Source: Candidatus Rokuibacteriota bacterium (GTDB lineage Bacteria; Methylomirabilota; Methylomirabilia; Rokubacteriales; CSP1-6). From it: 34,594 nt of DNA. The first letter of the stretch is position 1, and the number at the start of each line of letters is the position of its first letter. The stretch covers positions 1 through 34,594 of the forward strand of contig QHSB01000259.1 of NCBI GenBank assembly GCA_003220335.1. The letters are read 5' to 3'. The translations under genes and the position numbers were made by a program. The notes below the pieces were generated by a model. It ran no database searches. It had not been told where the DNA came from and worked only from the letters and a program-made list of their open reading frames with translations. This document shows, piece by piece, positions 1 through 34,594 of this stretch.

Positions 1-1
1 G

Positions 2-61
2 ACGCTGGTCGGCGAGCGCTATGGTCGCGACAGCTTCCTGGCCGCGCCCGCGCATCCCTAG
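2..61 (+). CDS. C-terminal end of an upstream CDS (partial, product unknown)
   Basis: Frame 2 reads TLVGERYGRDSFLAAPAHP then TAG at 59-61; cut by window edge. Confidence 0.4.
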   Translation, partial: TLVGERYGRDSFLAAPAHP

Positions 62-96
62 GAGAGGACCGGTGAGACATCCTGTGTTAACCCCGA

Positions 97-205
97 GGCG
101 CGCCACGGCTCCGCCGGGGCGCGTCCGAGCGTTGGCCGGGAGAGTCCGAGGGGGGCGTAGCCCCCTTCGCTTGAAGAGGCTGGGGGGCCATATCGGGGCC
201 CCCCA
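97..205 (+). repeat. Structured intergenic repeat, copy A (three consecutive hairpins)
   Basis: H1 97-125 (GCGCGCC-A-CGGC-TCC-GCCG-G-GGCGCG type stem), H2 147-169 (CGAGGGGGGC-GTA-GCCCCCTTCG), H3 182-204 (GGGGGGCC-ATATCGG-GGCCCCCC); H1 and H3 recur at other loci in the window. Confidence 0.75.
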
Positions 206-214
206 CGTCAGCCG

Positions 215-661
215 GTGAGCCGCGAGTACCCCGACTATCCGCGGGTGGGCGTCGGCGCCGTCGTCCTCTCGCGCGGCCGCGTTCTCCTCGTCCGCCGCGG
301 CAAGCCGCCCGGGGAAGGACGCTGGAGCCTGCCCGGCGGTCTCGTGGATCTCGGCGAGACGTCGGTGGACGCCGCGCGCCGCGAGGTGGAGGAGGAGTGC
401 GGCATCACGGTGCGTATCGCCGGCCTCGCGGGCGTGCTCGACCGCGTCACGCGCGATGCCGGGGGACGCGTCCGCTATCATTGGGTGCTGGTGGATTACC
501 TGGCCTTTCCGGAATCGGACGACGACACGATCATCGCCGGCGACGACGCGGCGGAGGTGCGCTGGGTGCCGATCAACGAGGTGGACCGCATGCTCACGAC
601 CGATGGGCTCATGGACATGATCCGCCGCGCCGCCGCGCTGGCGCCCGGAGGTGGCGCGTGA
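215..661 (+). CDS. NUDIX hydrolase
   Basis: NUDIX box GGLVDLGETSVDAARREVEEECGI; GTG start. Confidence 0.93.
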   Translation: MSREYPDYPRVGVGAVVLSRGRVLLVRRGKPPGEGRWSLPGGLVDLGETSVDAARREVEEECGITVRIAGLAGVLDRVTRDAGGRVRYHWVLVDYLAFPESDDDTIIAGDDAAEVRWVPINEVDRMLTTDGLMDMIRRAAALAPGGGA

Positions 662-2145
662 AAGTCGACGTCGTGGAAGGCCCGCTGGAGACGGTCAAGG
701 CTGACGCGGTCGTCGTCGGCGTGTACGCGGAAGAGGGGCGACTGCGCGAGTCGCCCGCCCGCATCGACAAGGCGCTCGGCGGGCAGCTCGCCGAAGTCCT
801 GGAAGCCGAGCGGTTCGCCGGCAAGCCCGCGCACGTCACACACGTGCACACCGGCGGCCGCATTCCCGCGGGCCGGGTGGTGGTCGTCGGTCTCGGCAAG
901 CGCGTCGAGCTGACGCTCGAGACCGTCCGGCGCGCGGCGTCGGCGGGACTGCGGCGCGCGCGCGACCTCGGCGCGAAATCCGTCGCCATCGAGGTGCTGG
1001 GCGACCGGCTGCCCGTGAAGTCCCGCGCCCACGCGACGACGGAGGGCGCGCTGCTCGGCGCGTACACGTTCGACCGCTACAAGCGCGAGAAGGCCGACAA
1101 GCGGGTGGAGTCGCTGAGGCTCGTCGAGCCCGACGGGCGCCGCCGGCGCGAGGCGGCGGACGGCGCGCGCACGGGCGAGGTGTTCGCGGAGGCGACCTGC
1201 TTCGCGCGCGATCTCGTCAACAGCCCGGCCAACGACGTGCACCCGACGTATCTCGCCAAGGTCGCCGCCGAGATCGCCAAGGAGGGCAAGCTCGGCCTCA
1301 AGGTCTTCGACCGCGCGGAGTGCCAGAAGATGGGCATGGGGCTGTTCCTGGGCGTCGCCGCCGGCAGCGAGCAGCCGCCAAAGTTCATCCATCTCTCCTA
1401 CACGCCGTCGGGGCGCAAGCGTCGCCGCGTGGCCGTCATCGGCAAGGGCATCACCTTCGACTCCGGCGGTCTCGACCTCAAGCCGGCGGAGGGGATGCTG
1501 CGCATGAAGGACGACATGTCGGGCGCCGCCGCCGTGCTGGCCATCATGCGGGCGTTGCCCGAGCTGGCGCCGGGGGTGGAGGTGCACGGTCTCATCGCGG
1601 CCACCGAAAACATGCCGTCGGGCTCGGCCATCCGCCCCGGCGACGTGCTGCGCGCGATGAACGGCACCACGATCGAGATCGGCAACACCGATGCCGAGGG
1701 GCGGCTGACGCTGGCCGACGCGCTCTGCTACGCGTGGGAGAAGGTCGATGCCGACGAGGCCGTGGACATGGCCACCCTCACCGGCGCGTGCGTCGTCGCG
1801 CTCGGCCCGCTGTGCTCGGGGCTCTTTGCCAACGACCAGGGCCTCGCCGACCGGCTGCTCGCCGCCGCCGAGAACGCCGGGGAGCGCATGTGGCAACTGC
1901 CGCTCATCGACGAGTACCGCGAGCACCTCAAGAGCGAGGTCGCCGACTTCAACAACGTCGGCCCGCGCGGCGGCGGCGCCATCACCGCCGGGCTCTTCCT
2001 GAAGGAGTTCGCGGGCGACCGGCCGTGGGCGCACCTCGACATCGCGGGCCCCGCCTTCGTCGAGAAGGACACGCCGACGGGCCCCAAGGGCGCCACCGGC
2101 GCCCCCGTGCGCACGATGCTCTGCTACCTGATGTCGCAGGAATGA
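658..2145 (+). CDS. pepA: Leucyl aminopeptidase (M17)
   Basis: KGITFDSGGLDLKPAEGM, NTDAEGRLTLADAL motifs; GTG start at 658 overlaps the NUDIX stop. Confidence 0.95.
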   Translation: MKVDVVEGPLETVKADAVVVGVYAEEGRLRESPARIDKALGGQLAEVLEAERFAGKPAHVTHVHTGGRIPAGRVVVVGLGKRVELTLETVRRAASAGLRRARDLGAKSVAIEVLGDRLPVKSRAHATTEGALLGAYTFDRYKREKADKRVESLRLVEPDGRRRREAADGARTGEVFAEATCFARDLVNSPANDVHPTYLAKVAAEIAKEGKLGLKVFDRAECQKMGMGLFLGVAAGSEQPPKFIHLSYTPSGRKRRRVAVIGKGITFDSGGLDLKPAEGMLRMKDDMSGAAAVLAIMRALPELAPGVEVHGLIAATENMPSGSAIRPGDVLRAMNGTTIEIGNTDAEGRLTLADALCYAWEKVDADEAVDMATLTGACVVALGPLCSGLFANDQGLADRLLAAAENAGERMWQLPLIDEYREHLKSEVADFNNVGPRGGGAITAGLFLKEFAGDRPWAHLDIAGPAFVEKDTPTGPKGATGAPVRTMLCYLMSQE

Positions 2146-3023
2146 CCGGCGGCGTCGACCTGCACACCCACACCACCGCATCGGACGGTACGCTGTCGCC
2201 GAGCGAGTTGGTGCGCGCGGCGGCGCGGCGCGGCGTGCGCGTGCTCGCGGTGACCGACCACGACTCCACCGACGGCCTGCGCGACGCGCTCGCGGAGGCG
2301 GAGCAACACCGGCCGCTGACCATCGTACCGGGCCTCGAGATCAACTGCGACGTGCCCGGCGCCGAGGTCCATGTCCTCGGCTACCTGGTCGATCACGAGG
2401 CGGCGTGGTTCCAGGACTTCCTGCGCGAGCAGCGCGCCGAGCGCGTGGCGCGCGTGCACCGCATCGCCGCGCGGCTGGCCGAGCTGGGATTGCCCATCGA
2501 TCCCGCCGAGGTCTTCGCCATCGTGAAGGAGGGCGCGGCGGGCCGCCCGCACGTGGCGCAGGTGATGGTGCAGCGCGGCTACGTGAAATCCGTGCGCGAG
2601 GCGTTCGACCGGTACCTGCACGTCAACGGCCCGGCCAACGTCCCTCGCAAGCGGCTCACGCCGGCCGAGGCGGTGCGCATCATCCGCCGTGCGCGCGGTG
2701 TGCCGGTCTTCGCGCATCCGGGACTCGCGGATCGCGACGCGCTGATTCCCGAGCTGGTCGAGGCCGGCCTCATGGGGATCGAGGCGATCTACGCCGAGCA
2801 CTCCGCGGCGCAGACGGCGCATTATCAGGACCTCTGCCGCCGGCACGGCCTCATCGCCACCGGCGGCTCCGATTATCACGGCGAGCGCAGCGGCCGCACC
2901 AACCCGCTCGGTCATCCGCCGGTGCCCATGAGCGTGTACGTCGAATTGAAAGACGCCGCGCAGCGAGCGCGCGAGCACGAGCCCCCACCCGCGCCGGAGC
3001 GCACGGAGCCGGGACGTGCCTAG
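2142..3023 (+). CDS. PHP domain metal-dependent phosphoesterase
   Basis: DLHTHTTASDGTLSPSELV, TDHDSTDG, FAHPG, GGSDYHG; ATGA overlap with pepA. Confidence 0.92.
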   Translation: MTGGVDLHTHTTASDGTLSPSELVRAAARRGVRVLAVTDHDSTDGLRDALAEAEQHRPLTIVPGLEINCDVPGAEVHVLGYLVDHEAAWFQDFLREQRAERVARVHRIAARLAELGLPIDPAEVFAIVKEGAAGRPHVAQVMVQRGYVKSVREAFDRYLHVNGPANVPRKRLTPAEAVRIIRRARGVPVFAHPGLADRDALIPELVEAGLMGIEAIYAEHSAAQTAHYQDLCRRHGLIATGGSDYHGERSGRTNPLGHPPVPMSVYVELKDAAQRAREHEPPPAPERTEPGRA

Positions 3024-3405
3024 CAACATTCAAATATTCGGCTTCCACGACTGCCCGGACACGCGCAAGGCGCTGCGCTTCTTCGCCGAGCGCCGCATCG
3101 CCGTGCACTTCGTCGACCTGAGCGAGCGCCCCGCCTCGAAGGGCGAGCTGAAGCGATTCGCCGACCGCTTCGGCCCGGCCGCCGTCGTCGACAAAGGGGG
3201 CGCCACCTACAAGGCGATGGGGCTGCGCGTCGCGCTGGACTCGCCTCAGCGTCTGCTCGAGCGCGCGCTGGCGGAGCCGCGGCTGCTGCGCACGCCGCTC
3301 GTCCGCAATGGCGGCAAGGTCACGGTCGGACACACGCCCGACGAGTGGCAGGCCTGGGTCGAGGCCGACAAGAAGCCCCCCTCGGCGGGGGCCAAGCCGG
3401 CGTAG
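3016..3405 (+). CDS. ArsC/Spx-family thioredoxin-fold protein
   Basis: IFGFHDCPDTRKALRFFAERRIAVHFVDL; single N-terminal Cys; TPLVRNGGKVTVG. Confidence 0.8.
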   Translation: MPSNIQIFGFHDCPDTRKALRFFAERRIAVHFVDLSERPASKGELKRFADRFGPAAVVDKGGATYKAMGLRVALDSPQRLLERALAEPRLLRTPLVRNGGKVTVGHTPDEWQAWVEADKKPPSAGAKPA

Positions 3406-4598
3406 TGCAGGCCCTCGACGGTCTCACCGTGCTGGATTGCGCCACCTTCGTGGCGGCGCCCTTCTGCTGCACCCTGCTCGGCGAGTTCGGCGCCACCGTG
3501 ATCAAGGTCGAGCAGCCGGGCCTCGGCGACGACTTGCGGCGCCTCGGCCGTCGCGCGGCGAGCGGACAGCCGGACTGGTGGCTCGTCGAGTCGCGCAATA
3601 AGAAAGCGATCACGTGCAACCTGCGCGCGGCGGAGGGGCAGGCGCTGCTCAAGCGCCTCGCCGTGTCGGCCGACGTGCTCGCCGAGAACTTCCGTCCGGG
3701 GACGATGGAGCGCTGGGGTCTCGGCTGGGAGGATCTGCGCGCGGTGAATCCCGGTCTCGTCATGGTCCGCATCTCGGCGTTCGGCCAGACGGGCCCCGCG
3801 CGCGAGCGGCCGGGGTTCGGCCGCATCGCCGCCGCCGTCAGCGGCGCGTCCTACCTCTCGGGGTACCCGGATCGTCCGCCCGTGAGCCCGGGCACGCCGA
3901 CCATCCCCGACTACCTCGCCGGCGCGTTCGGCGCGTTCGGCGCGCTGGCCGCGCTGCGCCACCGCGAGCGGACGGGCGAGGGACAGGTGGTGGACATCGG
4001 CCTCTACGAGCCGATGCTGAGGATGCTCGACGAGCTGATTCCCGTCTACGGCGCCACCGGATACGTGCGCGAGCGGATCGGTTCCGCCACCGAATACGTC
4101 GTGCCCCACAACCACTACCCGACGCGCGATCGCGGCTGGATCGCCATCGCGTGCACCAACGACCGCATGTTCGAGCGTCTCGCCGTGAAGGCCATGGGCC
4201 AGCCGCCGCTGGTGTCCGAGTTCCCGACCATGGCCGCCCGCCTCGCGCGGCGCGACGAGGTGGACGCGGCGGTGGCGCGCTGGGTGGCGGCCCTCGATGC
4301 GACCGAGGCGCTGGCGCGGCTGGACGCCGCCGAGGTGCCGTGCTCGCGGGTCGCGAGCGTGCGCGACATTTTCGACGACGCGCAGGTGCGCGCGCGCGGC
4401 AACATCCTCGAGCGGCCGAGCCCGCTCGGCGGGTTGCTCCAGATGGTGGGCGTGGTGCCGCGCCTGTCGGCCACGCCGGGCGAGGTGCGTCACGCCGGAC
4501 CGCTCGAGATCGGCGCCGACAACGAGGAGATCTACTGCGGCCGGCTCGGGCTCAGCCGCGACGAGCTCGCCGCCCTGCGCGCGAAGAACGTCGTATAG
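3405..4598 (+). CDS. CaiB/BaiF family (class III) CoA-transferase
   Basis: LDCATFVAAPFCCTLLGEFGATVIKVEQPGLGDDLR; NKKAITCNLR; ADVLAENFRPGTMERWGLG; GTG start at 3405. Confidence 0.93.
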   Translation: MQALDGLTVLDCATFVAAPFCCTLLGEFGATVIKVEQPGLGDDLRRLGRRAASGQPDWWLVESRNKKAITCNLRAAEGQALLKRLAVSADVLAENFRPGTMERWGLGWEDLRAVNPGLVMVRISAFGQTGPARERPGFGRIAAAVSGASYLSGYPDRPPVSPGTPTIPDYLAGAFGAFGALAALRHRERTGEGQVVDIGLYEPMLRMLDELIPVYGATGYVRERIGSATEYVVPHNHYPTRDRGWIAIACTNDRMFERLAVKAMGQPPLVSEFPTMAARLARRDEVDAAVARWVAALDATEALARLDAAEVPCSRVASVRDIFDDAQVRARGNILERPSPLGGLLQMVGVVPRLSATPGEVRHAGPLEIGADNEEIYCGRLGLSRDELAALRAKNVV

Positions 4599-4601
4599 CT
4601 G

Positions 4602-4747
4602 CGGCGCCTTCCACGCGGTCCCGCCGCGAGCGTCCAGGAGCACCATGCGCGGCTCGCCGTCGCGCATGAGACCCAGCCCGACACCGGCGCGGCCCATCGC
4701 GTCATAGACGCTGACGCCGGGCGCGCCGCGGCCGAGCGTCACGAAGC
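4602..4747 (-). pseudogene. Possible remnant of a small protein carrying xYDxxGxxRAGLGxxxDGxP-type repeats
   Basis: Minus strand reads SFVTLGRGAPGVSVYDAMGRAGVGLGLMRDGEPRMVLLDARGGTAWKAP, no stop after the usual WKAP-type end, no clear start. Confidence 0.4.
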
Positions 4748-4748
4748 T

Positions 4749-4806
4749 TCCCAAAACCCCCCAGCCCCCCAACGCTCGGGGCGCCCCGGCGGAGCCGTGG
4801 CACCCC
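4749..4806 (-). repeat. Structured intergenic repeat, copy C (minus orientation)
   Basis: Minus strand GGGGTGCC-A-CGGC-TCC-GCCG-G-GGCGCCCC hairpin (4778-4806) followed by GAGCGTTGGGGGGCTGGGGGGTTTTGGG; shares GCCACGGCTCCGCCGGGGCG and CGAGCGTTGG with copy A. Confidence 0.7.
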
Positions 4807-4882
4807 TCGATAACCCGACAGGCTCTTGGCAGGGGCGGCGCGAGGCTCCGAGCGTTGCTGTCGGGCGGCGCGCGCCGTAGCC

Positions 4883-5719
4883 TCACGCGCAGTAGGCGGG
4901 AAAGACGCGGCGGACGACGTCGGGCGGATTGAGCGCGAGCAGGCCGGTGACGAGCCGCCGGGCGGCGCCACGGACCGCGACGAACGTGATGGCCGCCCTC
5001 GCCAGGGGGCGCCCGGCCTCGTCGTGCGCGCTGACGTGCGTCTGCCAGTAGCGCGTGTCGCCGGCGCGCGGCGCCGTGGCCGCGCGCTCGCCGGCGACGA
5101 GCACGCGGCCTGCTGCGGGCGCGTCGCCGTGCAGGTCGACCACCAGCTCCGTCGTCATGCCCGCCTCGCCGCTGGCCAGCGCACCCAGCCAGAAGGCGGT
5201 CTCGTCGAGCAGCGACGTGAGGGCGGCGGACGCGAGCCGGCCGTCGGCGGCGCGGAAGCCGGGCCGCGGTGTCCAGGCGCCGCCGACGGCGCGCGCGTCG
5301 AAGGACAGGCGCGCGCCGAGGCCGAGCACGTTGTCGACGCCGCAGGCGAAGCAGGTGCGCGAGACGGGCAGCGGCGCGGCATCGATGCGGGGCGCGCCGA
5401 CCGACGCGGCCGGGGAATCGGCGCCGGCGACCCGGCCGTCGACGAGCACCGCGCCGGCGCCGTCTGCCACGCGGCACGCGAGCCCGTCCGGCTCGCGCGT
5501 GAGCGAGAGCGAGAGCGGCACACCGAGCGGCACGCGGCGATGGTAATGGCCGCGCAGCGTGCGCGGTCCGGGCCGCGCCGCGAGGACGTCGAAGAGGGCG
5601 AGGACCGAGCCGCCGTGCGCGGCGTCGGGCAGGCCCTGGAACGCGGGGTCGAGGGTGAGCGTCAGGTCGTCGCCGGCGCCGGCGACGGCGGCGCGCAGCG
5701 TGGCGTCGATGGTCGTCAT
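4883..5719 (-). CDS. Hotdog-fold thioesterase-like protein
   Basis: FQGLPDAAHGGSVLALFDVLAA and second half FRAADGRLASAALTSLLDETAFWLG; ATG at 5719. Confidence 0.7.
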   Translation of the reverse strand: MTTIDATLRAAVAGAGDDLTLTLDPAFQGLPDAAHGGSVLALFDVLAARPGPRTLRGHYHRRVPLGVPLSLSLTREPDGLACRVADGAGAVLVDGRVAGADSPAASVGAPRIDAAPLPVSRTCFACGVDNVLGLGARLSFDARAVGGAWTPRPGFRAADGRLASAALTSLLDETAFWLGALASGEAGMTTELVVDLHGDAPAAGRVLVAGERAATAPRAGDTRYWQTHVSAHDEAGRPLARAAITFVAVRGAARRLVTGLLALNPPDVVRRVFPAYCA

Positions 5720-5732
5720 GCGATAATCGGGC

Positions 5733-6917
5733 GTGCCGTCGCCGATACTCGCACACAACGCCTTCGTGCGGGCGACGCTCACCAACTTCTTCTTCAGCCT
5801 CAGCCTGAACGGGTACGTCCTGCTGCCGCTGCACGTTCACGCGCTCGGCGGCACCGACGTGGCCATCGGCCTCGTGATGGGCGTCTACAGCGCCGTCGGC
5901 ATCGTGTGCCAGCCGCTGGTGGGCCCGTGGGTGGACGCGCTCGGGCGCCGGCTCTTCATGGTGAGCGGCACCGCGCTCGTGCTGGGGGCCTCGCTGCTGC
6001 CGATCGCGTTCGACTCGATCGGCGTCTTCGCGCTCGTGCGGGCGCTGCACGGCGTGGGCTTCTCCGTGTACTTCGTCGCGATGTTCTCGTACGTCGTGGA
6101 CCTCGTGCCGGCCGCGCAGCGCGGCTGGGCGCTCGGCATCTTCGGTGTCTCCGGCTTCGTGGCGACGGCGGTGGCGCCGCTGCTCGGCGAGTGGATCGTC
6201 CGCCAGGCGAGCTTCCGGATGCTCTTCGTGATCTCGGCGCTGCTGGGGACGGTGCCACTGGCCCTCGTCCTGCGCCTCGGCGGATCTCGGCCCGCGGTGG
6301 CCACGGCGCCCGCACCGGGCTGGGCGCGCGCCGGGCTCGAGGACGTGCTGCAGCGCCACATGGTGGTGAGCCTCTTCTTCGGTCTCGGCTCCGGAACGAT
6401 CTTCGCCTTCCTGCCGACGTTCGCCCAGAGCCTCGCCGTCGCCACGCTCTCGCTCTTCTACACGGCCTACGCGGGCGCCGCCATCGCCGTGCGCGTCTTC
6501 GGCGGGCGGCTCATCGACACGCGCGGCCGCCGCGCGGTCATCGTGCCCTCGATGTTCCTGCAGGCGAGCGCGCCCGCGCTGCTCGCGATCATGGGCATCC
6601 TGGTCACGCGCACGAGCACCGCGCCGGTGGTGCCGGTGCTGTTCCTGGCCGGCCTGCTCTCCGGGGGCGCCCACGGCTTCCTCTATCCCGGCCTCGCCGC
6701 GCTGGTGACCGACCTCGCGCGGCCTGCGCGGCGGGCGACCGCCGTCGGCGTCTTCAGCGCCATGTTCCTGGTCGGCCAGGCGGCGGGTGCCTTCCTCTTC
6801 GGCTGGGTGGCGCACACCCTGGGCTATGCCTCGATGTGGACGATCCTCGCCTTCTCGCTGCTGGCGGGCGCGGCCCTGTCCATGGGACTGGCGCGCCCGG
6901 CGCCCGCCGCCGCCTGA
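5733..6917 (+). CDS. MFS transporter
   Basis: About 12 hydrophobic segments; GPWVDALGRRLFM and GGRLIDTRGRRAVI loop motifs. Confidence 0.9.
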   Translation: MPSPILAHNAFVRATLTNFFFSLSLNGYVLLPLHVHALGGTDVAIGLVMGVYSAVGIVCQPLVGPWVDALGRRLFMVSGTALVLGASLLPIAFDSIGVFALVRALHGVGFSVYFVAMFSYVVDLVPAAQRGWALGIFGVSGFVATAVAPLLGEWIVRQASFRMLFVISALLGTVPLALVLRLGGSRPAVATAPAPGWARAGLEDVLQRHMVVSLFFGLGSGTIFAFLPTFAQSLAVATLSLFYTAYAGAAIAVRVFGGRLIDTRGRRAVIVPSMFLQASAPALLAIMGILVTRTSTAPVVPVLFLAGLLSGGAHGFLYPGLAALVTDLARPARRATAVGVFSAMFLVGQAAGAFLFGWVAHTLGYASMWTILAFSLLAGAALSMGLARPAPAAA

Positions 6918-6943
6918 GCGGGCCCGGCGTATACTGACGCTCG

Positions 6944-7885
6944 ATGTCCAAGCTCGAAGCCGACGACCTCCGCTGGGCCCTGCAGCGCCGGATCGAGGAC
7001 GTCTTCGCGAAGCTCGGCGAGAAGTTCGGCGACCTCACGGGTCGTGTCGAGACCGACATCAAGCCGAGCGTCTCGTTCGACGACATCGGCGGGCTGGCGC
7101 ACGCGAAGACGATGGTGCGCGGCTTCGCGCACGCGCTCACCAGCCCCGAGCTCTATCAGCAGTGGGGGATCAGGCCGCCCAAGGGCGTGCTGCTGTACGG
7201 GCCGCCGGGCACCGGGAAATCGAAGCTGGCGCGCGCGCTGGCGACCTCGGCGGGGGCGATCTTCTACCACGTCAAGCTCTTCAACCTGACCTCCAAGTTC
7301 GGCGCCAACACCGGCGAGCTGCTGCAGGAGATCCTGAGGATCGCGATGGGCGAGGGGAAGGCCGTCCTCTTCCTCGACGAGACCGAGGCCCTGTCCCTCG
7401 AGCACCTGCTGCCGCCGCCGCAGGCCCGCGAGGCGAGCGCGCGGCTCGTGGCCACGCTGTGCGAGCGGCTGGACGGCGTGCCCGAGACCGCGCGCATCCT
7501 CGTCATCGCGTCCACCAGCCGCACGGACGCCGTGGACGCCGCGCTGGTGACGCCCGGGCGCCTCGACCACCTGGTGGAGGTCGCGCTGCCGGACGCCGAC
7601 GAGCAGCGTGAGATCCTCGAGCTGCTCAAGACGCGCATGGAGCGCACGGCCGACCGCGCCCTCTTCGAGCCCGTCGACTACCGCAAGGTGCTGCCGATGA
7701 TGGGCGGCATGAGCGGCGCCGACATCACCGAGATCCTGAGCCGCGCGCTCGAGGAGAAGGTGCACGAGGCGGCCGAGGGCGGTCAGGCCTCGCGGGTCAG
7801 CACGCAGGATCTGCTGGAGGCCATCGACCGCTACAAGCGCGTGCGCAGCGTGGTCGAGAAGATCCGCTACGGCCAGTACCTGTGA
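6944..7885 (+). CDS. AAA+ ATPase (Cdc48/proteasomal-ATPase-like core)
   Basis: DDIGGLAHAK, Walker A GPPGTGKSK, Walker B AVLFLDETEAL, GRLDHLVEVALPD, MSGADITEIL. Confidence 0.9.
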   Translation: MSKLEADDLRWALQRRIEDVFAKLGEKFGDLTGRVETDIKPSVSFDDIGGLAHAKTMVRGFAHALTSPELYQQWGIRPPKGVLLYGPPGTGKSKLARALATSAGAIFYHVKLFNLTSKFGANTGELLQEILRIAMGEGKAVLFLDETEALSLEHLLPPPQAREASARLVATLCERLDGVPETARILVIASTSRTDAVDAALVTPGRLDHLVEVALPDADEQREILELLKTRMERTADRALFEPVDYRKVLPMMGGMSGADITEILSRALEEKVHEAAEGGQASRVSTQDLLEAIDRYKRVRSVVEKIRYGQYL

Positions 7886-8301
7886 TCGCCACCACGCCCA
7901 TCCGCGTGCGCTACGCCGAGACCGACTGCATGAAGGTCGTCTACTACGCGAACTACCTGACCTACTTCGAGGTGGCGCGCGTCGAGTTCCTGCGCCAGCA
8001 GGGCCACGCGATGTCGGACGTCGACCAGAAGGTCCACATGCCGGTGGTCGAGGCCGTCGTGCGCTACCACAAGCCGGCGCTCCTCGACGATCTGCTCCAG
8101 GCGCGCTGCTGGATCGCCGAGCGCAAGCGTGCCTCTTTCCGCTTCGGCTACGAGCTGGTGCGAGACCGCGACGAGCGCGTGGCCAGCGGCTCGACCCTGC
8201 ACGCGTGCTGGGACCCGGCGACGTCCAAGATGATCGCCGTTCCCGACTGGCTGGCCGCCATCATGCCGGTCCCTTCGCCGCCGTTGCCTCCGGCGGTATA
8301 A
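7882..8301 (+). CDS. YbgC/4HBT-family acyl-CoA thioesterase
   Basis: IRVRYAETDCMKVVYYANYLTYFEVARVEFLRQQG; ATGA-type overlap with AAA gene. Confidence 0.92.
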   Translation: MIATTPIRVRYAETDCMKVVYYANYLTYFEVARVEFLRQQGHAMSDVDQKVHMPVVEAVVRYHKPALLDDLLQARCWIAERKRASFRFGYELVRDRDERVASGSTLHACWDPATSKMIAVPDWLAAIMPVPSPPLPPAV

Positions 8302-8316
8302 TTCGAAGTCGGTCGG

Positions 8317-9275
<959 letters not shown>

Positions 9276-9279
<4 letters not shown>

Positions 9280-9947
9280 GGATCTGGCCGATCTTCAAGA
9301 AGGAGATGCGGCTCTACTTCACCTCGCCGGTGGCGTGGGTGATCATGGCCGTCTTCCTGTTCATCGCCGGCTATTTCTTCTATTCGATCTTCAGCTACTA
9401 CGCGCGCGTGTCGATGCAGTCGGCCATGAACCCGATGGGCGGCGGCCTGAACGAGCGGCGCAGCGGCACCATCGAGCTGCTGCTGACCTATCCCGTGCGC
9501 GACGGGGCCGTGCTGCTCGCCAAGTTCCTGGCCGCCTTCACCCTCTACGTGCTGATGATCGCGCTCACGCTGCTCTACCCGGCCATCATCTGGTACTTCG
9601 CGCCGCTCGAGTGGGGGCCGATCCTCACCGGCTACGCGGGCTTGCTGCTCATGGGCGCAACCTTCATCGCCGTGGGCGTGTTCGCCTCGTCGCTCACCGA
9701 GAACCAGATCGTGGCCGCGCTGGTGAGCTTCCTCATCCTCCTGATGTTCTGGGTGGTGGGCTGGTCGGCCGACTTCGCGGACCCCGCGCTGGCGCGGGTG
9801 CTCCAGCACCTCTCGCTGACCGAGCACAACGAGAGCTTCGCCAAGGGCGTGTTCGAGACGAAGGACGTCATCTTCTACGTGAACTTCACGCTGGTCGCGC
9901 TGTTCCTGGCGCTGCGCTCCCTCGAGGCGCGCCGGTGGAAGGGGTAG
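9276..9947 (+). CDS. ABC-2 type permease (GldF-like)
   Basis: IWPIFKKEMRLYFTSPVAWVIMAVFLFIAGYFF; NERRSGTIELLLTYPVRDGAVLLAKFLAA. Confidence 0.9.
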
Positions 9948-9951
9948 GCGG

Positions 9952-11487
9952 GTGCGGCGTCTCACGGACGTGGTGTTCTATCTCGGGCTGATCGCGCTGG
10001 CGGCGGCGGTGGCCCAGCCCTTCGCGCTGCCCGCGCAGGGGCGCCTCTGGTGGCCGCTCGTCGGCGCCGGCATCGTGCTGGTGGCGCTCTCCGCGCTGCC
10101 GTGGCTGGCCGGCGCGCGCCACAAGGTCGGTGGGCGCACGGTGTCCTACGGGCTCAACGCCGTGATCTCGATCGTGCTCGTCCTCGGCGTGATCGGGTTC
10201 GTGGAGGCGCTGTCGGCGCGCCACAGCGCGCGGCTCGACCTCACCGAGAACAAGCGGCGGAGCCTGTCGCCGCAGACGGTGCAGGTCCTCCGCGGCCTCA
10301 AGGACGACGTGAACGTCGTCGGGTTCTTCCGCTCCGACCAGCCGGGCAAGCGCGTGGCCGAGGACCTTTTCAAGCAGTACGCGGGCTATGCGGGCAAGAA
10401 GTTCACGTGGAAGATCGCGGACCCCGACAGCGACCCCGCGCTGGCGCGGCGCTACGGTATCGAGTCCTACGGCACCATCGTGCTCGAGACCAAGGCGCGC
10501 TCCGAGAAGGTGCTGGACGCCGAGGAGGAGAAGCTCACCAACGGTCTCCTCAAGGTGACGCGCGAGGGCAAGCGCATCGTGTACGTCGTGCAGGGCCACG
10601 GCGAGCACGAGCTCGGCAGCAGCGAGCGCGCGGGGTTCTCGGAGGCCAAGGGCGCGCTCGAGAAGTCGAACTACGAGGTGAAGTCGCTCGCCCTCGCGCT
10701 GAAGGCGGCGATCCCCGACGACGCGGCCGTCGTGGTGATCGCGGGCCCGCGCACCGACCTGTTCGCACCGGAGGTCGATGCGCTCGACCGCTACCTCGCC
10801 AAGGGTGGCAAGGTGCTCGCGATGGTGGACCCGCCGTTCCCCGGCAAGATGCAGGACGCCGTCATCAAGCGCTTCCTCGGCCGCTGGGGCGTGGACCTGG
10901 GCGACAACCTCGTGGTCGAGCTCTCGCCGATCGGCCGGCTCTTCGGCATCGGGCCCGAGGTGCCGATCATCCAGCAGTACGAGCCGCACCCGATCACGCG
11001 CGACCTCGCCGGCATCACCACGCTCTTTCCGCTGACGCGCTCGGTGACCCCGGCCAAGCCGCTGCCCGCCGGCATCAACGTGCAGCCGCTCGCGAAGACG
11101 AGCCCCGAATCGTGGGGGGAGACGGACCGGCAGGCGCTCGAGCAGGGGACGGCCAAGCCGGATCCCCAGGATCCCAAGGGGCCGCTGTCCGTGGCCGCGG
11201 TCGTGACCAAGGACAAGGCGCGCATCGTCGTGTACGGCACCTCGAACCTCGCCACCAACCAGTTCCTCAACGTGCAGGGCAACCGCGACTTCTTCCTCAA
11301 CACGGTGAGCTGGCTCGCCGAGGAGGAGGACCAGATCACGGTGCGGCCGAAGGACACGAAGCAGACGCCGATCTTCCTCAGCGCCCAGCAGGGTCGCGTC
11401 GTGGCCGTGCTGCCGCTCGTCGTCCTGCCCGGCCTCGTGCTCGCGGGCGGGATCGTCGCCCTGGTCCGCCGGCGCGCCGCGAACTAG
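9952..11487 (+). CDS. GldG-like ABC-type auxiliary transport protein
   Basis: RLDLTENKRRSLSPQTVQVLRGLKDDVNVVGFFR; C-terminal TM helix. Confidence 0.88.
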   Translation: MRRLTDVVFYLGLIALAAAVAQPFALPAQGRLWWPLVGAGIVLVALSALPWLAGARHKVGGRTVSYGLNAVISIVLVLGVIGFVEALSARHSARLDLTENKRRSLSPQTVQVLRGLKDDVNVVGFFRSDQPGKRVAEDLFKQYAGYAGKKFTWKIADPDSDPALARRYGIESYGTIVLETKARSEKVLDAEEEKLTNGLLKVTREGKRIVYVVQGHGEHELGSSERAGFSEAKGALEKSNYEVKSLALALKAAIPDDAAVVVIAGPRTDLFAPEVDALDRYLAKGGKVLAMVDPPFPGKMQDAVIKRFLGRWGVDLGDNLVVELSPIGRLFGIGPEVPIIQQYEPHPITRDLAGITTLFPLTRSVTPAKPLPAGINVQPLAKTSPESWGETDRQALEQGTAKPDPQDPKGPLSVAAVVTKDKARIVVYGTSNLATNQFLNVQGNRDFFLNTVSWLAEEEDQITVRPKDTKQTPIFLSAQQGRVVAVLPLVVLPGLVLAGGIVALVRRRAAN

Positions 11488-11494
11488 TCGCCCC

Positions 11495-13258
11495 ATGCGC
11501 TGGCAGACTACCGCGGCACTCGCCGTCGTCCTCCTGCTCGTCGGCGGCTTCTACTACGTCTACGACGTCCGCTGGGCGCCCGACCGCGAGCGCGCCGAGA
11601 CGCGCAAGGGGCGCGTCTTTTCGGCCGAGGCGGCCGACGTCACCGCCGTCGAGCTCAGGCGGCGCGACGACACGGTGCGGCTGACGCGCGCCGGCGACGC
11701 GTGGGAGGTGAGGTCCCCGGTCGTCGCCCGCGGCGACCGGGCACGCGTCGAGGAGACGCTCACCACCGTGCTCACGGCCAAGGTCGACCGCGAGATCGAT
11801 CCCAAGCCCGCCGCGCTCGCCGACTTCGGCCTCGACAAGCCCGCGGCCGAGATCACTCTGACGCTCAAGGACGGCAAGACGCTGGGACTGGCGCTCGGGA
11901 GCAAGACGCCGACCGGCGTCTGGGTCTACGCGCGCGAGACGGGCAAGCCCGCCGTCGTCGCCCTGTCCGACGGCGTGCTGCGCGAGGCCACCAAGCCTGC
12001 CACCGAGTTCCGCGATCGGACGATCCTCACCCTCGACCGCAACGCGGTCTCGGGATTCGACATCGCGTCCGACGGTGGAACGCTGGCGGTGGCCCACGTT
12101 GGCGACGCCTGGCGGATCACCAGACCCGCCGCGTTGCCCGCGGACACCGAGGCGGTCGGTAACATGTTCGAGAAGCTCACGGCGGCGAAGGTGAAGGAGT
12201 TCGTGGCGGAGACGCCGCGCTCGCTCGCGACCTACGGGCTCGCCACGCCCCTGCGCCTCACCATCCACACGGGCAAAGACAAGGAGCGCGCGAGCCGCAC
12301 GCTGCTGGTGGGCCGGAACGACCAGGCGAAGAAGGGCGTCTACGCGATGCGCGAGGGCGAGTCGAGCGTGCTGCTCCTGCCCGAGGACGTCGCGACGGCG
12401 ATCCCGCGCACGGTGGGCGCGCTGCGCGACAAGCACGTGGTCGCGCTCGACCGCGACAAGGTCGTGCGCGTCGACCTCGAGAGCCCGAAGGGCGCCGTCA
12501 CGCTCGCGCGCGACAAGGATCGCTGGACGATCACGGCGCCGCAGGCGCTGCCGGCCGACCAGGTCGAGGCGGGCGCGCTGCTGACGCGGCTGCGCGAGCT
12601 GCGCGCGCAGGGATTCCTGAGTGACGACGCCTCCGCCGTGCCGCGCGTGCTCGCCAGGCCGACCGTGAAGCTGACCCTCACCGAGCAGGGCAAGCCGCCG
12701 ACCACGCTGTTGCTCGCGCCGTCGGGCGAGCGCCGCGGCGGCGCGCCGAGCGCCTACGCCGGCGTCGCCGGCCGCGGACCGGTCGTGCTGGTGGACGGCA
12801 AGGTGCTCGACGACCTGGGCCGCTCCGTGGACGACCTCCGGGATCACGCGCTCTTCTCCGGGCTCGAGCCCAAGGACATCAAGCGGATGCGCGTGAAGGC
12901 CGGCGGGCAGACGGCCGTCCTCGAGCGGAGCGGCGACACGGACTGGAAGCTCGTGGAGCCGACCAAGAGCGCCGCCAAGGGCGCGCGGGTGGACGACATC
13001 GTCTACGGCGTCCGGTCGCTGCGCTGGAAGCAGGTCGTCGCGCCCAACGGCGAGGACGCCGCGAAATATGGGCTCGACGCGCCGACGCTGGAGGTCGTCA
13101 TGTTCCGGGGCGACGGCGGCGAGCTCGGGCGGCTGACCGTCGGCCGCCAGGACGCCGAGCGCGCGTACGTACGGACGGGCGCCGGGCCCGCCATTTACGC
13201 GGTCGACCCACGCACCCTGGGCCCGGCCCCCAAGGTGCCCGAGGATCTGAAGGGATGA
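11495..13258 (+). CDS. DUF4340 domain-containing protein
   Basis: N-terminal TM; repeated VELRRRDDTVRLTRAGDAWEV / VAHVGDAWRITRPAALPAD / LARDKDRWTITAPQALPAD blocks; partner of GldG-like genes. Confidence 0.82.
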   Translation: MRWQTTAALAVVLLLVGGFYYVYDVRWAPDRERAETRKGRVFSAEAADVTAVELRRRDDTVRLTRAGDAWEVRSPVVARGDRARVEETLTTVLTAKVDREIDPKPAALADFGLDKPAAEITLTLKDGKTLGLALGSKTPTGVWVYARETGKPAVVALSDGVLREATKPATEFRDRTILTLDRNAVSGFDIASDGGTLAVAHVGDAWRITRPAALPADTEAVGNMFEKLTAAKVKEFVAETPRSLATYGLATPLRLTIHTGKDKERASRTLLVGRNDQAKKGVYAMREGESSVLLLPEDVATAIPRTVGALRDKHVVALDRDKVVRVDLESPKGAVTLARDKDRWTITAPQALPADQVEAGALLTRLRELRAQGFLSDDASAVPRVLARPTVKLTLTEQGKPPTTLLLAPSGERRGGAPSAYAGVAGRGPVVLVDGKVLDDLGRSVDDLRDHALFSGLEPKDIKRMRVKAGGQTAVLERSGDTDWKLVEPTKSAAKGARVDDIVYGVRSLRWKQVVAPNGEDAAKYGLDAPTLEVVMFRGDGGELGRLTVGRQDAERAYVRTGAGPAIYAVDPRTLGPAPKVPEDLKG

Positions 13259-13521
13259 TAGAGTCTCCGCCGATGCCGCGTGAGATCTTCATCGTCGCGC
13301 GCGACCGCCCCGACCTCTATCGCTACCTCAGCCAGACGTTCGCCGACGCCGAGAACGTGCAGGTGATCTGGGATCGCCGCAGCGGTGAGCGCCGCGCCAC
13401 CTCCAACCCTCACATCGTGGCCGGACGGCCGTTCGAGCGGCGCCAGGGCGACCGGCGTCGGCGCGCGAGCGTGGACCACGAGCTGCGCACCGTCGGCTAC
13501 GCCTTCATCAGCATCGTGTAG
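13255..13521 (+). CDS. Small Arg-rich conserved-looking protein
   Basis: VQVIWDRRSGERRATSN...GRPFERRQGDRRRRASVDHELRTVGYAFI; overlaps the DUF4340 stop; start could be 13273. Confidence 0.7.
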   Translation: MIESPPMPREIFIVARDRPDLYRYLSQTFADAENVQVIWDRRSGERRATSNPHIVAGRPFERRQGDRRRRASVDHELRTVGYAFISIV

Positions 13522-13573
13522 CGCCCGCGCCTTTTCTGGACCGTGCCCGCCGCCCGCTGTAGCATGAGACACC

Positions 13574-14275
13574 GTGACCGAGGCGGGAATCTATCTCAAG
13601 CAGCTCGAGCTGGGGCCGATGCAGAACTTCGTCTATCTCGTCGGCGACCCGGTGGCCCGCGAGTGCGTCGTGGTGGATCCCGCGTGGGAGATCGACACGA
13701 TCGTCGACACCGCGCAGGCCGACGACATGCGGCTCACCGGCGCGCTGGTGACCCATACGCATCAAGACCACGTGGGCGGCAGCCTCGCCTCGTGGGGCAT
13801 GCCCGGCCGCATCCCCGGTGTCGAGGAGCTGCTCGCGCGCGTCCCGCTCAAGGTCTACGTGCACAAGGCGGAGCGGGAATTCCTGCCGGGGCTCGGCTCC
13901 GATCTCGTGAAGGTCGACAACCACGACACGCTGGCGATCGGGCGGCTCGCCCTGATGTTCCTGCACACGCCGGGGCACACGCCCGGCTCACAGTGCTTCC
14001 TCGTCGACGGCCGGCTCGTCTCCGGCGACACGCTCTTCATCGGCTCGTGCGGGCGCACGGACCTGCCCGGCAGCGATCCGAGCGAGATGTACTACTCGCT
14101 CACGCAGCGGCTCGGCGCGCTGCCCGACAATACGCTGCTCTTCCCGGGCCACAACTACGGTGGCCCGTCGTCCACCATCGGCGCCGAGAAGCGTCAGAAC
14201 CCGTTCATGCGGTTCGCGTCGCTCGGCGATTTCCTTCGGACCATGGGCGGCGGCGCCCGCATGGTCCAGCCGTAG
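13574..14275 (+). CDS. MBL-fold metallohydrolase (glyoxalase II-like)
   Basis: THTHQDHVGG, HTPGHTPGSQCF, SGDTLFIGSCGRTDLPG, FPGHNYG. Confidence 0.93.
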   Translation: MTEAGIYLKQLELGPMQNFVYLVGDPVARECVVVDPAWEIDTIVDTAQADDMRLTGALVTHTHQDHVGGSLASWGMPGRIPGVEELLARVPLKVYVHKAEREFLPGLGSDLVKVDNHDTLAIGRLALMFLHTPGHTPGSQCFLVDGRLVSGDTLFIGSCGRTDLPGSDPSEMYYSLTQRLGALPDNTLLFPGHNYGGPSSTIGAEKRQNPFMRFASLGDFLRTMGGGARMVQP

Positions 14276-14282
14276 GTCCCGC

Positions 14283-15437
14283 GTGATCTCCGGCAGCGAG
14301 GTCGCGACGCTGCTGACGCGCCACGGCTTCGACTTCTTCACGGGCGTGCCGTGCTCGCTCGTCGAGGACGTCATCGCGGTGCTCGAGACGGAGCGCGAGG
14401 CGCCGTATGTGGCCGCCGTGCGCGAGGACGCCGCCGTCGGCCTGGCCGCCGGCGCCTGGCTCGCGGGCCGCCGGCCGTGTGTCCTCATGCAGAACTCGGG
14501 CCTCGGCACGAGCCTCAACGCGCTCGCGTCGCTGTCGCTGATGTACGGGCTTCCCCTGCTGGTGGTCGTGACCTGGCGCGGCCATGAGGGCAAGGACGCG
14601 CCGGAGCACATCCTCACCGGACGCATCACGCCGCAGATCCTCGACCTGCTCGGCATGCCATACCGCGTGCTGTCCGCCGAAAGCGCGGCCGACGACGTCG
14701 CGTGGGCCGCGAAGGAGATGGACACGCGGATGCAGCCGGTGGCCATCGTCGTCCCCCCGAGAGTGGTGCAAACGGGCGGGGCTCATCACGACGCGGGCGT
14801 TCGGCGCGACGCCGAGACTCGCCGACGGTCGGGCGCCGGAGACCCTGCGACGGCGCCGCGAGGGGACGCGACCCTCGTCCCGCGCATCTCGCGGCTGGCG
14901 GCGATCACGGCCGCCCGCAAGCCGATCGGCACCGAGCCGATCGTGCATGCCAACGGCTACATCTGCCGCGAGTCGTTCTCCGTCGGCGACCGACCGCAGA
15001 ACTTCTACATGATCGGCTCGATGGGCCTGGCCTCCGCGATCGGCCTCGGCCTCACGCTCGCGCAGGCCGAGCGCGCCGCCGTCGTGTTCGACGGCGACGG
15101 CAACCTCCTGATGAACTTCGGGATCCTCGCCATGGTCGGCGGGCTGAGGCCCCGGCGCCTGGTCCACGTCGTGTTCGACAACGAGGTCTACGGCTCCACG
15201 GGCAACCAGATCTCGCCCTCGCGCGGCGTGCGCCTGGACCGTGTGGCCGCGGCGGCCGGCTACGGCACGGTGACCGCCGTCACCACGGCCGCGGAGACGG
15301 AGTCGGCCGTGCGCGCCGCGCTCGGCGCCGACGGGCCGCACTTCGTGCTGGTGAAGACGACCGCGGAGGAAACGGACGTTCCGCGCATCCCGTACAGCCC
15401 GGCCGAGATCCGCGATCGCTTTCGGGCCAGCCTGTGA
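14283..15437 (+). CDS. Phosphonopyruvate decarboxylase (TPP-dependent)
   Basis: [54 protein letters not shown] motif [30 protein letters not shown]; next to PEP mutase. Confidence 0.9.
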
Positions 15438-17041
15438 CGCCACGGCGCACGACCGCGCTCAAGCGGCTCGTCACGCGCCCGGAGATCGCCTTCCTGATGG
15501 AAGCGCACAGCGGGCTCTCCGCACGCATCGTCGAGGAGGCCGGGTTCGAGGGCATCTGGGGCAGCGGGCTGACGATCTCGGCGGCCTTCGGCGTGCGCGA
15601 CAACAACGAGCTGTCCTGGTCGCAGGTGGTGGACCACGTGGCGTTCATGGCCGAGGCGACCTCGATCCCCCTCCTCCTCGACGGCGACACGGGCTACGGC
15701 AACTTCAACAACATGCGGCGGCTCGTACGCAAGCTCGAGCAGGTCGGGGTGGCCGGCGTCACCATCGAGGACAAGCTCTTCCCGAAGACGAACTCGTTCC
15801 TGCGCTCCGAGCTGCAGCCGCTGGCCGACGTCGACGAGTTCTGCGGCAAGATCAAGGCGGGCAAGGACAGCCAGACCGACGCCGACTTCGTGCTGGTCGC
15901 GCGCGTGGAGGCGCTCATCGCGGGCTGGGGTCTCGCGGAGGCCATCAAGCGTGCGGAGGCCTACCATCGCGCGGGCGCCGACGCGATCCTGATCCACAGC
16001 CGCCAGTCGAGCCCCGCCGAGATCTTCGCGTTCCTCGACGAGTGGAGCGACCGCGCGCCTGTGGTGCTGGTGCCGACGAAGTACTGGCGCACGCCCACCG
16101 AGGAGTTCCGCGCGCGCCGCGTGAGCGTCGTGATCTGGGCCAACCACGTGCTGCGCGCGGCCATCCCGGCCATGCAGGCGACCGCGGCGAAAATCCGCGC
16201 GGCCGAGTCGCTACTCGACGTCGAGCCGCACGTCGCGCCGCTGCACGACGTCTTCCGCCTGCAGGGCGACGAGGAGCTGCAGGAGGCGGAGAAGCGCTAC
16301 CTGCCGGTCGCGCGCGGCGCGTCGCTCTCGGCGATCGTGCTGGCGGCCGGCGCCGCGACGGACTTCGGCGGCCTCACCACCACCGCGCCGAAGGCCATGC
16401 TCAAGGTGCAGGGGCGGCCGATCCTCAGGCGGCTGCTCGACGATTTCACCCACTTCGGCTGCCGCGGCGTCACCGTCGTGCGCGGCCACCACGCCGCCGC
16501 CGTGGACGTCGCGGGAGCGCGGTTCGTCGACAACCTGGACTTCGCCGAGACCGGCGAGGCGTTCTCGCTCGCGCTCGCCGAGGAGTTGCTGGTGCCGGGC
16601 ACCCTCGTGGCGTTCGGCGACATCGTCCTCAAGCGTCATCTCGTCCAGGCGCTGCTCGAGGACGCGGGCGACGGGATCACGCTCGTCGTGGACTCGACGC
16701 TGGCGGCGAGCGCCGCGCCCGATCGCGTGCGCGCGGCGCGTCCCGACAGTGGGCGCCTGCTGTTCGACGAGGTGTGGCTCGCCGGGATCGGCGACGCCGT
16801 CGCGCCCGCCGCAGGCCATGGCGTGTGGGTCGGCCTGCTGCACGCCGGCCGTGACGGCGCCGCGTGGCTGCGCGAGGCGATCGCCGGCGCGCGCGCCGAC
16901 GGCACGCTGCGCGCGGCGCGGCTATCGGATCTGATCACGCGAGTGCTGGCCGCCGGCCGTCCGGTGCGCGTCGTCTACGTGCGCGGCGGCTGGGTCAACG
17001 TCAACAACCTCACCGACCTGCTCGACGCCTCCGGGCTGTAG
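15434..17041 (+). CDS. Phosphoenolpyruvate mutase fused to a C-terminal nucleotidyltransferase-like domain
   Basis: [10 protein letters not shown] (EDK-X5-NS signature), [33 protein letters not shown]-terminal [37 protein letters not shown] start overlaps the previous stop. Confidence 0.93.
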
Positions 17042-17768
17042 TTCCGCTCCGCCCTCCGGCGATCGTCGCCACGCGTCCGGTCAGTGACGGCGCGCAGGTG
17101 GCGTAGCGCACGACCGCGCGCACGACGTCCGCCGGACGTCCGGCGCGGCCGCGCGTGATGGCGCGCCAGCGCGCGCGCGGTAGGCGCTCGGGCTTCAGCA
17201 CCGGCCCCGGCGCGACGCAGTTCACGGTGATCGCGCGCGATCGCAGCTCGGCGGCGAGCACCCGCGTGAGCGTCTCCATTCCCGCCTTCGACGCCGCGTA
17301 GGCCGACCAGCCCGCCGGGGCCCCGCGCGCCCACGCGTCGGCGATGTTCACGACGTGGCCGCCGGTCGGCATGTGCGTGACCGCCGCCTGCGTGCCCAGG
17401 AAGGCGGCCCTCAGATTGACGTCGAGCAGCGCGTCCCACTCGGCGCGGGTGGCGCTCACGAGCGGCGTGCGGGCGAAGCCCGCCGCGCTGTTGACGAGCG
17501 CGTCGAGCCCGCCGAGGGCGCGCGCGGCGCCCGCCACGAGGCGGTGCGCGGCGGCGGCGTCGCGGAGATCGGCGCGCAACGCGACGGCGTGCGCACCGCG
17601 CGCTTTCAGGGCCCGCACGGTCGCACGGGCGTCGGCGCGTGAGCGGTGATAGCCGATGACGACGTCGAAGCCGGCGTCGGCGAGACCCAGCGCGATGGCA
17701 CGGCCGAGGCGTATGGCGCCGCCCGTCACGAGCGCGCGGCGGCGGGTTTGGGGATTCCGGCGCGTCAT
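17010..17768 (-). CDS. SDR-family oxidoreductase (pteridine reductase/FabG-like)
   Basis: [54 protein letters not shown]; 3' end overlaps the PEP mutase gene by ~32 nt. Confidence 0.9.
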
Positions 17769-17783
17769 GTCATAGTCGACGTG

Positions 17784-18383
17784 ATGAAGACCTGGCTCAA
17801 GGTCCGACTGATCGCCGGCTTCTTCGTCACCGTTCCCGTCGTCGCCACCGCGTGGATTCTGTACGCCTTCTGGAGCTGGATCGACAGCCGCTTCGCCCCG
17901 ATATACGAGCGCATCCTCCGCCGGCCCGTCGAGGGCTGGGGCCTCGGCTTCCTCACCGCGGTGGTCCTGATCCTCCTCATGGGGATCGTCGCGCGCAACG
18001 TGGCGGGACGTCGCGTCCTCGCCTTCGGCGACCGCTGGCTGTACCGCGTGCCCGTCTTCCGGCTGCTGTACCCGTCGGTGAAGATGCTCATCGACTCCTT
18101 CTCGCCGGAGCGGCGGAACTCGTTCAAGGCCGTCGTGCTCGTCCAGCATCCGCGCGAAGGCGCGTACGCGTTTGGGTTCGTGACGAGCCAGGTGTTGCTC
18201 GAATCGCCCGCCGGCAAGGGAGAGATGGTGACCGTCTTCGTGCCGTCGAACAACCTCTATCTCGGCGACATCATCGTGGTGCCCAGCGAGGACGTGATCC
18301 ACACGGGCCTCAGCGTGGAGGAAGGCATCCGCATCATCCTGTCCGCCGGCACGGCGACGCCGCAGCGATTGCCGCGGATTTAG
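17784..18383 (+). CDS. DUF502 family membrane protein
   Basis: MKTWLKVRLIAGFFVTVPVVATAWIL; RVPVFRLLYPSVKMLIDSF; VFVPSNNLYLGDIIVVPSEDV. Confidence 0.9.
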   Translation: MKTWLKVRLIAGFFVTVPVVATAWILYAFWSWIDSRFAPIYERILRRPVEGWGLGFLTAVVLILLMGIVARNVAGRRVLAFGDRWLYRVPVFRLLYPSVKMLIDSFSPERRNSFKAVVLVQHPREGAYAFGFVTSQVLLESPAGKGEMVTVFVPSNNLYLGDIIVVPSEDVIHTGLSVEEGIRIILSAGTATPQRLPRI

Positions 18384-19009
18384 GCGCCGAGCAGCGCGTC
18401 GGCCCAGGCGGCGACGGCTTCGCCGAGCGGCGCGAGCGATCCGAAGAAGAAATGATCGGCGCCCTCGACCACGACCACCGTCGCCGCCGGCAGGCTCACG
18501 CGCAGCGTCTCGAGCGCATCGGCGGGACAATATTGATCCTCCGCGCCCACGACGACGAGCACCGGCCCGTCGACTCCCGCGGGCAGGTGGACGTCGGTGA
18601 CGCGCAGCGGCGGCGCCACCAGCGCGAGCCCCGCCACCGGCGCCGTGACGGCCACCGCCGCCGCCACGGCCGCGCCGAAGGAGTACCCGGCCAGCGCCAC
18701 GCGGCCGTCGCCGCCCAGCGCATCTTGCAGGCGGGCGAGGCTGGCGCGGACGTCGTCCTGCTCGCCCCGGCCTTCGTCGTGCCGCCCCGTGGAGGCGCCG
18801 ACCCCGCGGAAGTTGAATCGCAGGGTGGCCAGCCCCCGGCCCGCGCAGCTCTCGACGATGCGGGCGACCACCGGACTGTCCATGTCGCCCCCATAGAGAG
18901 GGTGGGGATGGCTGACGACGACGCCCAGCCGGGCCCCGGCGGGCACGCCGAGACGCGCCTCGAGGGTCTCGGTGCCCGCGGGGACGGTCGTCGGCCGCTC
19001 GGCTATCAT
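18380..19009 (-). CDS. Alpha/beta hydrolase (dienelactone-hydrolase-like)
   Basis: GVVVSHPHPLYGGDMDSPVV, LRFNFRGVGASTG, VALAGYSFGAAVAAAVAV. Confidence 0.88.
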   Translation of the reverse strand: MIAERPTTVPAGTETLEARLGVPAGARLGVVVSHPHPLYGGDMDSPVVARIVESCAGRGLATLRFNFRGVGASTGRHDEGRGEQDDVRASLARLQDALGGDGRVALAGYSFGAAVAAAVAVTAPVAGLALVAPPLRVTDVHLPAGVDGPVLVVVGAEDQYCPADALETLRVSLPAATVVVVEGADHFFFGSLAPLGEAVAAWADALLGA

Positions 19010-19056
19010 GGTGCGGACCTGAGAATAGCGGCGGGGGGGCCGACCGTCCAACCAAC

Positions 19057-19530
19057 GTGCTGAGCCATTACCTGAACCGACGACGACTGGGGGCCTATCT
19101 CGATGGGGCCCTCGATGACGGGACGGCGCGCTCGACGGCCGCCCATCTGGCGACTTGTGGGGTGTGCCAGCGCGAGGCCGAAGGGCTGCGCCGTCTCCGG
19201 GCCCTCCTCCAGCAGAACGTCGTCATGGCCGAACCGGACTGGACCGGCTTCTGGCCGGGTGTCGTCCGGGCCGTCGACGCGGCGAAAACCGCGCGGCCCG
19301 CCCCGGCGGCCCGCCGGGCGTCGCGCCCGCAATGGGCGCTCGGCGGCGCGCTCGCGGCAGCGCTCCTCGTATCGATCGGTGTCTGGCAGTTCGGTCCGGG
19401 TGGCACGCAGCCGGACGGCGTCATCGTCCGGTCCGCCTCCACGGGGCATCCCGGCGCCACGGTCATGGTCTACGGCACGCCGGAGCGTGACGTGGCCGTG
19501 GTCTGGGTGCTCGGCCTCGACGCGAAGTAG
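19057..19530 (+). CDS. Anti-sigma factor-like protein with zinc-finger (zf-HC2/ZAS) and one TM helix
   Basis: YLDGALDDGTARSTAAHLATCGVCQREAEGL (H-x3-C-x2-C) plus WALGGALAAALLVSIGVWQF. Confidence 0.8.
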   Translation: MLSHYLNRRRLGAYLDGALDDGTARSTAAHLATCGVCQREAEGLRRLRALLQQNVVMAEPDWTGFWPGVVRAVDAAKTARPAPAARRASRPQWALGGALAAALLVSIGVWQFGPGGTQPDGVIVRSASTGHPGATVMVYGTPERDVAVVWVLGLDAK

Positions 19531-19536
19531 GAGGGC

Positions 19537-20406
19537 TCAGCGCGGCCGCAGCGCCGCAAGGCGCTCGCGCGCCAGCGCGCTCTCCTCGGATTGCGGGAAC
19601 GTCTCCACGAGATATTGCAGTCGCTGCTCCGCGACCGCAGGCTGCTTCAGCTCGAGCAACACCAGCGCCTCCTTGTACAGGGACGCCGGCGCCTTGTCGC
19701 TGCGCGGGTAGTTGGCGAGCACCTTCCGGAATTCCTGCACGGCCTGCTCGAGGGCTTCGGTCGCCGGCTGAGACTGTCCCGCGTTCGTATACCCGCGCGC
19801 GAGCGAGAAGTGCGCCTCGCCGATCCAGTACTGCGCGGCACCCGCGAGCGCCTGGTCCGGGAAGCGGCGCAGGAACTCGCGAAAGCCGGCGATCGCCAGC
19901 GCATAACTGCCCTTGCTGAAATCGAGGTACGCCGCCTGATAGATGTCTTGCGGCTGCAGCGCGTTGGTCGTGGGCCGGTTGCCGCCGGCCGCCGGTGGCG
20001 GCGCCGCCGCCGCCGGGACGGCGGGCACGGCGCTGGGTGAACGCGTCGCCGTGGGCGCCGGTGCGGCCGCGCGCGGCTGGCGCGAGAGCGCGTCGACCCT
20101 GCTGTTCAGCTCGTCGAGCTGGCCGGAAAGCGTGGTGAGCGACGACGTCAGGGCGTCCACGCGCTCCGCCAGCGCGGCCAGACGCCGCTCGGCTTCCCCG
20201 TCACGCTCGCGCTCGCGACGCTGCGCCTGCGCGAGCGCGGCCTCGGCCTCGCCGAGCGCGCGCTGGGCACGCTGCTGCGCGATCGTCACGTCCGTCCGGA
20301 GCTGGACGAGATCCTGTTGGGTGGCGACGCCGGTGACGTCCTGGACCGACGCGCAGCCGCCGAGCAACAAGACGGCGAGGAGAAGGGCGCACCTTCCCCT
20401 CGCCAT
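19537..20406 (-). CDS. ybgF: Tol-Pal system coordinator CpoB/YbgF (lipoprotein, TPR)
   Basis: MARGRCALLLAVLLLGGCASV lipobox; coiled coil; YLDFSKGSYALAIAGFREFLRRFPD; WIGEAHF. Confidence 0.88.
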   Translation of the reverse strand: MARGRCALLLAVLLLGGCASVQDVTGVATQQDLVQLRTDVTIAQQRAQRALGEAEAALAQAQRRERERDGEAERRLAALAERVDALTSSLTTLSGQLDELNSRVDALSRQPRAAAPAPTATRSPSAVPAVPAAAAPPPAAGGNRPTTNALQPQDIYQAAYLDFSKGSYALAIAGFREFLRRFPDQALAGAAQYWIGEAHFSLARGYTNAGQSQPATEALEQAVQEFRKVLANYPRSDKAPASLYKEALVLLELKQPAVAEQRLQYLVETFPQSEESALARERLAALRPR

Positions 20407-20417
20407 GGAATCCGAGG

Positions 20418-20882
20418 CTACCGGGGCTTGGCGAGGAAGTGCGCGCGGCGGTTCTTGGCCCAGCACGCTTCGTTGTGCTCGGTGCACTGTGGGCGCTCTT
20501 CCCCGTAGCTGATGATGGTGATGCGGTTGGCCTGCACGCCCTGCGACACCAGATAGTTCATCGTGGACTTGGCGCGTCGTTCGGAGCGGATGTCGTACTT
20601 GTCGAAATCGAAGAACACGTCGACGAGCTCGGGAACTGCGGCGAAATCCTGCACGGCTGGCCGAGCCGTGCTGCTTGGAGCCGGCGTCGTCGTGGCGGCC
20701 GTCGGCGTGTCGCTCTGCACCGGCGCCGGGGCGGGCGGCGGCGTGGACGCGGTCGTGCTCGCGGAGCCGGTCGGCGCGGGAGCGGCCGCTTGCGTGGTCG
20801 CGGGTCGCTTGGCGCAGCCGCTGAGCACCACGGCGGCGACGAGCAATGATGAGAGCACGAGATGCGAGCAGCGCGTAAGCAT
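20418..20882 (-). CDS. pal: Peptidoglycan-associated lipoprotein Pal, apparently internally deleted
   Basis: LSGCAKRP lipobox; [66 protein letters not shown]; operon position. Confidence 0.88.
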   Translation of the reverse strand: [154 protein letters not shown]

Positions 20883-20937
20883 GACGTCTCCTTTTGGCGT
20901 GCGCTGGAGTGTCCGCTTCTTCAACGGGAAAAGGGTA

Positions 20938-22272
20938 TCACGGCAAGCGAGGCGACCACGAAGGACTTGTCGCTTCGCCGGCGCCGCGGGTGACGGCCTC
21001 CTGGGCCGAACCGTCGGCCAGCATCGCGAAGATTTGCCAGCGTCCGTTGCGATTCGACTGGAACGCGAGGTGACGGCCGTTGGGCGCCCACGTTGCGCCC
21101 TGGTTGTCGGCGGTGCCACCCGTGAGGCGGCGTGGATTCGAGCCGTCCACGTTCACGATCCAGAGGTCGTGCGTGGCCCCGCGCGCCGTGTAGACGAGCG
21201 TGTCACCCTTCGGCGACCAGCGCGGCTGCGTGTGGAACCCGCCCGACGTCAGCTGCCGCACGCTCAGCCCGTCGGCGTCCATCACATAGACGTTGGGCGT
21301 TCCGTTGCGGTCGGAGATGAAGGCGATCTGGCGTCCCGAGGGTGACCACGTCGGCTCGGTGTCGATGCCCGCGTTGCGCGTGAGCCGGCGCATCGTGGCC
21401 GTGGCCAGCGCATAGACGTAGATCTCCGGGTTTCCGTCCTTGCTGAGCGTGAGCGCGAGGCTCTTGCCGTCGGGGCTGAAGGCGGGCGAGGTGTTGATGC
21501 CGACGAACGCCGCCAGCGTCTGCTCGGGCCGCCGCTCGAACGGGAACACGCGGTAGAGGTCGGGGTAACCCTGCTTGTAGGACGTGTACGCGAGCGAGCG
21601 CGCATCCGGACTCCACACCGGCGTCAGGTTGATGGAGCCGTTGCGCGTGACCGGCGCCTGACCGACGCCGTCGTAGTCCGAGATGACGATCTCTTTGGCG
21701 CCGAGCGGCCCCATCACGTAGGCGAGCTTGGTGTCCGCGATCCCCGACTCGCCCGTGAACTGCAGGACGACGTCGTCCGCGATCTTGTGCGCGAGCCTGC
21801 GCGGCAGCGCGATCGGCGTCTCGAACTTCTTGGTCGCGATGAGGCGGTGGTCGGGCGTGGTGAGGTCGTAGAGCCGCATCTCGCCCTCGAGCCGATCCGA
21901 TCTCACGGTGAGCAGACCGTGCAACCCCGCGTGGGCGCCGGCGGCCGCGAACTCCCGCCACGACTGCTCGAGCATCGCCGGGTTGTTCGCCGGGATCGCC
22001 CCCGTTCCGGCAACGACGCTGAACAGCCCGGAGAAGGTGAGGTCACTGCCGGTCACCGACGCGAGCAGCTTGGCGTTGCCCGCGGTGTCGGTGCCCGCGA
22101 CCACGGTGAACTCGGGGACGGCGATGTTGAGCTTCTTGGCGCCGCCTCCCGTCACGTTGACGTACACGTCGGTGGCCGGCCCGCCGGTCTGCTGCGCGGG
22201 CGACGGCCACGGCGCGGTGAGCGCCAGGAAAACAGCGAGCATCGCGACGGCCGACATCGTTCGACAGGACAC
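20938..22272 (-). CDS. tolB: Tol-Pal system beta-propeller protein TolB
   Basis: SPDGKSLALTLSKDGNPEIYVYAL, SPSGRQIAFISDRNGTPNVYVMDADG repeats; operon position. Confidence 0.95.
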   Translation of the reverse strand: MSCRTMSAVAMLAVFLALTAPWPSPAQQTGGPATDVYVNVTGGGAKKLNIAVPEFTVVAGTDTAGNAKLLASVTGSDLTFSGLFSVVAGTGAIPANNPAMLEQSWREFAAAGAHAGLHGLLTVRSDRLEGEMRLYDLTTPDHRLIATKKFETPIALPRRLAHKIADDVVLQFTGESGIADTKLAYVMGPLGAKEIVISDYDGVGQAPVTRNGSINLTPVWSPDARSLAYTSYKQGYPDLYRVFPFERRPEQTLAAFVGINTSPAFSPDGKSLALTLSKDGNPEIYVYALATATMRRLTRNAGIDTEPTWSPSGRQIAFISDRNGTPNVYVMDADGLSVRQLTSGGFHTQPRWSPKGDTLVYTARGATHDLWIVNVDGSNPRRLTGGTADNQGATWAPNGRHLAFQSNRNGRWQIFAMLADGSAQEAVTRGAGEATSPSWSPRLP

Positions 22273-22275
22273 TGA

Positions 22276-23121
22276 TTAACCTCGCTCGGCGGAGAAATTG
22301 AAGCCCAGGTGCACGCGCAGCACCGGGCCGGAGAACTCGGGCGGCAGCGGCGGGAACGGCGCCGCCTCGGTGATGGCGCGCAGCGCGGCCTGATCATAGT
22401 ACGGGTTGCCGGACGGCTTCTCGATCGCGAGCGCGGTGACTCGGCCATCGCGGTTGATCTCGAAGACGGCGACCGGCTGCTGGCCGGGAATCGCCTTGTC
22501 GGCCCAGCGCTCGGTGACCTTTGCCTGCACGCGGCTCAGGTACCACGCGAAGGGAAAGTCGGTGACGTTGAGCGTCATCGCGCCCGCGCCCTGCGGCGAC
22601 CCATCACGCCGTCCGATGGGAGGAGGCGTCGTGGCGCGCGCCACCGTCTCGCTCAGCGCGCGCTCCGGCGCGGGCGCCGGCTTGGACGACGAGCTCGCCA
22701 TCGAGGGCAGCTCCTTGTCGCCCGCCCGCGGCGCGGCCGACGGACGCGGCGCCAGCGCCCGGTCGGGCAGCTCGCGCGCGCGCGCCGGCATCTCGGGCGC
22801 CGTCGTCTCCCGCGTGGCTTCCCGCTGCGGCAGCTCCGTCGGGCGCGCCGGCAGTGCGGGCGCGACCTCTTCCGGCCGCGGCGGCAGCGCGGGCGTCGCC
22901 TGTCCTTGCGGCGAGCCGACGGCGGCGACGGCGGGCACGAGATTGACGATGTACGTCTTGGGCTGCGACGGCGACCACACGTACGGCGCGAGCACGAAGA
23001 CGACGGCGAGGACGACGTGCAGCATCGCCGAGAGGACCGTTGCCGTGATGGGCAGCGGCGCCTTCCCGAGGGCAGGGCCGCGCGCCGGACGCATCCGGAT
23101 CGTGGCGGCGGCGATGCTCAT
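22276..23121 (-). CDS. TolA/TonB C-terminal domain protein
   Basis: N-terminal TM, Pro-rich linker, RVQAKVTERWADKAIPGQQPVAVFEINRDGRVTALAIEKPSGNPYYDQAALRAI. Confidence 0.88.
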   Translation of the reverse strand: MSIAAATIRMRPARGPALGKAPLPITATVLSAMLHVVLAVVFVLAPYVWSPSQPKTYIVNLVPAVAAVGSPQGQATPALPPRPEEVAPALPARPTELPQREATRETTAPEMPARARELPDRALAPRPSAAPRAGDKELPSMASSSSKPAPAPERALSETVARATTPPPIGRRDGSPQGAGAMTLNVTDFPFAWYLSRVQAKVTERWADKAIPGQQPVAVFEINRDGRVTALAIEKPSGNPYYDQAALRAITEAAPFPPLPPEFSGPVLRVHLGFNFSAERG

Positions 23122-23122
23122 G

Positions 23123-23551
23123 TCAGCGCTCGCGGACGGGCTCGGTCACCATGCCGAGGCGCTCGATGCCGGCGCGCCGGACCATGTCCATCGTCTCGAT
23201 CACCGCGCCGTAGGCGAGGCCCGCGTCGGCCTTGAGGTAGACGGTCTTGTCCTTGCGCGTGCGGAAAGCGTCGCGGAGCATGCCCTCGAGGCCGCCGGGC
23301 GGAACGCGCTTCTCGTTCAGATAGAGCGCGCGGTCCTTCGTCACCGTGAGGACCATGCGCTCCTCGACCGCGGTCGGCTTGGCGGCCGCGCGCGGCAGGT
23401 TCACGTCGATCCCGCGGTACATCATCGGGGCCGTGAGCATGAAGATCAGCAGGAGGACGAGGACCACGTCGACCAGCGGGATGATGTTGATCTCGGCGAG
23501 GCTCGTCCCGATGCGGCGCGTGCCGCCGGGCGGCCCGACGCTAAATGCCAT
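23123..23551 (-). CDS. tolR: TolR/ExbD family protein
   Basis: LAEINIIPLVDVVLVLLLIFMLTAPMM. Confidence 0.93.
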   Translation of the reverse strand: MAFSVGPPGGTRRIGTSLAEINIIPLVDVVLVLLLIFMLTAPMMYRGIDVNLPRAAAKPTAVEERMVLTVTKDRALYLNEKRVPPGGLEGMLRDAFRTRKDKTVYLKADAGLAYGAVIETMDMVRRAGIERLGMVTEPVRER

Positions 23552-24269
23552 CTTTCGTGGGCCGCGCGAGCTTGGGCGCGGGGCGGCTCAGGAGGTTGAG
23601 CATGTCGAGCGAGAACCCCTCCATCTCCGTCGCCCAGTGCTTGACGCGATTGACGAAGTAGTTGTAGCCGATGACGGCCGGGATGGCGGCGCCGAGCCCG
23701 GCCGCCGTCGCCACGAGCGCCTCCGAGATTCCGGGCGCGACCACCGCGAGGCTGGCCGAACCCTGCGCGCCGATCCCGTGGAAGGAGTTCATGACGCCCA
23801 CCACGGTACCGAAGAGGCCGATGAACGGGCAGGCGCTCGCCGTCGTCGCGAGGAACGGCAGGTACCGCTCCAGCTGGGCGACGTCGAGACCCGCCGCGCG
23901 GCGCATGGCGCGGTCGGCCGCCTCGAGCCGGTCGGTGCTCGCCTCCTCGCCCTCGTCCACGAAGTGCTCCAGGTCGTGGCTGCCCGCCAGCTCCTGGTAC
24001 GCGGCGAAGTAGAGCTGCGCGAGCGGACTCTCGCGGAACTTCTTGGCCGCGACCGCCACGACGCTGGGCCGCCGACCCTCACGAAAGACCTTGAGGAAGC
24101 CGAGGGTCTGGCGCCGTACGCGCCGGAACTGCCACCACTTTTCGACGATGAGCGCCCAGCTGATGATCGAGAAGATCGCGAGCACCGCGAGGACGGCCTT
24201 CGCGATAGGGCCCGCGCTCAGGATGAGCTCGAGAACGCCGCCGGTCAGCGTATCGGGAGAGGTAGGCAC
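23541..24269 (-). CDS. tolQ: TolQ/ExbB proton channel family protein
   Basis: FIGLFGTVVGVMNSFHGIG; GISEALVATAAGLGAAIPAVIGYNYF. Confidence 0.94.
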   Translation of the reverse strand: MPTSPDTLTGGVLELILSAGPIAKAVLAVLAIFSIISWALIVEKWWQFRRVRRQTLGFLKVFREGRRPSVVAVAAKKFRESPLAQLYFAAYQELAGSHDLEHFVDEGEEASTDRLEAADRAMRRAAGLDVAQLERYLPFLATTASACPFIGLFGTVVGVMNSFHGIGAQGSASLAVVAPGISEALVATAAGLGAAIPAVIGYNYFVNRVKHWATEMEGFSLDMLNLLSRPAPKLARPTKDGI

Positions 24270-24291
24270 GCGCGCTCCTTAGGTTCCTTTG

Positions 24292-24320
24292 ATGATACGG
24301 ACCGGGCCACGGGGTGTCAA
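24292..24320 (-). promoter_or_regulatory. Putative sigma70-type promoter of the tol-pal operon
   Basis: Minus strand TTGACA - 17 nt - TATCAT, 23+ nt upstream of tolQ start. Confidence 0.65.
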
Positions 24321-24322
24321 CA

Positions 24323-24336
24323 TTTTCGGCCGAAAA
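24323..24336. promoter_or_regulatory. Perfect palindrome TTTTCGGCCGAAAA between divergent promoters (candidate operator)
   Basis: Exact self-complementary 14-mer in the tolQ / LolA-like divergent intergenic region. Confidence 0.55.
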
Positions 24337-24350
24337 AATCAGGCTTTTCG

Positions 24351-24380
24351 TTGACTTCTCGGATGCGCCACCCGTATAAC
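24351..24380 (+). promoter_or_regulatory. Putative sigma70-type promoter of the LolA-like gene
   Basis: TTGACT - 18 nt - TATAAC. Confidence 0.5.
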
Positions 24381-25139
24381 CGACTCGTGGTTCGGGCCGT
24401 TCCCGCGATGGTCATCCTGGCCGCGCTGCTCTCCGTCGCCGCCGCCTCCGGCTCCGACGCGCGCACCGCCGTGGATGCATTCGTCGCCCGCCTCGGCGAG
24501 GTCAACGTGGCGGACCTCGTGATCGAGCAGACGCTGACGCTCTTCGATCCCGGCGGCCGCCACCCCCAATCGAGCGGTGAGCAGCGCGTCTACATCAAGC
24601 TGCCGCGCCGGCAGCGCGTGGAGCAGACGATCGACGGGCAGAAGGAGGTGCGACTGACCGTCGGCGACCGCGTCTGGGTCCGCGCGCCTGACGGAAAGAC
24701 GTTCGAGGCGCCGCCGCCGGGTACGCGTGATTCGACGCACCTGCTCGTCCCGTTCCGGCGCACCGGCGCCGACCTGCTCGCGGAGTGGAAGGCGCTCGGC
24801 GTGCGCGACGACGTCAGCTACGGCACGCGCTTCGGCGATCGGACGGTCACGGTCATCGGCGCCCGGGCCGGCGAGCGCACGGTCCCCCAGGTGTGGCTGG
24901 ATCCCGAGCGGGGTGTGGTGCGCTTCGTCACGCGCGAAAAGCTGCCGACGGGTGAGGCCGTCATCGACGTCGCGTTCACCGAGCACCGTCCGCTCGTGGG
25001 CGGGTTCGCGCTGCCGCACCGGCAGGAGGCGTATCTGGACGGCAAGCTGGTCGTGCGCGTCCTCGTCCGCTCCGCCGCCGTCAACTCCGGCCTCGACGAC
25101 GCGCTGTTCGATCCCGACGCGCTCCGCCGCGGCCGCTGA
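24363..25139 (+). CDS. LolA-like / outer-membrane lipoprotein-sorting-like secreted protein
   Basis: Signal peptide VPAMVILAALLSVAAASGSDA; VADLVIEQTLTLFDPGGRHPQSSGEQRVYIKLPRRQRVEQ. True start may be GTG 24387 or ATG 24408. Confidence 0.65.
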   Translation: MRHPYNRLVVRAVPAMVILAALLSVAAASGSDARTAVDAFVARLGEVNVADLVIEQTLTLFDPGGRHPQSSGEQRVYIKLPRRQRVEQTIDGQKEVRLTVGDRVWVRAPDGKTFEAPPPGTRDSTHLLVPFRRTGADLLAEWKALGVRDDVSYGTRFGDRTVTVIGARAGERTVPQVWLDPERGVVRFVTREKLPTGEAVIDVAFTEHRPLVGGFALPHRQEAYLDGKLVVRVLVRSAAVNSGLDDALFDPDALRRGR

Positions 25140-25143
25140 CGAC

Positions 25144-25734
25144 GTGGCGCGCATCACCCTTCGTCCGCTGCGGAGAATCGACATCGCCATCGTCCGGCGC
25201 CTCCTTCATCTCTATCTCTACGATCTGGGCGGCGAGCGCTGGGACGTTGAGGCGGACGGCGCCTACGGTTCTCCCGGCTGGCACCGTCGATTCTGGCGGC
25301 GGCGCGGGAGCCACCACTTCATCGTCCGCGTGGGGGGCCGGCCCGCGGGATTCGCGCTGGTGCGCGACCACGCCGACTTCGCGGGCACGGACGCTACCGA
25401 GATCAGCGAGTTCTTCGTGCTGCGGAAGTATCGCCGCCGCGGCGTGGGCACGCGTGTCGCGCTCGCCCTGTTCGCGCGCTTTCCCGGACGGTGGGAGGTG
25501 GCGGTGATCACGTGGAACCCCGCGCGGCGCTTCTGGCGCGCCGTGATCCGGCGCGCGGCCGTCGGCGGTGTCGTCGCGCGTCGCCGCCGCCGCGGCGACC
25601 TCACGTTCGTCGTCTGGCACTTTGCCACCACGCGTCCGCCCGCCCCTGCGCGCGCCGTCAGCCGCGCCGCCCGACGGAGACGCTCGGGTGGCCGGCGATC
25701 CAGAAGCGCAGGGGCAGGTCCCTCGAGCGCGTGA
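25144..25734 (+). CDS. GNAT family N-acetyltransferase
   Basis: ITLRPLRRIDIAIVRRLLHLYLYDL; ISEFFVLRKYRRRGVGTRVALALFARFPGRWEVAVITWNPARRFW. Confidence 0.88.
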   Translation: MARITLRPLRRIDIAIVRRLLHLYLYDLGGERWDVEADGAYGSPGWHRRFWRRRGSHHFIVRVGGRPAGFALVRDHADFAGTDATEISEFFVLRKYRRRGVGTRVALALFARFPGRWEVAVITWNPARRFWRAVIRRAAVGGVVARRRRRGDLTFVVWHFATTRPPAPARAVSRAARRRRSGGRRSRSAGAGPSSA

Positions 25735-26242
25735 TGCCGACGCGCGGCCCGCGCGCGATCGTGAAGTCGCGCGGCCGGCCGGGCGGCAGGATCACGAGGG
25801 GCCCCCGCGTGAGGTCGGCGCCGTTGTCGCGCAGCGACAGCCCGAGCGCCTGCGTGAGGTTGCCGGGACCGCTGGCCAGCCGGCGCGCGGCGACGCTCAC
25901 GCCGCGCCGGCGCGCCATCGTCGTCACGCCCTCGAGCGGCTCCAGCGCGCGGATCAGCACGCAGCCCGGGCGGCCCGCGGGGTTGGTGATCGCGTTCAGA
26001 CAGTGGTGGAGACCGTAGTTGAGGTAGACGTAGGCGTGGCCGCCCGCGCCGTAGAAGAGCGCGTGGCTGCCCGGACGGAAGGCGGCGTGCGAGGCTTCGT
26101 CCTCGGGGCCCAGGTACGCCTCCACCTCGACGATGCGCCCCGCCGTCGGCGCGCGGCCGCGGCGCGAGACGACGATGCAGCCGAGGAGGTCGCGCGCGAC
26201 GGCGGGCGCGGGGCGGAGGTAGAAAGCGCGGGGGAGCGGCTT
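25658..26242 (-). CDS. 3-methyladenine DNA glycosylase (AAG/Mpg family); start codon unresolved
   Basis: FYLRPAPAVARDLLGCIVV...GRIVEVEAYLGPEDEASHA, AYVYLNYGLHHCLNAIT, RRLASGPGNLTQALGL. Confidence 0.88.
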   Translation of the reverse strand, partial: KPLPRAFYLRPAPAVARDLLGCIVVSRRGRAPTAGRIVEVEAYLGPEDEASHAAFRPGSHALFYGAGGHAYVYLNYGLHHCLNAITNPAGRPGCVLIRALEPLEGVTTMARRRGVSVAARRLASGPGNLTQALGLSLRDNGADLTRGPLVILPPGRPRDFTIARGPRVGITRSRDLPLRFWIAGHPSVSVGRRG

Positions 26243-27467
26243 ACGCGCGGGCGAGCCGCTCCCGCACGAGGCGGGCGAGCGAGTCGTAGTCGAACGCCGT
26301 CGCCGATCGGCTCGGCGGCGCCGCCTCGGTCTTGAGTCCCGTCTCGCTCACGATCGCGCAGTAGGACTGCGCGGGGTCGAGCTCGTTCGCGGCGAGCATC
26401 TTGCCGAGCACCGCCAGCGTCGCCACCCCTGTCGGTCCGGCCCAGATGCCTTCGGTGCGCGCCAGAGTCCGCTGCGTCTCGAGGATCTCCTCGTCCTCGG
26501 CATCGCCGGCGGCACCGTGGCCCTCGCGCAGCAGCCGCAGCACCCACTCGCCCTTGCGTCCGGGATTGCCGGCCGCCAGTCCCTCCGCCACCGTGTAGCC
26601 GATCTTCAGCGGCTCGAGGGGTCGGCCGCCGCGGAACGCGCGCGAGATCGCGTTGGCGCGCGTCGCCTGCGCGGCGACCATCCGCGGCACGCGCGGGATG
26701 AAGCCCGCACGGTGCATCTCGCGGAAACCCCGCGCGGCCGCGATGAACGTCTCGCCGACGGCGACCGGCGCGACGACGACGTCGGGCGGGCGCCAGCCGC
26801 TCTGCTCGGCGATCTCGTAGGCGATCGTCTTCTTGCCCTCGTGCTTGTAGGCGTTGCGCGAGGCGCCGCAGTCGAAGAAGAGGCGCGATTCCACGAGCCG
26901 GTCCCAGTGCGCGATGAGGTCGTCGTAGACGCCCTCGTAGAGGACGAGGTCGGCGGTGGTCGCGGCCATGTGCAGGAGCTTCGGCGCCGAGGCGCGCGCG
27001 TAGGCGAAGATCAGCGAGCGGAGACCCGCGCGCGCCGAGTAGGCGGCGATCGAGGAGCCGGCGTTGCCGCTCGACACGACGGAGGTCGCCGTGAAGCCGA
27101 ACTGGAGCGCGGCCGCCACGCCGGTCGCGGACGAGCGGTCCTTCACGGTGCCCGTGGGGTTGGCGCCCTCGAACTTGATGGCCAGGCTGCGTACGCCGAG
27201 CCGCTTGGCCAGCCGGGGACAGTCGAGCAGCGGCGTGCCGCCCTCGCCGAGCGTCACGCGATGCGCGGGGTCGGCGATCGGCAGCACCGGCGCGTAGCGC
27301 CAGAGGCCGCCACCCGTGAGGGCGGCCGGGCCGCGCGCGCGCAGGACGTCGAGATCGTAGGAGAGCTCGAGGAGACCGTGGCACTTCTCGCACTCGAGCC
27401 GGTAGCCGAGCGGATGGACGGTGCCGCAGTCGATGCAGGTCAGCTCGCGGGCGAGGCAATCCGTCAT
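26241..27467 (-). CDS. thrC: Threonine synthase (with N-terminal CxxC zinc ribbon)
   Basis: CIDCG...CEKCH; KFEGANPTGTVKDRSSATGVAAAL; VVSSGNAGSSIAAY; ATG at 27467. Confidence 0.87.
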   Translation of the reverse strand: MTDCLARELTCIDCGTVHPLGYRLECEKCHGLLELSYDLDVLRARGPAALTGGGLWRYAPVLPIADPAHRVTLGEGGTPLLDCPRLAKRLGVRSLAIKFEGANPTGTVKDRSSATGVAAALQFGFTATSVVSSGNAGSSIAAYSARAGLRSLIFAYARASAPKLLHMAATTADLVLYEGVYDDLIAHWDRLVESRLFFDCGASRNAYKHEGKKTIAYEIAEQSGWRPPDVVVAPVAVGETFIAAARGFREMHRAGFIPRVPRMVAAQATRANAISRAFRGGRPLEPLKIGYTVAEGLAAGNPGRKGEWVLRLLREGHGAAGDAEDEEILETQRTLARTEGIWAGPTGVATLAVLGKMLAANELDPAQSYCAIVSETGLKTEAAPPSRSATAFDYDSLARLVRERLARA

Positions 27468-28456
27468 CGGACGCCGAAGCGGTCGTGCAGCGCCGCCAGC
27501 ATCTCGTCGACGCGGTGGCTCAGGGTGTGCTCGGCCAGCGCACGGCGTCGCGCATTCTCGCCGATGGCGCGCGCCTCCTCCGGCCGCGCCAGGAAATGGT
27601 CGAGCAGCCGGCGGAGCTCGCCGAGATCGCGGTAGACGAGCAGCTCGTCGCCCGGTTTGAAGAGCGGCGACAGCTCGTCCTTCGCGTCCACCACCTGGCA
27701 GGCGCCCGACGCCGCCAGCTCGAACGTCCGCGTGTTCACTCCGACGATGTCGTTCATCGGATGGTGGTGGTTCAGCGAGATCGTGGAGCCCGAGTACACG
27801 CAGAGCTTGTCGTGGCCGAACACGGGTCCGCCCGCCACGAGGCCGCGCACGACGGGATCGGGAGTGCGGCCCCAGCCGGCACCCCAGAGGCGCAGCGGCG
27901 CGTCGGCCAGCTCGCGCACGAAGCGCTCGCGATAGTCGTACCGGCTGCCCACGAACGACAGCGGCGTCGAGAAGCGCCGCGTCTCCTCCGGCGAGAGCAC
28001 CACCGGGTGGTGCTGGGCCGGCACGCAGTACATCGGCAGATAGTGCAGGTTGCGCAGCCCGACCTGCTGCAGGCTGCGCATCGCGTAGCGCTCCTTGGTG
28101 AAGAAGACGTCGTACGCCTCGATGCAGCCGAACGGGATCATCCACAGCGGGTTGTCGGGGAAGAAGTTGACGAACAGGGTGTTGCCGCGCGCCTTCACGC
28201 GCCGGATGAAATTGGGCGTGATGGGACCGCCCTTGATGACGAGCACGACATCGGGACGCCACGACGAGCACGCGCGCTCGAGCAGGCGCAGGATCCAGAG
28301 CTGGTAGGCGGCCTTCGTCGACTTGTTCTTGTAGAGCGCGTTGTCGCGCCGGTACTCGAAGAGCCGCACCGTGTGACCGCGCGCGGCGAGCTCCTCGCCA
28401 AAATCGACGCCCATGAGGCCGGCGCGATTGAACGGAAGCACGACGAGCCAACGCAC
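27464..28456 (-). CDS. CgeB-like glycosyltransferase
   Basis: SFVGSRYDYRERFVREL; YSGSTISLNHHHPMNDIVGVNTRTFELAASGACQVVD; HTLSHRVDEML. Confidence 0.85.
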   Translation of the reverse strand: MRWLVVLPFNRAGLMGVDFGEELAARGHTVRLFEYRRDNALYKNKSTKAAYQLWILRLLERACSSWRPDVVLVIKGGPITPNFIRRVKARGNTLFVNFFPDNPLWMIPFGCIEAYDVFFTKERYAMRSLQQVGLRNLHYLPMYCVPAQHHPVVLSPEETRRFSTPLSFVGSRYDYRERFVRELADAPLRLWGAGWGRTPDPVVRGLVAGGPVFGHDKLCVYSGSTISLNHHHPMNDIVGVNTRTFELAASGACQVVDAKDELSPLFKPGDELLVYRDLGELRRLLDHFLARPEEARAIGENARRRALAEHTLSHRVDEMLAALHDRFGVR

Positions 28457-28500
28457 GGCCCGTAGCGTAGCACACGGCGGCGGCGGTACGATGGCGCCCC

Positions 28501-29259
28501 ATGACCGCGCGCGGGTTCTGGCGGCTGCTTCCGTCGCTCGTCGTCTTCGCCGCGCTGCTGGCGGCGTGGCAGGCGGCCGGCCCGCTCTTCGGCGTGCGCG
28601 AGTACCTGCTGCCGGGCCCGCTCGCCGTCGCGCGCGCGCTCGCCAACTTCTCGGTGCCGTGGCACCGCCACCTCTGGGTCACCACGCTCGAGATCCTCGG
28701 CGGCTTCGCGCTCGCGGGTGCCGCCGGGGTCGCGCTCGGCATCGCGGTGGCGTGGTCGCCGCTGGCCGCGCGGGCGCTGATGCCGTTTCTCGTCTTCGTC
28801 AACACGCTGCCCAAGGTCGCGGTGGCGCCGCTGTTCCTGTTGTGGCTGGGCTACGGCATCCTGCCGAACGTGCTGATCGCGGCGCTGATCGGGTTCTTCC
28901 CGGTCGTCATCAACACCGCGGTCGGCCTCACGCAGGTGGACGAGGAGCTGCTCGACCTCGGCCGCGTCTTCGGCGCGCCGGCCTGGAAGGTGTTCCTGAC
29001 CATCCGGCTGCCCAACGCGCTGCCCTACGTGCTCTCCGCGCTCAAGATCACCGCCACCGCCGCCGTCGTCGGCGCCATCGTCGGCGAGTTCGTCGCCTCG
29101 CAGGCCGGGCTCGGCATGGTGATCGTGAACGCGCAAACCAATCTCAACACCCCGGTCGCCTTCGCCGCGCTCGTGTGGATCTCCGTCGTCGGCCTGCTCC
29201 TCTATGGAGCTGTCGGCCTCGCCGCGCGGCGTTGGGCGCCCTGGGCCGACACCACGTGA
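28501..29259 (+). CDS. ABC transporter permease (SsuC/TauC-like)
   Basis: DEELLDLGRVFGAPAWKVFLTIRLPNALPYVLSALKI EAA-loop; multiple TM. Confidence 0.92.
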   Translation: MTARGFWRLLPSLVVFAALLAAWQAAGPLFGVREYLLPGPLAVARALANFSVPWHRHLWVTTLEILGGFALAGAAGVALGIAVAWSPLAARALMPFLVFVNTLPKVAVAPLFLLWLGYGILPNVLIAALIGFFPVVINTAVGLTQVDEELLDLGRVFGAPAWKVFLTIRLPNALPYVLSALKITATAAVVGAIVGEFVASQAGLGMVIVNAQTNLNTPVAFAALVWISVVGLLLYGAVGLAARRWAPWADTT

Positions 29260-29269
29260 GGAGGTCTCC

Positions 29270-30271
29270 ATGAAGCGCCTCGCCGCCATGCTCGCGGCCG
29301 TACACGTCCTGGCCGCGACGGACGCGCCCGTCGCGCAGCCGACGCAGAAGCTGGTCTTCGCCCTGAACTGGTTCGCCGTCGGCGACCACGCCGCGTACTG
29401 GGTGGCGCTCGACAAGGGGTACTACAAATCGCGCGGTCTCGACGTCGAGCTGCAGAACTCCAAGGGCTCGGGCGATTCCATCGCCAAGGTCGACACCAAC
29501 CGCGCCGACGTCGGCCTGGCCGACGCCGTCGTCGTCATCCCCCGGGTGGCGCAGGGGGCCCGGATCAAGATCGTCGGCGCCGTCTTCGACAACACACCGC
29601 TGAACATCTGGACGCGCAAGGACACCGGCATCACGCGGCCCAAGGACCTCGAGGGCAAGATCCTGGCCGCGCCGCCCGGCGACTCGCAGCGGCAGCTGTT
29701 CCCGGCCTTCGCCAGAGTCAACGGCGTCGACGCGTCCAAGGTGACCTGGCTCACCATCGAGCCCGCCGCGAAGTTCGTGGCGCTGGCCGAGAAGCGTGCC
29801 GACGCCGTCCCCGACTACACCACGGGTCAGCCGTTCTGGGAGAAGGCCGTCGGCAAGGACAACCTCGTGGCCATGCCGTGGCACAAGTACGGGTTCGACA
29901 CCTACTCGATGTCGATCTTCACGAGCGACAAGACGTTGGCCGAGCGGCCAAAGGTCCTGCGCGACTTCCTGGCCGCGTCGTATCTGGGCTGGCGTGACGT
30001 GATGGCCGACCCGAAGGCCGCGCTGGAGATCTTCAAGAAGCGCGTGCCCGACATCGACCTGGCGCTGATCGAGCCCAACATGCTGCTGGGCCTCGAGCTG
30101 ATGCGCACCGAGCGCTACGCGAAGAACGGCATCGGCTGGATGGACCGCGGCAAGATGTGCGGCACCGTGGAGTTCATCAACACCTACATGCCGGACATGC
30201 CGCGCAAGGTCGGCTGCGACGAGGTCTTCACCAACGACTTCCTGACGAAGGTCGAGCCGCCGAAGAAGTGA
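29270..30271 (+). CDS. ABC transporter substrate-binding protein (NMT1/THI5/SsuA-like)
   Basis: LVFALNWFAVGDHAAYWVALDKGYYKSRGLDVELQNSKGSGDSI; signal peptide; GAGG RBS upstream. Confidence 0.92.
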   Translation: MKRLAAMLAAVHVLAATDAPVAQPTQKLVFALNWFAVGDHAAYWVALDKGYYKSRGLDVELQNSKGSGDSIAKVDTNRADVGLADAVVVIPRVAQGARIKIVGAVFDNTPLNIWTRKDTGITRPKDLEGKILAAPPGDSQRQLFPAFARVNGVDASKVTWLTIEPAAKFVALAEKRADAVPDYTTGQPFWEKAVGKDNLVAMPWHKYGFDTYSMSIFTSDKTLAERPKVLRDFLAASYLGWRDVMADPKAALEIFKKRVPDIDLALIEPNMLLGLELMRTERYAKNGIGWMDRGKMCGTVEFINTYMPDMPRKVGCDEVFTNDFLTKVEPPKK

Positions 30272-31035
30272 TCGTCCTCGACCGGGTCGGCGTGACCTAC
30301 CAGGCCGAGTCCGGCCCGGTCGAGGCGCTGCGCGACGTCGGCTTCGGCGTCGGCCGCGGCGAGCTGCTGGCGCTGGTGGGCCCGTCGGGTTGCGGCAAGT
30401 CCACGCTCCTGCGCGTCGTGGCCGGGCTGCGTCGGCCGACCCACGGCGCCGTCGAGGTGGACGGCCGCGTGGTGACGGGACCGATTCCCGCCGTGGGCAT
30501 GGTGTTCCAGGCGCCCGTCCTCTTGAGGTGGCGCACCGTGCGCGACAACGTCCTGCTGCCGGCCGAGCTGGCCGGACTCGAGCGTCGGCGTTATCGCGAG
30601 CGTGCGGACTACCTGCTCCGCCTGGTCGGCCTCGGCGGCTTCGCCGACCGGTTGCCGCGCGAGCTGTCCGGCGGCATGCAGCAGCGGGCGGCGATCTGCC
30701 GCGCGCTGCTGCTGGACCCGCCCCTGCTCCTGATGGACGAGCCGTTCGGCGCGCTCGACGCGATGACGCGCGACGAGATGAATCTCGAGCTGCTGCGCGT
30801 GTGGGGCGAGCCCGCCGCCGCGCGCAAGACCGTGCTCTTCGTCACGCACTCGATCCCCGAGGCGGTGTTCCTGGCCGACCGCGTGGTCGTGATGTCCCCG
30901 CGGCCGGGACGCGTGGCGCGCGTCGTCGACGTCCCGCTGCCACGCCCGCGGACGCCGGCCACGCGCGCGGCGCCGCAATTCGGCGCCCTGGCCCTCGAGA
31001 TCCACGAAACCCTGGTCAGCGCGACCGCGGGTTAG
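30268..31035 (+). CDS. ABC transporter ATP-binding protein (SsuB/TauB-like)
   Basis: GPSGCGKSTLLRVVAGL, LSGGMQQRAAICRALLLDPPLLLMDEPFGALDAMTR; GTG start overlapping the SBP stop. Confidence 0.93.
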   Translation: MIVLDRVGVTYQAESGPVEALRDVGFGVGRGELLALVGPSGCGKSTLLRVVAGLRRPTHGAVEVDGRVVTGPIPAVGMVFQAPVLLRWRTVRDNVLLPAELAGLERRRYRERADYLLRLVGLGGFADRLPRELSGGMQQRAAICRALLLDPPLLLMDEPFGALDAMTRDEMNLELLRVWGEPAAARKTVLFVTHSIPEAVFLADRVVVMSPRPGRVARVVDVPLPRPRTPATRAAPQFGALALEIHETLVSATAG

Positions 31036-31056
31036 ATGATGGGCGGGCGGCTAGAG

Positions 31057-31210
31057 GCGACTTCGAGACGCGGCACGGGTCCCCCGGGCCGCGGCGAGCG
31101 CTGGGGGGTTTGGGGGGCGGGGGCGATTTCGAGACGCGGCACGGCTTTGCCGGGCCGCGGCGAGCGCTGGGGGGTTTGGGGGGCCATTTCGGGGCCCCCC
31201 ATGTAATCAG
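31057..31210 (+). repeat. Structured intergenic repeat, copy B (tandem units 66 nt apart plus terminal hairpin)
   Basis: Units at 31057-31119 and 31123-31185 about 57/63 identical by eye; H1 hairpins 31069-31093 and 31135-31159; H3 hairpin 31178-31200 GGGGGGCC-ATTTCGG-GGCCCCCC. Confidence 0.8.
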
Positions 31211-32259
31211 GCCACGGCGGCGGCGCGGAGCTGGCGGAAGCGCACGCCGAAGAGCGGATCGAACAGCGCGGTGGTGGCGATCAGCGCGGCGTCGGCCCCC
31301 TCGCGCAGCAGGTGATCGGCGCGCTCGACGGTGGTGATGCCGCCGACGGCGAGGATCGCGCGATCCCAGGCGCCGGCCTTCCGCCACGACAGCATCTCCT
31401 CGATCTGCCGCGAGGCGAGCGGCCACGTGTCGGCGCCCACGATGGTCGCGCGGTCGCGCCCGGCGCCCTCGAACGCTGCGTTGCCCTCCTCGTCGACCAC
31501 GCGACGGCGCACGCCGTGCGTCATGACGAAGCCGCTCGCCCACGAGGCGAGCTTGGTGGCGGTCTCGTGCAGGATCCGGGGCGTGCGGAACACGCCGACC
31601 TTCGCGAGCACCGGCTTGGGCATCGTCGTGCGCACGCGATAGAGGATCTGCGCGGCGAGCGGGATGTTCTCGTAGATGAGCTGCGGCTGCTCGGCGAACG
31701 GATCGGGCACGGCGAGGTGCACCTCGATCGCGTCGCCGCCCGCCTCGGCCGCCCACGCCGCGCAGCGCGCGTAGTCCTGCACGAGCTGCTCGGTGTCCAT
31801 GCCCGGCGCCCACGTCCCGACCACGCTCACGATGAGCACCTGGCCCGACCCGATCCGATCCTTCGCGCGGCGCACATCTCTACGCCAGACTTCCGGCTCG
31901 ACGGACGGGATGCCGAGCGAGACGGCGAGCGTCGGCTGGCTCTCGATCTGCGTCCGCCGCGTGGCGATCGCCGCGTGCTCGCGGTTCTCGACGGGGCGGA
32001 TGTTCGGCAGGGCATGCGCCGGCATCGCCATGGAGCGGACCGTCTTGTACGTCAGCACGTCGAAGCCGATGCGCGAGTACGCCTCGACCCACTTGCTGTT
32101 CAGCAGCGGGCCGGCGGCGATGCCGATCGGCGAGTTCAGGTGGTGATCGAGGAACTTACCGCCGGGGCCCGAGGGCACGCGACGGACGCGCGGCAAGGTA
32201 GGCGAGTGACTGTAATTCCACGAGTACGACCGATCGACGCGGTAGATGGCCTGCGCGAT
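31207..32259 (-). CDS. Dihydroorotate/dihydropyrimidine dehydrogenase-like (PyrD/PreA-like) flavoprotein; start codon unresolved
   Basis: NSPIGIAAGPLLNSKWVEAYSRIGFDVLTYKTVRS; ILAVGGITTVERADHLLREGADAALIATTALFDP. ORF track starts at TTG 32196, but conserved-looking sequence extends to 32259. Confidence 0.83.
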   Translation of the reverse strand: MAQAIYRVDRSYSWNYSHSPTLPRVRRVPSGPGGKFLDHHLNSPIGIAAGPLLNSKWVEAYSRIGFDVLTYKTVRSMAMPAHALPNIRPVENREHAAIATRRTQIESQPTLAVSLGIPSVEPEVWRRDVRRAKDRIGSGQVLIVSVVGTWAPGMDTEQLVQDYARCAAWAAEAGGDAIEVHLAVPDPFAEQPQLIYENIPLAAQILYRVRTTMPKPVLAKVGVFRTPRILHETATKLASWASGFVMTHGVRRRVVDEEGNAAFEGAGRDRATIVGADTWPLASRQIEEMLSWRKAGAWDRAILAVGGITTVERADHLLREGADAALIATTALFDPLFGVRFRQLRAAAVA

Positions 32260-32365
32260 GACCCTTCACTCCCCACACGCGAAGTCAGCGGCAACCGCCA
32301 GTATATCAAATAGTTACGGCGCATGCCCGGCTTTTGGTCCGACCGAAATTCGCTCGTAATGTCGC

Positions 32366-33355
32366 CTATTTGAACGCCGGCATGACCTCGCGGGCGAGCA
32401 GGTCGAGCGTCCTCATGATGTGCGCGTGCGGCATGCCGGGAAAGAACGTCCGGCAGATCAAATGGGTCATGCCGTACGCCTCGACGAAGGTCCGGATCTT
32501 CGGAATCACCTGGTCGGGGCCGCCGATGAGGAAGCGATCCGCCATCAGCCGGTCGAGATCGGTCGCGATGGAGGCGTCGATGAACGGGTGGCGCCAGCCG
32601 CCGGCGTACTCGCGGCGGTAGGCGACCATGATGTGCTCCTCGGCGAGCTCGCGCGCCTTCTTGTCCGTCTCCGCGATGATGAGGTCGCGGGTCAGTGGCC
32701 ATTCCGCGATGGGCTGCATCCTGCCGGCGGCGCGTCGGTTTGCCAGGAACTGCTCCTTGCCTTTGACGAGGCGCGCAAGATCGGCGGTGGGGCCGGGGAT
32801 CCAGTTGTCGGCGAGGGTGGCCGCGCGGCGCAGCGTGATGTCGCCCCAGCCGCCGATCCACACCGGCGGGTGCGGCTTCGTCACGGGCTTGGGCTCGATG
32901 CGGCCGTCGACCGTGTAGTACGTGCCCTTGAACGCGAAGCGCTCCTGCGTCCACAGGCCCTTCATGATGGCCAGCTGCTCCTCGAAGCGCGCGCCACGTT
33001 TCTCGAGGTCGACGCCGTAGAGCGCGAACTCGTCGGGCTTGTAGCCGATCGCGACGCCGAGCGTGATGCGGCCGTTGGACATCACGTCGAGCATCGCGAC
33101 GTCCTCGGCCAGTCGCACCGGATGGTAGAAGGCGGCGACCGCGATGTCGGTACCGAGCATCACCTTCGACGTCCGCGTGGCGAAGCCGGCGAGCACGGGG
33201 AACGGCGAGGGCCAGTAGTGGTTGGTGACGGCGTGGTGCTCCTCCATCCACACCGAGTCGAAGCCCAGCTCCTCGGCGTGGGTGACCTCCTCGAGCGCTT
33301 CCTTGTAGTAGTGCCCGCCCTCGATGGGGATGAAGCCGAGCTTGAGTCGCGGCAT
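32366..33355 (-). CDS. LLM-class flavin-dependent oxidoreductase
   Basis: EELGFDSVWMEEHHAVTNHYWPSPFPVLAGFATRTSKVMLGTDIAVAAFYHPVRLAEDVAMLDVMSNGRITLGVAIGY. Confidence 0.93.
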   Translation of the reverse strand: MPRLKLGFIPIEGGHYYKEALEEVTHAEELGFDSVWMEEHHAVTNHYWPSPFPVLAGFATRTSKVMLGTDIAVAAFYHPVRLAEDVAMLDVMSNGRITLGVAIGYKPDEFALYGVDLEKRGARFEEQLAIMKGLWTQERFAFKGTYYTVDGRIEPKPVTKPHPPVWIGGWGDITLRRAATLADNWIPGPTADLARLVKGKEQFLANRRAAGRMQPIAEWPLTRDLIIAETDKKARELAEEHIMVAYRREYAGGWRHPFIDASIATDLDRLMADRFLIGGPDQVIPKIRTFVEAYGMTHLICRTFFPGMPHAHIMRTLDLLAREVMPAFK

Positions 33356-33363
33356 CCGGCCTC

Positions 33364-34476
33364 CTAGGCGATCTTCACGGGGTCGTACAGCCCGGCCAGC
33401 GCGTGCAGCGCCTCGAACAGGTAGTAACTGCCCCAGATGAGCTCGTGACGCGTGCCGAGGCCGATGCGCGGGCTGTAGCAGCCGTCGCTCAGCATCCCGT
33501 CCGGCCGCAGATGGCGCTCCACGAGCGCGGCGGCGGTGGTCTCCGCCGTCTCGCGGTAGGCGCGCGCCCGCGCCGGCGTCGATGCGCGCGGCGCCAGCGT
33601 CAGCAGGCTCGCGGTCACGATCGCCGTGGCCGATGTGTCGCGGAACGTGTCCGGGATCTTGGGATCGTCGAAGTCCCAGAAGGCCACGCGGTCGGCGGGC
33701 GCGTGCGCCAGCCACCAGTCCGCGGCGCGCTCGGCGGCGTCGCGGAAGCGCGCCTCGCCGGACCAGAGGTGCGTGAGCGTCCAGCCCAGGATGCCCCATG
33801 CCTGCGCGCGTGCCCACGTGCTGTCGTCGCTGATCCCCTTGTGCGTGTAGCGGCGCCGCATGCGCCCCGTCGCGGGATCGAAGGACGCCGACTGGCACAC
33901 CGAGCCGTCCTCTCGCAGGCAGAACTCGATGTGCCGTGCGGCGTGCCGGAGCGCGATGTCGCGTAGCACGGCGTCGCCGGTCTCCCGGTGCGCCCACAGC
34001 AGGAGAGCCGAGGCCTGCACGGTGTCGACGTTGGCCTCGCCGGCGCCGACGTCGGAGGCTTCCTCCGCCTCAGCCCCGAGGGGCAGCGCCTCTGCGCGCG
34101 GGTTGTACGACGCGGCGAGCCCGTGCGCGCCGGCCAGGGCGACGTCGCGCGCGGCGGCGTCGCCGCAGAGCAGCGAGCCGAGGGCGGCGCCGTAATAGAA
34201 GAGGAAGCCGCGGAACACGGTCTCCGAGCGCGCGCGCGGCGCCAGCCGCTCGGTCCAGCGCGAGGCCCACGTCCGACATCGTGGGTCCTCACCGTAGCGC
34301 GCCGCGAGCCAGAGCATGCCGTTCCAGAAGCCGCCCGTCCAGTCGCCCCCGGGCGAGGTCGTCCAGGTCCCCGTCGCCGGATCGGCGAAGTGCGGAAAGC
34401 CGTCGGTCACGCTCGCCGCGGTCTGTGCGATGCGGCCGCGCATCCGGGCCAGCGCCTCGGTCCAGGGCGGAGTCAT
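33364..34476 (-). CDS. Glycoside hydrolase family 88-like (unsaturated glucuronyl hydrolase-like) protein
   Basis: DWTGGFWNGMLWLAARY; ANVDTVQA; DDSTWARAQAWGILGWT; AFWDFDDPKIPDTFRDTSATAI. Confidence 0.88.
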   Translation of the reverse strand: MTPPWTEALARMRGRIAQTAASVTDGFPHFADPATGTWTTSPGGDWTGGFWNGMLWLAARYGEDPRCRTWASRWTERLAPRARSETVFRGFLFYYGAALGSLLCGDAAARDVALAGAHGLAASYNPRAEALPLGAEAEEASDVGAGEANVDTVQASALLLWAHRETGDAVLRDIALRHAARHIEFCLREDGSVCQSASFDPATGRMRRRYTHKGISDDSTWARAQAWGILGWTLTHLWSGEARFRDAAERAADWWLAHAPADRVAFWDFDDPKIPDTFRDTSATAIVTASLLTLAPRASTPARARAYRETAETTAAALVERHLRPDGMLSDGCYSPRIGLGTRHELIWGSYYLFEALHALAGLYDPVKIA

Positions 34477-34530
34477 TGCGCGAGAATACTCCCCTTGCTA
34501 CGTTGTGGCACCACGTCGAGGGAGGCCGCG

Positions 34531-34594
34531 ATGTCCGTCATGAAGGGCTTTCACGCGCTGCGCGAACTACCCGAGGAGAAGGTCACCGACAAGA
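34531..34594 (+). CDS. N-terminal start of a downstream CDS (partial, product unknown)
   Basis: GGGAGG followed by ATG: MSVMKGFHALRELPEEKVTDK, runs off window. Confidence 0.5.
   Translation, partial: MSVMKGFHALRELPEEKVTDK

Follow-up and report, generated by a model that had tools for sequence, protein, structure and literature searches.

In the Pal lipoprotein of Haemophilus influenzae, the diaminopimelate of peptidoglycan is bound by Asp71 and Arg73, and the same Pal residues bind both TolB and peptidoglycan (PMC7391070). As for the sequences from which such proteins are predicted, uncorrected local assembly errors that yield incorrect protein-coding sequences have been documented in public draft and metagenome genomes (PMC7111523). 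Both matters are relevant to the pal gene described here, which belongs to a Candidatus Rokuibacteriota draft genome (GCA_003220335.1; 743 contigs, 7.1% contamination) and is located in a stretch of 34,594 nucleotides of contig QHSB01000259.1, the whole of which is called the window.

The genes tolQ (23541..24269), tolR (23123..23551), a tolA-like gene with a TonB C-terminal domain (22276..23121), tolB (20938..22272, full length and above the NCBIfam cut-off), pal (20418..20882) and a cpoB/ybgF-like gene (19537..20406, downstream of pal, with a start deduced from the sequence) all lie on the minus strand. The locus is complete and pal adjoins tolB; the other five frames are all present and open, in line with the initial annotation, to which the rest of the operon looked complete. 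The pal gene consists of 154 codons plus the stop and encodes a signal peptide, a lipobox (LSGC), a linker, the first strand and the C-terminal part of the OmpA-like domain. Alignment to the congeners confirms the N-terminal signal peptide and the lipobox cysteine (VVLSGCAK). The Pfam OmpA match covers profile positions 53-92 of 98 only, and the NCBIfam Pal_lipo model (TIGR02802) gives 67.6 bits, against a cut-off of 125.35, over positions 54-102 of 104 only, which is less than the whole domain.

The comparison was made with two Candidatus Rokubacteria assemblies of the same genus, G002 (QHRU01000154) and G001 (QHSO01000008), at 82-87% nucleotide identity, whose full-length Pal proteins have 190 and 199 aa, respectively. 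The DNA alignment to both congeners runs through pal into tolB and cpoB, and its sole break is a gap of 120 bp at 20585/20586 (minus strand), where the assembly lacks, in frame, exactly 40 codons that both congeners possess and the flanks align well on each side. The loss of about 40 residues, the point of the join (placed near 20582-20585 from the sequence alone) and the intactness of both flanks had thus been read correctly. The gap is a confirmed observation for which chance resemblance is ruled out. Outside the gap, the divergence of pal is ordinary (dN/dS about 0.2): this genome has 5 nonsynonymous and 9 synonymous private codons, and the congeners have 7 and 10 in one case and 9 and 17 in the other. 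No relaxed selection on the remainder of pal was seen when private codon changes were compared with those of the congeners. The rest of the gene is under ordinary constraint, so that the gap, if real, must be recent.

The absent segment corresponds to residues 96-135 of the 190-aa congener Pal and covers helix 1 and strand 2, followed by the GHCDERGTNEYN loop and the beginning of helix 2; in the congener the loop reads EGHCDERGTNEYN, and the gap reaches the first turns of helix 2. When residues 84-183 of the congener are set against residues 31-130 of the H. influenzae structure 2aiz, in an alignment of equal length, Asp71 and Arg73 become D124 and R126, both of which fall inside the gap. The missing part thus contains the contact surface for peptidoglycan and TolB (PMC7391070), as had been proposed. 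Modelling, which had been suggested as a further check, separates the two forms: the short Pal is predicted without a beta sheet (mean pLDDT 68, pTM 0.36) and its model has no PDB match at E <= 0.001, whereas the congener model (pLDDT 84.9, pTM 0.64) adopts the alpha/beta sandwich of the OmpA-like fold and matches Pal crystal structures at 1.2-1.4 A, with E. coli Pal at 1.2 A. According to these models, the protein as assembled is not expected to fold or to work as Pal.

A matching change in TolB was considered and rejected, as the N-terminus of the window TolB resembles that of the wider family. The apparent excess of private TolB changes is explained mostly by an altered N-terminus common to G001 and G002; the N-terminus is the TolA-binding part of the protein. 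The mature N-terminus is changed in both congeners (TTVIIDILGTPGKK), while the window (20938-22272) and the wider family are DVYVNVTGGGAKK-like.

The short form was then sought by pattern search in 57 genomes of the family. A degenerate pattern with short spacing found a Pal without its middle in only one of them, the present genome; the other Pal match was an intact gene (in G005) also recognised by the long-spacing pattern, and the remaining matches were not Pal-like. The pattern with intact spacing matched 36 of the 57 genomes, and no short Pal was found in the other 56. A distinct and conserved short-Pal family, which had been named as the finding that would overturn the idea of a deletion, is therefore ruled out for these 57 genomes. 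A public contig (L037) of the same species as G002, at 99.3% identity, also has an intact pal. This contig (QHVJ01000572.1) is filed under an Acidobacteria assembly (AA35), yet it is 99.3% identical to a Rokubacteria contig and is therefore probably misbinned. No second assembly of the window's own species was found among the genome contigs searched, a set that may omit records of the window's own genome. The second full-length pal that had been proposed as a check was not found in the assembly either; instead, contigs C336 (L121) and C453 (L122) each carry a full-length Pal-like lipoprotein, a paralog at about 52% identity. The C336 paralog clusters with genes from each congener. Rokubacteria encode, besides the tol-pal Pal, several further full-length lipoproteins of the Pal-like type in each genome, with counterparts in G001 and G002.

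The strongest evidence on the nature of the gap comes from other parts of the assembly. As a control, about 107 kb of it was aligned to G002, and gaps of at least 24 bp with no more than 10 bp left on one side were counted. Eight such clean deletions (36-862 bp) were found in this genome and one in G002. Five of the eight, the pal gap among them, lie in or across conserved genes; the other three, by inspection, are at gene ends or in intergenic DNA. In the window itself, an ABC-2 permease (ORF 9249-9944, plus strand) has lost 93 bp in frame at 9452..9453, that is, 31 residues including a membrane segment, and the rest of the protein is 91% identical to that of the congener. On contig L151 (G000:C165), 862 bp relative to G002 are missing at 5665, which cuts off a gene of the DHDPS family, and 272 bp are missing at 6278, with loss of the N-terminus of an aldo/keto reductase and of the sequence upstream. 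On contig L251 (G000:C11), 127 bp are lost at 10717, and the xanthine/uracil permease there, complete in G002, is thrown out of frame. The genes over these other gaps were judged by Pfam coverage, and six-frame tblastn of the ORFs was set aside on account of composition noise; in G002 the domains are covered completely or almost so, and here both permeases and the reductase have lower coverage. Two of the five coding deletions are multiples of three, about what chance would give, and three are not. Separately, at 17041-17070 of the window, some 329 bp that follow a gene end in G002 are absent or replaced.

The contrast of 8 with 1 has a probability of about 0.04 in a two-sided sign test, and that of 5 with 0 for coding events about 0.06. 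A far smaller sample, 20 kb of G001 set against G002, gave two clean gaps, both near gene starts. As the G002 scaffold carries the label 'curated', a difference in quality between the two assemblies is possible. The conserved cores of the window's genes showed no small frameshift in the DNA alignment to the congeners, which indicates good base-level quality.

The pal gap is thus exact, confined to one genome, and accompanied by clean losses elsewhere in the assembly, in unrelated genes, behind which we infer a common technical cause. Roughly one lesion of this kind every 20 kb in conserved genes, with no small frameshift in the conserved cores of the window, would be a strange pattern for a real genome but not for a draft metagenome assembly that contains local errors or chimeric library molecules. 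Because clean losses of segments recur in unrelated genes, with eight against one and five of them in or across conserved genes, the best explanation is that the 120-bp gap is an artefact of the metagenome-assembled genome, and we give this reading a probability of about 0.8. In that case two points of an intact pal would have been brought together, either by a misassembly of the region or by a chimeric library molecule that entered the consensus, and the intervening 40 codons left out; the tol-pal Pal of the organism itself is most probably ordinary and full-length, at about 194 aa. What counts against this explanation is that the asymmetry of 8 to 1 is modest, that the reference assembly may be of a different quality, that relatives show no repeat which a k-mer assembler would collapse, and that the base-level quality of the window is good. 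Of the two options first drawn for the gap, a real deletion or a collapse in assembly or sequencing, the assembly side is now favoured, with the real deletion placed second; a simple collapse of repeats is not supported, as no exact repeat of at least 10 bp was found near a lag of 120 bp in the intact relatives.

The second reading, which we consider unlikely, is a real and recent deletion, in the lineage or in part of the population, which would have inactivated the Pal of the tol-pal locus, probably through a microhomology of 2-3 bp. Under this reading other proteins would anchor the outer membrane, perhaps one of the full-length Pal-like lipoproteins of C336 and C453. The exactness of the gap, its preserved frame and its clean flanks agree with such an event, the lack of extra amino-acid changes fits a recent one, and the two paralogs, of which one clusters with genes from each congener, are consistent with it, as is the fact that tol-pal is not essential in all species (PMC7391070). 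However, one would have to accept as real all of the comparable losses found within about 107 kb, in the DHDPS-family gene and in three other genes, and no other member of the family has the short form. If the deletion were real, the short Pal would provide a test of whether Tol-Pal function needs the binding of Pal to the wall.

A functional protein reduced by one helix-strand unit, with a smaller working domain and changed or no peptidoglycan binding, agrees with the kept frame, the constrained codon use, the repeated helix-strand arrangement of the OmpA-like fold and a weak phmmer alignment (12.7 bits) in which the new junction pairs with the first such unit of E. coli Pal, but it is very improbable given a model that lacks a beta sheet (68/0.36 against 85/0.64 for the congener, which matches Pal crystal structures), the loss of the diaminopimelate-binding Asp and Arg, and the absence of the short form from every relative. 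Equally hard to credit is a natural Pal that has lost this unit together with the diaminopimelate-binding loop, and persists as a lipoprotein without wall binding in a normal tol-pal locus while a paralog does the anchoring.

Most likely, then, the pal gap describes the assembly and not the organism, and no new Pal variant should be recognised unless reads support the junction. Taken as an artefact, it indicates that coding sequences in this draft genome may lose clean chunks, sometimes in frame, and that a broken gene can pass for an intact short one. In this respect the case resembles the local errors described in metagenome-assembled genomes, where locally wrong sequence likewise alters coding sequences in unfinished assemblies (PMC7111523).

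As regards the proteins, the short Pal shares with Pal of the Tol-Pal system (TIGR02802; E. coli Pal, PDB 1oap/2hqs; H. influenzae P6, 2aiz) the lipobox and linker, the FDFDKYDIR strand, the ERRA helix, the C-terminal YGEERP...NRRAHF block and the place between tolB and cpoB. It differs from these proteins in the loss of 40 residues from the OmpA-like core, among them the DER motif, whose Asp and Arg bind diaminopimelate. The Pal-like paralogs of Rokubacteria (C336 and C453 here, and the C106/C67 group in the congeners) have the same lipoprotein and OmpA-like architecture as Pal, and keep the full core, with EGHCDERGT or EGQCDERGT, at about 52% identity to the congener tol-pal Pal.
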